A stretch of 64,000 nt of DNA, from the NCBI GenBank assembly GCA_003577165.1, contig QEUM01000013.1, positions 1 to 64,000 of the forward strand, in the 5' to 3' direction. Positions 1-64,000 of the stretch are shown here, piece by piece. A program made the position numbers and the translations under genes. This stretch comes from Armatimonadota bacterium (GTDB lineage Bacteria; Armatimonadota; Fimbriimonadia; Fimbriimonadales; ATM1). Positions within the stretch are counted from its first letter, which is position 1; each line of letters begins with the position of its first letter. The notes below the pieces were generated by a model. It was not told where the DNA came from. It was given only the letters and a program-made list of their open reading frames with translations, and ran no database searches.

Positions 1-87
1 GGTCTTCCGGACCTGCTGTGCAGGTACGTCCACGCTGGCTACCACGTCGGGCAGATCGTGAAACTTCGCGAGTGCTTGCGGGTTTAA
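1..87 (+). CDS. 3' end of a truncated unknown gene (partial)
   Basis: The window opens in an open frame that runs 28 codons to a TAA at 85-87. The residues (ending CLRV) show no recognisable motif. Only the C-terminus is visible, so no function can be given. It could equally be a chance open frame. It lies just before a duplicated stretch shared with the next locus, so it may belong to a rearranged neighbourhood. Confidence 0.25.
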   Translation, partial: GLPDLLCRYVHAGYHVGQIVKLRECLRV

Positions 88-98
88 ACGCCGCGGCC

Positions 99-195
99 CC
101 TGTCGCAGCCAATCGCCGGGCACAGGCGTAGGCGGAATAAAACGAACCTAACGCGTCGCGGCCGGCGCGGCGGAGAGCAGCCGCGTCGCCTGGTC
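99..195. repeat. Degenerate copy of the 3' end of the CbiX-like gene
   Basis: This stretch aligns with 946-1042 over about 95 bases with scattered substitutions and one 6-base gap. It contains a second version of the last ~16 codons of the CbiX-like gene on the minus strand, ending ATRLLSAAPAATR, plus its downstream flank. The NYN gene lies exactly between the two copies. The layout suggests a gene gained beside, or inserted into, the end of this locus with duplication of that end. Confidence 0.7.
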
Positions 196-754
196 ACCGA
201 TAGTCCTTCGGGTCCAAGCACGCGTCGTAGGTCGGTCGATCGATCCGAATCCAGTCAGTCCCGTTGATCCCTCGCGAGTTTGCCGATCCAGCCGGATACG
301 CCGACGCGATTTTGATCCAACGCCCCTGCTCTTGAGCGATGAATCGAATCTCCCTTGCCACCTCGCTTAGGTCTTGGTCCTGGCTGAACACGAGAGCGAC
401 GTCGAACTCGTTCCGGAGGGCTCCGCCAACGACGTCGAGCGCAATGCGAACGTCCACGCCTTTCTCCCTCCCAGACCGGACCGGGCGGCTGAAGACGAAG
501 GCTCCCTTTCTTCCGATCGCAGCGAGTTTGTTCTTCCAGAAGCGATTTCTGGGATCAGAAGGCTCCGGGATGCCCGTGTAAAACCGAACCTCAACTAGCT
601 CCCAACCCTGTGCAGTGGCAATGGCACGGGATAGTAGGTGAGGGTCGAAATTGGGCCAGGCGTACCCGAACGCGTTTTTAGCGCTGTTGAAAAGATTCTG
701 CGCATCGAAGAACGCAACACATCGCTTGACTGCGGGCTCTGGCGGCATCCTCAA
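194..754 (-). CDS. NYN-domain (PIN-like) putative ribonuclease
   Basis: The protein has 186 residues and looks like a stand-alone NYN domain, a PIN-like metal-dependent RNase fold of the LabA/DUF88 group. Visible signatures are an N-terminal FFDAQNL with the first conserved Asp, a central KGVDVRIALDV carrying two acidic residues, and VFSQDQDLSEVAREIRF with the third acidic cluster. Its length is normal for single-domain members. Start choice is uncertain: the track start lies beside other Met codons (MRMPPEP). Proteins of this family act on RNA, but the target here is unknown. It is flanked by two copies of the 3' end of the neighbouring CbiX-like gene, which marks it as a likely acquired gene. 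Confidence 0.8.
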   Translation of the reverse strand: MRMPPEPAVKRCVAFFDAQNLFNSAKNAFGYAWPNFDPHLLSRAIATAQGWELVEVRFYTGIPEPSDPRNRFWKNKLAAIGRKGAFVFSRPVRSGREKGVDVRIALDVVGGALRNEFDVALVFSQDQDLSEVAREIRFIAQEQGRWIKIASAYPAGSANSRGINGTDWIRIDRPTYDACLDPKDYR

Positions 755-795
755 AAGAATAACCCGGAGCGAGGCATCCTTCGATGCGTCGTCCG

Positions 796-816
796 GGAGT
801 AGTTACTCCTATTATA
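796..816 (-). promoter_or_regulatory. Probable promoter and operator-like palindrome of the NYN gene
   Basis: On the minus strand a perfect TATAAT (complement of 811-816) is followed at once by an inverted repeat GGAGTA-N2-TACTCC (796-809). Together they sit about 45-60 bases before the NYN start. A palindrome just downstream of a -10 box is a typical operator position, so the gene may be repressor-controlled. No clear -35 box was found. Confidence 0.4.
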
Positions 817-945
817 CGCCGAGTGGGGGTGCTCCGTTAGCCGGCATTGGGCCGACAGCACAGAGAAGCGAGGTTCGCACGTCGCCTCCGGATGGCCCTG
901 GCCGGACAAACTCCCCAAGTCCGGTGAGACGCTGCGCGTGTCTGC

Positions 946-1042
946 CCCCGGCCCCAGTCGCAGCCAATCGCCGGGCGCGGGCGGAATAAAACGAACCTAA
1001 CGCGTCACGGACGGCGCGGCGGAGAGCAGCCGGGACGCCTGC
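946..1042. repeat. Second copy of the duplicated CbiX-like 3' end
   Basis: This is the intact counterpart of the repeat at 99-195. It covers the last codons of the CbiX-like gene and the noncoding bases that follow. The two copies are about 750 bases apart, in the same orientation, and bracket the NYN gene. Confidence 0.7.
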
Positions 1043-1857
1043 TCCTCGATCCAAGCCGTGATCGCAGCGTGCGGCAGGAACCCCTTCCCGTCCGAAACGT
1101 ATGTCAGCCCCTCCAGCACCTCGGCGTAGGGCCCAAACCCCGCCAAGCGGTAAGGAACCACCAGGCACCGGCCCCCGTTTTCGTTCGCCTTCGCGACGAT
1201 GCCTCGGATGTCCGCCTCGGCGGCCTCACGCTTGTCGGGCCAGTCCTCCCTCAGCGTCCGGCAGAACACCCCGCGAAACTTCCCGAGCCCGAGCACCGAC
1301 TTCGCCTGCTTCTCCATCGCGGCGAGCCAGAGGGCGTTCTCCTCGTCGCTCCCAGGGCCGTGCCCCAGGATGAGCACGGTTTCGGCGGCGGGGCTCTTCG
1401 AGAGCGCAGCGACCCGGTCGCGAAGGATCGGCCCCACTCCCGCGTAGTCGAGCAGCCCCTGCTTCGAGAGCAGGAACGCCGCCTGCGATTGGAGCGGCTT
1501 CGTCTCCATCGCGTGGCCGTCCCCGTGGCCCATGTGCATCTCGGCGTGCGAAAGCGTCTTGCGAAGGCCGAGGATGTACTCGGTCCGCTCCAGGAACGAC
1601 GCGCCTGACACGAACAGCCGAACGACGGCGATCCGCCGCGCGCCCTTCGACTCGAGACGGGCGACGGCGGGCGCGAGCGTGGCCGAGTCGGCCATGCCGA
1701 AAGCGATCTCGACCGGCCACCTGCGGCCAACGGGCTCGACCGCCTCCGTGACGAGGCGATTCCATTCCTTGTCGCCTCCGTGGGCCATGACGAGGACGCC
1801 GTCCGACGGCGCGGCGGCGAGAAGGGCGAAAGACGCTATTCCGAGGGCTGTGATCAT
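997..1857 (-). CDS. CbiX/sirohydrochlorin chelatase-like exported protein
   Basis: The 286-residue protein starts at an ATG with GGAGC upstream; an upstream start at 1893 is possible but less likely. The N-terminus (MITALGIASFALLAAAPS) looks like a signal peptide. It then carries two CbiX-like halves: LVMAHGG near residue 25 and LILGHGPGSD near residue 165, each with the His used by sirohydrochlorin ferro/cobaltochelatases. Secretion is unusual for tetrapyrrole metal insertion, so the substrate is unproven and no cobalamin or siroheme genes lie nearby. It could be an exported metal-binding relative. Its 3' end is duplicated at 99-195. Confidence 0.7.
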   Translation of the reverse strand: MITALGIASFALLAAAPSDGVLVMAHGGDKEWNRLVTEAVEPVGRRWPVEIAFGMADSATLAPAVARLESKGARRIAVVRLFVSGASFLERTEYILGLRKTLSHAEMHMGHGDGHAMETKPLQSQAAFLLSKQGLLDYAGVGPILRDRVAALSKSPAAETVLILGHGPGSDEENALWLAAMEKQAKSVLGLGKFRGVFCRTLREDWPDKREAAEADIRGIVAKANENGGRCLVVPYRLAGFGPYAEVLEGLTYVSDGKGFLPHAAITAWIEEQASRLLSAAPSVTR

Positions 1858-1963
1858 GCTTTGCTCCGGGCCAATCTTGACACTTTCGTGCAATATTTTG
1901 CGGCTGACCGATTCGGGTCATATACCACCGGCGCACCGCCCTGGGCCGGCAGTCTGCCCCGGC

Positions 1964-2461
1964 CTAGTGTCGCAGGAGTTTCCTGATGTCCTTGAAGAGA
2001 AGGAACAGATGCCTTGGGTGCGTAGGCGACGGCATCATGTCGAACTGCATATAGAACATCATGGCGTCCTCGTCCAGCGCGTGAACCAGGAGGGCACGGC
2101 CGCCGACAATCTCATGTGCTGCCAGCGTCCGTTCCAGAGCGTGCCGGCACAGATCGCTTCCGAGGCCCCTCCCCTGCGCACGCTTATCGATCGCGAGCCT
2201 GGCTAGGAGCATGCAAGGCACATCGCCAGACGGCTGTCCCTTGAGTACGCGGGCTGGAGCATCCTCGTACAGTACTGCGGAAGGTGCCAACGAATAGTAA
2301 CCGACCGCCGCAGTGTCGTCGAGTAGCACGTAGGTCCGGCTTCGTCCGGTTCGCTGGTTCTCCAGTGCGTGGAGCCGAAGGAAGGTGTTCAACTCCTCAC
2401 GGCCGCAGTCGAAGCCGGAAACGTCGTGGCTCGCGTCAAGCGGTATTGGCGCGACTAACAA
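1964..2461 (-). CDS. GNAT acetyltransferase toxin (TacT-like)
   Basis: The 165-residue protein is a GNAT-fold acetyltransferase of the toxin type (TacT/AtaT), which acetylates the amino group of charged tRNAs and blocks translation. Visible features are FDCGREELNTFL at the N-terminus, the acetyl-CoA loop KRAQGRGLGSDL (Q-x-x-G-x-G/A) around residue 95-100, and the C-terminal FYMQFDMMPSPTHP with the conserved Tyr. It starts with TTG immediately after the antitoxin's TGA, so the two are translationally coupled. The pair reads antitoxin then toxin, as in known DUF1778-GNAT modules. Confidence 0.9.
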   Translation of the reverse strand: MLVAPIPLDASHDVSGFDCGREELNTFLRLHALENQRTGRSRTYVLLDDTAAVGYYSLAPSAVLYEDAPARVLKGQPSGDVPCMLLARLAIDKRAQGRGLGSDLCRHALERTLAAHEIVGGRALLVHALDEDAMMFYMQFDMMPSPTHPRHLFLLFKDIRKLLRH

Positions 2462-2773
2462 TCAAGGAGACTCCCAGGCTGGCGGCTTGGTGAGGAGGCG
2501 TCGCAGGCCCGGCATGTCTCGCTCAGGGGCCTCGAGTAGCTCGTTGAATCTCTCCCACGCCGCGGCGTCCAAGGTGAACACAGTCTGATCGAGGCCGTCT
2601 GCGCACTGAACCATGGCCTCTGCCGCTGGCCCCACGGCATCAATGACGAAGTCCCTGACAGTCTTCTTCTGGGCCTTCGCGGCTTTCTGCACTTTCCGCT
2701 TGAAGGCAGCCGTGACCCGCACTTGGATTACCTCGCTTGGCGCAGGCGCTTTGGACTTCTTGACTTTGGGCAC
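2462..2773 (-). CDS. DUF1778-type ribbon-helix-helix antitoxin (TacA-like)
   Basis: The 103-residue protein has a lysine-rich start followed by EVIQVRVTAAFKRKVQKAAK, a ribbon-helix-helix DNA-binding segment. A C-terminal tail (TLDAAAWERFNELLEAPER) is of the kind that wraps and inhibits the partner acetyltransferase. Family members neutralise GNAT toxins and repress their own promoter. It is the first gene of a two-gene unit; the toxin start follows directly after its stop. Upstream (about 2780-2800) the minus strand reads AT-rich with a TATGGCATA element that could be the promoter or operator. Confidence 0.88.
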   Translation of the reverse strand: MPKVKKSKAPAPSEVIQVRVTAAFKRKVQKAAKAQKKTVRDFVIDAVGPAAEAMVQCADGLDQTVFTLDAAAWERFNELLEAPERDMPGLRRLLTKPPAWESP

Positions 2774-2798
2774 GATGTGGACCTTATGCCATATCTAG

Positions 2799-3167
2799 AG
2801 ACGTTTTCACCACGTTTCGGTTCCATCGCAAAACGGATGGGGCGCGCCCGGCAGCCCGAGCAGCCAGCCGCCGGGACAGCCGCGCACCCTCGAGATGTGC
2901 GTTCAGGGGCCGGGGAGCGGCCTGCTCGACTGGAAACCGCCCGCGCCGGGCGGCGGTGGGCGGATGTCCTTCTACCGCGTCGAACGGCGCGTCAAGGACC
3001 TGTCAGGACAGGTGACGGAGGAATGGGGCGTCTGGCAGCAGACGACGACCGCGTCGGAACTGTCGCTGTCGAGTCAGCCGCGCGGCGTGGAGATCGACTA
3101 CCGCGTGTTCGCGGTGAACGTGAACGGCGACTCCGTGCCGAGCAATACCGTCACTGCGGTGCTATGA
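2799..3167 (+). pseudogene. C-terminal remnant of a fibronectin type III-like protein
   Basis: An open frame from a stop at 2796 to 3167 reads a Pro/Ser-rich linker (SPSSQPPGQPRTLEM), then a fibronectin III-like domain: GLLDWKPPAPGGGG, MSFYRVERR, EIDYRVFAVNVNGDS, and a final NTVTAVL. This is the pattern of the last FnIII repeat of a longer protein. No start codon with a ribosome site and no signal peptide are present, and the fragment begins beside the toxin-antitoxin pair. I read it as the 3' stump of a gene cut by the arrival of that module. A short real gene from ATG 2895 is a weaker alternative. Confidence 0.5.
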
Positions 3168-3528
3168 CCCGGTTCGGGTATCAATCATGAAAATGCGGGA
3201 AGGCAGGGCCCACACCGAGTCTCTGCCTTCTCGCCTTGAAGCATGACACTTCACATCCAAATCGAAGGCTTGTTCGCAGCTGAAGGAGAACCACGGGAAC
3301 CGCGGTGCACTCGGAGCTCGAGGGCTGCGGTCCAAACAATTGAAGACCAGAATTGGTTCCCCCTTCAGCTTACAACCGATATGATTCACGCTGCAATACA
3401 CATTCAACGCATCGCGCCCGAAGTACCTGGAAGGGCGCTCGGCGTGCGCCATCTGCACGCTCGGTTCGACTGCGAACACTCATTGCTCACCCTGCCGTGA
3501 AACAATCTCTCATGGAGGTGCACCATCC
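3168..3528. other. Intergenic stretch with no convincing gene
   Basis: About 360 bases. Short open frames exist on both strands (for example 3243-3500), but none has a ribosome site, a motif or conserved composition. The last ~20 bases carry GGAGGTG, the ribosome site of the next gene. Confidence 0.5.
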
Positions 3529-4323
3529 TTGGACACGATTGCCGTACTACTTTCCGTGATAGCGTTAGTGGTCGCTGTTCACGGTCGCATCGTCCACGAA
3601 CGCGTAACGTGCGAAGCGAACGTCGTGGCCGAATACAACAGCGGGTACGTGAATTACAGAGTTCGAGTCTGTAACACGGGGTTCCGGCCCCTCTCGGTTA
3701 CTGACGTGACGTGCATTGCGCCTGGGGGCGAAGGCGGTTCGACGTTGCAGATGGAGACCGTTCATGGGCGCCATGGAAACCACTTCCTGGCGCCCGGGGA
3801 GTTTGTTGATTTCATCTTTCCATCTCAACGCGAAGATGCCGTCTATTTCGGCCTCCATGGCACAAAGTTCCGCGTGACCTATGCTCATCGCCACCGGAGG
3901 CCCGATTACCTCGACGTACCACACCACTCCGCTCCGATCTCAAAGTTTGCGACAAGACTCGCGGAGACGCTCGCTCGCCGATTGGAGTGGGAAGTCACAT
4001 ATGAAGCAGGTTCATCCGTGATTCGGGTGGCCGGCCGTGTTAAAGACATCATTCTGGACGTTTCACTAGCGATACTCGCACCCGACCAACGGATCGGGTC
4101 GTCGACCTGGAACCGCGTCAGCCGGAGCCCAGAGTACCATCGCATCATCCAGGACAAGGAGGTCGCGGACATATGCAGCCAGCTCCACGCAGCGCTTCCC
4201 GCGGTGTTCACGCAGGGGGACCCGTTAGAGCACCAGCTTGGCTTCGAAAAGGGGCTGGTTTCGGTTTTTTGGGCGCGCAGCGTGGTCCAGCAATTGAAGG
4301 ACGGTAAGGTGCCTAGGATTTAG
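3529..4323 (+). CDS. Hypothetical membrane-anchored protein
   Basis: The 264-residue protein starts at TTG; the choice is supported by GGAGGTG about 10 bases upstream. Residues 1-18 (TIAVLLSVIALVVAV) form a single N-terminal membrane helix. The next ~110 residues look beta-rich (YNSGYVNYRVRVCNTGFRPLSV, EFVDFIFPSQ), similar in feel to small immunoglobulin-like or cell-surface modules. The rest is a mixed domain ending in basic residues. I do not recognise a family. It stands alone between accessory loci and is probably strain-specific. Confidence 0.6.
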   Translation: MDTIAVLLSVIALVVAVHGRIVHERVTCEANVVAEYNSGYVNYRVRVCNTGFRPLSVTDVTCIAPGGEGGSTLQMETVHGRHGNHFLAPGEFVDFIFPSQREDAVYFGLHGTKFRVTYAHRHRRPDYLDVPHHSAPISKFATRLAETLARRLEWEVTYEAGSSVIRVAGRVKDIILDVSLAILAPDQRIGSSTWNRVSRSPEYHRIIQDKEVADICSQLHAALPAVFTQGDPLEHQLGFEKGLVSVFWARSVVQQLKDGKVPRI

Positions 4324-4520
4324 AATCCGGCCACAAAGAACGGGATCGCGGTGAGTCGTCCCAAGGTACTCTTGCATTCTCAAAGCCGTCCTGCATGCGC
4401 TTTAGGCTGGTGTCGGCAACAGACTGGTGCAGACGACAGGGGCCATGTTTGTGCCAAGAGTAGTGCGATCTAGCGGGCAGAAGTTCAGCTGGCTAGAGGA
4501 GCCATGGGGCCCAGTCACGA
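4324..4520. other. Intergenic stretch, nothing recognised
   Basis: About 200 bases with no credible gene, repeat or terminator hairpin that I could identify. Confidence 0.4.
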
Positions 4521-4574
4521 ATGCACGATGGTCCCCAAAGCAGTGAGGGCATTGCGCGCGATGGAAAAGAGGCT

Positions 4575-5102
4575 ATGAACACCGATTCGCCGTCCAACGC
4601 CGGCGGGGGCGCTCCGCCGTCGGATAATGCACTCGCCTATCAGGAAGCGGCTGCTTCTGCCAGGCACCACGACACGTTGATGTGGTCCATGATCGGCATT
4701 TCTCTTGTCGCGCAGGGGGCCCTCTTTGGATTCATTTTTTCCCAAGCGCACGCCCTGCCTACGCTCATCTCCGTTATCAGTTCAATCCTGGGACTAATCG
4801 TAGCCTTCGCGACTATCTATCTGTGCATATCGTTCCGGGCCTACAAGCGTGTTTTCTATGAGATCGCCCGACGGTACGAAGAACAGCTCAGCGTCTTTGT
4901 CCATCGGGACCCGAGGGTCCATCGCGACTCGGGAGGCGCCAACCAGGAGCTGGCCAGGGCACCTGCGCGTCCGACATGTGATCATGATCTACCGACTGAC
5001 TTTCACCAGTGGGATGTTGTGTCTTCCATTCTCCACTTGCTGGGCCTGCTGTGGATTGCATGTCTTGCTGGCCACCTACTTAAGTGCTTTCGCATTTGCT
5101 AG
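4575..5102 (+). CDS. Hypothetical protein with about three membrane helices
   Basis: From ATG 4575 (AAAAGAGG upstream) the product has 175 residues; a start at 4521 is also open. It has a disordered N-terminus rich in Gly/Ser/Ala, two adjacent membrane helices (MIGISLVAQGALFGFIF and LISVISSILGLIVAFATIYL), a charged cytoplasmic loop with YEIARRYEEQLSVF, and a third helix near the C-terminus (ILHLLGLLWIACLAGHLL). The layout resembles small RipA/YndM-like membrane proteins, but I cannot name a family. It stands alone, not in an operon. Confidence 0.55.
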   Translation: MNTDSPSNAGGGAPPSDNALAYQEAAASARHHDTLMWSMIGISLVAQGALFGFIFSQAHALPTLISVISSILGLIVAFATIYLCISFRAYKRVFYEIARRYEEQLSVFVHRDPRVHRDSGGANQELARAPARPTCDHDLPTDFHQWDVVSSILHLLGLLWIACLAGHLLKCFRIC

Positions 5103-5237
5103 TAGCACGTCGTAGCCGCAATTCCCTCCAACGCGGGCTCAAGTGCTACTTGCCGCTCCTTTTCCAGGTGGCTCTGTTGGCCTTGCGATCTCTCTCGCGT
5201 TTCTCGGCGATGGGGACGGCCCAACGCGCAGGCGGTG

Positions 5238-6845
<1,608 letters not shown>

Positions 6846-6881
6846 GCCCGTCACCGAGGGTCAAGGACGCCGGTTCGAACC

Positions 6882-7517
6882 ATGCCCTACAGGCTTCGCG
6901 CGCTCGGCTTTGAAGGGACGGAAAGCGAGGACGCTTTCCGGCTGCTGTTGGAGCGGCTCGCGGGGGTCGGCCAGCACGAGGGGCCGAGACGAATCGTCTG
7001 CCGGCCGTTCGACGCAGCAACCGTCGGCATCTCGCTCGACGCTCATGGTGAGCCGGAGGCGGTGAGCGCCAGTCTCGGCGGCCCGCTTCATCCCGTCATG
7101 GTCACAGAGGTCGAAGAGCGCCCCACCGGGCGGAGAGTGACGGGCTTCTGCTGCCTCGACGGGCATCCGGTGCTTCCGATCCGCATGACGGTGACGGACG
7201 GTGACTTCGAAGACGGAACGCCGGAGGGGATGTTCGACCTTTCGGGGTTCGCGGAGCGGCTGGAGCCCAGCGAGATCCCGCCAGAGGAGGCGACCGCGGA
7301 AGTCGGATCGGGGGAAGACCTGGCCATCGCGGCGGTGCTCCTCAGCCAAAGGCGAGTCACGAACCGGCTTTCCGGTAATTCGGTGAACTTCGTGCGGCTG
7401 TGGATGCCGGGGTTGGTGCTGCCTGCGGCGCTCCGGGAACCGGTGGAGGCGAAGCCGGGCGACGTGGTCGCGGGACGGCTGCGAGTCGCCGGATGTTTGG
7501 GCCGCGCCGGGTCTTAA
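6882..7517 (+). CDS. Hypothetical protein, 211 residues
   Basis: It begins MPYRLRALGFEGTESEDAF. A longer open frame upstream is only the antisense of guaA and was excluded. The protein is acidic and beta-rich without a signal peptide or membrane helices. A possible internal symmetry (VSASLGGPLHPVMVTEVEER and VLPIRMTVTDGDFEDG) suggests two beta sheets. No family is recognised. It is transcribed away from guaA and ends 26 bases before the membrane-protein operon, so it may be that operon's first gene. Confidence 0.6.
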   Translation: MPYRLRALGFEGTESEDAFRLLLERLAGVGQHEGPRRIVCRPFDAATVGISLDAHGEPEAVSASLGGPLHPVMVTEVEERPTGRRVTGFCCLDGHPVLPIRMTVTDGDFEDGTPEGMFDLSGFAERLEPSEIPPEEATAEVGSGEDLAIAAVLLSQRRVTNRLSGNSVNFVRLWMPGLVLPAALREPVEAKPGDVVAGRLRVAGCLGRAGS

Positions 7518-7543
7518 GGGGCTTGCGCGACGTAAGGGGATTT

Positions 7544-8581
7544 GTGGCAGGAGTTTCGGGCAGTTCGACCAAGCGGCGGCGAGGCTGGAGGCGCTGGGAG
7601 CGCGCCGGCATCTCGTCGCTGAAGTCGGGCGAGATCTTCGACGAGGCGTTCTCCCTCTATCGCACGCACGGCGCGGACCTCCTGAAACTAATCGCGCTCC
7701 CCTCGGCTCTGACGTTCGCGTTCTTCATTTTGAGTTGGGAGTTGGTCGGTCGCAACCTCTTCGTGACCGACAACCCCGAAAACGTCTTTCAGCAGGCGAC
7801 GGAACTGATTGCCCTGGTCGGAGTCGGCTTCTTCGTCGCCGCGCCGGTCGTTCTGACGACCTACAGCTACATGACGGCGCTCGTTTCGCTTTACGTCTCC
7901 GACGTGCACCTCGGGCGCACGCCCTATCTGCGAGCGATTCACACGCGCACGCTCAAGCTGCTGCCCAAGCTGACGGCGCTGATGCTTGTGTTCTTCATGT
8001 ATTCGTTTGCCGGCATCTTGGTCGGCATGGTCTTCCTTCTCGCGAGCGCGATCATCACGGACCAGTACGGGGGGGCGCAGGTCGTCGCGCCGATCGCTTC
8101 CCTTCTCGGCATCCTGGGCGTTTCGATGGGCATCGTGATCCTACCGTTTGCATTTGCCCGATACGCTCTCGCGCCCGTCGCCATGGTGAACGAGAACCTC
8201 GGCGTGAAGGATGCGCTGCGCCGAGCGCGCGAGTTGGTCACCTCGAAGGGCGCGCCCTCTTCGATGACGATCTGGGGACTGCTGTTCGTCATCTTCTCGC
8301 TTCAATACTTGCTTTGGGGAGGGCTTTCGCTTCCGGCGCTGGGAGTGCTGGACTTTCTGCAATTACAGGGCGTCGCATCCTCAAGCCTATCACTGAAGGC
8401 GCTTTACTACTTCCTTTCTGTGAGCGGTGGGTATCTCGCGTTCCTTCTCGTCCATCCGGTGCTGTTCTCCGGGCTGACATACGTCTACTTCGATCGGCGA
8501 GTGCGAATCGAGGGCTACGATATCGAACTGCTGGCGCAGGAGATTTGGCGGCATGATCGCGAAATCGATTTCGAACTTTAG
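7544..8581 (+). CDS. Polytopic membrane protein (glycerophosphodiester-PDE membrane-domain-like)
   Basis: From GTG 7544, preceded by AAGGGG, the product has 345 residues; the frame is open further upstream, but that part has no membrane character. After a short cytoplasmic stretch (GEIFDEAFSLYRTHGADLLKL) come about six hydrophobic helices. The pattern FDEAFSLYR...LLKL, a middle section with FARYALAPVAMVNENLGVKDALRRA, and a C-terminal helix match the integral membrane domain seen in YciC/GdpP-like membrane proteins. It overlaps the next gene by 29 bases, so the two are coupled. Role unknown; probably envelope homeostasis. Confidence 0.6.
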   Translation: MAGVSGSSTKRRRGWRRWERAGISSLKSGEIFDEAFSLYRTHGADLLKLIALPSALTFAFFILSWELVGRNLFVTDNPENVFQQATELIALVGVGFFVAAPVVLTTYSYMTALVSLYVSDVHLGRTPYLRAIHTRTLKLLPKLTALMLVFFMYSFAGILVGMVFLLASAIITDQYGGAQVVAPIASLLGILGVSMGIVILPFAFARYALAPVAMVNENLGVKDALRRARELVTSKGAPSSMTIWGLLFVIFSLQYLLWGGLSLPALGVLDFLQLQGVASSSLSLKALYYFLSVSGGYLAFLLVHPVLFSGLTYVYFDRRVRIEGYDIELLAQEIWRHDREIDFEL

Positions 8582-9500
8582 CCTTGCGCTGCTCCTCGCG
8601 ACGTCCGCGTGGGGGGGGCCGATCGGGGACGTCCTGAGGAACCTTGAGTCCGCCGATCCTTCGAGGCCTGAGACCGCCATTCCTGCGCTTCAAAATGTCT
8701 TGCAGATCGCCGACAAGATCGGCGACTTCTATCTTGTTGACCTCGCGGAGACGGAGTTGGGGACGATCGCGGAGGGCGGAGAGGCGGATTTGCAAGTGAT
8801 TCTCGTCCGGCTGCGAAAACTCTCGGAGTTGGAGGAGCCGAACAACTTCCCCTCCAACGAGGTGGCGGACAGAATTCTCTCGGATCCTGCGTACGCTTAC
8901 GGCAAGAAGGCGGACGCTTCGAACTGGATTCAGCGCGCGCTTGCGCAAGTCCAGGACCTGTTCGGCTTGAATTGCAGTCGGCGTACCGCTGAGGGCCTCG
9001 ATGTCAAGCCGGTCGGCATCGACCCCACGGGCGTGATGCGCGTGCTGATGTACGTGCTCTTGCTCGCCGGAGCCATCGTCATCGGGTGGACTGTGTATCG
9101 CCTCGTCAAGAGCCGTCAGAAGAAGCAGCGCCAAAAGGACGCGAGAGCAAAGGGGCTAATCGAGGAGCACGAAGAATCGCGCACAGCCGACGAGTGGCTG
9201 GTGTTAGCGAATCGCTTAGAGAGAGAGGGCCGGTACCGCGAATCGGTCCGATGTCTCTACCTTGCGATTCTGATGCGGCTCGACCGCGCACGCATCGCGA
9301 GGTTTGACCGGACGGAAACGAACTGGGAGCACCTGCGGCGCATTCTCAAGTCCGAGGCTCCCTCCAATGTCCCTTATCGGGATGTGACCCTCCTCTTCGA
9401 CCTGATTTGGTACGGCGACCAGCCGGCATCGGATCGCGACTGCTCCCAGATGAGGTCCGCGTATGAGACTCTTATGCAGTCGCTGAGGGAGGTCGCGTGA
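8553..9500 (+). CDS. DUF4129 domain membrane protein
   Basis: The 315-residue protein has an N-terminal signal or membrane segment (LALLLATSAWG), an extracytoplasmic region, a membrane helix near 175-195 (VLMYVLLLAGAIVIGWTVYRLV), and a cytoplasmic C-terminus. The last part has DEWLVLANRLEREGRYRESVRCLYLAILMRLD, the signature of the DUF4129 domain. In other bacteria this domain accompanies transglutaminase-like and MoxR/DUF58 modules. AGGAG lies before the ATG. It overlaps both neighbours, with GTGA coupling to the next gene. Confidence 0.8.
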   Translation: MIAKSISNFSLALLLATSAWGGPIGDVLRNLESADPSRPETAIPALQNVLQIADKIGDFYLVDLAETELGTIAEGGEADLQVILVRLRKLSELEEPNNFPSNEVADRILSDPAYAYGKKADASNWIQRALAQVQDLFGLNCSRRTAEGLDVKPVGIDPTGVMRVLMYVLLLAGAIVIGWTVYRLVKSRQKKQRQKDARAKGLIEEHEESRTADEWLVLANRLEREGRYRESVRCLYLAILMRLDRARIARFDRTETNWEHLRRILKSEAPSNVPYRDVTLLFDLIWYGDQPASDRDCSQMRSAYETLMQSLREVA

Positions 9501-10645
9501 GAAGGCGAGGGTTCTTCTGGACGTTCCTGCTCGCATTAGGCGTGTTCGGCGTCGTTTGCTTCATGGTTGCGCGGTTCACCCGCAACGACTACTCGGTGCG
9601 TCCAACGAGCCTTTCCTCGGAGCCCGGGGGGGCGAGCGCGCTCGCGGCGTTGCTGGCGGAAGCGGGCGTCGAAGTGAAACGCCTTTATCGCCCCATCATA
9701 CGGCCCGAGGACAACATCGGCATGGTCCTCTTGTTCCAAGGCGCCCCGACGTGGTGGGACATCTTGAGCATGAACATGGAGCAGAGCAGCGAGTTCGATG
9801 ATGTGCCCGTTCTGCTGGTTGCGATGGTGGGTGAAGAGGTTCCGAGCGGGACCGGGCGCTATCGTCAAAAGGTGCAAGTCAAGGCCATGTTTCCCGCGTT
9901 CGAGAAAGTGCGGGAGTTGGATGTTCCTTGGGATCCAGACATGGAGACCCCGGGGCCCGGCTGGCTGCCGAACGCGTGGACCGAAGAACCGGGGGACCCC
10001 GACATCATCGCAGTTCGCTCGACGTCGGACGATCCGCTCGTAAGGATATCACTGAGCGAAGGGCAGACGATCATCAACGTCTGGGAAGGATCGATCTTCC
10101 TGAATTCGCTCTTGGGCAATGCCGATAACGCCGAACTGCTCGTCTCGCTCATTAAGGCGCAACTCCCCGAAGGAACCGCTCTCGGACTGCCGGAGTATCG
10201 CTACGGTGTTGCGGCGCCGGACAATGTGTACACGCGACTCGGGCCAGCCGCATCGGCGTTCATGTTGCAGCTCGTCTTCGTCTTCTTCCTCATCGCGATC
10301 GGCGTAAACCTCCGCTTCGGGCTTCCGCCCACAGACCGTCCCGTGCGACCCGGAACGGGCGACTTCGTCAGCGCGCTCGGCAACGCTTTGATGCGCGGAC
10401 ACGCGACGGAGATCCTGCTCGACACAGAATTGAGACTTCTCGTTCGCAAGGCCGCGAGGAAGTTGAACCTCTCAGCGTCTCTCACCTTCGAAGAGCGGCT
10501 GGAGCGAATTCCGGGAGACGCGGGCCGAGAGATTCGCGCGATCGCTGCAGCCGCCAAGGGTAGGCCGGGCCGCCGCGAGGCGCTCGCGCATCTCAAGAAG
10601 CTTAGGGCCCTGGCGCCCCAATTCGACTCAGACCACAGAGCATAA
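9497..10645 (+). CDS. DUF4350 domain membrane protein
   Basis: The 382-residue protein starts at GTG overlapping the previous stop (GTGA). It has an N-terminal membrane helix (FFWTFLLALGVFGVVCFMV), then SSEPGGASALAALLAEAGVE, the DUF4350 signature resembling a GATase-like or integrin-I-like fold. A second helix (FMLQLVFVFFLIAIGVNLRFG) near residue 260 leads to a cytoplasmic helical tail. DUF4350 proteins commonly travel with DUF4129 and MoxR ATPase genes. Here the ATPase and DUF58 partners are absent from the cluster. Confidence 0.78.
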   Translation: MRRRGFFWTFLLALGVFGVVCFMVARFTRNDYSVRPTSLSSEPGGASALAALLAEAGVEVKRLYRPIIRPEDNIGMVLLFQGAPTWWDILSMNMEQSSEFDDVPVLLVAMVGEEVPSGTGRYRQKVQVKAMFPAFEKVRELDVPWDPDMETPGPGWLPNAWTEEPGDPDIIAVRSTSDDPLVRISLSEGQTIINVWEGSIFLNSLLGNADNAELLVSLIKAQLPEGTALGLPEYRYGVAAPDNVYTRLGPAASAFMLQLVFVFFLIAIGVNLRFGLPPTDRPVRPGTGDFVSALGNALMRGHATEILLDTELRLLVRKAARKLNLSASLTFEERLERIPGDAGREIRAIAAAAKGRPGRREALAHLKKLRALAPQFDSDHRA

Positions 10646-10652
10646 TCCGCCC

Positions 10653-11069
10653 ATGCGCACACTGCTCGTGCTCTCGTTCCTGCTCGCAGTTATCGTCGGC
10701 TGCGGAGAGAAGTCCGCCGACCCTTCCCAAGCAAAGGAGGCTGGCAAAACAGCGACGGCCGCCGAACCATCGCCCGGAGGCTCCGAGTCGCAGCTCAAAT
10801 CCGCATACGAGAAGGCGAAAGCCGCGTATGCGGCCAAAAGCCAGGACGAGAAACTGAAGGTCGAGTACGTGCAAGCGACCGTCAGTTATGCGACGGCCGT
10901 CATGAGCGGCGACGGCGCGCCGAAGGACAAGTACCCGCGCGCCCTCGAACTCTACGATGAGGCGCTCGCGATCGATCCGAAGAACGGCGAGGCCAAGGTC
11001 AACCGCCAACTGATCCTCGACATTTACGAGCAGATGGGCAAAGAGCCTCCGAAGCCTAAGGGCAAGTAA
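10653..11069 (+). CDS. Small lipoprotein with TPR-like helices
   Basis: The 138-residue protein starts MRTLLVLSFLLAVIVGCGEK, a lipoprotein signal with the lipid-modified Cys at about 17. It continues through a Ser/Gly linker into alpha-helical sequence with A-x-A-Y and ALELYDEALAIDPKNGEAKVNRQLIL, one to two tetratricopeptide-type motifs. It starts 7 bases after the DUF4350 gene and its stop overlaps the next start (TAATG). The context points to a scaffold role in the envelope, but the partner is unknown. Confidence 0.75.
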   Translation: MRTLLVLSFLLAVIVGCGEKSADPSQAKEAGKTATAAEPSPGGSESQLKSAYEKAKAAYAAKSQDEKLKVEYVQATVSYATAVMSGDGAPKDKYPRALELYDEALAIDPKNGEAKVNRQLILDIYEQMGKEPPKPKGK

Positions 11070-12913
11070 TGTCGTCGGAGCGGAGGGCGTTTTGGTCGCT
11101 CACTCTGCTTGCTGTCGTCCTCTCCTGCGTTCCCGTGCTCGTCGGGATCGCATCCAAGCCGGAGGGGGGGCTTTACTTCGGCGTCCAGACGAACCTCGAC
11201 GATCATGCCGTCTACGCGGCGTGGATGAAGCAGGCGCAGGAGGGTCGGCTGCTCTTCGAAAACCGCTTCACGACCGACGATCAGTCTGGACTCACATTCC
11301 ACGCTTACTTTTGGGCGCTCGGCAACCTCAGTCGCGTGACCGGAATTCCCGTCGCGATGCACGTGGGCCGGATCCTGTTCGCCCTACTGTTCTGTGGGCT
11401 GCTTTGGCGAACGATCGGCCGGTACAGCGCAGACCTGCGCGCTAAGTCGGTCACCTACGGTCTCTGTCTTTTCGGCGCCGGAGTTGGGTGGGCGGTGTTC
11501 AGGCAGTACGGAGTGGACTCTCCCATCGACGTGTGGCAGCCGGAGGCCTTCACGTTTCCTTCAATTCTCACCAACGGACTGTTCTGCGTGAGTTTGTGGC
11601 TGATGCTCGTGGTGTGGAACGCGATTCTCGATTCGCGTGAGTCGTGGAAGCCCGTGCTGCCGGGCGCCCTGGCCGCCCTGTTCTTGACGAACGTTCACAC
11701 CTACGATATGCTCACCGTCGGTCTCGTCTCAGTGGGGTTCGTCGTGAGTTGCATCTCCTCGCGCACCGCGATCGGGATCTGGGCCCTTCGCTGCGTTGTG
11801 ATCGCATTCGGAGCATTGCCCTCGCTGGCGTGGCACCTCTATGTGCTGTCCGTTGACCCTGTGTTCGCGGAGCGAGCCGCCACATTCACCCCTTCGCCGA
11901 AGTTTCTTTGGGTGCTGCTCGGATACGCTCCCCTCCTGGCGCTCTCGCTTCTCCACTGGGGTCGCGAGCGATTGGCCTGCAGGTCTTACAACGTGGTACT
12001 GGCGTCGGGAATCGCGCTCCTATGCGTTGTGCTCTTCGTGCTCACGTCAAGCCCAGAGCCAAACAGATTGCCGCTGCAGTTGGAAGCCTGGGCTGTTCTG
12101 TTTCTCGCCATGTGCGCCTCGTGCTGGTTCTGCAAGACGGACTCGCCTGCTCGCTCCCTTCTATATGCGTGGATGGCGCTTGGCCTCGTCGTGATTTACG
12201 CTCCGGGGCTGTTTCAGAGGAAGTTGGCGATGGGGCTGCAGATCCCGATCTGCATCTCTGCCGGCCTTGCCCTCTCAGAAGTGACGCGACGATGGGCTTC
12301 CTCCAGATTCGTTCCCGTTGGAGCCGTCGCGATTCTGAGCCTGTCGAGCATTCTCTGGATTCGAAAGGAACTCTTCGAGATTCGAAACAACCTGTCGAAT
12401 ACGACACGCCACGTCGTGTATCTTGCTCCGGACGAAGAGGAGGTGCTCCGACGCATCGGAGAAGGAGCAGAACCGGGCATGTTCGCACTCGCGTTTCCAG
12501 GTGCGGCCGCGAGGGTTGCGGAAGACGAATACGCCTTGGCGATCAATGACTTGAATCCGTACCTGGCCGGGTGGGGGGGGATGAAGGTGTACGCAGGCCA
12601 CTGGAGCGAGACGCCGAAATACTCAGAGAAATACTCCCGCCTCGTGGAGGAGTTCTACCTTCAGCGAAGCGCGACCACGGAGTCGAGAGTGAGGTTCCTC
12701 GCGGAGGCTGCGCCGCGAGTGAGCGCTGAGGAGGGCGATTCTAAGATCGTGAATGAGGTCGACGCCTACGCGGTCATCCCGATCGGCGAGTTCGCCTCAG
12801 CCGTCGGCATCGCGCCGCTGGAGGAGTTCCTGGAGATTCCGGGCGCAGAGCGCTTGTGGACCGGGGCGTCCCTCGCGCTAATTCGCTGCAGAACGCCGGC
12901 GGCGATCAGGTAG
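11069..12913 (+). CDS. Polytopic membrane protein, GT-C glycosyltransferase-like
   Basis: The 614-residue protein has about 12 hydrophobic helices and a soluble C-terminal domain. Just after the first helix comes GVQTNLDDHAVYAAWMKQAQ, an acidic motif in the first periplasmic loop, where GT-C enzymes (polyprenol-sugar dependent transferases) carry their catalytic Asp. The last ~170 residues (YLAPDEEEVLRRIGEGAEPG) resemble the soluble domain of DUF2298/GT39-like proteins. Substrate unknown. It is the last gene of the operon and its 3' end overlaps convergent ispH by 8 bases. Confidence 0.6.
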   Translation: MSSERRAFWSLTLLAVVLSCVPVLVGIASKPEGGLYFGVQTNLDDHAVYAAWMKQAQEGRLLFENRFTTDDQSGLTFHAYFWALGNLSRVTGIPVAMHVGRILFALLFCGLLWRTIGRYSADLRAKSVTYGLCLFGAGVGWAVFRQYGVDSPIDVWQPEAFTFPSILTNGLFCVSLWLMLVVWNAILDSRESWKPVLPGALAALFLTNVHTYDMLTVGLVSVGFVVSCISSRTAIGIWALRCVVIAFGALPSLAWHLYVLSVDPVFAERAATFTPSPKFLWVLLGYAPLLALSLLHWGRERLACRSYNVVLASGIALLCVVLFVLTSSPEPNRLPLQLEAWAVLFLAMCASCWFCKTDSPARSLLYAWMALGLVVIYAPGLFQRKLAMGLQIPICISAGLALSEVTRRWASSRFVPVGAVAILSLSSILWIRKELFEIRNNLSNTTRHVVYLAPDEEEVLRRIGEGAEPGMFALAFPGAAARVAEDEYALAINDLNPYLAGWGGMKVYAGHWSETPKYSEKYSRLVEEFYLQRSATTESRVRFLAEAAPRVSAEEGDSKIVNEVDAYAVIPIGEFASAVGIAPLEEFLEIPGAERLWTGASLALIRCRTPAAIR

Positions 12914-13850
12914 CGCGCGTTGCCTGCGCAAGAAGGTCTCGCGGCGGTATGAAAGTCATCTCCTCCCGAATCGTCTCCAAGACCTCCACGGTCGCGCCTT
13001 CGTTTCCGGCCAGCAGTTCACCAACGATCGCCTCCACCGAATCTTCCGGCGTCGAAGCTCCGCTCGTAACTCCCACCACGGGGTAGTCATGCTTCCAGGA
13101 GGGTTGGACCTCGGACGGTTCCAGCAACAGGTGCGCTTGAGAGCCACAGGATTCGGCAACCTCCTTCAAGCGGTTCGAATTGCTGCTGGTCTTGCTTCCG
13201 ACGACGAGCACTAAATCGCAGCGCTTCGCAAGTTCCTTAACTGCATGCTGGCGATTCGTTGTCGCGTAACAGATGTCTTCCTTCTGGGGTGTCTCGAGAT
13301 GGGGAAACCGCGCGCGAAGTCTGTCCATGATTCGATTGACTTCATCCACGCTGAGCGTCGTTTGCGTCAGCACTGCAAGTTTGCCTTCGGGAACGGCGAC
13401 GTTCTCCGCCTCCGCTTCATTGTCGACGAGGAACATTCGATCGGGCGCTTCGCCCATCGTTCCCTCCGCTTCGACGTGTCCGCGGTGACCGATGTAAAGC
13501 ATGGCGTAGCCTTGCGATGCGTATCGGGAGGCCTCCCGGTGCACTTTCGTGACGAGAGGACAAGTGGCGTCTATCACTCTCAGCCTTCGCGCCTCGGCTT
13601 CGCTTCGGACCTGAGGGCTGACTCCGTGCGCGCTGAAGACGACGGTCGCTCCTTCCGGGATCTCCGACACGTCCTCGACGAAAACCACGCCGCGCTTCTC
13701 GAAACTGCGAACGACGTGCTCGTTGTGCACGATGGCGTGACGAACGTAGATCGGGGCGCCGTGCGCCCTGAGCGCAAGGTCTACGACTTCAATTGCGTAG
13801 GCGACGCCGGCGCAGAAGCCTCTCGGTGCGGCAAGGATGATGCGATCCAC
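12906..13850 (-). CDS. ispH: 4-hydroxy-3-methylbut-2-enyl diphosphate reductase
   Basis: This enzyme carries out the last step of the MEP pathway, giving IPP and DMAPP with a [4Fe-4S] cluster. At 314 residues it is full length. The three cluster cysteines are in APRGFCAGVAYAIE (Cys 13), DATCPLVTKVH (about 96) and EDICYATTNRQ (about 195). Also visible are HNEHVV with the conserved His, the IGHRGHVEAEG motif and VVGVTSGASTPE near the end. It is a single gene, convergent with the membrane-protein operon. Confidence 0.97.
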   Translation of the reverse strand: MDRIILAAPRGFCAGVAYAIEVVDLALRAHGAPIYVRHAIVHNEHVVRSFEKRGVVFVEDVSEIPEGATVVFSAHGVSPQVRSEAEARRLRVIDATCPLVTKVHREASRYASQGYAMLYIGHRGHVEAEGTMGEAPDRMFLVDNEAEAENVAVPEGKLAVLTQTTLSVDEVNRIMDRLRARFPHLETPQKEDICYATTNRQHAVKELAKRCDLVLVVGSKTSSNSNRLKEVAESCGSQAHLLLEPSEVQPSWKHDYPVVGVTSGASTPEDSVEAIVGELLAGNEGATVEVLETIREEMTFIPPRDLLAQATRAT

Positions 13851-13944
13851 TGACTTCGCTACTCTACTCTACGTTCTGAGGCGCATCTTAAAAGCCGAAC
13901 TGGGCGCGAGTCACCCCGTGCCCAGTTCATCGGCAGCCGAACGA

Positions 13945-14928
13945 CTATTTCTCGCCCAACTTCCGGGCGTATTCCATATCCTGGAGGAGCGCCATGCCCT
14001 TGTATCCCACGACTTTGTGCACTTCGGTTCCATCATTCTTGAGGAAGCGAAGGTCGGGGATGCCGCTCACTCCAAACTGTTGGGCGAGCCCGGGCTGACT
14101 GTCGGTGTCGATATGGACGAACACGTAGTACTTTGAATAGGCTTGGAATTCTGGAGTCGGGAACACCTCACGGATGTACTTCTGACAGAACCCTCACCAC
14201 ACGGCCCCGAAGTCCACGAACACCATGCGGTTCGTAGCCTTCGCGACTTTGAGCCCCTCCTCCAGGCTCTCGTACCACTTGCCCGCTTCCGCCGGTGAGT
14301 ACTCCACCTTCTTCGCCCCTGCGGGCGCGTTGAAGGTGAAGGCTCCTTCGGCGAACGAACCATCCACTTGGAGGTCCTTCGAGAGAACGAGCACTTCTTG
14401 CGGTCCGTTCGCACCAGGAATGCTGAACGAAGCCGCCCGCGCCAACCCGGTCTTGGTGTCGATGTAGAGCGACACCGTCTTCCCCTTCGCGTCTGCGGTG
14501 AACTTCACTTCGGATGTAGCGACTCCTGAGACGTTTCGCTTCGCTCCGAGGGTGACGTTCTTCGCGGACTTGAATTGGTCGGCGATGAAGAAAGCAGCCC
14601 AAGCAGCGACGTCGTCCTTCGACAGCCTGTCGAGGACGTCTTTGACGCCGCCGGGACGCTCGGTGTATTCATTCGAATCGGCGAAATACTCCCAGATCGT
14701 CTTGCCGTCCGTGACGAGGACGCTTGCGGGAGTTTCGATGCGAATCATCCCGTCTCGGCTGAACTTAAGACTGTAGTGCTGTTCAGCGGCTGGGATCTTT
14801 CGCACGGTGAAGTCTACAGACAGGGCCTTCGCCTTCTGTAGAGAGGCAACGTGCTTGGCGAGCAGGTCCGGCGCCGTGGCGCCCTGAACGCCAGCGAGCG
14901 CGACCACCGCCGCGAGAATCGTAGTCAT
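13945..14928 (-). CDS. Candidate selenoprotein: LolA-like domain fused to thioredoxin, with in-frame TGA
   Basis: One frame of 328 codons is interrupted only by TGA at codon 245 (14194-14196). Residues 1-16 are a signal peptide. Residues ~20-200 resemble a LolA/DUF2092-like beta domain (KIPAAEQHYSLKFSRDG). Residues ~225-327 are a thioredoxin fold: MVFVDFGAVW, then TGA, then GFCQKY, with the cis-Pro in SGIPDLRFL (Pro 291). The TGA sits exactly at the first cysteine of W-C-x-x-C, so reading it as selenocysteine (W-U-G-F-C) restores a redox motif. AGGAGGAGC precedes the ATG. Expected location is the periplasm. The alternative is a Cys-to-stop mutation. Two gene callers' fragments would be 14194-14928 and 13945-14166. 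Confidence 0.75.
14163..14196 (-). promoter_or_regulatory. SECIS-like hairpin after the in-frame TGA
   Basis: Folding by eye on the minus strand: ACA-U-CC (14177-14172), loop GUGA (14171-14168), GG-UGU (14167-14163). This gives five pairs with one bulged U and a loop that begins GU, 22 bases after the TGA. Bacterial SECIS elements (for example E. coli fdhF) share a short stem with a bulged U and a loop starting with G, about 16-37 bases after the codon. This is form-based evidence; no program was run. Confidence 0.5.
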
Positions 14929-15119
14929 TTGCTCCTCCTACGTGTGTCGGCCGACAGATTCGGCACCGTATATTGTACACGTCCGAGGGGCGCCTGCGGA
15001 TTCGCCCGTTTCCTTCCCAGGCGGCCAGGCCGGGGCAACGGGCTGGGGCCGTTAGCCGTACGGGTGTATGCTTGGTTCGAAGCCTGGCTCAGGCCCAGCA
15101 ATTCTCGGAGGGTTTTCAC

Positions 15120-15674
15120 TTGCTTATCGTCGTCAGCCTCATTCTGGTCGTAGTCGCAGTCGGGTTCGCCGCCGTCTACAACTCCCTTGCCAAGATGCGA
15201 AACACGGTTCGAACCGCCTGGTCGGACATCGACGTGTATCTCAAGAGGCGAGCCGACCTCATCCCCGCCCTGGTCGAGACGACGAAGGGCTACTCAGGCT
15301 TTGAACGCGACACCCTGGAGGCTGTGACGCGAATGCGCTCCGGGGTGGCGGACAGTTCCCTCCCGCCGGGACAGAGGGCGAAGGCGGTGGGCGACCTCGA
15401 GGGCCGGCTCATCTCGATCCTCGCGATCGCGGAGCAGTACCCCGAACTGAAGGCGAGTGCGAACTTCCTGAAACTCCAGGAGGAACTCACGGACACCGAG
15501 GGGCTCGTCGCGAACGCACGTCGGTATTACAACGCCGCCGTCCGAGACTACAACACGATGATTCACTCATTTCCGAGCGGCCTCGTGGCGGCGCTCGGGG
15601 GCTTTCGGCCAGCCGAGTTCTTTAGCATCGAGGACAACGCGGAGCGAAACGCTCCCCAGATCGGGTTGGGATAG
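15120..15674 (+). CDS. lemA: LemA family membrane protein
   Basis: TTG 15120 is chosen because GGAGGG lies 7 bases upstream and it puts the membrane helix (LLIVVSLILVVVAVGFAAVYN) at the N-terminus. The longer upstream frame lacks homology. The 184-residue protein shows the LemA pattern: one helix then a helical bundle with VRTAWSDIDVYLKRRADLIP, LVETTKGYSGFE, YPELKASANFLKLQEEL and VANARRYYNAAVRDYN. Function is still unclear in the family. It sits directly upstream of a DUF2207 protein (TAG-ATG, no gap), the usual LemA partner. Confidence 0.93.
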   Translation: MLIVVSLILVVVAVGFAAVYNSLAKMRNTVRTAWSDIDVYLKRRADLIPALVETTKGYSGFERDTLEAVTRMRSGVADSSLPPGQRAKAVGDLEGRLISILAIAEQYPELKASANFLKLQEELTDTEGLVANARRYYNAAVRDYNTMIHSFPSGLVAALGGFRPAEFFSIEDNAERNAPQIGLG

Positions 15675-17492
15675 ATGAAACTGCGAATACTGCTCGTTGC
15701 GCTCGCGACCGCTCTGTTGGGCGGTAGAGTCGTCGGCCAACCTGACCTTTCGTTCGACCCTTATCCGTACCGCATCCTGAAGTTTCACGTGAAGATGGCG
15801 ATCCATGAGGATGGCGAGATCGCGGTAACGGAGAGCATCACCGTTCGATTCAACCAGTCCAGGCGCGGCATCTTCCGAAACATTCCCGTCGAGTATCCGA
15901 CGAAGACCGGGACGGTCCGCAAGATCTTCTTGACTGTCGAATCCGTGACCGACGAATACGGGAACGCGCTCACGCACTTGGATACGCGCGAGGGCGAGAA
16001 CCTCAACATACGCATCGGCGATGAGGACGTGTACCTCCCGCCCGGGACCGTGCTGACCTATGTGATCCAATACTCGGTCTTCGGCGCCCTCAACTGGTTC
16101 GACGACGACACCACTTGGGAGCCTTATGCGGAACTCTATTGGAACGCGACTGGTGACCAGTGGGACACAGTCATCGACGAGGCGACGGCCGAAGTGGAGT
16201 TCCCCGCCGCAAAGGACGCAACGCACGTGCGACTTCGCGTCTACGTCGGCCCCTACGGAAGCACTCTCAACGACACGGCCATCGGGCCAGTCGAGGGACA
16301 ACCCGGAAGGCAAACGTCCACGATGCTCTCGGTGGCCAAGTCTTCTGTCTCCATCCACCGCTTCGATCCGCTCGATCCGGCCGAGGGGATGACGATCGTG
16401 CTGAACATCCCCGCGGACAGCGTCGCTAAGCCGACATGGACGCAGTGGCTGATGCTCATGCTTCTCCCAAACCTGGGACTCCTCATTCCTCTGCCTGTGC
16501 TTCTGTTCACCCTCATCGTTTGGCTGAGGTATGGGCGAGACCCGGACAGCGGACCGATGGTCGTCCATTACGAACCGCCGGACGGGATCACCGGGCCGGA
16601 GGCGGGCGCGCTGCTCGACGAAACTGTGGACCGGCGCGACGTGGTTGCCGGCATCATCAGTCTTGCCGTCAAGGGCTACCTCGAGATCGAGGTCGGAGAA
16701 GAGACCGGGCTGATATGGAAGAACAGGCCATTTAGTCTTCGGCGCACGGGCAAGGCGCTGGGCACGGACCTGACAGATTTCGAGACCGACTTGCTGTCAA
16801 AGATCGTCGGCTCGGAGGGCGACCTGATCTCCGAGACCAACTTGAAAACTCGCGTTGGAGGGAACTACCAGTCGCTAACCAACTCCCTCTATCGGAGTCT
16901 CGTCAAGCGCCGATACTACATTCGCTCACCACAGGAGGCGAGAGGTCTCTGGATTGCTGCAGGAGTCGGGCTGATTGTACTGTTGGGAGTAATCGCGACG
17001 GTTCTCTCTCCGTACAAGGAGCCGTTTCCTGCGATCATCGGAGGCGCGGTCGGTGTCGTGATCGTCATCGCGTTCGCTCGTATCATGCCGAGGCGCACGA
17101 AGTCGGGTGCGAAGGCCCACGCCGCCGTTCGAGGCTTCGAAGAGTTCATCCGACGAGCGGAGAGCCAGGAACTCGAATGGAAATCGGAGAGGCAACCCGA
17201 CGCTCTGATGTTCGAGCAGTTCCTGCCGCACGCGGTGGCGTTCGGTCTCGTGGAGCAGTGGGCGCGCGCGTTTCAAGGAATCTTGGTGGAGCCGCCTCGT
17301 TGGTATCACGACCCGTACCAATCCCAATTCAACGCTCTGTACTTCTCGAACGCTTTGAGCAGCGCGACGCGGGACTTCTCGAGCGCTGTGACTCCTCCTC
17401 GGTCTTCCGGGGCCAGCGGAGGCTCCTCAGGATTCGGCGGGGGGGGATTCTCCGGAGGCGGGTTCGGCGGAGGGGGCGGAGGAAGTTGGTGA
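15675..17492 (+). CDS. DUF2207 membrane protein, LemA partner
   Basis: The 605-residue protein has a signal peptide, a large extracytoplasmic DUF2207 domain (RILKFHVKMAIHEDGEIAVT, FNQSRRGIFRNIPVEYP), a membrane helix near 265-285 and a second hydrophobic pair near 430-475. The tail is extremely Gly-rich with Ser and Phe, ending GGGGGGSW. This matches YciQ-like proteins that pair with LemA. The Gly-rich tail is typical of the family. It abuts lemA without spacing, and its last 66 bases overlap the convergent ilvC gene. Confidence 0.88.
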   Translation: MKLRILLVALATALLGGRVVGQPDLSFDPYPYRILKFHVKMAIHEDGEIAVTESITVRFNQSRRGIFRNIPVEYPTKTGTVRKIFLTVESVTDEYGNALTHLDTREGENLNIRIGDEDVYLPPGTVLTYVIQYSVFGALNWFDDDTTWEPYAELYWNATGDQWDTVIDEATAEVEFPAAKDATHVRLRVYVGPYGSTLNDTAIGPVEGQPGRQTSTMLSVAKSSVSIHRFDPLDPAEGMTIVLNIPADSVAKPTWTQWLMLMLLPNLGLLIPLPVLLFTLIVWLRYGRDPDSGPMVVHYEPPDGITGPEAGALLDETVDRRDVVAGIISLAVKGYLEIEVGEETGLIWKNRPFSLRRTGKALGTDLTDFETDLLSKIVGSEGDLISETNLKTRVGGNYQSLTNSLYRSLVKRRYYIRSPQEARGLWIAAGVGLIVLLGVIATVLSPYKEPFPAIIGGAVGVVIVIAFARIMPRRTKSGAKAHAAVRGFEEFIRRAESQELEWKSERQPDALMFEQFLPHAVAFGLVEQWARAFQGILVEPPRWYHDPYQSQFNALYFSNALSSATRDFSSAVTPPRSSGASGGSSGFGGGGFSGGGFGGGGGGSW

Positions 17493-18458
17493 TTCCGCTC
17501 TTCCGGTCAACTTCGCATGAGTCTCATCGAGGCGTGCCCAGGACCTCTCTGCAAGCCACTTCCTGACCGAAGGGAGGCCCTTCCGCCTCTCCTCCCGCCA
17601 GAGGCTTGCAAACTCGCCCGATCGAATCCTCTCGAGCGCGCGTTCCATCGCCGCGCGAGAGCCTTGGTTGATCACTTCTGGGCCCGCGAGCATCGCGCCA
17701 TAGGCCGCTGTATCACTGATCTGCTCGAACATGCCGCCCATGCCGCGCTCGGTCATCATGTTCGCAATGAGCTGCACTTCGAACAGGCACTCAAAGTACG
17801 CAGCCTCGGGAGAGTATCCCGCGTTCACGAGCGTCTCAAATGCCGCAGCGACCAGCGTGGGCATCCCCCCGCACAGAACGACCTGCTCACCAAAGAGGTC
17901 CGTTTCCGTTTCCTCGCGGAATGAACTCTCAATGATGGCCGCCCGGCCACAGCCGAGCGCCTTTGCGTACTGCACCGCGAAGTCCATCTGTCCGTCGGGT
18001 GCCGAAACCAGCGCAGCTGCGCCTCGTCCCTCGACGTAGAGGTTCCTCAGTTCCGGGCCGATCGCCTTGGGCGCGACAAGAATCGGCATCAGGTCCTCGC
18101 GCAACTTCGCTTCCCCATAGTGAGTCGAGTAGCCGTGGGCGAAAACGACGCGTGCGCCTGGCTGAGCCGCCTCGTTGATGGTGGATGCGACGACCTCGCT
18201 GTGCACAGAATCCGGCACAAGAAGCGCGATGGCCTCCGCGGCAAAGCACGCCTTCTCCATCGCGACTGAAACAAAGCCGTCTTGCTCTGCCCTGCGGGCT
18301 CCTTTGCCACCGGAGCGGACGCCGACCGTGACGCTCGCTCCCGAGTCACGAAGATTGAGCGCCTGAGCGCGCCCCTGTGACCCATAACCTAAGATCGCTA
18401 TGCGCCCTAAGAGGTGAGCCCCCCCCTCGATGTCGGCGTCCCGCCAAATCCTCGCCAT
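17427..18458 (-). CDS. ilvC: Ketol-acid reductoisomerase
   Basis: The enzyme converts acetolactate or acetohydroxybutyrate to dihydroxy acids in branched-chain amino acid synthesis, using NAD(P)H and Mg2+. Visible are the dinucleotide motif ILGYGSQGRAQALNLRDSG, the second strand with VRSGGKGARR, FAHGYSTHYGE, APKAIG, ETETDLFGEQVVLCGG with metal ligands, and YFECLFEVQLI. It is a short class I form of 343 residues. The ATG overlaps the stop of the upstream peptidase gene (ATGA), which fixes the start. The last ~22 residues (Ser/Ala/Pro/Glu-rich, disordered) are antisense to the DUF2207 Gly-rich tail. Other ilv genes are not nearby. Confidence 0.96.
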   Translation of the reverse strand: MARIWRDADIEGGAHLLGRIAILGYGSQGRAQALNLRDSGASVTVGVRSGGKGARRAEQDGFVSVAMEKACFAAEAIALLVPDSVHSEVVASTINEAAQPGARVVFAHGYSTHYGEAKLREDLMPILVAPKAIGPELRNLYVEGRGAAALVSAPDGQMDFAVQYAKALGCGRAAIIESSFREETETDLFGEQVVLCGGMPTLVAAAFETLVNAGYSPEAAYFECLFEVQLIANMMTERGMGGMFEQISDTAAYGAMLAGPEVINQGSRAAMERALERIRSGEFASLWREERRKGLPSVRKWLAERSWARLDETHAKLTGRAESPTSSAPSAEPASGESPPAES

Positions 18459-20290
18459 CAGATGTCTCTGGCGTTGGGCAGATCGGCGAGCGTCCACCCG
18501 AGGGCGTCGAATCGAGCCTTCATAGGTCGAAACCTCGTCTTGAAGTCGGGCTGGCACGTTACATCGGAGTGATCCAGGACAAACCTGTGCTCCCCGTCCG
18601 CGTCAGTCAGAACGACTTCGTACTTCAATCGAAACGGCGTGCGCGCGCCGGACTGCGTGAGCCGCATGCTGGTGGTGTAGCCCTCCTGTGGACCCTGTTC
18701 CACCCAGACCGCATCGAGGCCCACGGTCGGGAACGTCGAACCGCGCACCCACTGATCGAAGAACCACGATAGCTCCTTGCCCGTGCTCCGCTCGAACGCC
18801 TGCTCGATGTGATGCCACTCACTCGCCTGACCTTTCCTGGATTCGATGAATGAACGCAGGGCGGCGTTCATGGAATCCAGTCCGACCTCGTTCTCGAGCA
18901 TTTTGAAAATGAATGCGCCCCTCATGTAGCCGACGTTTCCGAATTGACCGTGCGCGAGCATCGGAGCGCTCAGCGCGACGGGCATCTTTCGCGAAGCGTA
19001 TCCTGATTCGAGACACTTATCCGAGTTCCGCTTGAACTGAATGCTGTCGACGTACTGAGTCAGGCTCTCGTTCCATAGGCTGCGGATGTATGTGTTGGGT
19101 ACGAGGCCGCCAAAGTAAGTGTGCCCGACCTCGTGCGAGGTCGCCCAACTCGTGATTCGAGGCGTGAGAACCGTAAAACTGTAACACTCGACGCCGTAGA
19201 AGTCGGGCGTGTCCACGACGTCGTATCCCCTGTACGGAAAGGCCCCAAACCGATCTTCAAAGAACGCCACGGAGTCCTTTGCCATTTGCACATCGTGTTC
19301 GGCACGCACCCTTTCGGCCGTGCCCAAGTGCCACGCGCGGAATGTCCGTCCGCGATCTCGCGCCTCCGCAGCAAGGACATACGGCCCGCCCACAATGTGA
19401 TGATACGATGTCGCAACTGGATTGACGTACTGAACCGTCTTGACTCCGTTCGACACTTCTTCGGACTGAAGGTCGCCGTTGCCGAGAAGCAGCCAGGTGG
19501 GAGGCCCCGTAATCTTCGTACGTGATGCTGATGGCTTTCGCCCGATGTGCGGGTACCAATACGAAGTGAACAGAAATCCGTTCGACCCCACGAAGTCTCC
19601 GCCCGACACTTTCAGTTTCACCGCATAGCGCAGTTCGAGAACTCCCGCCTTCCTCACATTCCGCAGGACGAGGAGGCTACCGGACTGATCGAGCGCCGGG
19701 CTCTGGGTGGGGGCGGTCTGTTCGAAGGAGCGATCGCGAACCACGGGAATCGGATTGCCATCGAAGAGCGCCGACTCGATGCGATAGGCAGCGTTGATCC
19801 GGAACGGGATGTCGAGTGCACCCTGCTCCGGCGCGAGGTGGGCGCGAGTCACGAACGCCGCCGATTCCTCGGCGGGGTTGATCGTCACGTCGAAGTCAAG
19901 GGTCTTCACGCTCCACGGGACCGCGATGTCCTCCGGAATCTCCGATCCCAGTTTCGCGTTGCCGTCGCCGTCGAAGATGATCGGATACACCAGGTCGTGC
20001 TCGTGCTCAAGCCGCTGATGCTGGTGAAACACAACCCAGTAGCGCCCCAGATGATCGAAACCCGCAGGACACTGGATCGCCGCAATGCCGATGAGGGGCA
20101 GCCGCTGCTGCCTCTCGACCATGGCCTCGAGTGCCGCCATGTCCTCCGGCCGAATAAACAGAGGCCGAAGGGACTCGAACTTGGCCGTCTTCGCGGCCGC
20201 CTGGATCTGTCGGACGAAGCCTTGAGCGGTGGCCCCCTGTGGCGGGCCCAGCAAGGAGACAGCGGCGATCAACCCTGAAACGAACATCAC
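18458..20290 (-). CDS. M1 family (gluzincin) metallopeptidase, exported
   Basis: The 610-residue protein has a signal peptide (MMFVSGLIAAVSLLGPPQG), a beta-rich N-terminal half, and the zinc site HEVGHTYFGGLVPN...WNESLTQY, i.e. HExxH with the Glu about 18 residues on, as in M1 aminopeptidases. The canonical GAMEN exopeptidase loop is replaced by FYGVECYSF, so classic aminopeptidase activity is uncertain. The end (FEQVVRGSTFPTVGL-like) matches the M1 C-terminal region. It is coupled to ilvC by ATGA overlap. Likely extracytoplasmic peptide turnover. Confidence 0.88.
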   Translation of the reverse strand: MMFVSGLIAAVSLLGPPQGATAQGFVRQIQAAAKTAKFESLRPLFIRPEDMAALEAMVERQQRLPLIGIAAIQCPAGFDHLGRYWVVFHQHQRLEHEHDLVYPIIFDGDGNAKLGSEIPEDIAVPWSVKTLDFDVTINPAEESAAFVTRAHLAPEQGALDIPFRINAAYRIESALFDGNPIPVVRDRSFEQTAPTQSPALDQSGSLLVLRNVRKAGVLELRYAVKLKVSGGDFVGSNGFLFTSYWYPHIGRKPSASRTKITGPPTWLLLGNGDLQSEEVSNGVKTVQYVNPVATSYHHIVGGPYVLAAEARDRGRTFRAWHLGTAERVRAEHDVQMAKDSVAFFEDRFGAFPYRGYDVVDTPDFYGVECYSFTVLTPRITSWATSHEVGHTYFGGLVPNTYIRSLWNESLTQYVDSIQFKRNSDKCLESGYASRKMPVALSAPMLAHGQFGNVGYMRGAFIFKMLENEVGLDSMNAALRSFIESRKGQASEWHHIEQAFERSTGKELSWFFDQWVRGSTFPTVGLDAVWVEQGPQEGYTTSMRLTQSGARTPFRLKYEVVLTDADGEHRFVLDHSDVTCQPDFKTRFRPMKARFDALGWTLADLPNARDI

Positions 20291-20359
20291 CTACTATGAC
20301 GTCGAAGAGGGGTGTGCCGGGTGCTGTCCTCCGGTGGGAAGTAGACTTAAGAGCGACGT

Positions 20360-21388
20360 ATGGAAGACCTGACGCCGAGAAAGAAGCGCATTCTGCAGGC
20401 CGTCGTCATCGAATACGTTCACTCAGCGGAGCCAGTCCCGAGCAACGTCATCGTCGAGCGATACACGGTCGGAGTTGGCCCCGCGACCGTCCGGCACGAA
20501 CTCGCCGACATGTCCGAAAGGGGGTACTTGGAGCAGCCGCACACCTCCGCGGGCCGCATCCCATCTGACACGGGTTACCGGTACTACGTAGACAACCTCG
20601 CAGATCCGAGGCTTCCCGAGGGAGCCCAGAACACGATTCGCGAAGCAACTCGATCCACAGAGGACCTCGACAATTTGCTCCACGAGACATGCAGCCTGCT
20701 CGCGCGGCTGACTCACCAGGTCGCCATCGCTGCGACGCTCCGCGACTCAAATGCCACTCTCCGCACCATTTCCCTCATCGGCGTTGCGCCGAAGAAGGCA
20801 CTGCTTACCGTCGTGTTCAGCACGGGGGCAGTCGAAACGCGAATCGTGGACGCCCTCCCTGAACTAACTCTCCAGGACCTGCACGACCTCGGCGCAGCGA
20901 TCAGCGAGTCGGTTCAGGGGATGACGATCCGGAGCCTCTCGCGTGCGGCGGCGCCTCGGCTGCAGGTTCGCCCCTCCCTCGAGCCGATGGTGAACGGTGT
21001 CTGGAAGGCCCTCAAACAACTTTGCCGCCAATTATCGAAGGGCAAGATCTACACCGAGGGAACGAACATGCTGCTCGGGCAGCCCGAATTCCACCGCGAC
21101 GTCGGCGCGTTGGCCGACATCGTCTCGGCTCTCGACAACTTCGACCTTCTTCGCGAGGCCGTGGACAAACCGGGTGAAGCGCAGACCGCGATCACGATCG
21201 GCAGAGAGAGTCCGCACGAGCCTTTGCAGAGGCTCGCGGTCATCGCGAGCAGGTTCTACGTGAACGACCAGGAAGCCGGCTCGCTGGCCGTTATGGGCCC
21301 AACGCGGATGTCGTACGAGACCACCGTCCCCCTCGTTCAGGAAACGGCGAAGGCGCTTTCTCAAGCGCTGTCTCGGCTGTTGGATTAG
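20360..21388 (+). CDS. hrcA: Heat-inducible transcription repressor HrcA
   Basis: The 342-residue protein has the N-terminal winged helix (LTPRKKRILQAVVIEYVHSA, VGPATVRHELADMSERGYL), then QPHTSAGRIPSDTGYRYYV, the most conserved HrcA motif, and a C-terminal GAF-like dimerisation region (ENFDLL-like, GRESPHEPLQRLAVIAS, GSLAVMGPTRMSYE). HrcA binds CIRCE operators upstream of groESL and dnaK operons with help from GroEL. No CIRCE inverted repeat was seen here and the usual grpE/dnaK neighbours are missing, so this copy is an orphan. It is transcribed alone. Confidence 0.96.
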   Translation: MEDLTPRKKRILQAVVIEYVHSAEPVPSNVIVERYTVGVGPATVRHELADMSERGYLEQPHTSAGRIPSDTGYRYYVDNLADPRLPEGAQNTIREATRSTEDLDNLLHETCSLLARLTHQVAIAATLRDSNATLRTISLIGVAPKKALLTVVFSTGAVETRIVDALPELTLQDLHDLGAAISESVQGMTIRSLSRAAAPRLQVRPSLEPMVNGVWKALKQLCRQLSKGKIYTEGTNMLLGQPEFHRDVGALADIVSALDNFDLLREAVDKPGEAQTAITIGRESPHEPLQRLAVIASRFYVNDQEAGSLAVMGPTRMSYETTVPLVQETAKALSQALSRLLD

Positions 21389-21389
21389 C

Positions 21390-22079
21390 CTACAGTTGGA
21401 AGAAACTGTCAGCGATCCCAGCGTTCGCTTTCACGTTGATGTATCGCGACACACCCGCAGTCTTCCCTTCCGAGTTCTTGATCGTCGTCTTGCCTGGGAA
21501 CCAGATTCCACCCGATTGCAAAAACTCTGAGTACTCGAATGTGGCCATCAACTTCCCCTTCTGGTTGTACCACATGCGCTTTACGATGACCTTCTTCTCC
21601 AAGTCCACCCATACTCTGTGCCGGCTGGTGTCCTCTTTGTATTGATAGGAACAGTCGAACACGGCTTGACCGTTGGCCTCTGTCCGAACGAACTTCCCGT
21701 CCAGGAATTTTGACTCCATCGCCTTCGTGATGATGCCGAAGTCGAGCAAGGTTTGGCGCTTCCCAGGCGATTTCGAGATATCCTCAGATTGCGTCGCGAT
21801 CCTCGGAATCTTGTAGTACTTGCGATCGCCCTTGATGACGTACGTGACAGGCTGACCGTTGAACATCGACGTGAGTTTGACTAGCAGCGGCTCCTTGTAC
21901 CAAACCTGAACCGTCTCCGCTTCGTATCCCATCGCGAAGTCTCTGTTGATCTTGACTAATTCGCTGCGTGACGCTGTGACGACTTTCCCCGTGAAGGAAA
22001 CGTCCACGAGTTTGGAGGAAACGACGTCGGCGAAAGTCGGCGCGGCAATAGACGCGGCCGCCACCACGAGTGTAATCAT
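21390..22079 (-). CDS. LolA-like exported protein
   Basis: The 229-residue product starts at ATG 22079 with a signal peptide (MITLVVAAASIAAPTFA). The upstream open frame (to 22379) is not supported. The mature part reads like outer-membrane lipoprotein sorting proteins or DUF4292/LolA relatives: ETVQVWYKEPLLVKLTSMF, TYVIKGDRKYYKIPR, RVWVDLEKKVIVKRMWYNQ, GGIWFPGKTTIKNSEGK. This beta-half-barrel binds hydrophobic groups. Target unknown. It is convergent with hrcA and divergent from the M61 peptidase. Confidence 0.75.
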   Translation of the reverse strand: MITLVVAAASIAAPTFADVVSSKLVDVSFTGKVVTASRSELVKINRDFAMGYEAETVQVWYKEPLLVKLTSMFNGQPVTYVIKGDRKYYKIPRIATQSEDISKSPGKRQTLLDFGIITKAMESKFLDGKFVRTEANGQAVFDCSYQYKEDTSRHRVWVDLEKKVIVKRMWYNQKGKLMATFEYSEFLQSGGIWFPGKTTIKNSEGKTAGVSRYINVKANAGIADSFFQL

Positions 22080-22148
22080 ACGGAGATTATGGACGTCTGA
22101 GAGACGGAGACGTGTTCCCAGATGCGCCGCCAAATGTATGCTAAGCCG

Positions 22149-23636
22149 ATGACGACCGCCCGAAAGTCCCTCTACGTTTGCCTCATCGCCGGTGCGACGG
22201 TCGCCTCGCAAGCCGCGGAGTACCGAGTCGCCGTAGACCCGGACGTAGGGGCAGCGCGCGTCGAGATCCGCCTTGCCGAGGGCGAATCCTCGGACCTCTT
22301 CTCCATGCCCGCATGGGCGCCGGGGGATTATCGGATCGTCAACTTCGGCCGGCACGTCCGGGATGTGAAGTTCTGGCAAGGCGCGGACGAAATCCCCCTG
22401 AAAGACGGAAGGGCGAATGGGGTCAACGCTTGGCGGGCCAGTCGGCCTGGCGACAAAGTCACTTACACCGTCCTCGCGCAGCCTCCCGGCATCTTCTCTG
22501 AGAACCTACGAATCACGGCCACGGAGGTCTTCTGGAATGGGCCCGCTGTCTTCGGGTGGCTCGAAGGTCACGCGAAGGAAGCGCATTCTGTCCGAGTCGA
22601 AACTGCTCCGGTCGGAGGCGTGTTCGTGTGCCCCCTCTCGGGCGTTCTCGACGCGAAGTCCTCAGAGCGCACTTTTACTGCGAAAGATTACGACAGCCTT
22701 GTGGACTCACCGGTCGTTTTCGGAACCACCATCTCGACTCGAACCTTCATCGTCTCCGGGAAGGAGCACGTGCTGGCTGCATTTCGACGCCCCGCCTCGC
22801 TGAGCCTCACGGATTTCGAGACCACCTGTCGCGCGATCGTCACGGAGGCTCAGTCGCTCATCGGTGAACTGCCATACGCCCGCTACGTGTTCTTCCTTGA
22901 CGTTGGGGGGCCGGGTGGGGGACTTGAGCACGCGGATAGCGCCCGCCTCGCCATTCCCCCCGGCGTTCGCTCGACCGGCGTGGCCGGTTTTCTGGCCCAC
23001 GAGTTCTTCCACGCGTTCAACGTGAAGCGAATCAGGCCAAAGCCCTTGGGCCCGTTCGACTACACGAGGCCAGCCATCACTTCCACTTTGTGGTGGATGG
23101 AGGGAGTCACGGATTACTACGCGGAACTCCTCACCTACCGCGCAGGCTTGATCGACCAAGAGGAGTTTCTTGCCAACCTGGGATACGCCGTGGATTACGC
23201 GATGAACAGTCCGGCAGCGGAGACCGTTAGCGCCGCAGAATCCAGCCGGCGCGTATGGGAGGCCAACAACAGTTCTGGCTTCGGCGGACTCAGTTACTAC
23301 GATGAGGGCAAGGCGATCGGCTTCTGCCTAGATCTCGCGATCCGATGGAAGACGGGGGGGGTTCGCAGCCTGGACGATGTCGTGAGAACGCTGTACGCCG
23401 AAACCTCCGGTGGCAAGCCGGGATTCGGTGATGGACGCATTCGCGACGTGTGCGTGCAGGTAGGAGGCTCGGAGTTGGCGGGGATGTACGACGCCTGCGT
23501 CGAGCGACCCGGGCCCTTGCCCATTCGCGACGCGCTCGCCGCGCACGGACTCTTCTTCGACGGCAGGGGAATCCAAAGGAGCCCGAACGCATCGGCGGAC
23601 GCGCTCCGGCTCCTCAGCCAGTTCTTGACTCGTTGA
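22149..23636 (+). CDS. M61 family (glycyl-type) peptidase
   Basis: The 495-residue protein starts at ATG 22149 with a signal peptide (TARKSLYVCLIAGATVASQA); an upstream ATG at 22122 is possible. The N-terminal beta domain reads SMPAWAPGDYRIVNFGRHV, typical of M61. The zinc motif lies in VAGFLAHEFFHAFNVKRIRP (HExxH), followed by WWMEGVTDYYAELL with the third ligand Glu. Members cleave Gly or Ala N-terminal residues. It is shorter than typical M61 proteins and appears to lack the C-terminal PDZ domain. It stands alone. Confidence 0.88.
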   Translation: MTTARKSLYVCLIAGATVASQAAEYRVAVDPDVGAARVEIRLAEGESSDLFSMPAWAPGDYRIVNFGRHVRDVKFWQGADEIPLKDGRANGVNAWRASRPGDKVTYTVLAQPPGIFSENLRITATEVFWNGPAVFGWLEGHAKEAHSVRVETAPVGGVFVCPLSGVLDAKSSERTFTAKDYDSLVDSPVVFGTTISTRTFIVSGKEHVLAAFRRPASLSLTDFETTCRAIVTEAQSLIGELPYARYVFFLDVGGPGGGLEHADSARLAIPPGVRSTGVAGFLAHEFFHAFNVKRIRPKPLGPFDYTRPAITSTLWWMEGVTDYYAELLTYRAGLIDQEEFLANLGYAVDYAMNSPAAETVSAAESSRRVWEANNSSGFGGLSYYDEGKAIGFCLDLAIRWKTGGVRSLDDVVRTLYAETSGGKPGFGDGRIRDVCVQVGGSELAGMYDACVERPGPLPIRDALAAHGLFFDGRGIQRSPNASADALRLLSQFLTR

Positions 23637-23639
23637 ACG

Positions 23640-24347
23640 CTAAACGCGCTTGAATGAAATGACCTGAGTCATGGTCATGGCATTGCCGTTTTGGCCGCTC
23701 ATCACCATTGAAGTGTTGAACGAGCCCTTCTCCTGCATGCCGTCCTTCTGACGAATCCAGATGGTGCCCGTGCCATTGACCTGCATGTTGCTCTGTCCGT
23801 TCGGGGCAACGGTAACGGCGATCTTGTAGCAATTGACGCCGCTCACCGCCTCAACACCAAGTAACTTGAGCGTTGTCTTGATGGAGACCTTGCCGAGTTG
23901 CGTCGGAACCGACGTCACGCTCGACCAGGACTGGCCGACCTTGACGGCGCCCTTCGGATAGGCCATCGAACTCGTGACTCCCGCAATTTCATTCGGCCCG
24001 CCCGACTTGACATTGCCGAGCGAGTCCATCTTGTAAGTCGACGTTCGACTCTTCAGCTCTTTTTCGATCTGAGCGAAGACCGACTTCATCTGCTCATTGC
24101 CCGTCACCTTTGCCGACTCCGCCTTCATCGTCATCGTGAAGATGCCGTTCGCCACGGCGGTGCAGCTCGTCTTTGTGACGAACTCCATCGTCGTGTCCAT
24201 CGAGGGCATTCCCTTGACCTTTTGCTTGATGTTGTAACTGTGCTTGACGCTGGAACCCTTCGCAGGATTGAAGCGAATCGTGTACGACTGCGCGAGGAGC
24301 GAAGTCGTCAGCAGCAGCGCAGATGTGAATGTCAGTAGCCGTTTCAT
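23640..24347 (-). CDS. DUF6263-like exported protein
   Basis: The 235-residue protein has a signal peptide (MKRLLTFTSALLLTTSLLAQ). The beta-rich mature part has TIRFNPAKGSSVKHSYNIKQ, FTMTMKAES, SMAYPKGAVKVGQSWS and NMQVNGTGTIWIRQKDGM. The phrase of the type P-x-x-P-V-K-V-G-Q-S-W-S is characteristic of DUF6263 secreted proteins. Function unknown. It ends 3 bases from the convergent M61 gene. Asn/Ser/Thr/Met are more frequent than in neighbouring proteins. Confidence 0.65.
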   Translation of the reverse strand: MKRLLTFTSALLLTTSLLAQSYTIRFNPAKGSSVKHSYNIKQKVKGMPSMDTTMEFVTKTSCTAVANGIFTMTMKAESAKVTGNEQMKSVFAQIEKELKSRTSTYKMDSLGNVKSGGPNEIAGVTSSMAYPKGAVKVGQSWSSVTSVPTQLGKVSIKTTLKLLGVEAVSGVNCYKIAVTVAPNGQSNMQVNGTGTIWIRQKDGMQEKGSFNTSMVMSGQNGNAMTMTQVISFKRV

Positions 24348-24440
24348 TCGGTAGTCAGAACCTCCTTGATTCCTGCCTCTCGGCCCAAGTGTCTGATTGT
24401 ATTGGACGCCGGATACCGCGCGGTCGTTGCACGGGGAGGC

Positions 24441-25121
24441 TCAGAGTCGAGGACCTTCGGGCACGTCTACGGGCGCCTCAGGCCACCACGAGACCCTCGG
24501 AGACCAGGTGTCCGCGAACCGCTTCTGCTTCACGTGGCCGTCTACGTACAGGTAGTTCACGAAGCCGTTGTATCGCTCGATGTCGACCTGCGGACGCGCA
24601 GCCTCAGTGGGCACGTTTGATGGGTCAGGCGGCCACACGCCATCCTGCCACCGCCACCACTCGATGAAATCGTGCGGGTACCAATCCTCGCGCTCGGTAG
24701 CGTAGATGGTGTCCGAAGGATCCACCACGATCGAGTCGTTCACCCGATAGTCGAACCAACTGTTGTCGGCGAAACTGCTCGGGCGCAACGCCGCGTCGCT
24801 CTGGTCCACGGTGACCCGAAACACGCGAACCGTGTCCACGTAGGGCACCAACTTCTCGTACCACTCGGCCACCCCATCGCCGTTCACGTCGGTCGTATCG
24901 CCGGGGCCTGCCCAATGCGGGATTGGGAAGTAGCCGTCGTGGTCGGTCCGGTAGAGGGAGCACGCCATGCCGACTTGGCGTAGACCGCCCCCCGACACGT
25001 GGGCATAGACCTTCGTCCGCGTGGCGATCACGACGGGCATGAGCAGGGCCGTGAGAATCGAGATGATGGCCATGGTGACCAGCAGCTCGATCAGAGTGAA
25101 CGCGCGCGGTGTCCTTCCCAC
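24441..25121 (-). CDS. Prepilin-type N-terminal cleavage/methylation domain protein
   Basis: The 226-residue protein begins [20 protein letters not shown], a type IV pilin-like leader in which cleavage would fall before Phe and the Glu at +5 is present. The long hydrophobic helix is followed by a single globular domain with DHDGYFPIP and a C-terminal NYLYVDGHVKQKRF. That belongs to the H-x9-DG secreted pseudopilin group (DUF1559-like) common in Planctomycetes and Armatimonadota. Role unknown: pseudopilin, surface display or sensing. The 5' flank holds a 21-nt minisatellite. Confidence 0.88.
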   Translation of the reverse strand: MGRTPRAFTLIELLVTMAIISILTALLMPVVIATRTKVYAHVSGGGLRQVGMACSLYRTDHDGYFPIPHWAGPGDTTDVNGDGVAEWYEKLVPYVDTVRVFRVTVDQSDAALRPSSFADNSWFDYRVNDSIVVDPSDTIYATEREDWYPHDFIEWWRWQDGVWPPDPSNVPTEAARPQVDIERYNGFVNYLYVDGHVKQKRFADTWSPRVSWWPEAPVDVPEGPRL

Positions 25122-25208
25122 AGTTCTGTTATCGGCCGGATTCCGGCTGCCTGTGAGAGGGACGTAGGGCGGAGCCGGATGGGAGCAGGCCGGGAACGGC
25201 CGACGGGC

Positions 25209-25376
25209 GCTGAACCGCTGGCTAAGTGCGCCGAGCCGTTCGTTGAAGGCGCTGAACCGCTGGCGAAGGGCGGCGAACGCCTGGCGGAAGACAGCGAACG
25301 CCTGGTGGAAGACAGCGAACGGCTGGCGGAAGACAGTGGACGGCTGGCGGAAGACGGTGGACGGCTGGCGGACGGC
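25209..25376. repeat. Minisatellite A, eight imperfect 21-nt units
   Basis: Eight head-to-tail units of exactly 21 bases share a core close to GAACGGCTGGCGGAAGAC. Later units are more alike than early ones, suggesting growth from the right end. Because 21 is a multiple of 3, several frames stay open across it (heptads like SERLAED on the plus strand), but no start, ribosome site or folded domain supports a gene. The same core recurs at 45626-45751. Confidence 0.85.
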
Positions 25377-25388
25377 GACCAGCCGCGC

Positions 25389-25588
25389 GGGGACTCCCCC
25401 GAACGGCCCGGGGACTTCCCCGAACGGCGCGGGGACTCCCCCGAACGCCGCGGGGACTCCCCCGAACGCCGCGGGGACTCCCCCGAACGCCGCGGGGACT
25501 CCCCCGAACGGCTCGGGGACTACCCCGAACGGCGCGGGGACTTCCCCGAACGGCGCGGGGACTTCCCCGAACGGCCCGGGGACGACCC
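25389..25588. repeat. Minisatellite B, nine and a half 21-nt palindromic units
   Basis: Nine complete 21-base units plus a partial tenth, each starting GGGGACTCCCC or GGGGACTTCCCC and ending GAACGGCGC or GAACGCCGC. The three central units are identical. Every unit contains its own inverted repeat (GGGG-N3-4-CCCC), so the array could form a row of small hairpins or a slipped structure. It begins 12 bases after minisatellite A with the same 21-base period but a different core. Confidence 0.9.
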
Positions 25589-25678
25589 GTTAGCCGCCCG
25601 TCGTCGCCCGGACGCCGGCATCCAGGAAGGACTGAAGGTCAGCCTCGCTGATCTCCGGCTCGCCGGGGCTGAGGTTGC

Positions 25679-26389
25679 TCAGTTTGTCGGGTAGCGCTGG
25701 ACGGACGGTGACTTGACGGCGTGCTCGATCTCCCCATAGGAACTCAGGATTCCGCTGCCATACACGCACACGCCTTGTCCACCCGGCCTCTTCATCAGGC
25801 CGAACTCGATCGTGAACCAGAAGAAGCGCGCCATGCCCTTGATGATGCTCTCGACGACACGCACCCTTTCGGCTTTGTCGCTGATGTCGGCCGCCATGCG
25901 CGCAGCGGATTGAGCGACCTCACCGAACCTCACGAGCACGTCAGCGAAGACTTTGTCCGTGTGCATCGGCACGTGTCCCGCGACGTCATGGAAGATGTCC
26001 GGCTCGGGGAGATAATCGAGGCTCGATCCGTCGCGGATCGTGATGGTGGTCGGGAAATCGCGGTTTCGCAGGCAGTCGAAGAAGAGGTACGCCGGCACAT
26101 AGCCGCTCACGGCCTTTGCCCGGAAGCCGCTTAGCGGCTCGAGAAACTTGTTGATCTCCTCCAAGCGCGGGATCGCATCGGGATTAAGCGCGAGGTTACG
26201 CACTCCGTCCAGAAACCGCGGATGGGCGTACTTCTCCCATCGCGGCAGCATTCTCGCGTAGAGCCGCCGCCAGGTGTCCTGATTCTCGTCGCTATAGAGG
26301 TCGTACGGCTGCTGAATGTACAACTCGCCGTTCGACCGCGCCTCTTCGATAAAGGGGGCTTTCGTCGTCGTAAGACCTGGAGCGCTCAT
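25679..26389 (-). CDS. phhA: Phenylalanine 4-hydroxylase-like, C-terminally short
   Basis: The 236-residue enzyme belongs to the pterin-dependent aromatic amino acid hydroxylases (Phe to Tyr). The iron site is complete: EPDIFHDVAGHVPMH gives both His ligands and FFWFTIEFGL the Glu. AYLFFDCLRNRDFPTTI and YGSGILSSYGE line the active site. ATG 26389 has AAGGTGA upstream. The protein stops about 40 residues after the Glu (QRYPTN), whereas known bacterial enzymes continue by roughly 50 or more residues. The missing part lies where the minisatellites begin. It may be inactive or trimmed. No PhhB dehydratase is adjacent. Confidence 0.82.
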   Translation of the reverse strand: MSAPGLTTTKAPFIEEARSNGELYIQQPYDLYSDENQDTWRRLYARMLPRWEKYAHPRFLDGVRNLALNPDAIPRLEEINKFLEPLSGFRAKAVSGYVPAYLFFDCLRNRDFPTTITIRDGSSLDYLPEPDIFHDVAGHVPMHTDKVFADVLVRFGEVAQSAARMAADISDKAERVRVVESIIKGMARFFWFTIEFGLMKRPGGQGVCVYGSGILSSYGEIEHAVKSPSVQRYPTN

Positions 26390-26503
26390 GCGGGATTCAC
26401 CTTCGACTCGCTGGCTCCCATTATGGCCACGCCATGAGTTGCGCGGCAATCGGTCGCCGCATCCGGCGCGATGCGGCCGGACCCCGCCTGCCAGAATGCG
26501 GTC

Positions 26504-28684
26504 GTGCCCTCTCCCGCCCTTCTCGTGCTAGCCTGCGCCTGTACCATGCAGCCGGACGTCGCGCAATTCATGTCATCGCTCAAGCCACTGCCGCAGGGCG
26601 ACTCGCGCGACTGGCTCATTGGCGAAGCCGGCTACGCGACCGGCGCGTTTCGAACAGGCCCAAACAGAGTGACGCTCTCGAACGGCGTCATGGAACGGAC
26701 TCTGCTTCTCGGGTCCAGCCCCACGACGATCTCGCTTCGCCTATCCGCCACCGGCGCAGAGATGATTCGCGCCGTCACGCCGGAAGCGACCTTCGTCCTC
26801 GACGGTGTGTCTTATGTCGCCGGAGGTCTCGAAGGACAGCCCGATCGCGCCTACCTGAGGGAGACTTGGCTCGAACGGATGACCGCGCCGGAGAACGGTC
26901 TCGAATTCATCTCAGCCTCCCTTGTGCCGATCGAAGCCCGTCTCGAATGGAAGCGCAGCAAACTGGCGCACGACATCCTTTGGCCGCCGAAGGGGCGAGG
27001 CCTGGCCCTGGTCTTCCGGTCACGAGCCTCGACTCGACACCGTTTCGAAGTGATCGTTCGGTACGAGATGTACGACGGCATGCCGCTCTATTCGAAGTGG
27101 GTGGAGATCAAGAACACCGGAAGTGAGCCACTTACACTGAATCGCCTCGTCGTCGAAGAGATCTGCTTCGTCGAGCCGGAGTCGGCGGTCGGTCAACAGC
27201 CAAAGTGGCGAGACCCAGATCTGCACCTCTTCACGGATTACTCGTTCGGCGGAGACACGATGGCTAACGCGAACCGCGCCGTCTCGCTCGCGACGGATCC
27301 CCAATACGACACACAAGTCAACTATGAGTTGAAGATGCCTGCAATTCTCCGCGCGGAGCCGCCCGTAGGGCCGAACGTCTCCATCGCGCCGAACGAGACG
27401 CTTCGCTCGTTTCGCGTCTTCGGATTGCTCCACGATTCGACGGAGCGCGAACGCCGAGGCCTCGCCGTACGAAGTGCGCTTCGCGTGCTTGCGCCGTGGA
27501 TCACCGAGAGCCCCCTCATGCTCCATTTGACGAGCCTCGACGAGAAACAGGCGATGGAGGCAATCCAGCAGTGCGCCGAGGTCGGTTTCGAAATGGTAAT
27601 TCTCAGTTTCGGCAGTGGGCTAAATATGGAGGACGCAAGTGCAGCCAACATTGCCAAGATCAGGCGCCTCGTGGATTTCGCGCACGAGCGCGGTGTCTCG
27701 CTCGGCGGCTACTCGCTCCTCGCAAGTCGCTCGATCAGCCCGGAAGACGACGTCATCAACCCGAACACTGGCAAGCCTGGAGGCGCGATCTTTGGCAACT
27801 CGCCCTGCCTTCTCAGCCGATGGGGCGACCAGTATTTTGCCAATCTCAGGAAGTTCATCGAGGAGACCGGCTTCGATCTGCTCGAGCACGACGGCAGTTA
27901 TCCTGGAGACGTTTGCTCGTCCACGACCCACCCCGGACACGCCGGCTTGGAGGATTCACAGTGGAAGCAGTTCCGGCGAATCGCTGAACTCTATCGCTGG
28001 TGCCGACAGCGCGGCGTTCACCTCAACGTGCCGGACTGGTACGTGCTCGCTGGATCGAACAAGATCGCGATGGGCTATCGCGAAACCAACTGGTCTCTGC
28101 CTCGCGAGCAACAGCACATCCACGCAAGGCAAAACCTGTTCGACGGCACGTGGGAAAAACCGCCGACAATGGGCTGGATGTTCGTTCCGCTCGTGCAGTA
28201 CCACGGCGGGGGGGCGGCAGCCACCATCGAGCCGCTTCGCGAACACCTCGCCGACTACGAGCAGCATCTAATCAACAACCTCGCGTTCGGCGCACAGGCC
28301 TGCTACCGCGGTCCGAGGCTCTATGACTCCGAGGAGACCAAGCGTCTTGTCCAAAAGTGGGTCGCGTGGTTCAAGAAGCACCGCGCAATTCTGGAGTCGG
28401 ACATCGTGCACGGGAGGCGCGCCGACGGCCGAGATGTGGATTGGATCGTTCACGTGAATCCATCCCTCGACGAGCGCGCGCTCGCGGCACTTTGGAACCC
28501 CTCAGACTACGCTGTGGAATACGATGTTCGCGTGCCCCTCTACTACACCGGTTTGAAGGATCGTGCTCGAGTGTCCGTGAACGACGGCCCACCGAAGTCC
28601 ATCACACTTGCCGAAGATCGGAGGGCAGAATTCACGGTCTCGATACCGGCGCGAGGGTTCTCCTATTTGGTGTTTACACGCTAA
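26504..28684 (+). CDS. Predicted exported glycoside hydrolase, GH36/GH27 clan-like
   Basis: The ~726-residue protein (GTG 26504, or ATG 26471) has a hydrophobic leader (ALLVLACACT). It has an N-terminal beta-sandwich (VTLSNGVMERTLLLGSSPTT, YSKWVEIKNTGSEPL) and a central barrel with MLHLTSLDEKQAMEAIQQ, GFDLLEHDGSYPGD and GVHLNVPDWYV, and a small C-terminal beta domain. The beta-sandwich/barrel/greek-key order is that of clan-D alpha-galactosidase-type enzymes. The Asp in EHDG is a plausible nucleophile. Substrate not known. It opens a glycan-use cluster and is convergent with the MFS gene. Confidence 0.6.
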   Translation: MPSPALLVLACACTMQPDVAQFMSSLKPLPQGDSRDWLIGEAGYATGAFRTGPNRVTLSNGVMERTLLLGSSPTTISLRLSATGAEMIRAVTPEATFVLDGVSYVAGGLEGQPDRAYLRETWLERMTAPENGLEFISASLVPIEARLEWKRSKLAHDILWPPKGRGLALVFRSRASTRHRFEVIVRYEMYDGMPLYSKWVEIKNTGSEPLTLNRLVVEEICFVEPESAVGQQPKWRDPDLHLFTDYSFGGDTMANANRAVSLATDPQYDTQVNYELKMPAILRAEPPVGPNVSIAPNETLRSFRVFGLLHDSTERERRGLAVRSALRVLAPWITESPLMLHLTSLDEKQAMEAIQQCAEVGFEMVILSFGSGLNMEDASAANIAKIRRLVDFAHERGVSLGGYSLLASRSISPEDDVINPNTGKPGGAIFGNSPCLLSRWGDQYFANLRKFIEETGFDLLEHDGSYPGDVCSSTTHPGHAGLEDSQWKQFRRIAELYRWCRQRGVHLNVPDWYVLAGSNKIAMGYRETNWSLPREQQHIHARQNLFDGTWEKPPTMGWMFVPLVQYHGGGAAATIEPLREHLADYEQHLINNLAFGAQACYRGPRLYDSEETKRLVQKWVAWFKKHRAILESDIVHGRRADGRDVDWIVHVNPSLDERALAALWNPSDYAVEYDVRVPLYYTGLKDRARVSVNDGPPKSITLAEDRRAEFTVSIPARGFSYLVFTR

Positions 28685-29937
28685 TCGGGGAGCGGCTTCC
28701 CTTTTGTTTCCGGCGCGAACCAGAGAACGAACACGCCCATGCCCAGCACCAACGCCGTCGTCGCAATTCCCTGACCCACTTTATCTGTCCCCGATCCGAT
28801 CACAGCTGCAGTGAGCAGCGGGATTCCAGCAGAGAGAATTCGCGCGACGTTGTACGCTGCCCCCGCTCCCGTCGCGCGAAGCCGCGTCGGAAAGAGCTCA
28901 GGGAAATACAGCACGAACGCAGCGGACATTCCAATCGTCGTGAACGACATCAGCGGCGCGAAAAGAAGGAGAGTCGAAAAGTCATGCGCTGCGCGTGAGG
29001 TGATGAGCACTGAGATGGGGCTTGCAATCATGCAAGCGAGGAGAGTTTGACGCCTTCCCCACTTGTCGCAGAGCCACGGAACGACGAAAACGCCCAGCAA
29101 CGTCCCGATGTGAAGCACCATCGTCGCCGTGCTCGTTCGAATCTGGACGTCGCTCGCCGGAATGCCCGGAGACACGGACGCCACGAAGTTCGGGAGCCAA
29201 AACGAGACGTTGGCCGCAGCCGCGATGCCAACCGCACCCAAAAGCATTGAGACGATGAGGTTTCGGCGGAGCGGCGGCTTCTGCCAAAGTTCGGTCACCT
29301 TGGGTTTTTGCGTTGTCGCAGCAGTCCACTTCTCGGATTCGCGCACCCAAATGCGGATCACGATCACGACGGCAGCAGGCGCGATGCCCGCCAGGAACAG
29401 AAACCTCCATCCGAAGTGGGGCTCCGCGAGGTTTAGAAGTGATGCGAACACCGGGCCGATCGCAGCCGCCGATTGAAGGAACGAGGCCGCTGCAGCCCGC
29501 GCGCGATCTGGAAACACCTCTGCCACCAGGGCTGCGCCGGCCGCCCACTCACCTCCGATTCCCAGGCCTGTGATGAACCTCACCACCGCCACCTGCTCCC
29601 ATGTCGCACAGAGAGCGGTCAGGCCTGTGAACAGCGTGTAGATCAGGATCGTGACGGCCATCGTCTTCACGCGGCCCCACCGGTCGGCCAGGTATCCGAA
29701 CAGCGCGCCGCCGAGCGCCCAGCCGATCAGAAATACCGTGAAGATGACCCCTTCGACTGCCGCGCCCCTCGCTTCGTAGCCCGCCTGGCCCAGCAGTTCC
29801 TTCAGCATCGGCGCCTTCGCAAAGTTGAACAGGGCCGAGTCCATGATGTCGAACACCCAGCCCATCCAGGCGACCGCGAGCACGAGCCACTGGTAACGGG
29901 TAACCCCTTCGAACGCCGACCCCCTCGTCCTCGCCAC
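28681..29937 (-). CDS. MFS transporter, metabolite:proton symporter type
   Basis: The 418-residue protein starts at GTG 29937; the upstream open frame is antisense to the kinase gene. About 12 membrane helices are visible. MFS signatures are FGYLADRWGRVKTM in loop 2-3, RFITGLGIGGEWAAGAALVAE in helix 4-5, CDKWGRRQTLL in loop 8-9 and FPTRLRATGAG near helix 10-11. These resemble the sialic acid/aromatic acid (MHS, NanT-like) branch. The neighbouring sugar kinase and AGE-type epimerase make an amino sugar or uronate substrate likely, but this is inference. Confidence 0.85.
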   Translation of the reverse strand: MARTRGSAFEGVTRYQWLVLAVAWMGWVFDIMDSALFNFAKAPMLKELLGQAGYEARGAAVEGVIFTVFLIGWALGGALFGYLADRWGRVKTMAVTILIYTLFTGLTALCATWEQVAVVRFITGLGIGGEWAAGAALVAEVFPDRARAAAASFLQSAAAIGPVFASLLNLAEPHFGWRFLFLAGIAPAAVVIVIRIWVRESEKWTAATTQKPKVTELWQKPPLRRNLIVSMLLGAVGIAAAANVSFWLPNFVASVSPGIPASDVQIRTSTATMVLHIGTLLGVFVVPWLCDKWGRRQTLLACMIASPISVLITSRAAHDFSTLLLFAPLMSFTTIGMSAAFVLYFPELFPTRLRATGAGAAYNVARILSAGIPLLTAAVIGSGTDKVGQGIATTALVLGMGVFVLWFAPETKGKPLPD

Positions 29938-30012
29938 AGGTGGGCAATTATGCCTCCGGCCTCCCGCTCCCCCGCCTCCAGGTACGATGGCACGCCGGTT
30001 CGGGCGATCTAC

Positions 30013-31122
30013 ATGTTGGAGCGGGTTGCTGAAATCGTCGGGGACTTCGAGGTCCCCGGCACCTTCGAAGGCGCGGAGCGAATCGGCTCGGGGCATATCA
30101 ACGACACCTTTGCAGCCTGGTTTCGAACGGACGAAGGCCGCAAGCGCATCCTCGTCCAGCACCTCAACACCGAGATCTTCACGGAGCCTGCCGGGCTGAT
30201 GGAGAACATCGTGCGAGTCACCTCGCATTTGAGGGACAAACTCTCAGCCAGACACAACGGCGACCTCGATCGACACGTGCTGCGCGTGATCCCCACGAAA
30301 AGCGGCGCCAATCACACGGAAGATGACTATGGATTGTGGTGGCGAGCATACAACTTCATCGAACGGGCGAAGACTTACGACACGGTCGAGTCCACTGAGT
30401 TAGCCTACCAAGCGGCGAAGGCATTCGGTGGCTTCATTGCAGATCTTGCAGACTTCCCCGCTGACTCACTGATCGAGACGCTTCCGAACTTTCACAACAC
30501 TCCTCGGAGGTTTGAGCATCTCGCTAACGCGATCCGAGAAGACTCGTGTGGTCGCGTCAAAGCAGCCGAACAAGAGATCCGCTTCGCGCTCGATCGGCAG
30601 CAGATCGTCTCGCGCCTCATCGAAATGCACGAGCGTGGTCTTCTTCCCACTCGCGTCACTCACAACGACACGAAGCTCAACAATGTGATGATCTGCGACG
30701 ACACAGGTGAAGGCATCTGCGTCATTGACCTCGATACAGTCATGCCGGGCCTATCGCTTTACGACTTCGGCGACATGGTGCGCACTGCTACGTCGCGAGC
30801 CGCGGAAGACGAAGAGGACCTCGATCTAGTGGAAGTCGAGTTGGAGATGTTTGAGGCGCTCGTCGCCGGCTTCCTGGAGTCTGCGGGCGGCGTCCTCACG
30901 CACGAGGAAGTCGAGCAGCTTGCCTTCTCCGGCCTACTGATCACTTTCGAAATCGGGGTGCGCTTCTTGACGGATTATCTGCAGGGAGACCCGTACTTCA
31001 AGATCCACCACCCGGACCACAACCTGGTTCGAGCGCGGGCGCAGTTCAAGTTAGCACGGTCTATTGAGGTCGCGATGCAAGAGATGACGGCCATCGTTGG
31101 CCGAAGGCTGACGCTCGCTTAG
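30013..31122 (+). CDS. Phosphotransferase, N-acetylhexosamine kinase-like
   Basis: The 369-residue protein (ATG 30013; ATG 29950 is also in frame) is an aminoglycoside-phosphotransferase-fold kinase. Features: RIGSGHINDTF as the nucleotide loop, the catalytic VTHNDTKLNNVMI (HxD-like with D-x4-N), and CVIDLDTVMPGLSLYDFGDM with the metal-binding Asp. This arrangement, with FIERAKTYDTVES before it, matches NahK-type anomeric sugar kinases. It is followed after 20 bases by an AGE epimerase and is divergent from the MFS transporter: uptake, epimerisation and phosphorylation of one sugar. Confidence 0.85.
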   Translation: MLERVAEIVGDFEVPGTFEGAERIGSGHINDTFAAWFRTDEGRKRILVQHLNTEIFTEPAGLMENIVRVTSHLRDKLSARHNGDLDRHVLRVIPTKSGANHTEDDYGLWWRAYNFIERAKTYDTVESTELAYQAAKAFGGFIADLADFPADSLIETLPNFHNTPRRFEHLANAIREDSCGRVKAAEQEIRFALDRQQIVSRLIEMHERGLLPTRVTHNDTKLNNVMICDDTGEGICVIDLDTVMPGLSLYDFGDMVRTATSRAAEDEEDLDLVEVELEMFEALVAGFLESAGGVLTHEEVEQLAFSGLLITFEIGVRFLTDYLQGDPYFKIHHPDHNLVRARAQFKLARSIEVAMQEMTAIVGRRLTLA

Positions 31123-31142
31123 TCTAAGTTTTCCCGACGAAT

Positions 31143-32262
31143 ATGGACTCTGACCGGCGAGCAAACCTTCTTTCCGTTTATCGCGACGGGCTCCTCCTCG
31201 ACACCCTGCCGTTCTGGACGAAGAACGCCCCCGACGATCGGCACGAAGGCTTCTACACCGCGCTTGCGCGCGACGGGAGCGTCGTGGACACCGACAAGTC
31301 CGTATGGCACCAGGGCCGCTTCGGCTGGCTGTATGGAACGCTGTATCGACTTTCTCGAGAAGTTCTGCTTCGACGAAGACGGCCGAATGTTCTTCATTGT
31401 CACAGAGGATGGCCGTCCGCTTCGCAAAAGACGGTACGCCTATTCCGAGGCATTTGCTTGCATAGCATATGCAGCGTACGGTCGTTCAGCGAATTCGGAC
31501 GAGCACAAGCGAAAGGCCGTTGATCTCTTTCATCAGTTTCGGCGATTGGTGACGACCGAAGGGCTGCTTCCTCCGAAAGTCATTCCCGAAACTCGGCGCA
31601 TGAAGGGACTCGGCCCGCTGATGATCACGATCAACTTGGCGCAAGTACTGCGGACCAGCTGCCAATTCCAAGATGCGGACGCGATCATAGACGAGTGTAT
31701 CGCGGAGATTCGCCGAGACTTCATAAAGCCGGAGCTTCGCGCAGTGATGGAGAGCGTCGCGCCCGACGGAAGCATCCTCGATCATTTCGACGGTCGGACG
31801 CTCAATCCCGGACACGCCATCGAAGCCGCGTGGTTTATCCTGCACGAAGCGATGATTCGAAACGGCGAGCAGCATCTGCAAACCGGCCTGCAGATGCTCG
31901 ATTGGATGTGGGAGCGAGGCTGGGATCGCGAATTCGGCGGACTCCATTACTTCGTGGACCTACATGGCGGCGAGGTACAGGAGTATTGGCACGACATGAA
32001 GTTCTGGTGGCCTCACAACGAGGCGATCATCGCCGCCCTGCTGGCCCACCGCCTGACCGGAGATGCCCGCTACGAGGAGATGCACTCTCAGGTGCATGAC
32101 TGGGCCTACGCCCATTTTCCGGATCCGGAGCATGGAGACTGGTTTGGGTACCTCCATCGCGACGGTACGGTCTCCTCTACCCTCAAGGGGAACATGTGGA
32201 AGGGCGCGTTCCACCTCGGCCGGATGCAACTCTACTGCTGGAAGTTGCTGGAGGCCTGGTAA
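31143..32262 (+). pseudogene. AGE family N-acylglucosamine 2-epimerase, frameshifted
   Basis: Two frames together make an AGE/renin-binding-protein epimerase (GlcNAc/ManNAc type). The first (31143-31346) reads YRDGLLLDTLPFWTKNAPD and ends GRFGWLYGTLY; the second (from about 31342 to 32262) resumes CIDFLEKFCFDEDGRMFF and runs to the end with WWPHNEAIIAALLAHRL and GNMWKGAFHLGRMQLYCW. Roughly 15-20 residues between them are missing, and the joint lies at a shared TGTAT (31342-31346), as a microhomology deletion would leave. The catalytic His residues are in the second part. The protein is unlikely to be made whole. ATG 31143 is preceded by a weak ribosome site. Confidence 0.8.
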
Positions 32263-32264
32263 GG

Positions 32265-32290
32265 GGCGGCCGGCGAAATCACCGGCCGCC
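32265..32290. terminator. Bidirectional terminator between epimerase and VOC gene
   Basis: A 9-bp perfect stem GGCGGCCGG / CCGGCCGCC with an 8-base loop (CGAAATCA) lies between two converging genes, 3 bases after the epimerase stop. There is no long T-run on either side, so it is a strong stem with a weak tail. Confidence 0.6.
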
Positions 32291-32302
32291 TTGATCGCTC
32301 GA

Positions 32303-32689
32303 TTACATCGAGTGTTTGTAGAGCCAAATGTGGGCGCCCTGTGGGTCGGCGATGAGGGCCATCCGGCCTACGTTGGGAATGTCCATCGGAGGCACGACGA
32401 CGGTCCCGCCGTTCTCGGTGACCTTCGCCAGGCGAGCGTCGACATCGTCCACGGTCATGTAAATGGCCCAGTGGGGCGGCACGTTCGGCATCTCCGGCGA
32501 ATTCGTGGACATGACGCCGGCGATCGAGACACCGTTGACGCTCAGCATCGTGTAAGACGCGCCGTCGCCCATCGGCATAGTATCGCTGCCCATGTCGAAC
32601 ACCTTCGGGAACGTAGAGTTCATGCCAGGGAAAAGCTCGGCCTGCGGCCAAGGCGTGCTGATCGAGTTGGTCGTTTGACATCGATCCAT
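32303..32689 (-). CDS. VOC (glyoxalase/bleomycin-resistance) family protein, N-terminus possibly broken
   Basis: The clear part is VFDMGSDTMPMGDGASYTML, then HWAIYMTVDDVDARLAKV, GGTVVVPPMDIPNVGRMALI and DPQGAHIWLYKHSM: a vicinal-oxygen-chelate fold with two beta-alpha-beta modules. The 128-residue frame has an atypical N-terminus. The other frame reads FPWHELYVPE just upstream, the usual VOC opening, so a small deletion and frameshift may have removed the stretch with the FY motif (joint near 32615-32625). Function within the superfamily is unknown. It is convergent with the epimerase. Confidence 0.65.
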   Translation of the reverse strand: MDRCQTTNSISTPWPQAELFPGMNSTFPKVFDMGSDTMPMGDGASYTMLSVNGVSIAGVMSTNSPEMPNVPPHWAIYMTVDDVDARLAKVTENGGTVVVPPMDIPNVGRMALIADPQGAHIWLYKHSM

Positions 32690-32770
32690 CTTACTTCAGG
32701 TCACTCGCGCCGCCAATGGAGGCTGTCCCTCAAAGGACTTTTTGGCCCACCGCAGAAAGGAGATCGAGCC

Positions 32771-32839
32771 ATGCTGACTTTGATCGCGGCTGGAACGGCC
32801 CTCATGACCCCATCCAATCCGGCACTGACACTCGGATGA
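32771..32839 (+). other. Signal-peptide start of the fucosidase, out of frame
   Basis: ATG 32771 has AAGGAG about 10 bases upstream and encodes MLTLIAAGTALMTP, a signal peptide. It ends in TGA at 32837-32839 because the frame differs by one from the GH29 frame. After a run of four C (near 32808-32811), the GH29 frame continues PIQSGTDTRMTWW. A single missing or extra base there would join signal peptide and enzyme. It is either a sequencing indel or a real frameshift. Confidence 0.6.
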
Positions 32840-34779
32840 CCTGGTGGCGCGAGGCCCGCTTCGGAATGTTCATTCACTGGGGCCTTTACTCGATTCTCGC
32901 GGGTGAATGGAAAGGCTCGAAGGGCCACGCAGAATGGATTCGCGACACGGCGCGCATCCCTGTGGACGAATACGAAAAACTTCTGAGCGAATTCAACCCG
33001 GTCAAGTTCGATGCGAAGGAGTGGGTGCGCATGGCCGAGGACGCCGGGATGAAGTACATCGTCATCACCAGCAAGCACCACGACGGTTTCTGCCTCTTCG
33101 ATTCGCAATACACCGCCTGGGATGTGATGTCCACGCCATTCAAACGCGACATCCTCAAAGAACTATCCGACGCATGCAAGGCGAGTGGAGTGAGATTCTC
33201 CACATACCACTCCATCATGGACTGGCATCACCCGGACTATCTCCCCCGCCGACCTTGGGAAGTTGCGACTCGGCCCGCTGAAGGAGCAAACTTCGACCGA
33301 TTCGTCGAATACCTCCGGAACCAAGTGACGGAAATCCTGACGAAATACGATCCCGGCGTGATGTGGTTCGACGGTGAGTGGGAAAGCACATGGACCCACG
33401 ACTACGGCGGCCCCCTCTATGAACTGTGCCGAAAGGTGAAGCCCGACGTCATCGTGAACAACCGTGTTGATAAGGGTCGGGGGGGGATGGCCGGGATGAC
33501 CGAAGGCGAACATGCGGGTGACTTCGGCACTCCCGAGCAGGAGATTCCCGCGACCGGAATCCCCGGCGTGGACTGGGAATCCTGCATCACGATGAACCGC
33601 AACTGGGGATTCAACGCGGAAGACAAGAACTTCAAGTCCACGACGGAACTTCTGCGGATGCTCTGCGACATCGTAAGCAAGGGCGGCAACTTCCTCCTCA
33701 ACATCGGCCCGAAGGCGGACGGCACGCTCCCTCAGGAGTCCATCGATCGGCTGCGGGAGATCGGCCAGTGGATGAAGGTGAACGGCGAATCCATCCACGG
33801 CACGAACGCCGGTCCCTTCGAGCCCTTCGGGTGGGGACGATGCACGCAGAAGCGAGACGGCAACGACACCTTCCTTTACTTCCACGTATTCGAATGGCCC
33901 TCTGAAGGGCCACTCATGCTGCCACGGTTCGGCAACGAAGTGGACAAAGTGGAAGTTCTCGGCGTCTCGTCGGATCTAACCGTCATCTTCGGGCCGAATT
34001 CGGTCGGTGTAAGTCTTCCTTCCGCCCAGCGCGACCCGCACGCGACAGTGCTGAAGGTCCGCATCAAGGGCAAGCCGATCGTCTTCGAGAAACCGGCCGT
34101 AATTGCCCCAGCGCTCCAGTTCGTCAATATGCTCGACGTTCAACTCAGAGTGGCAAGTCCCGGCCTCAAGATCCGTTACACCATGGACGGCACGCTGCCG
34201 ACGAACCGATCGAGAGAGTACATCGGCCCGATCCGGCTGCGTGCGACCACGCTCCTCCGGGCCGCTTCGTTCTACAACGACGAGTTGGTGAGTGACGACA
34301 TCTCCGTTCGCTTTGAGAAAGTTGCGCCCTGGCCAGCGACGACCGTGCCGACAACCGCCGCTGGGCTCGCGCGAAAGAAGTACGCGGGGAATTGGGACAA
34401 ACTTCCAAACTTCGCCGAGCTGACTCCGGTGGCGACGGACGCCGTAGGCACGGTCACTCTGCCTCCCCCCCCGACGGAGGAGTACGTGGCCTACGTGTTC
34501 GAAGGGTTCCTTCGAGTGGACTCTACGGACGCTTACGTGTTCGACCTGCGGTCGGACGACGGATCGCGCCTCGAGATCGACGGCACAGTCGTCGTGGACA
34601 ACGACGGACTCCACAGCTCCGCAGCGAAACGCGGCGTCGCGCCACTTGACAAAGGCCTCCACCGGATCCGCGTGCTCTGGTTCAACAAGACCGGCGGCGC
34701 GGATTTAGAACTGAGAATGGGCCAGATTGGACGGCCGCTAGAGTTGATCCCTGGCGAACTGCTCTATCGCGGGGGCTGA
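32836..34779 (+). CDS. GH29 alpha-L-fucosidase with hexosaminidase-C-like and PA14 domains
   Basis: The 647-residue enzyme (counted from ATG 32836) hydrolyses terminal alpha-L-fucose. The GH29 barrel is at ~1-340: MTWWREARFGMFIHWGLYS, ITSKHHDGFCLFDS, and VMWFDGEWEST with the likely nucleophile Asp. Next a beta domain. Then LRVASPGLKIRYTMDGTLPT, a chitobiase/hexosaminidase C-terminal module. Last a PA14-type carbohydrate-binding domain (VFEGFLRVDSTDAYVFDLRS, GSRLEIDGTVVVDNDGLH). It was probably exported, since a signal peptide is encoded in another frame just upstream; as written, translation could begin at 32836. It belongs to the glycan cluster. Confidence 0.9.
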   Translation: MTWWREARFGMFIHWGLYSILAGEWKGSKGHAEWIRDTARIPVDEYEKLLSEFNPVKFDAKEWVRMAEDAGMKYIVITSKHHDGFCLFDSQYTAWDVMSTPFKRDILKELSDACKASGVRFSTYHSIMDWHHPDYLPRRPWEVATRPAEGANFDRFVEYLRNQVTEILTKYDPGVMWFDGEWESTWTHDYGGPLYELCRKVKPDVIVNNRVDKGRGGMAGMTEGEHAGDFGTPEQEIPATGIPGVDWESCITMNRNWGFNAEDKNFKSTTELLRMLCDIVSKGGNFLLNIGPKADGTLPQESIDRLREIGQWMKVNGESIHGTNAGPFEPFGWGRCTQKRDGNDTFLYFHVFEWPSEGPLMLPRFGNEVDKVEVLGVSSDLTVIFGPNSVGVSLPSAQRDPHATVLKVRIKGKPIVFEKPAVIAPALQFVNMLDVQLRVASPGLKIRYTMDGTLPTNRSREYIGPIRLRATTLLRAASFYNDELVSDDISVRFEKVAPWPATTVPTTAAGLARKKYAGNWDKLPNFAELTPVATDAVGTVTLPPPPTEEYVAYVFEGFLRVDSTDAYVFDLRSDDGSRLEIDGTVVVDNDGLHSSAAKRGVAPLDKGLHRIRVLWFNKTGGADLELRMGQIGRPLELIPGELLYRGG

Positions 34780-34828
34780 CACGGGCGTCCAGCCGGGTGA
34801 ATATCGCGGGAATACCTGAGGGGGTGGC

Positions 34829-34903
34829 TGGAGCCGACAGCCGGATTCGAACCGGCGACCTGCTGTTTACGAAACAGCTGCTCTACCACTGAGCTATGTC
34901 GGC
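34829..34903 (-). tRNA. tRNA-Thr (CGT)
   Basis: On the minus strand a full cloverleaf: acceptor GCCGACA / TGTCGGC, D arm GCTC-AGTGGTA-GAGC, anticodon arm GCTGT-TTCGTAA-ACAGC with anticodon CGT, T arm GCCGG-TTCGAAT-CCGGC. Discriminator T and an encoded CCA at 34831-34829. Confidence 0.95.
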
Positions 34904-34982
34904 TCGCGGGCGGCAAGGATACCTGAGAGGAATCTGCCCTTCGAACGTTCCGCACACCAGCGCGCCTGGCGTTGGCGAGCCG

Positions 34983-35582
34983 TCACGCATCGGACATCCA
35001 GGGCTTCACGATGCCCTGCGAGACGCCGACGGCTTGCAGCATCCGCGCAACAACCGTGTCCGCCAAATCCTCTAAAGTCGTCGGCCTGCCATACCAAGCG
35101 GGCATCGCCGGGAGGACAATCGCCCCAGCCTGTGTCACGAGAGCCATGTTCTGAATCATCGTGAGGCTCAGCGGCATCTCACGCGGAACGAGCACGAGGC
35201 GCCGCCGCTCTTTGAGACACACGTCCGCCGCTCGCGTAATCAGGTCGTCACTGGTGCCGTGGGCGATCCGTCCAAGAGTTCCCATGCTGCACGGCACTAC
35301 GACCATTCCGTCGTGCACGAACGATCCGCTCGCTGGAGGCGTGAAGAAGTCATCGGTCTTAAGCGCCTTGATGTTCGGGTGCTCGCTCCCGAGAAGACCC
35401 GCTACCGTGAAGTTCTCCGGCGACACAGCTGCGCTCAATTCGGTCGCTGCGACCTGAAGCGCCTGTCTCGTCGCCATGAGGTAGATCTCATCGAAGTGAT
35501 TCGCGGCTTCCTTCAGAAACCGGACCGCATAGATCGATCCGCTTGCCCCCGTCATCGCGACCACGAGTCTCCGGCTCGACAC
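34983..35582 (-). CDS. ubiX: Flavin prenyltransferase UbiX
   Basis: The enzyme joins dimethylallyl phosphate to FMN to make prenyl-FMN, the cofactor of UbiD decarboxylases. At 199 residues it is full length. Seen: VVAMTGASGSIYAVRFLKE (flavin loop), VVPCSMGTLGRIAHGTSDDL (Ser/Gly-rich phosphate site), LKERRRLVLVPREMPLS with the conserved Arg/Glu, and VLPAMPAWYGRP near the end. No ubiD lies next to it. It sits alone between two tRNA genes. Confidence 0.95.
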   Translation of the reverse strand: MSSRRLVVAMTGASGSIYAVRFLKEAANHFDEIYLMATRQALQVAATELSAAVSPENFTVAGLLGSEHPNIKALKTDDFFTPPASGSFVHDGMVVVPCSMGTLGRIAHGTSDDLITRAADVCLKERRRLVLVPREMPLSLTMIQNMALVTQAGAIVLPAMPAWYGRPTTLEDLADTVVARMLQAVGVSQGIVKPWMSDA

Positions 35583-35642
35583 GGGGGCGAGTTTAGCCCG
35601 CGCCTGGAATAGGAATCCACGGAGGGTATCCTCTGAGGCCCC

Positions 35643-35729
35643 GCCCTCGTGGTGAAATTGGTAAACACGCTAGATTCAGGTTCTAGTGCCCGCAAGGGCT
35701 TGCTGGTTCGAGTCCAGTCGAGGGCACCA
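35643..35729 (+). tRNA. tRNA-Leu (CAG)
   Basis: The 87-base gene includes an encoded CCA. Acceptor GCCCTCG / CGAGGGC with discriminator A, anticodon arm CTAGA-TTCAGGT-TCTAG with anticodon CAG, a long variable arm (TGCCCGCAAGGGCT) as in class II tRNAs, and T arm CTGG-TTCGAGT-CCAG. Confidence 0.95.
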
Positions 35730-35734
35730 ATCCC

Positions 35735-36523
35735 CTAACTCGCGTCCTCTTCCCTGTCGGCTTCGAGGAGAGTCTCGACCAGATCAGGGATCGCCTCGTG
35801 GTCTGTCCAGTCGAGGCGCACGGGCGTCACCGACACGAATCCCTCATTGACAGCGTGAACGTCGGTGCCGGGCTGGGTGCTGTCCACGATTACGACTCCG
35901 CCCTGCCAGTAGTAGGGCTTCCCCCACGGGTCCTCCCGCCTCTCGACGCGGTCGGCGTAGACGCGCATCCCCATGCGGGTGATTCGGGTCCCACGCACCT
36001 CGACGGGAGCAATGCTCGGAACATTGACGTTCAGCATGCAGTGCTTCGGGAGCGTCGCTGAGACGAGCTTCGGCAGCCACTCCTGCATCCAGGCCACGGC
36101 AGTCTCGTAGTGCGGCGGAGCGTCCTCGACGTACTTCGCCACGGAGACCGCGATCGACCGGATGCCGTTCACGGCCCCCTCGAGGGCGCCTCCGACGGTG
36201 CCCGAGTAGGTCACGTCCCAGCCCAGGTTCGGGCCGTTGTTGATGCCGCTCAAGACCAAGTCGCAGCCATCCGGGAAGTACTCGGTCAGCGCGAGATTCA
36301 CGCAGTCCACGGGGAGACCGTTGACTTCGTACCCCCTCATTCCGTTCATTAGCCGCACCTCGCGAGCCCGGAGAGGCTCCCGGAGGGTCATCGAGTGGCC
36401 GCAGGCCGACCTCTCGCGGTCGGGGGCGCAGACCACGACTTCGCCGAACTGCGACGCCACCTCGGCCATGGTTTCGAGGCCGGCCGAGAAGACGCCGTCG
36501 TCATTCGTGACGAGGATGCGCAT
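35735..36523 (-). CDS. surE: 5'/3'-nucleotidase SurE
   Basis: The metal-dependent phosphatase acts on nucleoside monophosphates. It is 262 residues from ATG 36523, where the canonical MRILVTNDDGVFSAGLE begins; upstream codons are not part of the family. Also present: VVCAPDRERSACGHSMTL, CDLVLSGINNGPNLGWDVTYSGTVGGA (metal and active-site loop), and a C-terminal TPVRLDWTDH. Single gene, ending 6 bases after the tRNA-Leu on the opposite strand. Confidence 0.97.
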   Translation of the reverse strand: MRILVTNDDGVFSAGLETMAEVASQFGEVVVCAPDRERSACGHSMTLREPLRAREVRLMNGMRGYEVNGLPVDCVNLALTEYFPDGCDLVLSGINNGPNLGWDVTYSGTVGGALEGAVNGIRSIAVSVAKYVEDAPPHYETAVAWMQEWLPKLVSATLPKHCMLNVNVPSIAPVEVRGTRITRMGMRVYADRVERREDPWGKPYYWQGGVVIVDSTQPGTDVHAVNEGFVSVTPVRLDWTDHEAIPDLVETLLEADREEDAS

Positions 36524-36618
36524 GAGGTCGGAGAAGTCTACCGCCCCCTCAAAACCTCGACCCGACCCTGAGGATCGGCTTTCGCCCGCCCACATGGAAT
36601 AAGTAGAGACGAGGGCCC

Positions 36619-37245
36619 ATGTCAGAAGAACCAGAAGTCCAGGAAACTGAAGAAGCGCCAGAGCCGGCGAAGGGCAAGAAGTCGCCGAAACTGATTGTCA
36701 TCATTCTCCTCGCCATTGTGCTGGGGGGAGGCGGCTTCTTCGGTATGAAGATCATGGGCGCCAAGAAGGCCAAGCCTTCGGCGCCCAAGGTGGGGGCGGT
36801 AGTCCAACTCGAGGAGTTCCTCGTCAACCTGTCCGACCAGAAGACCTTCCTCAAGTGCCAGATCGCGCTCGGCTTCCAGGAAGGATTCGAGTTCCACGGG
36901 GGCGCGGGAGGTCACGCCGAGGGAGACACCCCGCCCGAACTGATCCGGCTTCGAGACGCGATCATCTCCGTTCTGACCTCCAAGAAGCCCAAAGACGTGG
37001 CAACGCCTGCTGGGAAGGACAAACTCAAGGCCGAACTGATCGCAGCGATCAACAAGGTGCTCGGCGAGCACTCCGAAGAAGAGCACGCCTCCGAGGCGGA
37101 ATCAGACTCTCCCGAACCTAAGGAGACCGGCAAACATGCCGATAAGACGACTGATAGCCCTGACCAGAAGTCGGGCGAAAAGGCAGAGCCGAAAGGCCCG
37201 GTCCTCGAGGTGTACTTCACGTCGTTCGTGACGCAGGAATACTGA
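36619..37245 (+). CDS. fliL: Flagellar basal body-associated protein FliL
   Basis: The 208-residue protein is FliL-like: an acidic N-terminus, a single helix (LIVIILLAIVLGGGGFFGMK), a domain with VVQLEEFLVNLSDQKTFLKCQIALGF, RDAIISVLTSKKP and INKVL, and the terminal VLEVYFTSFVTQ(EY). FliL supports the motor in the inner membrane around the stators. Odd: about 60 disordered, acidic residues (EHSEEEHASEAESDSPEP) are inserted before the last strand. First gene of the flagellar operon; 37 bases before fliM. Confidence 0.85.
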   Translation: MSEEPEVQETEEAPEPAKGKKSPKLIVIILLAIVLGGGGFFGMKIMGAKKAKPSAPKVGAVVQLEEFLVNLSDQKTFLKCQIALGFQEGFEFHGGAGGHAEGDTPPELIRLRDAIISVLTSKKPKDVATPAGKDKLKAELIAAINKVLGEHSEEEHASEAESDSPEPKETGKHADKTTDSPDQKSGEKAEPKGPVLEVYFTSFVTQEY

Positions 37246-37282
37246 TTCGAGAACGGCCCGGCTCTCCATCGGGAAAGAGCCA

Positions 37283-38296
37283 GTGGCCGACATTCTATCG
37301 CCCGAAGAAATCGAAGCTCTGTTGACCTCGCTGTCAGGTGAGGAGAACGAGGGCGAATCCGCGGCGCCCGACGGGGGCGCCAAATCCGCCGACGCCATCA
37401 GCGCACAAAAGGAGCGCTCCAGGCACGGATACGAAGTCTACGACTTCCGCAGGCCAGACAAGTTCTCCAAAGAGCAACTGCGCACGCTCCAAATGCTGCA
37501 CGAGACGTTCGCGCGTCTCGTTTCCAGTTCCCTCGCGGCCATGCTGCGAACGCCAGTTCACATCGAACTGATCTCAGTAGAGCAGGTGCCCTACGAAGAG
37601 TATCTGCGCAGCATCAACCAGTCCATCTTCTCCGTGCTGTCTCTCGCGCCGCTCAGCGGCCAGGCCGTCATGGAGATGGAGTTCGGTTTGGTCTACAGCA
37701 TGATTGATCGCATGCTCGGAGGAACCGGCAAGCCGATCCCACGAACCACAGTCACCGACATCGAACGACCGCTCGTGTCCGCAATCGTCGAGACTGCGCT
37801 CAAAGGACTGAAGCGCGCTTGGGAAGGCATCGTCATCGTGCATCCGCGGGTCGAAGGACTGGAGACCAGTTCCCAGTTCGTTCAGATCGCCCCCCCGACG
37901 GACATCGTCGTCACCCTTCTCTTCGAGATCAAGATGGGCGATCAGCGAGGAGCCGCGAGCCTCTGCATCCCGTACCTCGTGCTCAAGCCCATCACGACGA
38001 AGTTGACGGCGCAAAAGTGGGCTGGCGCTGCCGGACGCAAGAAGAATCCACTCAACCGGATGCTCCTAACAAATCACGTCTCGCGAGCGAAGGTCGACTG
38101 CAAGATCGAACTGGGAACAGGAACCGTGAGCGTTCGCGAGTTCGTCCAACTCAAACCTGGCGACATCGTGCGCATCGAACGAAAGCAATTGGACGACATG
38201 CTGCTGCATGTCGAGGACAACCCGAAGTTCTTCGGAAAGCCGGCGAAGGTCGGCAACAAATTGGCGTTCCAAATCACTGGACCCTATGAGCCCTAA
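37283..38296 (+). CDS. fliM: Flagellar motor switch protein FliM
   Basis: The 337-residue C-ring protein binds CheY-P and controls rotation direction. The N-terminal CheY-binding motif is ILSPEEIEALLTSLSG, then the linker, then YDFRRPDKFSKEQLRTLQMLHETFARL (FliM hallmark). The middle CheC-like domain has GLVYSMIDRMLGG, and the C-terminal SpoA domain has LGTGTVSVREFVQLKPGDIV. GTG start. It is followed after 14 bases by the FliY/FliN gene. Confidence 0.97.
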   Translation: MADILSPEEIEALLTSLSGEENEGESAAPDGGAKSADAISAQKERSRHGYEVYDFRRPDKFSKEQLRTLQMLHETFARLVSSSLAAMLRTPVHIELISVEQVPYEEYLRSINQSIFSVLSLAPLSGQAVMEMEFGLVYSMIDRMLGGTGKPIPRTTVTDIERPLVSAIVETALKGLKRAWEGIVIVHPRVEGLETSSQFVQIAPPTDIVVTLLFEIKMGDQRGAASLCIPYLVLKPITTKLTAQKWAGAAGRKKNPLNRMLLTNHVSRAKVDCKIELGTGTVSVREFVQLKPGDIVRIERKQLDDMLLHVEDNPKFFGKPAKVGNKLAFQITGPYEP

Positions 38297-38310
38297 CAGG
38301 AAAGCGACGT

Positions 38311-39195
38311 ATGACAACGATTAACCCCGAACTCATCGCAGTCTTTGGCGAGAAGCAGCCCGAAATCTGGGGAGCGGCGACGACCGCTGCCGCAGAGGTG
38401 TTCGGCGCGGACCTCACAATGGCAAGCCCGCTCGTCGTAGCTGCAAGCAGCGAGGACGTGCAATCCGAGATGACGACGCCGATGCTGGTCGTGCAGTTCG
38501 GATTCGAGGACTTCCAGGGACACACGCAAGTTCTTCTCGTCCCCGCCGAGACCGCGAAGAAACTCATTTCGCGCGCTACAGGATCCAACATCGAAGAAGT
38601 GACGGACGAGGTCGCAAACGACGCAAGCGACAAGTTCGCCGCCGTCATCAAGGGGCTGTGCGACGGAATGAGTTCCGTTGCAGGCGAGCAGTTGGTCGCC
38701 GCTTCGCCGTCCGTCTCGTACCAACTCCTCTCCCTTCCGCCGAACATGGAGGCGGAAACTCTGCTTCGAACACAGATCAGCCTCACCGGCGACGATTTGA
38801 ACGGCAGCGCAACCTGGCTCGTAGATCAGTCCACCGCTCGGATGATCCTCGGTCCTTCGGTTCCTGCGGAAGTCGCGTCTTCTGAGGAATACGAGGAGAC
38901 CTCAGACACCCCGAAGACCGCGCTCGAGCGAGAACTCGAAGTCCTGTTCGACGTGCCGCTGCACCTCAGCGTCGAACTCGGCCGCGTGAAGATGCTCGTG
39001 CAGGACGTGCTCGAACTGACCGCCGGAAGCGTGATCGAATTGGAGAAGGCCGCAGGCGAGCCGGTGGACGTTCTCGTCAACGGATGCCTTGTCGCGAGAG
39101 GCGAGGTCGTGGTCATCGAGGACAACTTCGGCGTTCGACTGACCGAGATCGTCAGCCCGCAAGAGCGCGTTCAGAGACTCGGAGAGGCCGCCTAA
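38311..39195 (+). CDS. fliY: Flagellar motor switch phosphatase/FliN-type protein FliY
   Basis: The 294-residue protein has two parts: a CheC/CheX-like N-terminal half (MLVVQFGFEDFQGHTQVLLV, VANDASDKFAAVIKGLCDGM) and a C-terminal SpoA/FliN domain (LFDVPLHLSVELGRVKMLVQ, LTAGSVIELEKAAGEPVDVL, ARGEVVVIEDNFGVRLTEI). This FliY arrangement combines a FliN rotor part with a CheY-P phosphatase-like domain. Whether the phosphatase residues (E-x2-N) are functional was not established. It forms the C-ring with FliM. Confidence 0.9.
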   Translation: MTTINPELIAVFGEKQPEIWGAATTAAAEVFGADLTMASPLVVAASSEDVQSEMTTPMLVVQFGFEDFQGHTQVLLVPAETAKKLISRATGSNIEEVTDEVANDASDKFAAVIKGLCDGMSSVAGEQLVAASPSVSYQLLSLPPNMEAETLLRTQISLTGDDLNGSATWLVDQSTARMILGPSVPAEVASSEEYEETSDTPKTALERELEVLFDVPLHLSVELGRVKMLVQDVLELTAGSVIELEKAAGEPVDVLVNGCLVARGEVVVIEDNFGVRLTEIVSPQERVQRLGEAA

Positions 39196-39197
39196 CC

Positions 39198-39638
39198 TTG
39201 CAATTGCCTTTGGCGCAAGCGATCGAAGGGCTCAAGGACGACCCGATTCGTCCGGTGTCCGACGGTGTCTCGCCCCTCTTCGGGATCGGGCCGCTCATCC
39301 AGATGCTGCTCGCCCTCGCGGTCGTCGTTGCGCTTATTCGCTGGCTCGTGCCGAAGTACCTTGCAAAGGTCGGCAAGCGCGGGGGCGCCGCGTCGTTAAG
39401 TCCCGAATTTCAAGTCCTTGACTCGACGCTGCTCGGCGCGGCGACGCTGCACCTCGTCAAAGTGCGCGGACGAACGCTGCTAATCTCGACCACGACGTCG
39501 GACGCGAGTCTCATCGCCGACCTGACCGATGAGCCCGAAGCGCTTCCCTACATCCCCTCTCCCAAATCTCACGAAGGCGAGGAGCCCTTCGCCGAAGTGT
39601 TCGGCCGGCTCGAGCGGCTCCAAGGTGGAAAGCCGTGA
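39198..39638 (+). CDS. fliO: Flagellar biosynthetic protein FliO
   Basis: The 146-residue protein starts at TTG with GGAGAGG about 10 bases upstream. It has one membrane helix (IQMLLALAVVVALIRWLVP) followed by a short cytoplasmic domain (FQVLDSTLLGAATLHLVKVRGRTLLI). FliO is a membrane assembly factor for FliP and lies next to it in most flagellar operons. The GTG start of fliP overlaps its end. Confidence 0.85.
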   Translation: MQLPLAQAIEGLKDDPIRPVSDGVSPLFGIGPLIQMLLALAVVVALIRWLVPKYLAKVGKRGGAASLSPEFQVLDSTLLGAATLHLVKVRGRTLLISTTTSDASLIADLTDEPEALPYIPSPKSHEGEEPFAEVFGRLERLQGGKP

Positions 39639-40402
39639 GAGCCGCCTGCAGACTGACGGCGCTCCTATTCGTCGCTGCGCTCGCCGCAACGGCGTTGGCG
39701 CAGACGGGTGGCGCGGGCGGCCAGTCCGTGCCCATCCCCTCCATCAAGTTGGGCGTGGAGCCGGGTTCGCAGGGGGGGGAAGTCGCAACGAGCCTCCAAA
39801 TCCTCGCCCTGTTGACGGTGCTCAGCCTCGCGCCGGCGATCCTCGTGCTCACGACGGCCTTCACCCGCATCGTCATCGTATTCAGCTTTCTCAGAACCGC
39901 CCTCGGAACGCCGGGCATTCCCCCCAACCAGATTCTCATCGGCCTCAGCCTCTTCCTCACGTTCTTCGTGATGGCGCCGACTTTCGAAAAGGTGCACTCC
40001 CAAGCGCTCGAACCCTACATGAAGAAGGAGATCTCGTTCGACGTCGCCAAGGAGCGGGCGTGGGGCGAGATGCGTTCCTTCATGATTCGACAGACTTACA
40101 AGAAGGATCTCGCGCTCTTTGCGAACATGAGCGGCGCGAAGTTCAAGAACGTCGAAGATGTGGGTTGGCAGCACCTGATTCCCGCCTTCGTGCTCAGCGA
40201 ACTCAAGACCGCATTCATCATTGGGTTCTACATATTCGTTCCCTTCCTCGTGATCGACCTTGTCGTCGCGAGCACGCTGATGAGCATGGGAATGATGATG
40301 CTGCCTCCTGTCGTCGTTTCGCTTCCTGCGAAGGTGCTTGTGTTCCTTCTCGCTGACGGCTGGTCGCTGCTCGTCCAGTCCGTGCTCGGAGGATTTCGAT
40401 GA
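39635..40402 (+). CDS. fliP: Flagellar export gate protein FliP
   Basis: The 255-residue protein has a cleavable signal peptide (LTALLFVAALAATALAQ), then ILALLTVLSLAPAILVLTTAFTRIVIVFSFLRTALG, the signature of FliP, GTPGIPPNQILIGLSLFLTFFVMAP, and VLSELKTAFIIGFYIFVPFLVIDLVV with its conserved pattern. FliP forms the export-gate ring with FliQ and FliR. Start and stop overlap both neighbours (GTGA and ATGA junctions). Confidence 0.97.
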   Translation: MRAACRLTALLFVAALAATALAQTGGAGGQSVPIPSIKLGVEPGSQGGEVATSLQILALLTVLSLAPAILVLTTAFTRIVIVFSFLRTALGTPGIPPNQILIGLSLFLTFFVMAPTFEKVHSQALEPYMKKEISFDVAKERAWGEMRSFMIRQTYKKDLALFANMSGAKFKNVEDVGWQHLIPAFVLSELKTAFIIGFYIFVPFLVIDLVVASTLMSMGMMMLPPVVVSLPAKVLVFLLADGWSLLVQSVLGGFR

Positions 40403-40668
40403 ATCAAGCGGATGTGTTGGACGTCGGCCGACAGGCGATGCAGGTCGCGGTGTCGGTTAGCCTTCCGATCCTCGGCCTGACGCTGATTGCCGGCCTCATC
40501 GTCGCCGTCTTTCAGGCGGTGACGCAGGTGCAGGAGATGACTCTCACCTATGTTCCGAAGATCCTCGCCGTGATCTGCGCCTTCGTGTTCTTCGGATCGT
40601 GGATGATTACGACCGTCGTCGGCTTCATGTCTCAATCGCTCCAAGCCGCCGAGCACGTAACGCGGTGA
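40399..40668 (+). CDS. fliQ: Flagellar export gate protein FliQ
   Basis: The 89-residue protein has two membrane helices (VSLPILGLTLIAGLIVAVFQA and ILAVICAFVFFGSWMITTVVGF) separated by the conserved loop VTQVQEMTLTYVPK. FliQ wraps the FliP-FliR gate. Start overlaps fliP's stop (ATGA) and its stop overlaps the GTG of fliR. Confidence 0.96.
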   Translation: MNQADVLDVGRQAMQVAVSVSLPILGLTLIAGLIVAVFQAVTQVQEMTLTYVPKILAVICAFVFFGSWMITTVVGFMSQSLQAAEHVTR

Positions 40669-41417
40669 AGTTAGACGCTGCGTTTCTCGTCACGTACTCC
40701 GCGGTGTTCGTCCGCATTTCTGCGATGATGCTCACCGCTCCCCTGTTCTCTGGAATGGGAACGCCGGTGCTCGTTCGGGTCTTCATGGGCGCGGCCATCG
40801 CCTGTGCCGTCTCGCCCGTTGTCTACGGCTCGATTCCCGTGCCGGAGGACCTCCTCCAGTTGGGACTCCTCGTGGGTCGCGAGGCCATCACGGGCATGGC
40901 GATCGGATTCTGCATCCAACTCGCCCTCTCGGCTGCGCAGATGGCAGGCAGTTTCCTCGACGTCGCGGTCGGCTTCGGGATGGCGTCCGTGCTTGCGCCC
41001 AACACGTCGCTTCCGTCCACGATCCTGTCGAAGTTCAAGACGCTCCTCGCCATCGCACTCTTCCTTGCGCTGAACGGTCATCACATCATGATGAATGCGC
41101 TCGTCGGCTCTTACTCCTTCACCGGATCTCTGACGGCGGAGTCGGGAATGACGGCGATGCTGTCCGGGCTCGGCGCCATGTCCCTGCTCGCTCTGCAGAT
41201 CGCGCTACCCGTTGCTGCGGTGACATTCGTCGTTGATGCGGCGCTCGGTATCGTGAACAAGGCCGTTCCGCAGATCAACGTGCTCATGGCGGGCATCTCC
41301 GCGAAGCTGCTCGCGGGTCTCGTCGCCTTGGCGCTCTCGCTTCCCGCTCTCGCGTATGGCGTCTCGCAGGGTCTCACGATCGCATCGGACCTGATTGGCA
41401 AAGCCTTAGGATCGTAG
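40665..41417 (+). CDS. fliR: Flagellar export gate protein FliR
   Basis: The 250-residue protein has about 6-7 helices. GTG 40665 overlaps the fliQ stop (GTGA) and is preferred to the longer frame. Motifs: YSAVFVRISAMMLTAPLFSG near the start, GREAITGMAIGFCIQLALSAAQ, and a C-terminal VPQINVLMAGISAKLLAGL, the FliR hallmark. It closes the FliPQR gate. Confidence 0.95.
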   Translation: MKLDAAFLVTYSAVFVRISAMMLTAPLFSGMGTPVLVRVFMGAAIACAVSPVVYGSIPVPEDLLQLGLLVGREAITGMAIGFCIQLALSAAQMAGSFLDVAVGFGMASVLAPNTSLPSTILSKFKTLLAIALFLALNGHHIMMNALVGSYSFTGSLTAESGMTAMLSGLGAMSLLALQIALPVAAVTFVVDAALGIVNKAVPQINVLMAGISAKLLAGLVALALSLPALAYGVSQGLTIASDLIGKALGS

Positions 41418-42479
41418 ATGGCCGAGCACACACAGGAAAGAACAGAACAGGCGACACCGCGCAAGAAACAACAGGCGCGGCGTCGAGGCACCGTAGCAAG
41501 ATCTGCAGACCTCACCTCATCGTCCGTTCTCGTCGCCATCGCGCTCCTCGCCCCCGCGGTCTTCTCGATCATAGGCAGCGGGCTCATCGCCGGCATGCGG
41601 GGGGGACTGACGCTCGACGCCGTCTCCGTGCAATCCGGCGATCTCGCCAACCATCTCTGGCGTTCGTTCCAGCCGACGCTCGTTGGTTTAGTCGCCATCG
41701 CCGGGATCGCGCTGGTTTTAGGCCTCGGAATCAACTTCGCCCAAGTGGGGTTCACGCCGACAGCAGAGCCGCTCAACCCTGATTTTTCGCGCATCAATCC
41801 GGTGGAAGGATTCAAGCGGCTGCTCTCCCGAAGGGCGCTGTTCGATCTCGGCAAGTCGCTCGCCAAGTTCATCGTCATCGCTTACGCCGCGTACTCAGAA
41901 GTCTCCAACAACTGGGACGCAATGCTGAACCTCGGTGCACTTCCCCCCACCCAGGGCATCGCCTGGTGTGGAGCGTTCCTGGGTGCAGTGCTCATGAAGG
42001 CGGCGTTCGCTTGGTTCGTCATCGCCGTCGTAGACTACTGGTTCCAGAAGAAGCAGACCGACCGAATGCTTATGATGTCCCGCGACGAACTAAAGCGGGA
42101 GATGCGCGAGACGGAGACGTCGCCTGAACTCCGCCAGGAGATGCACCGGCGAAGGCAGCGGATGGCGCGCGCCCGCATGATGTCGAACGTCAAGAAGGCC
42201 GACGTCGTCATCACCAACCCGACCGAGTACGCCGTCGCCCTGCTGTACGAGCCGTCCAAGCGGGCTGCTCCCGTCGTGCTCGCGAAGGGTCGCCACCTCG
42301 TCGCAGAGCGCATTCGCCAAGAGGCCAAGAAGCACAGAGTGCCGATCGTGCCCAACCCCCCTCTCGCGCGTTCGCTGTACGAAGAAGTGGACTTAGGCGA
42401 GATGATCCCTGCGAAGCTGTTCCAAGCCGTCGCAGAGGTTCTCGCCTACGTCTTCAAGCAGAAGGGCAAGAAGTTTTAG
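41418..42479 (+). CDS. flhB: Flagellar export switch protein FlhB
   Basis: The 353-residue protein has the N-terminal EHTQERTEQATPRKKQQARR, four membrane helices, FTPTAEPLNPDFSRINPVEG and a cytoplasmic domain. The autocleavage loop reads VVITNPTEYAVALLYEP: the usual Asn-Pro-Thr-His is here Asn-Pro-Thr-Glu. Cleavage between Asn and Pro changes export specificity from rod/hook to filament; its efficiency with Glu is uncertain. ATG directly follows the fliR stop. The flagellar operon ends here: flhA is not downstream. Confidence 0.96.
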   Translation: MAEHTQERTEQATPRKKQQARRRGTVARSADLTSSSVLVAIALLAPAVFSIIGSGLIAGMRGGLTLDAVSVQSGDLANHLWRSFQPTLVGLVAIAGIALVLGLGINFAQVGFTPTAEPLNPDFSRINPVEGFKRLLSRRALFDLGKSLAKFIVIAYAAYSEVSNNWDAMLNLGALPPTQGIAWCGAFLGAVLMKAAFAWFVIAVVDYWFQKKQTDRMLMMSRDELKREMRETETSPELRQEMHRRRQRMARARMMSNVKKADVVITNPTEYAVALLYEPSKRAAPVVLAKGRHLVAERIRQEAKKHRVPIVPNPPLARSLYEEVDLGEMIPAKLFQAVAEVLAYVFKQKGKKF

Positions 42480-42485
42480 TCTTGG

Positions 42486-43277
42486 CTAGTCGCAAGCCCA
42501 ATACCATGTGCCGTCCGTCGGGTGGGGATCGCCGGTTCTGTGCCCTGCCGGGTCGATGAGCGCGTCGTCGAAGTAAGCGCTGCCCGGGATGTGCTTCGCG
42601 TGGCCGTCCGCAAACACCATCATCCCTCCGATCGGATCCCACTTCTGGAAGAAGTTCCACGGTGGTGGGCAATCGTATCCGTATCGAGCGCAGGCATCCT
42701 CGGTCACCTCGTCGTCGAAGAACGCCATCATCTCGTCGCGGATCACGCGCGTGCCGGCCGGGTCCACGATCGCCGAAGTCGTCACAACCTTCGTGTAGTT
42801 ATACAGTTGGTTGTTCCGACTCGACTCGTTCGCGATGACGGAGAACATGCACTTCGTAAAGTGGTAACTGCTTCCGTACGCGTCCCAGTAACTCGTGCTT
42901 CCGGGCACGTCCTGCCATGTGAACGGCCCGCCCGTGTCGAACGGGTTGTAGAACAGTCGGTTCAGTGCGACGGACGTGTCGCCTCTCTGCGCGCTCGCGC
43001 AGTACGGAGCAAGTTGCACTTCCACGCCCTTGTGCCCAACTTGTCCAGCCGGCGGCTGGCTGTTGTAGTCGTAGAAGATCGGAAACGTGTCGTCGTAATC
43101 CGATAGGTACATCATCAGGGCCATCCCGATTTGGCGGCCGTTCGTGAGGTTGGCGCTCCGCTTCGCCGCGTTCTTCGCGTTCACCATGACCGGGAACAGG
43201 ATGGCGGACAGAATCGCGATGATCGCGATGACTACGAGGAGTTCGATCAGCGTGAAGCCGACGTTTCTCCGGTTCAT
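42486..43277 (-). CDS. Prepilin-type N-terminal domain protein (H-x9-DG type)
   Basis: From ATG 43277, with AAGGAGG upstream, the product has 263 residues. The leader ends [19 protein letters not shown], with pilin cleavage before Phe and Glu at +5. The globular domain has [27 protein letters not shown] and the terminal [20 protein letters not shown], as in DUF1559-like secreted proteins. It is convergent with flhB, separated by 6 bases. Immediately upstream on the same strand lie a strong hairpin and a TPP riboswitch, an unexpected control for a pilin-like protein. Confidence 0.88.
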
Positions 43278-43302
43278 TTGTTTGACCTCCTTGAGAGGCC
43301 AA

Positions 43303-43333
43303 ATAGGCCGTTCCACCGAGCGGAACGGCCTAT
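43303..43333 (-). terminator. Hairpin between the TPP riboswitch and the prepilin-type gene
   Basis: A perfect 12-bp stem ATAGGCCGTTCC / GGAACGGCCTAT with a 7-base loop lies between the riboswitch core and the ribosome site of the downstream gene. Only a short T-run follows (TTTGG), so it is either a weak intrinsic terminator or a translation-control hairpin. Confidence 0.6.
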
Positions 43334-43356
43334 CGAATCGTAGGTCTTCCGCTTTC

Positions 43357-43440
43357 CTACGCCGGAATTATCCGGTTCAGGTTCGAAGGGTCTTCCGGCT
43401 GGTCCGGAACTCTCAGCCCGATGGGGCTCCCCTAGCGTAG
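43357..43440 (-). promoter_or_regulatory. TPP (THI-box) riboswitch
   Basis: On the minus strand the conserved parts appear in order: P1 CTACGC closing with GCGTAG, AGGGGAGCC, GGGCTGAGA, then ACCCTTCGAACCTGA and CCGGATAATTCCGGCGTAGG. This is a full thiamin pyrophosphate aptamer. It is oriented toward the prepilin-type gene at 42486-43277, not toward the lipoprotein gene on the other side. TPP aptamers normally control thiamin synthesis or transport; no such gene is visible here. Confidence 0.95.
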
Positions 43441-43506
43441 ACGGCCTTTTGGCCTTCTGACGCTTTAACATACTCCATTCCCGGGGATTCCGCTACAATC
43501 CGTGCC

Positions 43507-44130
43507 ATGAAGTGGATTGCCGCTCCGCTCGTCGCGGCTCTCATCGCAGTCGGCTGCGTGGGCGGTGGATCGGCAGCCGATCCCGAGTCTGCGCTCTCGC
43601 TCGTCGGCCCGGGTGGCGTGGTCGCAATCGGCGATCCCATAGACGAAGCAAAGAAGGCGTTCCCCGCTCCAGAGGGAGTCAAGCCGGACGATGCGCCGCT
43701 CGCTCTTTCCTTCCTGTACTCGACCGGCTGGTCGTGGACCGGGCCGGACGGCGAGTCTTTCGAAGCTGCAACCAAAGACGGCAAGATCGTCATGCTCGCG
43801 CACGGTAAGGAGAACATGATGGATTCTTCCAAGGAACTCGACGCGCAGCATCGGCACGCGGGCAAGGAGACGAGGAAGGCGGAGAATCGCGCGGCGCTCC
43901 TCGCCGTCTGGGATCGCGGCGAATACGCGCGGTTCCTGCTCGTCATCAAAGAATCGCTGCCTCTCATGGGTCAGGGCGGGGGCACGATGATCGGCCGAGT
44001 GGACGATTTGAAACTGCTGAATTTCCGCGCGGACGACCCGGAGTCTTTTGTGAGGGCGCTCGAACTCGTCCTCGAGAAAGCGCCGCGCAGCGACACCAAC
44101 GCGCCGAAGACCACACAGCCCGGAGAGTAG
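43507..44130 (+). CDS. Hypothetical lipoprotein
   Basis: The 207-residue protein starts MKWIAAPLVAALIAVGCVGG, a lipoprotein signal with Cys at about 17. The mature part has VGPGGVVAIGDPIDEAKKAFP, FSFLYSTGWSWTGPDGESFE and a helical C-terminus (PESFVRALELVLEKAPR). No family recognised. It is transcribed away from the riboswitch and followed by a repeat-rich spacer. Confidence 0.75.
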   Translation: MKWIAAPLVAALIAVGCVGGGSAADPESALSLVGPGGVVAIGDPIDEAKKAFPAPEGVKPDDAPLALSFLYSTGWSWTGPDGESFEAATKDGKIVMLAHGKENMMDSSKELDAQHRHAGKETRKAENRAALLAVWDRGEYARFLLVIKESLPLMGQGGGTMIGRVDDLKLLNFRADDPESFVRALELVLEKAPRSDTNAPKTTQPGE

Positions 44131-44261
44131 CGAGGCACTCGCACGGCTGCCGGCATGACGTTTGCAACGCATCCTCTTGGGAGTGGTTGGGTGCGTGCGA
44201 GATCGGCGTGGCAACCGGCCTGCCTTTACGTAAACTGCGCCAAGCAGCCTGTTCTGATCGT

Positions 44262-44320
44262 GGGGTTGCACGGGTGCACGGTGCACGCTCCGCGAGTGGG
44301 AAAGCGTGCAGGTTCGGGGT
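44262..44320. repeat. 59-nt direct repeat, copy 1
   Basis: It is nearly identical to 44389-44447 (one base differs). It contains nested short palindromes: GTGCAC twice, and GCACGCT paired with AGCGTGC. Part of the same GCACGGG-rich family as the REP-like elements further on. Confidence 0.85.
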
Positions 44321-44388
44321 GAGTCGAACGCTGTTTGCCCCAGGGACGAATCGAACCACAGCGACCTAAGGAGCTTCCGGATTCGAGG

Positions 44389-44447
44389 GGGGTTGCACGG
44401 GTGCACGGTGCACGCTCCGCGCGTGGGAAAGCGTGCAGGTTCGGGGT
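44389..44447. repeat. 59-nt direct repeat, copy 2
   Basis: Second copy, 127 bases downstream of the first in the same orientation, with a single difference (GCGAGT versus GCGCGT). Confidence 0.85.
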
Positions 44448-44610
44448 CCTGATTTGGTGCTCGGTGGCCTTGTGTTATGGGCATGCGTCGGGGATCCGTT
44501 TGGACATGTTCGGGACACACCTGTTAGGGACAGGAGGTCGGGGGAAGTCAATCGGGTTGCCTCGGTGAGGGCGCCGTGGGATGGATGGGGCGTGCAGGTT
44601 CGGCGAGGCC

Positions 44611-44647
44611 TTGCACGGGCGCGCTTCGCTTACCCGTGCCACCCGTG
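44611..44647. repeat. REP-like palindrome, outlying copy
   Basis: Core GCACGGG (44613-44619) paired with CCCGTGC (44633-44639), with the loop CGCGCTTCGCTTA, followed by CACCCG. The same core and loop recur at 54600 and 56213, about 10 kb away. Confidence 0.8.
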
Positions 44648-44655
44648 CACACACA

Positions 44656-44680
44656 CTCCGCGGCAAGCCGTGGAGGGATA
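44656..44680. repeat. Short hairpin followed by GGATA, copy 1
   Basis: CTCCGCGGC-AA-GCCGTGGAG then GGATA. A close relative lies at 53876-53901 (TCCACGGC-GG-GCCGTGGA then GGGATAA). This may be a second small palindrome family. Confidence 0.5.
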
Positions 44681-44685
44681 GGATG

Positions 44686-45450
44686 TTATCGCTTCCTGCG
44701 CATCGCCAGGAGCGTGAATCCGCAGGCCAGCGCGACGATCGTCGCATGTTCCGGAACCGCACTGCCATGAATCACGAAGGGCATGTCCTGCGGGGCGGCG
44801 GCGAGGCCCGTGTCGAAGGCGGGGTTCCAACCGGGCATCGTGAAGTGGCGAGCGTTGCTTCCGGGCTTGTTTCGCAAGCCGAGCAAGGTCACGGGCGGTT
44901 GGAAGGGTCCCACGCCGAGCGTGCCGCCCATCTGCCACGCCACCCAGTAGGTACCGGGGCCGAGAACCCAGCCGAGCGTTCGCGATCGCACGCGCATCAC
45001 GGGGCGGTTGTTCGCGGTCTCGTTCCCCTCGATCGAGCGATAGATGCCGGAGAATGAAGCGCTTCCGAACACGTTCGTGCTCGTGTTGCCGAGTGAGGGC
45101 GTCCCGAACGGCGGGCCCACCGGCTCCGCATCGAAGATGACGATTCTCAGGTCGTTGATCGTCGGCTCGACGCCGGAGCCTGTCTGGTATCCGAGGAAGT
45201 CCATGCTCTCGATCGTCCACACCTCGCCTGCGCCGACCGTGAAATCATCGGCGACCCAATTGTTCGCAGGGACGTGACATGAGAATCCATAAGTGTTCAG
45301 CCCGAGGCTGGACTGCAGAACGCTTGCGTCCGCCCCGCCGAAGCCACCTCCGGGGTGGGTGACGATTCCGCCGTTGTCATACAAGATCGCGCCGGACGCG
45401 TCGAATGCAGCGGCCGCGAAAGCGGCAACGAAAAGAGCCCGATGTCTCAC
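44686..45450 (-). CDS. PEP-CTERM-like secreted protein
   Basis: From GTG 45450, with GGGAGG upstream, the product has 254 residues. Signal peptide (RALFVAAFAAAAFDASG), a beta-rich mature domain (WVADDFTVGAGEVWTIESM, GTYWVAWQMGGTLG), and a C-terminal VPEHATIVALACGFTLLAMRRKR-type sorting tail. It has the layout of a PEP-CTERM signal (motif, helix, Arg cluster), but His replaces the second Pro. Such tails are processed by exosortase/archaeosortase systems. No exosortase gene is in the window. Confidence 0.8.
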   Translation of the reverse strand: MRHRALFVAAFAAAAFDASGAILYDNGGIVTHPGGGFGGADASVLQSSLGLNTYGFSCHVPANNWVADDFTVGAGEVWTIESMDFLGYQTGSGVEPTINDLRIVIFDAEPVGPPFGTPSLGNTSTNVFGSASFSGIYRSIEGNETANNRPVMRVRSRTLGWVLGPGTYWVAWQMGGTLGVGPFQPPVTLLGLRNKPGSNARHFTMPGWNPAFDTGLAAAPQDMPFVIHGSAVPEHATIVALACGFTLLAMRRKR

Positions 45451-45625
45451 TACCGAATTCCTCCCATTTTCGCAGATGCAAACCCCGTCGCCCGATGGGA
45501 CGAGCGCGCAGGCTTCCACGGTGGTGGCGAACCGCGGGCTCCCCTCGCGACGGGCTTGCCTGTTGGTCTGACTTCGTTTCCGGCGAGTCGGTTCCCGGAC
45601 TCCGCCAGCGCGCCAGGCGCGAAGG

Positions 45626-45751
45626 CGGATGAGGGACGGATTTGCTGGAACGGTTGGCGGGTATCGGGAAATGACTGGCGAGAATTGCTGAACGATTCCC
45701 GGGGGTCGGGGAATGGCCGGCGGGTTTGGCGGGACGGTTGGCGCGAGGCGG
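45626..45751. repeat. Degenerate 21-nt repeat array, relative of minisatellite A
   Basis: Five well-aligned units with starts at 45647, 45668, 45689, 45710 and 45731, all exactly 21 bases apart, sharing GGAACGGTTGGCGGG (variants GGAATGGCCGGCGGG and GGGACGGTTGGCGCG). The core matches minisatellite A (GAACGGCTGGCGGAA) 20 kb away. It lies between the PEP-CTERM gene's 5' end and the HEPN gene's 3' end. Confidence 0.7.
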
Positions 45752-45795
45752 GGGGAGGATCGGCGCCCGGGAATTCTCGATTCGCAGCCAATGCT

Positions 45796-47004
45796 TCAGC
45801 GTTCTTGGCTGCGTTTTGCCACGAGCGGGAAACCTAAGGGAATCTCGGGGGGGAAAAGGATGGCCAGCGTTCGCGTTTCGTCATGGATTGCCGGATTCGA
45901 TTCCGCCATCATGACTTTGACATCGCGACGAACGGTGTGATCAAGTCTGCTCAACACATAGTCTATGAATGCTCGGGCTTCGGCGACTCTGCGAAGGACG
46001 TCCTCAACGGTGATGCCCTTTGATTGACCCAGCACCAAACGCTCGATTAGATTCTTCTGATCCTTGAACAGAGGGATCTCGTGGTTGGTAGATCCGAACG
46101 ACACTTGATCCAGGAAAACCTGATCGAACGCCAGCCTTTTGGGGTCAGTATTTCCATGGAGAAGGTCGTTCCGATCATTCATAAGAGTCAGGAAGGCTTT
46201 CACTTCCGGGGCCTTATCGCTAACGGGTTCGACAAAACCACGACACTTTAACCAAAGCTCCGAGATCCTTATATCGATTGGCAGCCGAAGGGTCGCCTCG
46301 TAAAGTCTGGAATTGCCCTTCACCTCCGGCTTTCCGAGAAGGAAGAACAACATATTAACAAAGGACTCAGCCCAAACAGGCACGAGAGCCTGCAAGGTGA
46401 AGCTCCACGCTCTGATCTCGACAAACCGAGCAAGGAAGCCTTTCATTTCTTCATATAGTCTCTCAGGCTCGCCTTGCTCTGCTATGCTCGGCATCTTCGG
46501 CAAGTTCCCTGAAGGAAGCTCACCCAACCGACGCTCCGCGAGTTCGACAATCTGCCGCAGTCGGGCAAAAGGGTTCACGAACACGGTATAGCGTCGCAGG
46601 TTCCTCCTGACCTCACCTATGGCCTTTCCGTAGCGCTGGTAGTCGCCTTTCAAAGAAGAGACCAGAATCTGCCAGTCCTCGGGCCGAGCTTTGCCCTCGG
46701 CTTCCACGAGGATCTCCAAACGCTCAACTCGATCAAGGAAATGAATTGCTCGCCCCTTGTACCCGACTGTGTAATGCCACTGAAAGAGGTTATCTGTGCC
46801 CGGAGCTCGTACTGCCATGAAGGAGCCGTTCGGCGGACCGAAGCGAGCCCTTAGATAGCAGTATAGGTCGAGCGGGGACAGTGAGCCATCGTTTTCCCAG
46901 CAATTGTCGAGACATCGCCCAAGCTCAAGCCAGCTCTCCTGAGTCAGCGATTCGTGGCCCTGCCATTGATCAAGGTCCGTGAAGATCGATTTGTCAAATC
47001 GCAT
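45796..47004 (-). CDS. Large hypothetical protein with HEPN-type RNDLLH motif
   Basis: The 402-residue soluble protein has a long alpha-helical body. Near residue 290 it reads [16 protein letters not shown]: the R-x4-H arrangement and RN...HGN context of HEPN domains, many of which are RNases in toxin, abortive infection and anti-phage systems. The rest ([41 protein letters not shown]) is not recognised. Base composition is visibly more AT-rich than in neighbours, suggesting recent transfer. It overlaps the uvrA C-terminal fragment by 11 bases. An associated nucleotidyltransferase (MNT) partner was not found. Confidence 0.6.
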
Positions 47005-47416
47005 GGCTCAGCATCCCTCTCAAATACCTGCTCGTCCAGCTTCTTTCGACCAAAGCCACCTCTTCGCGAGTCGCAATCGCTACGACCTTTCCCCCGCCCT
47101 TGCCTCCCTCGGGCCCTAAGTCAATGACCCAGTCGGCGGTTTTGATGACGTCGAGATTGTGTTCGATGACGATCGTCGTATGCCCCTTGTCCACCAGGCG
47201 GTGGAGGACGCCGAGGAGATTGCGCACGTCCTCGAAGTGCAGGCCGGTCGTCGGCTCGTCCAGGATGGTGACCGTCCGCCCGGTCGAGCGCTTGGAGAGC
47301 TCCTCCGCCAGTCCCGACAAGCCGGGATCTCCGCTGCGCTCCGACTTCACCCTCTGCGCCTCGCCGCCCGAGAGCGTGGTCGCCGGCTGGCCGAGCTTGA
47401 TGTAGCACAGCCCCAT
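46994..47416 (-). pseudogene. uvrA: uvrA fragment 1: C-terminal ATP-binding end
   Basis: About 140 residues match the end of excinuclease subunit Uvr[21 protein letters not shown] (ABC signature), [19 protein letters not shown] (Walker B) and [20 protein letters not shown]. An extra ~11 residues ([11 protein letters not shown]) follow the signature. There is no upstream Walker A; the matching middle part lies 3.4 kb away. Alone it cannot be a DNA-repair ATPase. Confidence 0.88.
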
Positions 47417-47436
47417 GATGAAGGGTCGACGGGACG

Positions 47437-47901
47437 CTACGTGGGCCTGGGACCGACTCGTCCCGCAAGCCTAAGTAAAGAATAAACACCAACGATGATC
47501 GCGAAGCAGAGTACAATGGAGCTGAAGAAGCTAGCAACAATTGCTACGATGTGAGCCCACTTCTTCTGCCCCCATAGTCCAAGAATCACGCTCACAGCAC
47601 CAGCGAGCACGAAGCCAAGAACAGAAGCTACAGCTAAAAGACTTGCAATCATGTCCCGTGACTGGGCTTCCTGGGAAGCGAAGATCCTCTGCAAATCGTT
47701 CGGCCGTTCAGACTGAACCGCAAATGCCGCGATCAAAAAGACGATTCCAATAAGTGCCCATCCCGCGGAGGCGACAATATCGCCTACAAAAACAGACCTG
47801 GGAATAAGTAGAGTTGCGGCGGGGCTTATCGGCACGCCGCAATGAACGCAAAGCACGGCTTTATCATCAATTTCGGCCCCACAGTTACGACAGAATGCCA
47901 T
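47437..47901 (-). CDS. Zinc-ribbon membrane protein
   Basis: The 154-residue protein has an N-terminal zinc ribbon ([20 protein letters not shown], four Cys) followed by about three membrane helices ([59 protein letters not shown]). Family function unknown; often stress or membrane-organisation roles. Its tail (VGPRPT) overlaps the breakpoint of the uvrA fragment, so the end may be altered. It lies inside the uvrA gap. Confidence 0.75.
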
Positions 47902-48091
47902 TTAAATCTTCCTTCACCCCGCAACCTAAGGTGCCCAAGTCACATGACCATCAACCGCTTCTACCATCCGCTCTCCAGTACAAAGAGGCGAGCTGCACGA
48001 CATCGCCAAAAGAAGCAGCGCTGCGATGATCACTCTATTAATGAATTAATGAGAAGTGGAGTCAGTTTCATGGGTCACCTCGGCGTCCGGG

Positions 48092-48967
48092 TCACTTCCG
48101 GAACATTATCCACTCTCGACTCCAGCTTGTTGGCTGCTTGACCTTGATGGGCAAGACCGCCCAGCGGTACCTGCCCTTAGGCAGCTTGGAGATGTCAACG
48201 TCAGCGCTGTTTGTCTTGGTTGAAATGGCAATCGTCAGGCCTTCCCCGCTTGCGATGGGAAGGTCCATCATGTCCGGGAGAATGAGCAAGGCGTAGGCCG
48301 TTGCGTCCGGGACCATTCGCCAAGCAAAGCGCTGCTGGCCCCCGACTAAGACCGCACCGTTGCGGGGCTCAACGACGTTGGGCTCGACGGGGTTCACGGT
48401 TGGCCCGAAGTAAACCGTTGATTCAAAGAGGAATGCGACTCCGCCAAATCCGCTTGTGTTCTCGGATGCCCTCTCAAGGCGAATCATCAGAGACTTCACA
48501 TCGCGAGTATCGAGCAACACTTCTTGCGGCTTCGCATTCGCGCGCACCGTTAGCTCCTTTATCCTCTCGCCGTCCAGCCACATTGTAAGAGTCGCTTCGG
48601 CTCGGGGCGAGGGATCCTCGAGACCAAATGCCAAGGTTGCCGAGAAGCCATCGAATTTGCCGTCAAGGCGAAAGGTCAAGTCAGCGCGCCCATCTTGCGA
48701 AGCGTAGCGACTATCGACGTAGAAGCAATCCGGAAACTGAACCCCACCGACAGCAACCTCGCCTCTTCGGAACTGCCAAAGGCCGGGAACAAGGGGAAGA
48801 TCCTTCGCAGACTGAAAAGACTTCGTCTTGTCAACGGGGGGAGGTTGCTGAATCAGCCCCCTCGGCGGCTCACGCCTCGGGGCAGATGTATCCGAGTCCA
48901 GAGGCGAGCTGAATGCCAGCCCGACGAAAACGGGAGTGCAAATGAGGAAGATATTTAACGTTTTCAT
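48092..48967 (-). CDS. Exported protein with NPCBM-like beta domain
   Basis: The 291-residue product (ATG 48967) has a signal peptide (MKTLNIFLICTPVFVGLAFS). It then has a Pro-rich linker and a beta-sandwich with LTFRLDGKFDGFSATLAFGLEDP and LTMWLDGERIKELTVRA, the wording of NPCBM-type carbohydrate-binding modules. A second beta domain follows (GGQQRFAWRMVPDATAYALLI). Family assignment by feel only. It is divergent from the antiporter gene within the uvrA gap. Confidence 0.55.
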   Translation of the reverse strand: MKTLNIFLICTPVFVGLAFSSPLDSDTSAPRREPPRGLIQQPPPVDKTKSFQSAKDLPLVPGLWQFRRGEVAVGGVQFPDCFYVDSRYASQDGRADLTFRLDGKFDGFSATLAFGLEDPSPRAEATLTMWLDGERIKELTVRANAKPQEVLLDTRDVKSLMIRLERASENTSGFGGVAFLFESTVYFGPTVNPVEPNVVEPRNGAVLVGGQQRFAWRMVPDATAYALLILPDMMDLPIASGEGLTIAISTKTNSADVDISKLPKGRYRWAVLPIKVKQPTSWSREWIMFRK

Positions 48968-49014
48968 TCTATCATCCAACGGCTGGGCGGTGGCGGAGAC
49001 GATCCGATCCAGGT

Positions 49015-50796
49015 TTGGCCCGAACGGGCATACTAGGAAGCATCCCGCACGAAACATCGCTCATCTCCATCATCGCCGCTGGGCTCGGGCTTGCATTCGT
49101 GTTTGGTCTTTTGGCCGCTCGTTTCCGCCTCCCAGCGCTTCTCGGATACCTGATCGCCGGCGTAGTGATCGGGCCGTTTACTCCTGGATTCGTTGCGGAC
49201 GAGGACCTTGCCAAGCAACTGTCGGAGATCGGCGTCACGCTGCTCATGTTCGGGGTGGGCCTGCATTTTTCGATCAGGGACCTGTGGGCGGTTCGGAGGA
49301 TCGCCGTTCCTGGCGCTATCATTCAGATCGCGGCGGCGACCGTGATGGGCGCGACGTTGGGTCGACTATGGGGATGGGAGTGGGCCGCGAGTGTGATCTT
49401 TGGGTTATCGCTTTCGGTCGCCAGCACGGTCGTGATGCTGAGAGCGCTGGGCGAGCGTCGGCAGCTCGAGACGGTGAGCGGCAGCATAGCCGTGGGATGG
49501 CTGGTCGTTGAAGACATCGCGACGGTCGTGGCGCTGGTGGTTCTTCCCGCGCTCTCGGTTTCCTTGGGGGGCAATTCGAATTCAGGCGAGGGCGGCGGGA
49601 GCTTGGCTCTGGACATCGCTCTGACGCTGCTCAAAGTCAGCCTGTTCACGATCGTCATGATGTTTGTCGGAACGCGGGCGGTTCCCCGAGTGCTGGGGCG
49701 AGCGGCGCGGATGCGCTCTCGGGAGCTTTTCACGCTTGGAGTTGTGGCGATTGCGCTCGGGATCGCTTTCGGGGCTTCGGCGCTCTTCGGCGTGACGCCT
49801 GCGCTCGGGGCATTCTTCGCCGGCGTCGTGATCAGCGAGTCGGACCTTTCGCATCAGGCGGGGGCGGAGACGCTTCCTTTGCAAGAGGCGTTCTCGGTGC
49901 TCTTTTTCGTGTCGGTTGGGATGCTCTTCGACCCTCGTGTGCTCGTCGAGAATCCGCTCCACATTCTATTGGCCCTCTTTGTGGTGATGGTCGGTAAGTC
50001 CTTGGCTGCGGCGATCATCGTTCTTCTCTTCCGTTATCCGGTTTCGACTGCCCTGACGATCTCGGCCAGCCTTGCGCAGATCGGCGAGTTTTCGTTCATC
50101 CTGATTGGGCTTGCGAGCCATCTTGGACTTGTGCCCGTCGAGGCGAACAGTATTGTCGTGGGAGTCGCGATTCTCTCGATCTCGCTCAATCCCTTCATCT
50201 TCTCCTCAATCGGTCCCATTGACCGCTGGTTGCGCGCTCGTCCCAAGCTTTTGTCGCGCATCGAAAGGAAGCAGACACCGCTGGAGCCCACTCGAGAGGG
50301 TATCGCCCTTAGGGGACATGTTGTGATGGTTGGCTATGGCAGGGTTGGGGCCGCCATTGGGCGTGCCCTACAAATGAACAACCAGCCGTATGTGGTGGTG
50401 GACCAAGATCGGGAGGTGATTCTGCGGCTGCGGTCGGCGGGAGTTCCGGCGATTTTCGGCGACGCCGCCCGGCCCGGAATCTTGAAACAAACTGGGCTCG
50501 AACATGCTCGCCTTCTGATCGTGGCGACGCCGGACAAAGCTCAAGCGAAGGAGATTCTGGCCTACGGTTGGAAGGTGAATGAAGACATCGAGACGTGTGT
50601 TCGAACGCACAGCTTTTCCGAATCGAGGTTCTTCGAAGAGCTTGGGGTAAGCCGGGTCGTCATGGGCGAGGTGGAGCTTGCGCTGGAAATGAGCGAATAC
50701 GCGCTGGGATCCCTGGGCATCGACGAGTTTCGGGTGGCAGAGACAATTCCAGAACTCCGAGAAGAGCTCTTTCAGAGCGGCCATCAGCCTTCTTGA
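49015..50796 (+). CDS. CPA2 family cation:proton antiporter with TrkA-N domain (YbaL/KefB-like)
   Basis: The 593-residue protein begins at TTG. It has ~12 helices with [57 protein letters not shown] and [18 protein letters not shown], very close to the E. coli YbaL pattern. A C-terminal RCK/TrkA-N domain ([39 protein letters not shown]) binds NAD(H) and gates transport. Function: K+ or Na+/H+ exchange in the inner membrane. It is a housekeeping-type gene lying between two uvrA fragments. Confidence 0.9.
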
Positions 50797-50817
50797 GGCC
50801 ACTCGGACGCAATTCCA

Positions 50818-51245
50818 TGCCGTCGCCCTTGCACGCCTCGCACCGCCCGCCCTTGACGTTGAAGCTGAAGCGGCCGTTCTTATAGCCGCGCATCTTGGCG
50901 TCGGGAGTCATGGCGAAAAGCTCGCGGATCATGTCGAAGGTGCCGGTGTAGGTGGCGGGGTTGCTGCGCGGGGTGCGCCCGATGGGGGACTGGTCGATGT
51001 CGATGACCTTGTCGATGCCCTCGAAGCCCTCGAGCGATTCGTGCGCGGCCCAGGTGGTGCGGGTGCCGTAGACCTCGTACATGAGGCGGGGGAAGAGGGT
51101 GTCCTGGACGAGGGTGGATTTGCCGGAGCCGGAGACGCCTGTGACGCAGGTGAAGAGGCCCCGGGGAATGGCGACGTCGATCTTCCTCAGGTTGTTGCCT
51201 GAGGCGCCGCGAAGGACGATCCAGCCGTTGCCGTTCGAGGCGGAC
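50818..51245 (-). pseudogene. uvrA: uvrA fragment 2: second Walker A and zinc module
   Basis: About 140 residues from ATG 51245: [39 protein letters not shown] (Walker A), [19 protein letters not shown] and [19 protein letters not shown], after which UvrA similarity stops at about 50818. This equals the start of the second half of UvrA. The N-terminal half is absent, and the rest is at 46994-47416. A TATACT box lies just upstream (about 51255), so the stump may still be transcribed. Confidence 0.85.
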
Positions 51246-51320
51246 ATGTGGACAGAAGTATAGCTTAAGTCGCTGTGAGACAGAAAGTCCAGGCTCTGCC
51301 ACTTCATACATAATGCGGCT

Positions 51321-51731
51321 GTGCGCGGGACTGGACAAACTTTGCAGACAAAGCAAATCGGTGACCTGACGGTGACGTTCGACGCTGCGGCGACCACGCG
51401 GCTAGAATGGCGATCCTGCCAGTGTGACGGGTGCGAATTCTATCGGGCTCATGCTTCGGAGAGGTTGTCGCAAGGCTTGCAGGAGCTTCTATCTGAATTC
51501 GGGATCGCGCCCGACAATGCCGCGTACACGACGACCACCGATGAATTCCCCGAACGACGGTTGTTCCGATTCGAGGGCCACTTCGTCGTACAAGGTGAGT
51601 TGAGCGGCGGGCGGGTGGCCTCAGCGTGTGTGAAGGGTACGTCGGGTGGCACGGATGAGCGGCGGGTGGCGTCAGCATGTGTGAAGGTTTCGTCGGGTGG
51701 CACGGATGAGCGACCCACTCGCTGCAGTTGA
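51321..51731 (+). CDS. Orphan protein whose tail is built from REP repeats
   Basis: The 136-residue protein starts at GTG. Residues 1-93 form a small domain with [13 protein letters not shown] and [15 protein letters not shown]; no family is recognised. Residues ~94-136 are two near-identical repeats ([17 protein letters not shown] and [17 protein letters not shown]) encoded by the inverted REP copies at 51602-51712. The original C-terminus was probably replaced when the repeats arrived. It lies immediately upstream of the RAYT gene, same strand. Confidence 0.55.
51602..51712. repeat. Two inverted REP-like units upstream of RAYT
   Basis: Two direct units of about 51-54 bases, each ending CGGGTGGCACGGATGAGCG (51643-51661 and 51694-51712). 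That end is the reverse complement of the REP tail CGCTTACCCGTGCCACCCG found downstream of RAYT, allowing two differences. The transposase gene is thus bracketed by repeats in opposite orientations. Confidence 0.75.
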
Positions 51732-51804
51732 CGGCTAATGCCGCGTCGATCGTCCGCGGCTCTCAGACTAGTCGGACTCGCGACGGCAAGGGTACGCACG
51801 CGCC

Positions 51805-52383
51805 ATGGAGTTGCGAAAGCGAAGGCAGACGTTCAACGAGCCCGGCCACGCTCATGAACTCACCTTCTCCTGCTATCGGAGGCTTCCACTCCTGGCAACA
51901 ACATGTGCGAAAGAAACCTTCTTGAAAGCCCTCGACGAAGCTCGCAAGCGACTGCAATTCGAAGTATGGGCATACGTCGTCATGCGCGAACACGTGCATC
52001 TGCTCATTCATCCCATCCGAAAGGAGCATCGAATCGCGCAGAAACTAATGGCAATCGAGTCTTCGTTTGCTAAACAGTTGTTGACTGAGTTGCGCTCCCG
52101 CGACTCAGAGATGCTAAAGAAGTTGGTAGTCCGGAGTCGCGACGGAAGGCCGGCGTATCGCGTCTGGCAGGCGGGAGGCGGATACGACCGCAACCTGTTT
52201 TCTCCAAAGGCCATCCACGCGTGCATCAACTACATCCACGCGAATCGCGTCCGGTCGGGGCTCTGCGAGTCAGAACTGGATTGGCCGTGGTCGAGCGCGA
52301 GGGCCTACGCGGGCTTGGAGAGCGCCTTGAGACTTGATCCTTGTGAGGTTGTGTTGATGGAATCGGCTCGCAGGCGCGCATGA
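51805..52383 (+). CDS. REP-associated tyrosine transposase (RAYT, Y1 HUH type)
   Basis: The 192-residue protein has the Y1 transposase fold: HELTFSCYRRLPLL at the start, then the HUH metal motif in YVVMREHVHLLIHP (His-Val-His), a helix with LMAIESSFAKQLL, WQAGGGYDRNLFSP, and CINYIHANRVRSGL-WPWSSARAYAG at the end, the wording of RAYT proteins. RAYTs nick single-stranded REP hairpins and spread them. It is flanked by REP-like repeats on both sides. The attacking Tyr could be in YDRNLF or YIHANR; not decided. Confidence 0.92.
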   Translation: MELRKRRQTFNEPGHAHELTFSCYRRLPLLATTCAKETFLKALDEARKRLQFEVWAYVVMREHVHLLIHPIRKEHRIAQKLMAIESSFAKQLLTELRSRDSEMLKKLVVRSRDGRPAYRVWQAGGGYDRNLFSPKAIHACINYIHANRVRSGLCESELDWPWSSARAYAGLESALRLDPCEVVLMESARRRA

Positions 52384-52485
52384 AGCACGGACGAGCGGTA
52401 TGACATCTCGCCTTACACGAACACCGCGGGCCGCTCAACCGTGCCACCCGATTTTTGGGTTCAGACTTCATCCCGGCCACCCGCC

Positions 52486-52560
52486 GACAGCGAGGCGGCT
52501 CAGTGCACGCTCTGGAGAGACTACAATGCCTGTGCACGGGCGCGCTTCGCCCACCCGTCG
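52486..52560. repeat. REP-like repeat, copy R1
   Basis: Begins GACAGCGAGGCGGCTCAG, continues CTGGAGAGACTACAATGCCTG and TGCACGGGCGCGCTTCGC, ending CCCACCCGTCG (arm slightly changed). Shortly before it, at 52441-52450, a loose GTGCCACCCGA end is found. It lies between RAYT and the next orphan gene. Confidence 0.85.
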
Positions 52561-52672
52561 TCGGCCTGCCTCGATGGACGACATCGTATGCATCGGATGA
52601 CGAGCGTAGGATCGAAATGTAGGGGTCGGCAGCGGGGGGTAACGCGTTCGACGCAAAACGCAGTAATGGAAC

Positions 52673-53113
52673 ATGGCGAGTGACGGGCTGAGGGCGACGA
52701 TCTACGCGATGTTGGCTGTCGGCGCGGCCTTCGGCACGGCAGTGCTGATCGGGGGAACGCTCAACTGCATCGAATTGCGGGAAGTCCAGCATCGGGTGGC
52801 CAGGAACGAATGCATATTGGCCGTAGGCAACGCGTTTGCGGCTTACATCGAGCATGCAAACGGCGGACGAGTCGAGGAGGTCTCCATCTGGAGCACAGAG
52901 ATGCGAAAGTACATTGAGGCCCAATACGGCGGAGACGGATGCCCACGTCTGCTCGAGGGGGAACGTATCGCGTTCAGAGTTCCAAACGAAATCATCGGCA
53001 AGAAGCTGAGCGACCTCCCGGCCGAGCAGACGCTTCTTGAAATTACCGGTAGTCGCGCTTGGAGTGCGTTTACTGTCCAACGTACTCTCGTCTCACGACG
53101 TCGCGACCCATAG
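52673..53113 (+). CDS. Orphan membrane-anchored protein, cassette 1
   Basis: The 146-residue protein has an N-terminal helix (TIYAMLAVGAAFGTAVLIGG) and a soluble part with ELREVQHRVARNECILAVGN and a C-terminal LEITGSRAWSAFTVQRTLV. No family recognised. It follows REP copy R1 on the same strand and is one of a series of small unrelated genes. Confidence 0.5.
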   Translation: MASDGLRATIYAMLAVGAAFGTAVLIGGTLNCIELREVQHRVARNECILAVGNAFAAYIEHANGGRVEEVSIWSTEMRKYIEAQYGGDGCPRLLEGERIAFRVPNEIIGKKLSDLPAEQTLLEITGSRAWSAFTVQRTLVSRRRDP

Positions 53114-53159
53114 CGTGACCGATCGAGCTGCGCCGCGTGAGGTAAGTAAGTACTGAGCC

Positions 53160-53813
53160 GTGTGGATGCGTGTAATCGCCCAGCCCTATCAACACCAAGA
53201 CGCCGTCATCGAAGCGGACACAGAAGCCCTTTGCGCGCTTGCCGCCGCGCTTCGCTCTGCACGAACTGTGAGAACCAGCCACTGTGGCCCATTCGATAGC
53301 GATGAGCGGAGATTCGAAGTGAGCATTCTCGTTGACAACTCGCTCATCAATTCGCGCCGATGGAGTCGGGCGATACTTCCCGACACCGATCCGGATGAAG
53401 CATCGGAGCGAGCCGAGACGCGTTCGCTCGCACCCCACGAGCACGCGCGCATGGTGCTCGCTGGCGAAGGTGCAGGCACTCCGCTAACAGTTGGCGGCGT
53501 GTTCTCGCTTCTCTCCTTCGTCGGCATCGCCCGCGGGTTCAACCTGAACCTGCACGGGCCCGGTCGGGACGATGGCGTTGCCTGGATCGTCACGAACGAC
53601 CCGGGGTGTCAGGAGTTAGTGCGGACCGTGGTGCGAGCTGTGGAAGGGGGGATGGCGAAGTCCTGCTTCGCATCAGGGGAGCGGTCGCCCGCCTGGATGT
53701 TCGTCGAGGATTCCCGGACGAAAGCCGAGTACAGGTTCCTTGCTTGGATTCCAGAGAAAGGTGAAGTCGTGGAAGTGCGGAACTTGTGGCGTCCCGATCG
53801 GCTGGCCCCGTGA
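53160..53813 (+). CDS. Orphan soluble protein, cassette 2
   Basis: The 217-residue protein (GTG 53160, or ATG 53166) has no signal peptide or helix. Residues 1-100 hold a possible small alpha/beta domain (FEVSILVDNSLINSRRWSRA). The C-terminal part is LNLHGPGRDDGVAWIVTNDP and KAEYRFLAWIPEKGEVVEVRN. No family recognised. It begins 47 bases after the previous gene, and no REP copy separates them, so they may form a two-gene cassette. Confidence 0.5.
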   Translation: MWMRVIAQPYQHQDAVIEADTEALCALAAALRSARTVRTSHCGPFDSDERRFEVSILVDNSLINSRRWSRAILPDTDPDEASERAETRSLAPHEHARMVLAGEGAGTPLTVGGVFSLLSFVGIARGFNLNLHGPGRDDGVAWIVTNDPGCQELVRTVVRAVEGGMAKSCFASGERSPAWMFVEDSRTKAEYRFLAWIPEKGEVVEVRNLWRPDRLAP

Positions 53814-53875
53814 CGACAGGCGCATTTTTCCTTTTACGCTTGCGCGGAACATTCGATGCCTGCCGAGCGACACCA

Positions 53876-53901
53876 TCCACGGCGGGCCGTGGAGGGATAA
53901 G
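53876..53901. repeat. Short hairpin followed by GGGATAA, copy 2
   Basis: TCCACGGC-GG-GCCGTGGA (perfect 8-bp stem) then GGGATAA. It resembles 44656-44680. It sits 60 bases after the previous gene and could act as a terminator-like or mobile palindrome. Confidence 0.5.
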
Positions 53902-54038
53902 GGGAGAAAAGGTGGCATGGCAGAGGACATAATCCCTCTCACTCTCAGGCAGGTGAACGGCACGCCGATGACTCGAATCGCGGACCACGGTCACGAGATG
54001 CGGGGGCAGTCTGTTTGGCTCGGAGGGGCGACGCTCCG

Positions 54039-54491
54039 ATGATTTGGCGATCCGCCCTACTCGGGGCGCTGTGCGGCTTCTCGACCTCTCTTGTCATCTA
54101 CGACGGGCCGACTCTCTACTATCAGGGCCTCGGATTTGGAGTTGACTGGTCGTACGAAACCGCGCTCTCCGTTTCGAATCGCGCGGCCATCGTTACAGTG
54201 CTCCTCATCTTCCTGGGCTGTGCCCGGGCAGGGAGGCCGAGGCGGGACTTCGTCGTTGCGAGCGCTCTCGCAAATACCGTGACGGTTGCGTTCGGAGAGT
54301 CCGTAGGGAAAGACGTCGAGGACTTCCCGCCTCGAATTGATGCCTTGGTGGCTGGGTTCATCGGCTATGTGCCGATATCGCTCGTGATTTTTGGTCTTGT
54401 GTTTCTCCTCGCGAACGGCCTCACCTTACTGGGCAGAGCGATTTGGAAGCCGTCGCCGCCGATGGAGGCAGAGGTGGACGAACGTTTGTGA
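54039..54491 (+). CDS. Orphan membrane protein, cassette 3
   Basis: The 150-residue protein from ATG 54039 has GGAGGGG upstream. It has about four hydrophobic helices (SALLGALCGFSTSLVIY, AAIVTVLLIFLGCARA, VASALANTVTVAFG, VPISLVIFGLVFLLANGLTLL) and a short acidic end (EAEVDERL). No family recognised. Its last codons are part of the long repeat shared with 56090-56213. Confidence 0.6.
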   Translation: MIWRSALLGALCGFSTSLVIYDGPTLYYQGLGFGVDWSYETALSVSNRAAIVTVLLIFLGCARAGRPRRDFVVASALANTVTVAFGESVGKDVEDFPPRIDALVAGFIGYVPISLVIFGLVFLLANGLTLLGRAIWKPSPPMEAEVDERL

Positions 54492-54600
54492 GGTCATCCA
54501 TTCCTGTGGAGTACTCCGACAGCGAGGCGGCTCAGTGCAGGTGCTCAAAAGGCTGCAATGCCAGTGCACGGGCGCGCTGCGCTTACCCGTGCCACCCGAT
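54477..54600. repeat. REP-like repeat, long copy R2 (124 bp)
   Basis: It matches 56090-56213 over 124 bases with no length difference. The first ~15 bases are the end of the preceding gene (GACGAACGTTTGTGAGG), then GGTCATCCATTCCTGTGGAG, GACAGCGAGGCGGCTCAG, CTCAAAAGGCTGCAATGCCAG-type middle, and the hairpin GCACGGG...CCCGTGC followed by CACCCGA. Confidence 0.9.
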
Positions 54601-54728
54601 GGCACATCACAAAGAAGCGGGCCAAGCTTTCGCCGAATATTGAGGCCATGGTACGAACAGACCCCGTGTTGCGGTAAAGGAACGTTGAGGCTGAGTGAAT
54701 GCGCTGCGATAGTTTCAAATTCCCTACA

Positions 54729-55361
54729 ATGCGTCGGCTCGCAAAGCCGCTAGCCATTCTCGTCGCGCCAGTCGTCGCGGTGCTCTCTTGTAAAGCGACC
54801 GAACCGTCTGCGTCGCCGCCACGGCCGCCAGGAATGTGGCTTACCACGGAGGACTATCGTTGTCAAATCCGCATGCCGACTCAGGGATGGTCGATGCAGT
54901 ACACGCGCAGGCCGACAGCCGGTGGGCTTCGGCTTCGCTACCAGCTCATACTCGCAACGAACCCCGGAGTCCAAATCATCCTCGACAGTCTTCCCTGGCC
55001 CCGCGAGCGCGCGGTGGACAAATGGGTGGAATCGCTGACGAGCGGCGCGTCCGTCCCTTATCATCCCAGGGAGGTCAGAGGGCCGAGGCAGATTCGATTT
55101 TTCGACAAGGAGTGCACGTTCGTCGCTTGGCTCGCGGATACGTCGGCGGGCCCTGTCACGGGCTTCTCCAGGGCGTTCCGGATACCGGACCGCCTGATCG
55201 CGATGCACGTCATCATCCCAGTATTTGCCGCAGACGAGGAGCAGGATGCTGTTTTCAACGTTGCTTCGACGCTACGAGTCGGAGATGAGGTCCGCCGCGT
55301 CACCGACCCCGGGGCCATTCGAATCATGCCGAATCCCGTACCTCCTGATGATGGCGAGTAG
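54729..55361 (+). CDS. Orphan lipoprotein, cassette 4
   Basis: The 210-residue product (ATG 54729) has a lipoprotein signal MRRLAKPLAILVAPVVAVLSC with Cys as the last residue. A Pro-rich linker follows, then a beta domain with YRCQIRMPTQGWSMQYTRRP, WPRERAVDKWVESL and DTSAGPVTGFSRAFRIPDR. The phrase V...A...Q.GW is reminiscent of small stress-type or PsbP/DUF1795-like proteins, but identity is unproven. REP copy R2 precedes it. Confidence 0.6.
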   Translation: MRRLAKPLAILVAPVVAVLSCKATEPSASPPRPPGMWLTTEDYRCQIRMPTQGWSMQYTRRPTAGGLRLRYQLILATNPGVQIILDSLPWPRERAVDKWVESLTSGASVPYHPREVRGPRQIRFFDKECTFVAWLADTSAGPVTGFSRAFRIPDRLIAMHVIIPVFAADEEQDAVFNVASTLRVGDEVRRVTDPGAIRIMPNPVPPDDGE

Positions 55362-55400
55362 GTCGTTTAGTTCTGGTACGCCCATGCTTGTTTGCCGGCT

Positions 55401-55463
55401 CAGCGAGACGGCTCAGCGCAGGTGCTCAAAAGGCTGCAATGCCAGTGCACGGGCGCGCTTCGT
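55401..55463. repeat. REP-like repeat, truncated copy R3
   Basis: Begins CAGCGAGACGGCTCAG, has the R2-type middle (CTCAAAAGGCTGCAATGCCA) and GCACGGGCGCGCTTCG, then stops before the second hairpin arm. It lies between cassettes 4 and 5. Confidence 0.85.
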
Positions 55464-55532
55464 CGCGAAAGCGTCACGCCTGCGTGGGATAGAATCAACC
55501 ACCCACCCGCGGAGCTTGGGTGCCATTGTGCG

Positions 55533-56009
55533 ATGAGCGGCTTTGGAAGATATCTGAGACGCTTCGTTCTCTCAGATCTCGTTCTGCTCGCGATCGGCAC
55601 TGTCGCATACTCGTTGCCGTGCTTAGCGTTCGTTCTCTCTCCTGACTGGACTTACGGGTGGCTACCCGTGCCCGACTGGGCTCCTCACGACAAGCAAAGC
55701 ATAGCGGTCATTTTGTGGATAGTCGTTGCGACCATATTCCTATGGTGGTGGAGGAGAGGAAAGACATTGGTGTGGACGACCATTGTCGCGGCGAGTTGGC
55801 TGCTCTCGGCGATTCCCGATGCCTATGAAACACACTTTGGGCAAAGCGATGACTTCCTTGATTATCCGACGCTGCCTGAAAAGCTCTGGCTCTTTTTCGC
55901 CTTTCGTCTGGAAGTCCTCGTATGGTGTGTGCTCATTGGGCTCGTTATCGCGGCGATCGTCCACAACCTCCGTCCAACGCCCAAGGACCGTGCAGAGGGA
56001 TCGAGTTGA
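55533..56009 (+). CDS. Orphan membrane protein, cassette 5
   Basis: The 158-residue protein (ATG 55533; the frame upstream is repeat sequence) has about four helices: LVLLAIGTVAYSLPCLAFVL, SIAVILWIVVATIFLWWW, WTTIVAASWLLSAIP and LEVLVWCVLIGLVIAAIV. No family recognised. The remaining ~80 bases to the next repeat end in an open frame ...IDECL, possibly the surviving tail of a lost gene. Confidence 0.6.
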   Translation: MSGFGRYLRRFVLSDLVLLAIGTVAYSLPCLAFVLSPDWTYGWLPVPDWAPHDKQSIAVILWIVVATIFLWWWRRGKTLVWTTIVAASWLLSAIPDAYETHFGQSDDFLDYPTLPEKLWLFFAFRLEVLVWCVLIGLVIAAIVHNLRPTPKDRAEGSS

Positions 56010-56089
56010 GGGTCCATGAATGGCAATCAGCTGTTCTCCCAACGTGGGTGGTACGAAAGCGAGCGCTCATCCCGAAGGTGCAGAGGATT

Positions 56090-56213
56090 GACGAATGTCT
56101 GTGAGGTCATCCACTCCTCTGGAGTATTCCCGCAGCGAGGCGGCTCAGTGCACGGGCTGGAGAGACTACAATGCCTGTGCACGGGCGCGCTTCGCTTACC
56201 CGTGCCACCCGAG
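56090..56213. repeat. REP-like repeat, long copy R4 (124 bp)
   Basis: It matches 54477-54600 end to end, but its middle is R1-type (CTGGAGAGACTACAATGCCTG). The hairpin is intact (GCACGGG...CCCGTGC, CACCCGA). Its left end resembles the 3' end of cassette 3, though no full gene precedes it here. The next gene starts 4 bases later. Confidence 0.9.
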
Positions 56214-56216
56214 GCC

Positions 56217-56696
56217 ATGTCCAGACTAATCAAATATTCTCTCTACTGCTTGCTGACTATCTCTGCCCTAGCATCCATCAACGGATGCGCGAGCACACAC
56301 GACGGGAAGGTGTCGAGCACGAGTAGCCCCAGCCCGGAGCAGATTGACAATGAGGCAGCTGTTGCAATGGTCATCAGAGATGAACTGGATTCAGCTGGGC
56401 AGTTGCATAAGATACCAAATAGAATTGTCGTTGCCGATCCAATCCCAGCGCCGTTGAACGCCGAGAAGTTTCGGTCCTCTCTTAGGTCCATGCTCCAGCC
56501 AAAGGGGTATGAACTTCTTGCTGCGGCGGAGGACGAGCCTCTGCCCCGTGTTGTACTGCGACTGGACGCGCTTCGGCTGAATGGCCGAAATCCCAAGCTT
56601 TCGCTTTCCGTCCAGTGGGGCCCCCGCGCCGGTTACTCTGTTGAATTGCAGAAGACCGAAGCAGGAGTGGTCCGCAAAGTAGTCAGCCGACTCTAA
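56217..56696 (+). CDS. Orphan lipoprotein, cassette 6
   Basis: The 159-residue product (ATG 56217) has a lipoprotein signal [20 protein letters not shown] ending before Cys in SINGC. The mature part is a mixed domain with [39 protein letters not shown] and [20 protein letters not shown]. No family recognised. Start is 4 bases after REP copy R4, so the repeat likely supplies its 5' leader. Last gene of the cassette-like run. Confidence 0.6.
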
Positions 56697-56702
56697 CGCA
56701 AT

Positions 56703-56925
56703 CCTTGCACGGCACGTAGACGTCCGGCAGGAAGTGTCCCGATCATCGGGACCGTCGCCCTTGCACGCCTCGCACCGCCCGCCCTTGACGTTGAAGCTGA
56801 AGCGGCCGTACTTCTAGCCGCGCATCTCGGCGTCGGAGGTTGTCTCCCTCCCCAACCCCTCCCTCGTATTCCGCTCGCGCGAAAAACAAGGGCGCGGCTG
56901 CTCGCGGATCATGTCGAGGAAGCGC
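56703..56925 (-). pseudogene. uvrA: uvrA fragment 3: degraded zinc module
   Basis: On the minus strand it reads [20 protein letters not shown] again, with a stop codon in place of a Tyr/Asn (MRG then TAG), and a trace of the next motif ([10 protein letters not shown]). It differs from fragment 2 at several bases and contains a ~60-base insert with CCCTCCCC and CGCGCG. A second, older decayed copy of uvrA. It lies between the last cassette and tRNA-Ile2. Confidence 0.8.
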
Positions 56926-57023
56926 GAGAACTCCATAGATAGTCGTCCTCCGCATAGCGCAAAGCATGCGTGTCCCGTATCATGGAGTGGGCCCTTGGCG
57001 GGCTCGGCAAGGGCGTGCCGGAG

Positions 57024-57099
57024 TGGTGGGCCCGGCTGGATTCGAACCAGCGACCAAGCGGTTATGAGCCGCCCGCTCTAACCCCTGAGCTACGGGCCC
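57024..57099 (-). tRNA. tRNA-Ile2 (CAT anticodon, needs lysidine)
   Basis: The minus-strand cloverleaf has acceptor GGGCCCG / CGGGCCC, anticodon arm GGCGG-CTCATAA-CCGCT with a CAT anticodon, T arm GCTGG-TTCGAAT-CCAGC and an encoded CCA. Anticodon CAT alone would suggest Met, but the body matches Ile2 tRNAs that TilS converts to lysidine-34. It bounds the accessory region. Confidence 0.9.
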
Positions 57100-57197
57100 G
57101 GCGGGCCGGAGATTACCCCTGAGGGTCTCGGCCCCAGGCCGACCGGGGCACGCCGAGAGGTAACCTCGCCGCGGAAGGCAGCGTCTAAAGCCGTGGG

Positions 57198-57773
57198 ATG
57201 CCAATCGACGCCGCCCGCGTCGCCGGAATGAGTTTCGACGAAGACACCCTCCTCGTTCAACGTTTCCTCGGGGGGGATGCTTCGGCCTTCGACAGGATCT
57301 TCGACAAGTACAAGGATCGTGTCTACGTCGTCGCGCAAGGCGTCCTGCTGAACCCCGATGAAGCCCAGGACGCGGTGCAGGACGCGTTCGCGCTCATCTA
57401 TCGCAACCTTCCTCGGTTTCGGAGGCAGAGTTCGCTTTCCACGTGGATTTTCCGGGTTGCAGTGAACACGGCGATCCAGCATGCGCGCAAATTGAAGCAT
57501 CGAAAGCGGCAACTCCCGCTCTCCGCGGCATCCGATCAAGAGGCGCCGATTCTCGACGGGGGGGCGGACGCGGCGCACGTGCATCAGGCGCTCAGCCAGC
57601 TGAGGCCCGACGACCGAGCGGTCTTGACCCTTTTCTACTGGGAAGACCTTTCTCTTTCGCAGATGGCCGAAGCTCTCGGGTGCAGCGCGAACGCCGTGAA
57701 GACCAGGGTGTATCGGGCGCGGGAGCGGTTCCGAGAGGCATACACAGGCCTAGGGGGATCGGAGGATGGCTAA
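57198..57773 (+). CDS. ECF-type RNA polymerase sigma factor
   Basis: The 191-residue protein (ATG 57198, or ATG 57228) has sigma region 2: LLVQRFLGGDASAFDRIFDK, DEAQDAVQDAFALIYRNLPRF and STWIFRVAVNTAIQHARK. Region 4 has DDRAVLTLFYWEDLSLSQMAEALG and NAVKTRVYRARERFRE. It acts with core polymerase to switch promoters, usually held by an anti-sigma factor. The next gene overlaps by 8 bases and is a likely partner. Confidence 0.95.
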   Translation: MPIDAARVAGMSFDEDTLLVQRFLGGDASAFDRIFDKYKDRVYVVAQGVLLNPDEAQDAVQDAFALIYRNLPRFRRQSSLSTWIFRVAVNTAIQHARKLKHRKRQLPLSAASDQEAPILDGGADAAHVHQALSQLRPDDRAVLTLFYWEDLSLSQMAEALGCSANAVKTRVYRARERFREAYTGLGGSEDG

Positions 57774-58590
57774 GGAGAAGCGCCTGCCTCAGGAACTGGA
57801 AGACCTCCTATGGACGGTCGCGGAGAGCGACGACCCTCGCGTCAGAAGCGAATTCGAACTCCGGTATCCGCACCTGCGCGGCGAACTTGCGACGAGGACG
57901 GCGATGCTGGACGTGCTGCGTCACGCGAAGCCGAAATCGGGATCGGAAGGATCGAAGCTTCGCCCCTTCGAGACGCCAAAGTCTGCGCGACCCCGTTCTC
58001 TGTGGTTGGCGCCGGCATTGGCGGTGCTGTTAGCGGCGCTCGGCTTCGGTGCGTTCTCTCTGACGAAGTTGTTGATTTCGAGCAGCGCTCCGCCGCCCAA
58101 GACGGAGGTTCAAGGGACGGGATCCGAGCCTTCGCAGGCCCCGCCGGAGGACGGCGGAACGATGCAGGGCATGACGCCGGACGGCGTCGAGGATGCGGGG
58201 CGCCGAGGCGTCGGCGAGCGGCCCACGCCGCCTCCCACGCCTGAGAAGAGCATCGAACTCCTCGCGCAGGGGATGTCCCTGATGGAGGCGCTCGACAAGA
58301 TCGCCATGTTTGGCCAGGTGGACATCCAGGTGATGCCGGACGTGCAGAACGTGCCGCTCGTGTTCGGCGACTCCCCTCCTGGCGCAAAGGTGATCGGCAA
58401 CGTGCGCCAACTTCTCGAGATGATCGAGCGGGTCGCCCCGGTGCGCATCCTGGATAACGGCGAGAACGCCTACCTCGTGCTACCGCTCGACAAGGTTCGG
58501 AATTTGGAGCCGGAGCCTGGACCGACCGGAGAGGCCGCACCGTCTTCCAGCCGGCCGCGAGGCCCGGTCTCCTCGTCAGGCGGGAACTGA
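57766..58590 (+). CDS. Membrane protein with STN-like domain, likely sigma partner
   Basis: The 274-residue protein has a cytoplasmic N-terminal region (LPQELEDLLWTVAESDDPRV, helical, anti-sigma-like), a membrane helix near 82-104 (LWLAPALAVLLAALGFGAF), and a Pro/Gly-rich linker. Residues ~165-245 form an extracytoplasmic domain: SLMEALDKIAMFGQVDIQVM, VPLVFGDSPPGAKVIGNVRQ, LLEMIERVAPVRI, the layout of STN/secretin N-domains. This could be a sensing domain. It overlaps the sigma gene by 8 bases. Confidence 0.7.
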   Translation: MAKEKRLPQELEDLLWTVAESDDPRVRSEFELRYPHLRGELATRTAMLDVLRHAKPKSGSEGSKLRPFETPKSARPRSLWLAPALAVLLAALGFGAFSLTKLLISSSAPPPKTEVQGTGSEPSQAPPEDGGTMQGMTPDGVEDAGRRGVGERPTPPPTPEKSIELLAQGMSLMEALDKIAMFGQVDIQVMPDVQNVPLVFGDSPPGAKVIGNVRQLLEMIERVAPVRILDNGENAYLVLPLDKVRNLEPEPGPTGEAAPSSSRPRGPVSSSGGN

Positions 58591-58644
58591 CGCGGCGCCT
58601 GGGCGCGAACTACAATGGGGGCCAGCAGCGTCCCAGACACTACT

Positions 58645-59448
<804 letters not shown>

Positions 59449-59483
59449 ACCTGAACCCCGACAGGTAGAATTGATTCTACGGT

Positions 59484-59520
59484 GAGCGCCGGTCTTCACC
59501 TGGCGCTCTTCAGTTTTCAG
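59484..59520 (+). terminator. Terminator-like hairpin after the prepilin-type gene
   Basis: GAGCGCC (59484-59490) pairs with GGCGCTC (59502-59508) around an 11-base loop, followed by TTCAGTTTTCAG. A smaller hairpin GTAGAA-TTGA-TTCTAC lies just before (59465-59480). Together they probably end transcription before ppdK. Confidence 0.55.
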
Positions 59521-59522
59521 CC

Positions 59523-62252
59523 ATGGAAAAATCCGCGTTCGCCGATCAGGACTCCGCAGTCCCACAGAAGTTCATCTACCTCTTTCGCGAAGGTGCCGCC
59601 GAGATGCGCGACTTGCTCGGAGGAAAGGGCGCGAACCTCGCGGAGATGACCCGCATCGGGCTTCCCGTCCCCCCCGGCTTCACCATCACGACTGAAGTTT
59701 GCCGCGACTACTATCGCAACGGCGGCAAGTTGCCTTCGGCGCTGATGCAGCAGGTCAAGGACGCGATGGCCGACGTCGAGAAGGACTTGGGGAAGAAACT
59801 GGGCGACCCGAAGAATCCCCTCTTGGTGTCGGTGCGTTCGGGAGCGAAGTTTTCGATGCCGGGAATGATGGACACAATCCTCAACCTCGGGCTCAACGCG
59901 GAGACGCTTCGGGGACTGATCGAGGCGACGGGCAATCCGCGGTTCGCTTGGGATGCGAACCGACGCTTCATCATGATGTTTTCCGACGTCGTGCTCGACG
60001 TGCCGAAGCACAAGTTCGAAAAGATCCTGCACGAATACAAAGAGAAGCATCGTCTGAAGCAAGACACCGACCTCTCCGCTGAGCAGTGGGAAGAGATTTC
60101 AAGCCTGTTTCTCGCTTTCGTGAGGAGCGAGTCCGGCCGTGACTTCCCCTCCGATCCGTGGGAGCAGTTGGAGATGGCGATCGAGGCGGTGTTCCGAAGT
60201 TGGAACAACGAGCGCGCGATCGTGTACCGTCGGAAAGAGAAGATAGACGAGAGCCTCGGCACGGCCGTGAACATCCAGGCGATGGTGTACGGCAACATGG
60301 GTGAAGACTCAGGAACGGGTGTCGCATTCACGCGCGACCCTTCCAACGGCGAGAAGATTCTCTATGGCGAGTATCTAATCAACGCGCAGGGCGAAGACGT
60401 GGTCGCCGGAATCCGCACGCCGCTCCCCATCTCGGACATGGAGCGAACCGACCCCAAGGCTTACGAACAGTTCATCCAGATCTGCGATCTCTTGGAGAAG
60501 CACTACAAGGACATGATGGACCTCGAGTTCACGGTCGAAAAGGGCCGCCTCTTCATGCTCCAGTGCAGAAGCGGAAAGCGCACCGGACTTGCTGCGGTTC
60601 GCCTGGCAGTGGAGATGGTGGAAGAGGGGCTCATTGACAAGGCGACCGCCATCAATCGAGTCACTTCCGAGCAACTCGACCAACTGCTTCACCCGCGAAT
60701 TGACGAAGGGCACATCATCGAGAACGGAGTGGAGCCGGTGGCCGAAGGTCTTGCCGCCTCGCCGGGAGCGGCGGTTGGACAAGTCGTCTTCGATGCCGAC
60801 CGCGCCCACGAACTCGGCAGCCAAGGCCAAAAGGTCATCTTGGTGCGAGAAGAGACGAATCCCGATGATGTGCATGGGATGCTCGCCGCGCAGGGCATTC
60901 TCACCTCCCGGGGGGGCAAGACATCGCACGCAGCCGTCGTCGCACGCGGGTTCGGGATTCCGTGCGTCGCTGGATGTGAGGCGATCAAGGTGGACGTTCA
61001 GGCGAAGCGATTTACGGTCAACGGCCGCGTCGTTTCCGAAGGAACATGGATCACGATTGACGGAACGACGGGCCGCGTGTTCCTCGATCGAGTTCCGCTC
61101 ATCGACCCGGAGATTTCCGGTCATTTCGCGAGACTGATGCAGTGGTGCGATGAGACTCGGCGGCTCGGCGTGCGGGCGAACGCCGACAATCCCCGAGACG
61201 CAGCGCAGGCCATCGAGTTTGGCGCGGAAGGGATCGGCCTGTGCCGAACCGAGCACATGTTCTTTGAACGCGACCGCCTGCCAATCGTGCAATCCATGAT
61301 TCTCGCGGAAACCGATCACGACCGCGAACTCGCGCTCGACAAGTTGCTCGGCCTTCAGCAGAGAGATTTCGAGGGCATCTTCGAGGTGATGGCGGGACGC
61401 CCGGTGACCGTTCGGCTCCTGGACCCGCCCCTGCACGAGTTCCTGCCGAATCATGAGGAGCTCTTGAGCCAAGTCGTCGAACTTCGACTTGCCGTGAACA
61501 CTCTCGGCGCGCACGCGATCCAGGAAGTGCTTGCGGACAAGGAGAAACTCCTCAAACTCGTCGAAGCGATGCGTGAAGCAAACCCGATGCTGGGATTGCG
61601 TGGCGTTCGACTCTCCGTGCTCTTCCCTGGAATCGTCGCGATGCAGACGCGAGCGATTCTCCAGGCCGCGGTCGCCGTGAAGAAGCGCGGATACGAAGTG
61701 CATCCGGAGATCATGATTCCGCTGGTGGGCCACGTCAACGAATTGAAGACGGTGCGGGAATCGCTGGAGAACGTTGCACGGAAGGTGCTGGACGAGACAG
61801 GTGAAACGGTTCCCTACAAGTTCGGGACGATGATCGAACTTCCGCGCGCCTGTCTGGTCGCGGATCAAATCGCGCAACATGCGGAGTTTTTCTCGTTCGG
61901 AACGAACGACCTCACGCAGACGACGTTCGGCTACAGCCGGGATGACGCCGAAGGCAAGTTCCTGCAGAAATACGTCGAGATGAAGATTCTGCCCAACAAT
62001 CCGTTCGAGACGCTCGACACGGAGGGAGTTGGCAAACTCATGCAGACTTGCGTGACAGAAGCTCGCAAGACAAATCCAGTGATCAAACTCGGCATCTGCG
62101 GCGAGCATGGCGGCGATCCATCCTCGATCGCCTTCTGCGAGGAATTGGGGTTGGACTACGTGAGTTGTTCGCCGTTCCGCGTTCCGATCGCGAGGCTGGC
62201 CGCCGCGCAAGCGGCCATCGGCGGCCGATCCTCCGCGGTCGTGGACAAATAA
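59523..62252 (+). CDS. ppdK: Pyruvate, phosphate dikinase
   Basis: The 909-residue enzyme interconverts pyruvate + ATP + Pi with phosphoenolpyruvate + AMP + PPi. ATP-grasp N-terminus: FIYLFREGAAEMRDLLGGKG, VSVRSGAKFSMPGMMDTILN, VYGNMGEDSGTGVAFTRDPS. The swivelling His is in GILTSRGGKTSHAAVVAR. The C-terminal PEP site has AEGIGLCRTEHMFF, SFGTNDLTQTTFGYSRDD, and the catalytic Cys in GICGEHGGDP. Full length. No regulatory PDRP gene is adjacent. Confidence 0.98.
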   Translation: MEKSAFADQDSAVPQKFIYLFREGAAEMRDLLGGKGANLAEMTRIGLPVPPGFTITTEVCRDYYRNGGKLPSALMQQVKDAMADVEKDLGKKLGDPKNPLLVSVRSGAKFSMPGMMDTILNLGLNAETLRGLIEATGNPRFAWDANRRFIMMFSDVVLDVPKHKFEKILHEYKEKHRLKQDTDLSAEQWEEISSLFLAFVRSESGRDFPSDPWEQLEMAIEAVFRSWNNERAIVYRRKEKIDESLGTAVNIQAMVYGNMGEDSGTGVAFTRDPSNGEKILYGEYLINAQGEDVVAGIRTPLPISDMERTDPKAYEQFIQICDLLEKHYKDMMDLEFTVEKGRLFMLQCRSGKRTGLAAVRLAVEMVEEGLIDKATAINRVTSEQLDQLLHPRIDEGHIIENGVEPVAEGLAASPGAAVGQVVFDADRAHELGSQGQKVILVREETNPDDVHGMLAAQGILTSRGGKTSHAAVVARGFGIPCVAGCEAIKVDVQAKRFTVNGRVVSEGTWITIDGTTGRVFLDRVPLIDPEISGHFARLMQWCDETRRLGVRANADNPRDAAQAIEFGAEGIGLCRTEHMFFERDRLPIVQSMILAETDHDRELALDKLLGLQQRDFEGIFEVMAGRPVTVRLLDPPLHEFLPNHEELLSQVVELRLAVNTLGAHAIQEVLADKEKLLKLVEAMREANPMLGLRGVRLSVLFPGIVAMQTRAILQAAVAVKKRGYEVHPEIMIPLVGHVNELKTVRESLENVARKVLDETGETVPYKFGTMIELPRACLVADQIAQHAEFFSFGTNDLTQTTFGYSRDDAEGKFLQKYVEMKILPNNPFETLDTEGVGKLMQTCVTEARKTNPVIKLGICGEHGGDPSSIAFCEELGLDYVSCSPFRVPIARLAAAQAAIGGRSSAVVDK

Positions 62253-62345
62253 CCCGCGCCAGAACCGTCTGTTCCGAAGGGCTCGCCCGCGCCCGAGGGG
62301 TTGGCGCGTGCGTTCAGCGGCCTCCTCTATGTCGCGGGTAGGGAG

Positions 62346-63629
62346 ATGAGCAACCAGGAACTCACGATCCACTTCTTTCTCCAGTTCACGGTGATCGTCA
62401 TCGTCTGTCGGCTCGTCGGGTGGGCTGCCAGGAGAATGGGGCAGGCGCAGGTTGTGGGAGAGATGATCGCCGGCGTCCTGCTCGGGCCTTCCCTTTTCGG
62501 CGCGGTTCTGCCCGAGTGGTCGGAGTACCTGTTCCCACGAAACCTGCCTGCGAGCGCGGGTTCCGAAGGTTGGGTAGCTCACCCAAGCATGTCCATCCTG
62601 TTCGTCGTGAGCCAACTTGGTCTCGCGCTGTACATGTTTGTCGTTGGCCTCGAATTCAATGTATCGCTTCTGCTCGAACGTGGAAAGGCGGCTTTGTGGG
62701 TGTCATCGGCGGGCATTCTGTTTCCCTTCGTCCTGGGAGTTGCCGTGACGCCTGTTCTGCTCGGAACTCCTGGGGTGTTCTTCCCCAAGGACATCTCCTT
62801 CGGTACCGGGGCGCTGTACGTTGGTGCGGCGATGTCCATTACGGCGTTCCCGATGCTCGCGCGAATTCTCTACGAGCATAAGATCGCGGCGACGCGAACG
62901 GGAACGCTAACCCTCGCTGCCGGGGCGATGAACGACGCACTCGCTTGGGGGCTGCTGGCAGTCGTTCTCGCTGCCTCGCAGAACGACTACCGCGTTGCGG
63001 TAATCGCGCTCGTCGGGGGGGCGGTTTTCGTAGCAGGTTCTTTCGGGTTGGCGCGGCCGATTCTGGCGCTGCTCGAAGAACGGACTCGGAGACTCAACGA
63101 ACTTCGGCACTCGACGCTCGCGGCTGCGCTCGCCTACATGCTTCTCGCGTGTTGGATCACGGAACTTATCGGGCTTTACGCCGTCTTCGGCGCGTTCCTC
63201 GCGGGGGCCTGCATGCCTCGCGGCCGCGTAGCGAATGAACTAAAGGCGAGGATCGAAACCCTTTGCAGCGTGATGCTGCTCCCCCTGTTCTTCACATTCA
63301 GCGGTCTCAACACGCAGATCGGCCTGCTGAACACGCCTTATCTGGCGTTGATCGCCGTCCTGCTCTGCGCGCTCGCCATACTTGGGAAGGGACTCGGGTG
63401 CGCTCTCGCCGCTCGGATGTCGGGAGAGAGTTGGCAGAGTTCGGCCACCATCGGCACCCTCATGAACGCGCGTGGGCTGATGGAACTCATCATCCTCAAC
63501 ATCGGACTACAGCAAGGGATCATCACGGGAGAGCTCTTCACGACGCTCGTTCTGATGGCGCTCTTTACGACGCTGATGACTTCACCTCTGTTTCGAGCGT
63601 TCAACCGATCGGGCCAGGAAGTCGCTTAG
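62346..63629 (+). CDS. CPA2-type Na+/H+ antiporter
   Basis: The 427-residue protein starts at ATG 62346. It has about 12 helices with MGQAQVVGEMIAGVLLGPSLFG, VSQLGLALYMFVVGLEFNVS, YVGAAMSITAFPMLARILYE, AAGAMNDALAWGLLAVVLAA (ion-binding Asp) and LMNARGLMELIILNIGLQQG near the end. It lacks a C-terminal regulatory domain. Function: inner-membrane cation/proton exchange. Its stop overlaps the convergent next gene by 4 bases. Confidence 0.88.
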   Translation: MSNQELTIHFFLQFTVIVIVCRLVGWAARRMGQAQVVGEMIAGVLLGPSLFGAVLPEWSEYLFPRNLPASAGSEGWVAHPSMSILFVVSQLGLALYMFVVGLEFNVSLLLERGKAALWVSSAGILFPFVLGVAVTPVLLGTPGVFFPKDISFGTGALYVGAAMSITAFPMLARILYEHKIAATRTGTLTLAAGAMNDALAWGLLAVVLAASQNDYRVAVIALVGGAVFVAGSFGLARPILALLEERTRRLNELRHSTLAAALAYMLLACWITELIGLYAVFGAFLAGACMPRGRVANELKARIETLCSVMLLPLFFTFSGLNTQIGLLNTPYLALIAVLLCALAILGKGLGCALAARMSGESWQSSATIGTLMNARGLMELIILNIGLQQGIITGELFTTLVLMALFTTLMTSPLFRAFNRSGQEVA

Positions 63630-64000
63630 TCCGATGCGCCGCTCGTACTCGCAATCAGGCTCTCGATGCGCGCATTCAGATCGACGTTGAGGTGGATCTG
63701 TTCGCCCTCGCGAGGCGAGCCGATCTGCAGCCGCGGCTTATTGGGATCGAGTTTGCCGCGAATCCAACCTTCCCCAAGCATCACCTCCAGCACTTGCACG
63801 GCCTGCTTCACGGTGAACGACTCGGCTCCTATGTTCTGCCGGCCCGTCAGGGCGCGGGAAGCTTCTTTGAGGATGTCTACAATGTTCTTGTGCTTCTCGA
63901 CGCAGCTGAGCATGACGGCAAAGAGGCCCGTGACCGGGAGCCGCTTTCCTTGGCGAACCCAGCACGGGACGACCTCGATCCGTCCGTCTCGAAACACTGG
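63626..64000 (-). CDS. C-terminal part of a protein cut by the window end
   Basis: The visible 123-residue frame continues to the window edge, so the true start is outside. It reads RIEVVPCWVRQGKRLPVTGL, then VEKHKNIVDILKEASRALTG, VKQAVQVLEVMLGEGWIRGK and ends ARIESLIASTSGASD. The helical run with WIRGKLDPNKPRL resembles a winged-helix-like segment. I do not recognise the family. Convergent with the antiporter. Confidence 0.45.
   Translation of the reverse strand, partial: PVFRDGRIEVVPCWVRQGKRLPVTGLFAVMLSCVEKHKNIVDILKEASRALTGRQNIGAESFTVKQAVQVLEVMLGEGWIRGKLDPNKPRLQIGSPREGEQIHLNVDLNARIESLIASTSGASD

Follow-up and report, generated by a model that had tools for sequence, protein, structure and literature searches.

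A 2026 review catalogued the selenoproteins of prokaryotes in 119 families and subfamilies, among them a thioredoxin with a UxxC motif and several thioredoxin-like fusions, and its Table 1 gives the selenocysteine (Sec)-containing thioredoxin (PF00085, UxxC) as experimentally verified (PMC13188914). The gene described here shares with that protein a thioredoxin fold and, as predicted, Sec in place of the first Cys of the CxxC motif; however, the known examples are thioredoxins proper, whereas in this case the thioredoxin domain follows a LolA-fold domain, which itself comes after a putative signal peptide. Likewise, the PF13098 (UxxC) thiol:disulfide interchange selenoprotein and TsoB (NF045694, a rhodanese/DsbD fusion) are thioredoxin-like Sec oxidoreductases, some of them fused, but the partner domain and Sec motif of the present fusion are different, and its score against NF045694 is far below the cut-off (30.9 bits against 805). 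The fold of residues about 20-209 is that of the LolA/LprG/RseB superfamily (PDB 4mxt, 3mha), although the solved structures listed match one domain of the fusion or the other, never both. The compilation contains no family with a LolA domain and does not name Armatimonadota (PMC13188914), and no paper on Sec in Armatimonadota or on a LolA–thioredoxin selenoprotein was found in the open-licence literature searched. The fusion very probably belongs among the thioredoxin-like selenoproteins, with an architecture that we did not find described.

The gene lies in the window, by which we mean the whole 64,000-nucleotide stretch of DNA that was analysed. The original prediction described a single frame with one TGA at codon 245 and 82 intact codons after it, and the coordinates and translation agree with this; the strand, which it left unstated, is minus. 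Read from 14928 to 13945, the frame encodes 327 residues followed by TAG, with a Shine-Dalgarno sequence (AGGAGG) immediately upstream of the ATG. Its only internal TGA is flanked by FVDFGAVW upstream and GFCQKYIREVF downstream and occupies the first position of the thioredoxin WxxxC motif (W-TGA-G-F-C). The features of the gene are as follows.

13945..14928, minus strand: gene for the predicted LolA–thioredoxin fusion selenoprotein, 327 aa, TAG stop, a single open frame when TGA is read as Sec.
14194..14196, minus strand: in-frame TGA at codon 245, where Sec is predicted as the first redox residue of W-U-G-F-C; TGA or Cys across homologues.
14185..14187, minus strand: Cys248, the putative resolving Cys of the U-x-x-C motif, invariant in alignment A1.
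14056..14058, minus strand: Pro291, an invariant alignment column, which from knowledge of thioredoxins we take to be the cis-Pro of the fold.
14872..14928, minus strand: predicted signal peptide, about residues 1-19 (hydrophobic N-terminus MTTILAAVVALAGVQGATA and low pLDDT over 1-15, by inspection).
14302..14874, minus strand: LolA/DUF2092-like domain, residues about 20-209 (Pfam DUF2092, 22.2 bits; Foldseek, 4mxt).
13948..14289, minus strand: thioredoxin domain (Thioredoxin_7 / Thioredoxin, 53.2 and 49.6 bits; Foldseek).

Calling the product a thioredoxin, as had been done, is correct for the C-terminal domain, which has W-U/C-x-x-C and the cis-Pro, but it is incomplete in that residues about 20-209 form a LolA-fold domain. 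In a Foldseek search against the PDB, the AlphaFold model of the fusion (mean pLDDT 90; pTM 0.70, which leaves the domain orientation uncertain) matched LolA-family structures first (4mxt, E 2.7e-11, TM-score 0.79 by target) and thioredoxins next. At the level of sequence, the Pfam DUF2092 match spans residues 65-209, and the LolA cut-offs were not reached (Pfam LolA, 17.5 bits against 23.6; TIGR00547, 24.6 against 112).

The original prediction read the TGA as Sec and looked to selA, selB, selD and a selC tRNA in the same genome as its check, and all four are there. The genome of the window (2.75 Mb in 23 contigs, 97.5% complete) yields SelA at 424 bits, SelB at 376 bits against a cut-off of 242, SelD at 355 bits against a cut-off of 125, and tRNA-Sec at 76.4 bits against an Rfam gathering score of 47; ARAGORN also calls the tRNA-Sec, with anticodon UCA. 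Furthermore, SelD has its own in-frame TGA in VDCAG-U-ASKLG (L066 1531-1533), which fits the UxxK position given for Sec in SelD (PMC13188914), and is therefore predicted to be a selenoprotein itself (CAGUASK).

The homologues bear directly on the identity of residue 245. A search of 151 genomes placed the fusion across the order, and five genomes from the same family contain full-length homologues with 49-53% identity. Among the 36 distinct sites read, 14 have TGA (12 full fusions and 2 further thioredoxin-domain paralogues) and 22 have TGC or TGT, with no other codon, as foreseen in the proposal to compare Cys and TGA at this site; the site search demanded U or C, and an unfiltered listing of the motif gave the identical outcome. 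TGA stands at the same codon in 12 other genomes, in frames otherwise lacking an in-frame stop. The rest of the active-site motif is kept among the Cys and TGA homologues, W244, C248 and P291 being invariant in alignment A1. Across the 82 genomes with a full fusion, selA is present in 13/13 of those with TGA and in 39/69 of the others (Fisher p=0.0016), a value that is optimistic, as are the other p-values, in that homologues within clades share ancestry. A single-protein scan of genome contigs also placed a TGA at the site in a public record (L068), where the sequence is the same as in G002; its one further match was weak and LolA-only. Together, the Sec machinery, the restriction of the homologues to Cys or TGA and the recurrence of TGA in separate assemblies support the claim that the codon specifies Sec, and on this comparative sequence evidence we are highly confident in predicting Sec at codon 245 of an exported-type LolA–thioredoxin fusion.

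It is informative to view this pattern in light of the phylogeny and of the genomic position of the gene, for which the gene next downstream, conserved in the family, serves to identify the orthologous locus.

12906..13850, minus strand: ispH (tblastn).

IspH adjoins the fusion in L019, L020, L022 and L023, and at the ispH-marked locus in five genomes of the family the residue is predicted as Sec in L018, L020, L022 and L023 and is Cys in L019. A maximum-likelihood tree requires 6 Sec/Cys changes, at least 4 of them forced by well supported branches. Within the order, the repeated exchange of Sec and Cys in a single orthologous protein, with one case of Sec and Cys genes side by side, forms a natural series that lets one ask what benefit Sec brings to a thioredoxin and how the remaining residues of the motif adjust to it. 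The adjacent pair is found in G078 (L051), where a Sec copy at 815 adjoins a Cys copy at 2012 (minus strand), both being LolA–thioredoxin fusions; such an arrangement might permit switching with selenium supply.

Three other explanations of the TGA can be considered. The one that survives best, although we judge it very improbable, is that the codon is a real stop, so that the gene is either decayed or makes only a LolA-like protein of 244 residues, its thioredoxin part never being translated. Without recoding the frame does end at codon 244, where standard ORF calling ends the gene, and LolA-only paralogues occur in these genomes (for example G000:C22). Yet the 82 codons past the TGA are intact and include Cys248 and the cis-Pro, homologues at about 50% identity and below have TGA at this very codon in an otherwise open frame, and in one relative the copy beside ispH encodes Cys at that position. 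The recurrence of the TGA argues strongly against a stop, and the homologue pattern as a whole (Cys or TGA only, the link to selA, the switches on the tree and the ispH locus) makes decay very unlikely. It follows for annotation that a pipeline lacking a Sec model truncates the fusion at codon 244 and loses the active site.

Slightly less probable again is the reading of TGA as another amino acid, either Trp or Gly under an altered genetic code, or Cys incorporated in response to UGA. Cys is a functional alternative at this site, and the Sec machinery can insert Cys at UGA under selenium limitation. However, many long frames in the window, ispH among them, end in TGA as an ordinary stop, so there is no global reassignment; moreover, the genome has a true tRNA-Sec with SelA, SelB and SelD, and TGA fusions are restricted to genomes with selA. 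Finally, a TGC or TGT misread as TGA by sequencing or assembly error, which would have in its favor the Cys codon of many homologues as the presumed true codon, is excluded by the TGA found in 13 independently assembled genomes as well as in the public L068 record.

Given the preferred reading, namely Sec at codon 245, one would expect a SECIS-type hairpin just 3′ of the UGA to aid Sec insertion, and a candidate is present.

14163..14177, minus strand: candidate bSECIS hairpin (ACA-U-CC / GUGA loop / GG-UGU), with its apical G lying 22 nt 3′ of the UGA.

Partly by inspection, its GUGA loop and 22-nt spacing fit a bSECIS, and one U bulges from the stem. The best isolated hairpin of the gene has a predicted energy of -3.5 kcal/mol, and the 60-nt fold that contains the candidate (-14.1 kcal/mol) is unremarkable against dinucleotide shuffles (z -0.24); in a synonymous-codon randomisation, which preserves the protein and so provides a null for hairpin strength, the gene alone gives p 0.015. 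The Sec homologues carry a hairpin with an apical-loop G 3′ of the UGA, the loop usually 20-23 nt away, although 2/14 have none inside the tight range of loop positions. As a set, their hairpins are stronger than the synonymous-codon null (Wilcoxon p 0.002, n=14), whereas those of the Cys homologues are not (p 0.62, n=22). RNAalifold found no column-wise consensus structure, with pair counts not above those of shuffles, because the register of the hairpin shifts between species. The SECIS element that had been suggested is thus moderately supported, by the comparison of the Sec set with its null but not by the stability of this gene's own fold, which is no greater than that of shuffles; a SECIS hairpin here is likely but not proven, the support being comparative and weak from the gene alone.

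In the mechanism that we propose, the TGA at 14194-14196 would be translated as Sec by the genome's SelA, SelB, SelD and tRNA-Sec. The product would be an exported two-domain protein in which a LolA-fold domain, perhaps of the lipid- or lipoprotein-binding type, is joined to a thioredoxin with a Sec nucleophile in W-U-G-F-C. The combination of signal peptide, LolA-fold and thioredoxin domains points to a probably exported thiol:disulfide oxidoreductase, and the fusion is most likely a thiol:disulfide (selenol) oxidoreductase of the cell envelope, in which Sec245 would attack disulfides and Cys248 would resolve them. The specific role of an envelope reductase is somewhat more likely than not, with much less assurance than Sec itself, and electrons might come from the single DsbD-type transmembrane reductase of the genome, a DsbD_TM protein (C7) with a Thioredoxin_7 domain in the same frame.

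The residues between Sec245 and Cys248 also differ between the two forms of the protein. The proline of CGPC (window positions 14188-14193, codons 246-247) occurs in 0/12 Sec fusions and 19/22 Cys fusions (Fisher p 8e-7), but when the tree is taken into account there are four independent pairs on supported branches, about 3 concordant and 0 discordant (p 0.25). With only four such pairs, the association of Sec with loss of this proline is a lead and is unproven, and a counter-example to proline loss exists in another candidate of the same genome, which has UGPC.

That candidate is one of at least five more redox frames with an in-frame TGA in this genome, in addition to SelD: C13 (WUGWC), C1 (WUGFC), C10 (NUGGC), C16 (WUGPC) and C10:5377 (CUTNAR). 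The selenoproteome was sampled by family searches, so the count is a lower bound.

L073 1549: TGA redox gene with WUGWC.
L055 1756: TGA redox gene with WUGFC.
L058 2354, minus strand: TGA redox gene with NUGGC.
L059 1609: TGA redox gene with WUGPC.
L082 1603: TGA redox gene with CUTNAR.

These five are likely selenoproteins, and with them Armatimonadota joins the lineages with several predicted selenoproteins. An envelope thiol network of several exported thioredoxin-fold Sec proteins, comprising the fusion and the products of the WUGFC, WUGWC, NUGGC and WUGPC genes, is also a reasonable possibility, with motif and chalcogen perhaps co-tuned in the fusion; for this phylum the literature searched records no use of Sec. 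By eye, signal-like N-termini are seen in C13, C10 (NUGGC) and C16, and the sequence 3′ of the TGA in C1, C10 (NUGGC) and C16 is predicted to fold into hairpins of -9 to -10 kcal/mol.

Follow-up and report, generated by a model that had tools for sequence, protein, structure and literature searches.

The 64,000-nucleotide stretch of Armatimonadota DNA analysed here (the window) carries a small transposase gene with hairpin repeats around it, raising the question of whether enzyme and repeats form one system and whether the gene itself moves. The mechanism by which REPs spread is unsolved, and a lineage with near-identical RAYTs, a relic and matching hairpin ends would make RAYT mobility testable. 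The reading preferred here, with a probability of roughly 0.75, is that the window contains a RAYT (TnpA-REP) element together with part of the REP family of its genome, the RAYT spreading the REPs and the RAYT gene itself behaving as such an element.

The Y1/HUH transposase gene recognised by an earlier sequence-only reading is present and is a RAYT/TnpA-REP (RAYT1, Table 1). Its product reaches 84.8 bits against NCBIfam NF047646 (cut-off 80), the IS200 transposase model gives no match to it, and a Pfam scan returns Y1_Tnp (24.4 bits) as the sole family at E<=0.001. The HUH motif is formed by H63-V64-H65, followed by W121-Q122, GGGYDRN at 124-130 and the catalytic tyrosine Y143, and the columns of H63, H65, W121 and Y143 hold the same residue at all 86 RAYT loci surveyed. 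These loci are mostly from Planctomycetota and Armatimonadota, the relatives read being the best 80 of 506; those named relatives that match genomes from the window's own family or order carry the labels Armatimonadetes, Fimbriimonadales and Chthonomonadaceae, in agreement with the lineage first proposed. Regarding the fold, the AlphaFold2 model of RAYT1 (pLDDT 93.9) has as its closest PDB structure 4er8, the E. coli TnpA-REP (Z 17.4, rmsd 1.9, 143 residues), followed by IS608 (Z 12.2). A profile built from nine RAYTs also found 4er8 in the PDB, and a search there with RAYT1 as a single protein gave no match; the structure alignment comprised 56 sequences, picked among those without an internal stop, as is the case for 75 of the 80 named loci. 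The proline of the Y---NP column is found at 85 of the 86 loci, the sole exception being RAYT1 itself, with R148. Because of this replacement, and because two of the four downstream repeat copies are broken, RAYT1 is judged to be worn, and the label of probably active is not supported for the window's own RAYT. Its reading frame is intact.

The bounds of the element come from its relic on contig C3 of the same genome, in which both ends are present and the middle is gone, with TTGRSCGGYGGGCGGGTGG as the left and CCACCCGMCG-ACAG as the right limit of homology. The upstream GGGTGGCACGG repeats had been described as inverted, which holds relative to the right end (52421-52451), but among themselves they are two direct 51-bp copies. 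The folding of the right-end hairpin is fair (z -1.54, with 16 of 200 shuffles folding equally well), and that of the left-end hairpin is weak (z 0.12, not above shuffles).

Table 1. Coordinates of the RAYT1 element and of the repeats in the window.
Feature	Position	Strand	Basis or remark
RAYT1, REP-associated tyrosine transposase, 192 aa	51805..52383	+	NF047646, Y1_Tnp, conserved columns, AlphaFold2 model
Whole RAYT1 element	51600..52490	+	Bounds from the internally deleted copy on contig C3
Left-end unit, copy 1, contains TCGGGTGGCACGG	51610..51660	+	Direct repeat D7
Left-end unit, copy 2	51661..51711	+	Direct repeat D7, 92% alike, 51 bp each
Left terminal inverted repeat CGGCGGGTGGC	51660..51670	+	11/11 complementary to 52476-52486
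Right terminal inverted repeat	52476..52486	-	Complementary to left repeat
Right-end hairpin of RAYT1 element, foot GTGG, stem CACGGTTGAGCGG / CCGCTCGTCCGTG	52384..52451	-	Folding against shuffles
R1, first downstream copy, foot half missing	52488..52564	-	z -0.58
R2, complete REP, foot GTGG, within 54477-54604	54567..54595	-	Pattern count
128-bp local repeat around R2	54477..54604	+	86% to 56090-56217
R3, third downstream copy, foot half missing	55401..55463	-	z +0.52
R4, complete REP, foot GTGG, within 56090-56217	56180..56208	-	Pattern count
128-bp local repeat around R4	56090..56217	+	Repeat search
Outlying complete REP, foot GTGG (copy starting 44612)	44614..44642	-	Pattern search
387-bp composite repeat, inverted ends GGGTTGCACGGGT / ACCCGTGCCACCC	44259..44645		Right end is the outlying REP

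Matches to TGCACGGGCGCGCTTCGC with at most three mismatches occur five times in the window against 0.28 expected, and none of 100 shuffles reaches five. The four downstream hairpin copies already counted are present, starting at 52488, 54520, 55401 and 56133, but among them the hairpin is complete, foot included, only in R2 and R4. Of the two orientations claimed, the second is confined to the RAYT element's left end, the four downstream copies pointing one way. R2, R4 and the outlying copy, which exists as described at 44.6 kb, are the only ones with the entire hairpin and foot, with folding z of -1.7 to -2.3, and R1 and R3 do not fold above shuffles. The downstream copies are embedded in a longer repeat of 71-128 bp found on the window's contig only, and the 387-bp composite repeat has copies on C10, C20 and C22 (three) and right-hand parts on C16 and C18. 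An RNA-family scan of the window returned tRNAs and a TPP riboswitch only.

The series of short genes at 52.5-56.7 kb, with a repeat behind each, could also be taken for an integron-like cassette array with attC-like repeats, as the repeats lie in a single orientation, one after most ORFs, and the ORFs there have no family match. The attC core has the consensus RYYYAAC/GTTRRRY, which was not seen by eye at the copies, and the same repeat stands elsewhere in arrays with no genes between units; this scarcely credible reading was rejected.

Beyond the window, the hairpin repeat is real, genome-wide and genome-specific, instead of local as first supposed: the whole-genome count asked for earlier, whose reversed control gave 0, found the pattern 39 times in the window's genome and not once in the 112 other genomes from the order, and a covariance model of the REP matches the own genome 50 times at E<=1. 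At the 35 listed places of the 39 counted, the foot bases are GTGC in 30, GTGG in three, GTCC in one and GTGT in one, and the three GTGG places are all on the window's contig, the home of RAYT1 with its GTGG ends. Thus, the window copies fit the canonical GT[AG]G foot, whereas most copies of the genome, with GTGC, do not. The same repeat also forms tandem arrays elsewhere in the genome, with periods of 41 and 53 bp and units without genes between them. Covariation within the REP alignment was dropped as proof of the hairpin, because the copies are too alike and the signal is weak, two-sided changes not rising above shuffles (a count at least as high arises in 220 of 500).

The genome holds a second RAYT (RAYT2, contig C20), 53% identical to RAYT1, which reaches 80.5 bits against NF047646 (cut-off 80) and only 22.6 bits against the IS200 model (cut-off 55). 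Its foot is GTGC, as in most REPs, and its flanks carry inverted REPs that are identical over 33 nt and have the very sequence of the dispersed repeat, and RAYT2 is judged the likelier working partner of the dispersed REPs. A third Y1 gene (C16, 148 aa) lies above the IS200 cut-off and was excluded as a RAYT. Two genomes of one genus give a second case of a genome-specific repeat: a REP that flanks another RAYT has 22 and 15 copies in them, one copy in a further genome (G064) and none in the other 110. When the REP model of the window's genome was applied to 40 relatives, it gave one weak match, on a G001 contig with a RAYT fragment of its own, which is read as each RAYT owning its repeat.

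The same anatomy was sought around the surveyed RAYTs. An inverted flank match above threshold was found at 47 of 77 usable loci, three of the 80 having been dropped for flanks under 200 bp, the controls giving 3 of 227 for mismatched pairs and 0 of 133 for shifted positions. A GTG-hairpin occurs in both flanks facing inward at 45 of the 86 loci and outward at 4, the median over the 64 trinucleotides being 1; with the complete foot, GTGG and GTGC are each found in both flanks at 20 loci (outward, 2 each) and GTAG at 0, and GTGS-foot hairpins stand in both flanks at 42 loci and not at the remaining 44. The GTGC foot is not covered by the GT[AG]G definition in the literature and thus goes beyond known systems; the guide model, in which the foot selects the cleavage site, thereby gains a sharp prediction. 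The fourth foot base has changed at least seven times on the RAYT tree; the best mutual information between a RAYT residue and this base was 0.44 against a shuffled 95% level of 0.43, leaving out the 27 of 86 loci for which neither G nor C was called, and a one-residue specificity switch was dropped since no residue stands out.

These results also bear on whether the repeats are host hairpins, such as transcription terminators or mRNA-end stabilisers, multiplied by ordinary duplication beside a RAYT by coincidence. The five window copies all fall between listed ORFs, the 41- and 53-bp arrays point to slippage or unequal exchange, and a tandem duplication is found in the same-genus comparison; yet the repeat is missing from the 112 related genomes, inverted pairs of it flank the second RAYT, and common-foot hairpins flank RAYTs inward far above controls, so that this explanation is improbable. 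Family, structure, flanking anatomy and genome count agree instead on a RAYT with a cognate REP family, as originally proposed, and the dozens of hairpin repeats were probably spread by the RAYT enzyme.

Regarding the RAYT itself, one genome (G005, fragmented into 180 contigs) has an 810-bp RAYT pair, 95% identical, with unrelated flanks on both sides, as well as three more pairs (92-98%). The left homology edge of the G005 pair lies at CGGCNGGGTGGC, much like that of G003, where the homology extends about 1.4 kb past the RAYT, so that the G003 pair could be a segmental duplication; a further pair (G061) is identical over 712 bp, its right end being cut by the end of the locus. The near-identical copies in different places of these relatives, with common ends, and the deleted C3 relic are signs of RAYT movement, and, as judged from sequence comparison, the RAYT itself seems to be mobile in this order or bacterial group. 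Alternatively, RAYTs may be domesticated, housekeeping-like and immobile, the near-identical copies arising from segmental duplication or mixed-strain assembly. According to PMC8266576, most RAYT genes are single-copy and evidence that they move is lacking, and the flanking DNA common to the G003 copies, as well as the lack of a near-identical pair among the 11 RAYT loci read in G063, are in line with this; however, the unrelated flanks and shared left edge of the G005 copies, and a relic retaining both ends without the middle, argue against it, making it rather unlikely. Insertion sites were compared in a same-genus pair (G025/G027), because the own genome has no relative so close. From 20 stretches fetched, with a long common block beside the site for only some, three site pairs were aligned, revealing one tandem duplication, one array difference and one diverged site; the comparison thus bears out repeat turnover but gave no clean empty site.

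For the mobile, REP-spreading RAYT preferred here, we infer single-stranded DNA cleavage, guide pairing and transposition of both REPs and RAYT. The HUH/Tyr enzyme would most likely bind the hairpin as single-stranded DNA, plus four foot bases (GTGG here, GTGC for RAYT2 and most REPs), which would serve as a guide for choosing the cleavage dinucleotide; then, Y143 would cut and the freed end would be joined elsewhere. REPs would thereby disperse as short non-autonomous elements and afterwards multiply through tandem duplication, and the RAYT gene with its REP-bearing ends would act as such an element in this lineage. More tentatively, at somewhat under even odds, there may be a large Planctomycetota/Armatimonadota RAYT lineage whose guide is GTGS, with GTGC and GTGG equally frequent, and which may still transpose as a discrete 0.7-0.9 kb element with hairpin-bearing ends, in contrast to the domesticated RAYTs of earlier studies. 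Such a lineage would be a living link between IS200/IS605 and domesticated REPtrons, and its cleavage site would be predicted to switch between CC/CA (GTGG) and GC/GA (GTGC).

The sequence-only reading took gamma-proteobacteria as the known limit of these systems. According to PMC3733652 and PMC6006769, REPs are known from eight phyla, Planctomycetes and Cyanobacteria among them, and RAYT-type genes from many phyla, and the extension beyond gamma-proteobacteria alone is not new since such systems are already published. The automatic TnpA-Y1 search of Quentin 2018 (PMC6006769) demanded GTAG or GTGG, and surveys built on this rule would overlook many REP families, those with a GTGC foot. GTGC is absent from the main texts of PMC6006769, PMC3733652, PMC2817692 and PMC8266576, and a literature search covering openly available main texts found no paper on RAYTs in Armatimonadetes/Armatimonadota, GTGC feet or Fimbriimonas palindromic transposase repeats.

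Compared to IS200/IS605, the single-domain HUH/Y1 transposase, end hairpins and guide tetranucleotide model are alike, but the present enzymes, apart from RAYT1 with its R148, have Y---NP instead of Y---Q, and RAYT1 and RAYT2 do not reach the IS200 cut-off. TIRtron/TIRYT systems (PMC3733652) also have a RAYT-like gene within terminal inverted repeats that are found elsewhere in the genome; here, however, the terminal repeat is CGGCGGGTGGC, reading the ends showed no GGGGWSAS, GTGS hairpins are attached to the ends and the Pfam scan of RAYT1 detected no HTH domain at E<=0.001. The REPtrons of E. coli (group 2) and of Stenotrophomonas and Marinomonas (group 3; PMC8266576, PMC2817692) share the HUH/Tyr enzyme with fold 4er8, a gene lying between inverted hairpins that each have a tetranucleotide foot on the 5' side, dispersed intergenic copies and an own repeat family per RAYT, whereas the present systems have GTGC/GTGG feet (GTAG at 0 of 86 loci), a WQxGGGYDRN motif, near-identical bounded RAYT copies and only tens of REPs in the counted genomes. 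Finally, TnpA-Y1 subclasses 2.4 and 2.6 and class 3 of Quentin 2018 (PMC6006769) share Y---NP (P at 85/86 loci here, RAYT1 being the exception), WQ and an occurrence in Planctomycetes and other phyla, and class 3 is likewise likened there to both IS and REPtron; the residue before HUH is E at 71 of the 86 loci, unlike the N or D of their table.

The window gene RAYT1 encodes an HUH/Tyr protein that scores 84.8 bits against the curated RAYT model NF047646 (cut-off 80) and 24.4 bits against Y1_Tnp (cut-off 23). Its AlphaFold2 model, built from 56 sequences, is confident (pLDDT 93.9), and the best structural match is 4er8, the E. coli TnpA-REP with bound REP hairpin (Z 17.4, rmsd 1.9 over 143 residues), followed by IS608 (Z 12.2), supporting the sequence-only reading of a Y1/HUH gene as a RAYT transposase. 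Across 86 aligned RAYT loci, mostly from Planctomycetota and Armatimonadota, H63, H65, W121 and Y143 do not vary, and RAYT1 alone has the P of Y---NP replaced, by R148.

As for the hairpins, a 29-base REP pattern (up to 3 mismatches) has 39 copies in the same genome and none in the 112 other genomes of the order, nor does its reversed control match, confirming the proposed enrichment. The family is thus dispersed through the genome, not a local set as first thought. A covariance model made from 39 units gives 50 matches in this genome at E<=1 and 45 at E<=0.01, and the true number may be higher, because REPs cluster in arrays (periods of 41 or 53 bp), several close to contig ends. A second RAYT, RAYT2 on contig C20, is 53% identical to RAYT1 and bracketed by identical, inverted REPs, one starting about 10 bases past its stop codon. 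Among 35 listed REPs, the foot, i.e., the four bases at the hairpin base, is GTGC, as in RAYT2, in 30 and GTGG in three, all on the contig of RAYT1, whose own ends carry GTGG. This confinement could also result from local duplication, besides a pairing of each RAYT with its own foot. A third Y1 gene has the motif YIRNQEEHH, close to YIKNQKEHH of subclass 1.2 in the consulted part of PMC6006769.

Of the four hairpins claimed downstream of RAYT1 (R1-R4), R2 and R4 are complete, and R1 and R3 miss the foot half. Two orientations are found in the inverted ends around RAYT1 but not in R1-R4, which share one direction and lie within a longer repeat found only on this contig. At 44.6 kb, the outlying REP forms the right end of a composite repeat of 387 bp, both ends of which are GGGTKGCACGGGT, inverted relative to each other. 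The palindromes of a second family also occur on C4, C6, C8, C12 and C14:134354, the right end differing in four.

Coordinates of the features, in the window unless a contig is named
Feature	Position	Strand	Remark
RAYT1	51805-52383		192 aa
Homology of RAYT1 element to C3 relic	51600-52490
Terminal inverted repeat CGGCGGGTGGC	51660-51670 / 52476-52486		11 bp, perfect; outermost in RAYT1 element
ORF	51321-51600		apparently truncated by element left end; family search, nothing above cut-off
85-bp stretches	50820-50904 / 56752-56836		96% identical; either side of RAYT/repeat region
ORF, presumed UvrA-like	50660-51397	minus
Six small ORFs	52673-56696		repeats between them; several with signal-/membrane-like start by eye; no match in Pfam, NCBIfam, PHROGs
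387-bp composite repeat, copies	C10, C20, C22 (three)		
387-bp composite repeat, right-hand parts alone	C16, C18
Second palindrome family TGCACGCT...AGCGTGCA	44259-44320 and 44389-44447		paired copies 127 bp apart
TPP riboswitch	43337-43443	minus	71 bits
Third Y1 gene	L001 1480-1926 (C16)		IS200 model over cut-off

Regarding the element itself, GGGTGGCACGG is held in two 51-bp direct copies 5' of RAYT1, with an inverted partner 3'. The right end forms a hairpin with a GTGG foot (z -1.54), and at the left end the hairpin fold is gone (z 0.12). On contig C3 there is a relic in which the two ends survive and the middle of the gene is missing. By eye, we take the 85-bp stretches to be parts of a UvrA-like gene, both interrupted at nearly the same position; Pfam gives weak P-loop matches there and nothing else.

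There are signs that the RAYT itself is mobile in this system. In genome G005, RAYT copies or fragments form four pairs of 92-98% identity, the longest sharing 810 bp between flanks unrelated on both sides, with its left edge at CGGCNGGGTGGC, a position much like that of the left edge in G003. In G061, two copies share 712 identical bp; on the left their homology starts at GGTGGCCC, which is the hairpin foot, and on the right it is cut by the locus end. No near-identical pair occurs among the 11 RAYT loci read in G063. In the consulted parts of the literature, RAYTs are described as mostly single-copy with no evidence of mobility (PMC8266576), and class 2 copies within one genome as poorly conserved (PMC6006769).

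Of the 113 genomes of the order, 55 have RAYTs above the cut-off. Scanning named genomes yielded 506 stretches encoding relatives. The best 80 of these are chiefly from Planctomycetota, with Armatimonadota, Zixibacteria and a few Desulfobacterales-type records, and 47 of their 77 usable loci show flank-to-flank inverted matches over the control threshold (mismatched pairs, 3/227; shifted pairs, 0/133). Read inward, the top 7-mer is GGGTGGC, present in 74 of the 172 flanks, against 24 on the opposite strand; for GGGTGCC, these counts are 57 and 14. When a stem of 8 or more pairs with one mismatch was required, GTGG hairpins stand in both flanks of 20/86 loci inward and 2 outward, GTGC hairpins likewise in 20 and 2, GTGS (GTGG or GTGC) hairpins in 42/86 and GTAG hairpins in none of the 86. 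Stem sequences vary between loci, and the foot switched between G and C 14 times on the RAYT tree, at least seven of these changes being forced; no single RAYT residue was found to track this choice.

According to the consulted part of PMC8266576, work on IS608 and Marinomonas identified the foot as a guide, GTAG selecting CT or CA, while cutting took place at CC or CA with GTGG and at GA or GT with GTAC. By analogy, the GTGG foot would select CC or CA, and the GTGC foot GC or GA. For the present system, cleavage, strand transfer and spread are inferred.

In G025 and G027, two genomes of one genus, a different RAYT is bracketed by a different hairpin, present in 22 and 15 copies, respectively, once in G064 and in none of the other 110 genomes. 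The proposed comparison of insertion sites between close relatives, made in this pair, shows repeat numbers that differ at the aligned sites via tandem duplication or turnover, with no clean empty site among the three aligned. Long colinear blocks also stop beside REP sites in these genomes (L253/L257/L252 and L221/L256), suggesting rearrangement at repeats.

The system of the window is one of the RAYT/REP systems. RAYT-type genes are already published for Planctomycetes, Cyanobacteria, Bacteroidetes and others, so that gamma-proteobacteria are not the known limit supposed earlier, as are REPs with GTAG or GTGG feet (both in the consulted parts of PMC3733652 and PMC6006769) and RAYT-like genes bounded by TIRs (same part of PMC3733652). 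Since the automatic search of PMC6006769 made GTAG or GTGG obligatory, and the main texts of PMC6006769, PMC3733652, PMC2817692 and PMC8266576 contain no mention of GTGC, we regard this as a new variant of RAYT/REP, distinguished by the GTGS foot, with GTGC common, and by the signs of RAYT mobility.
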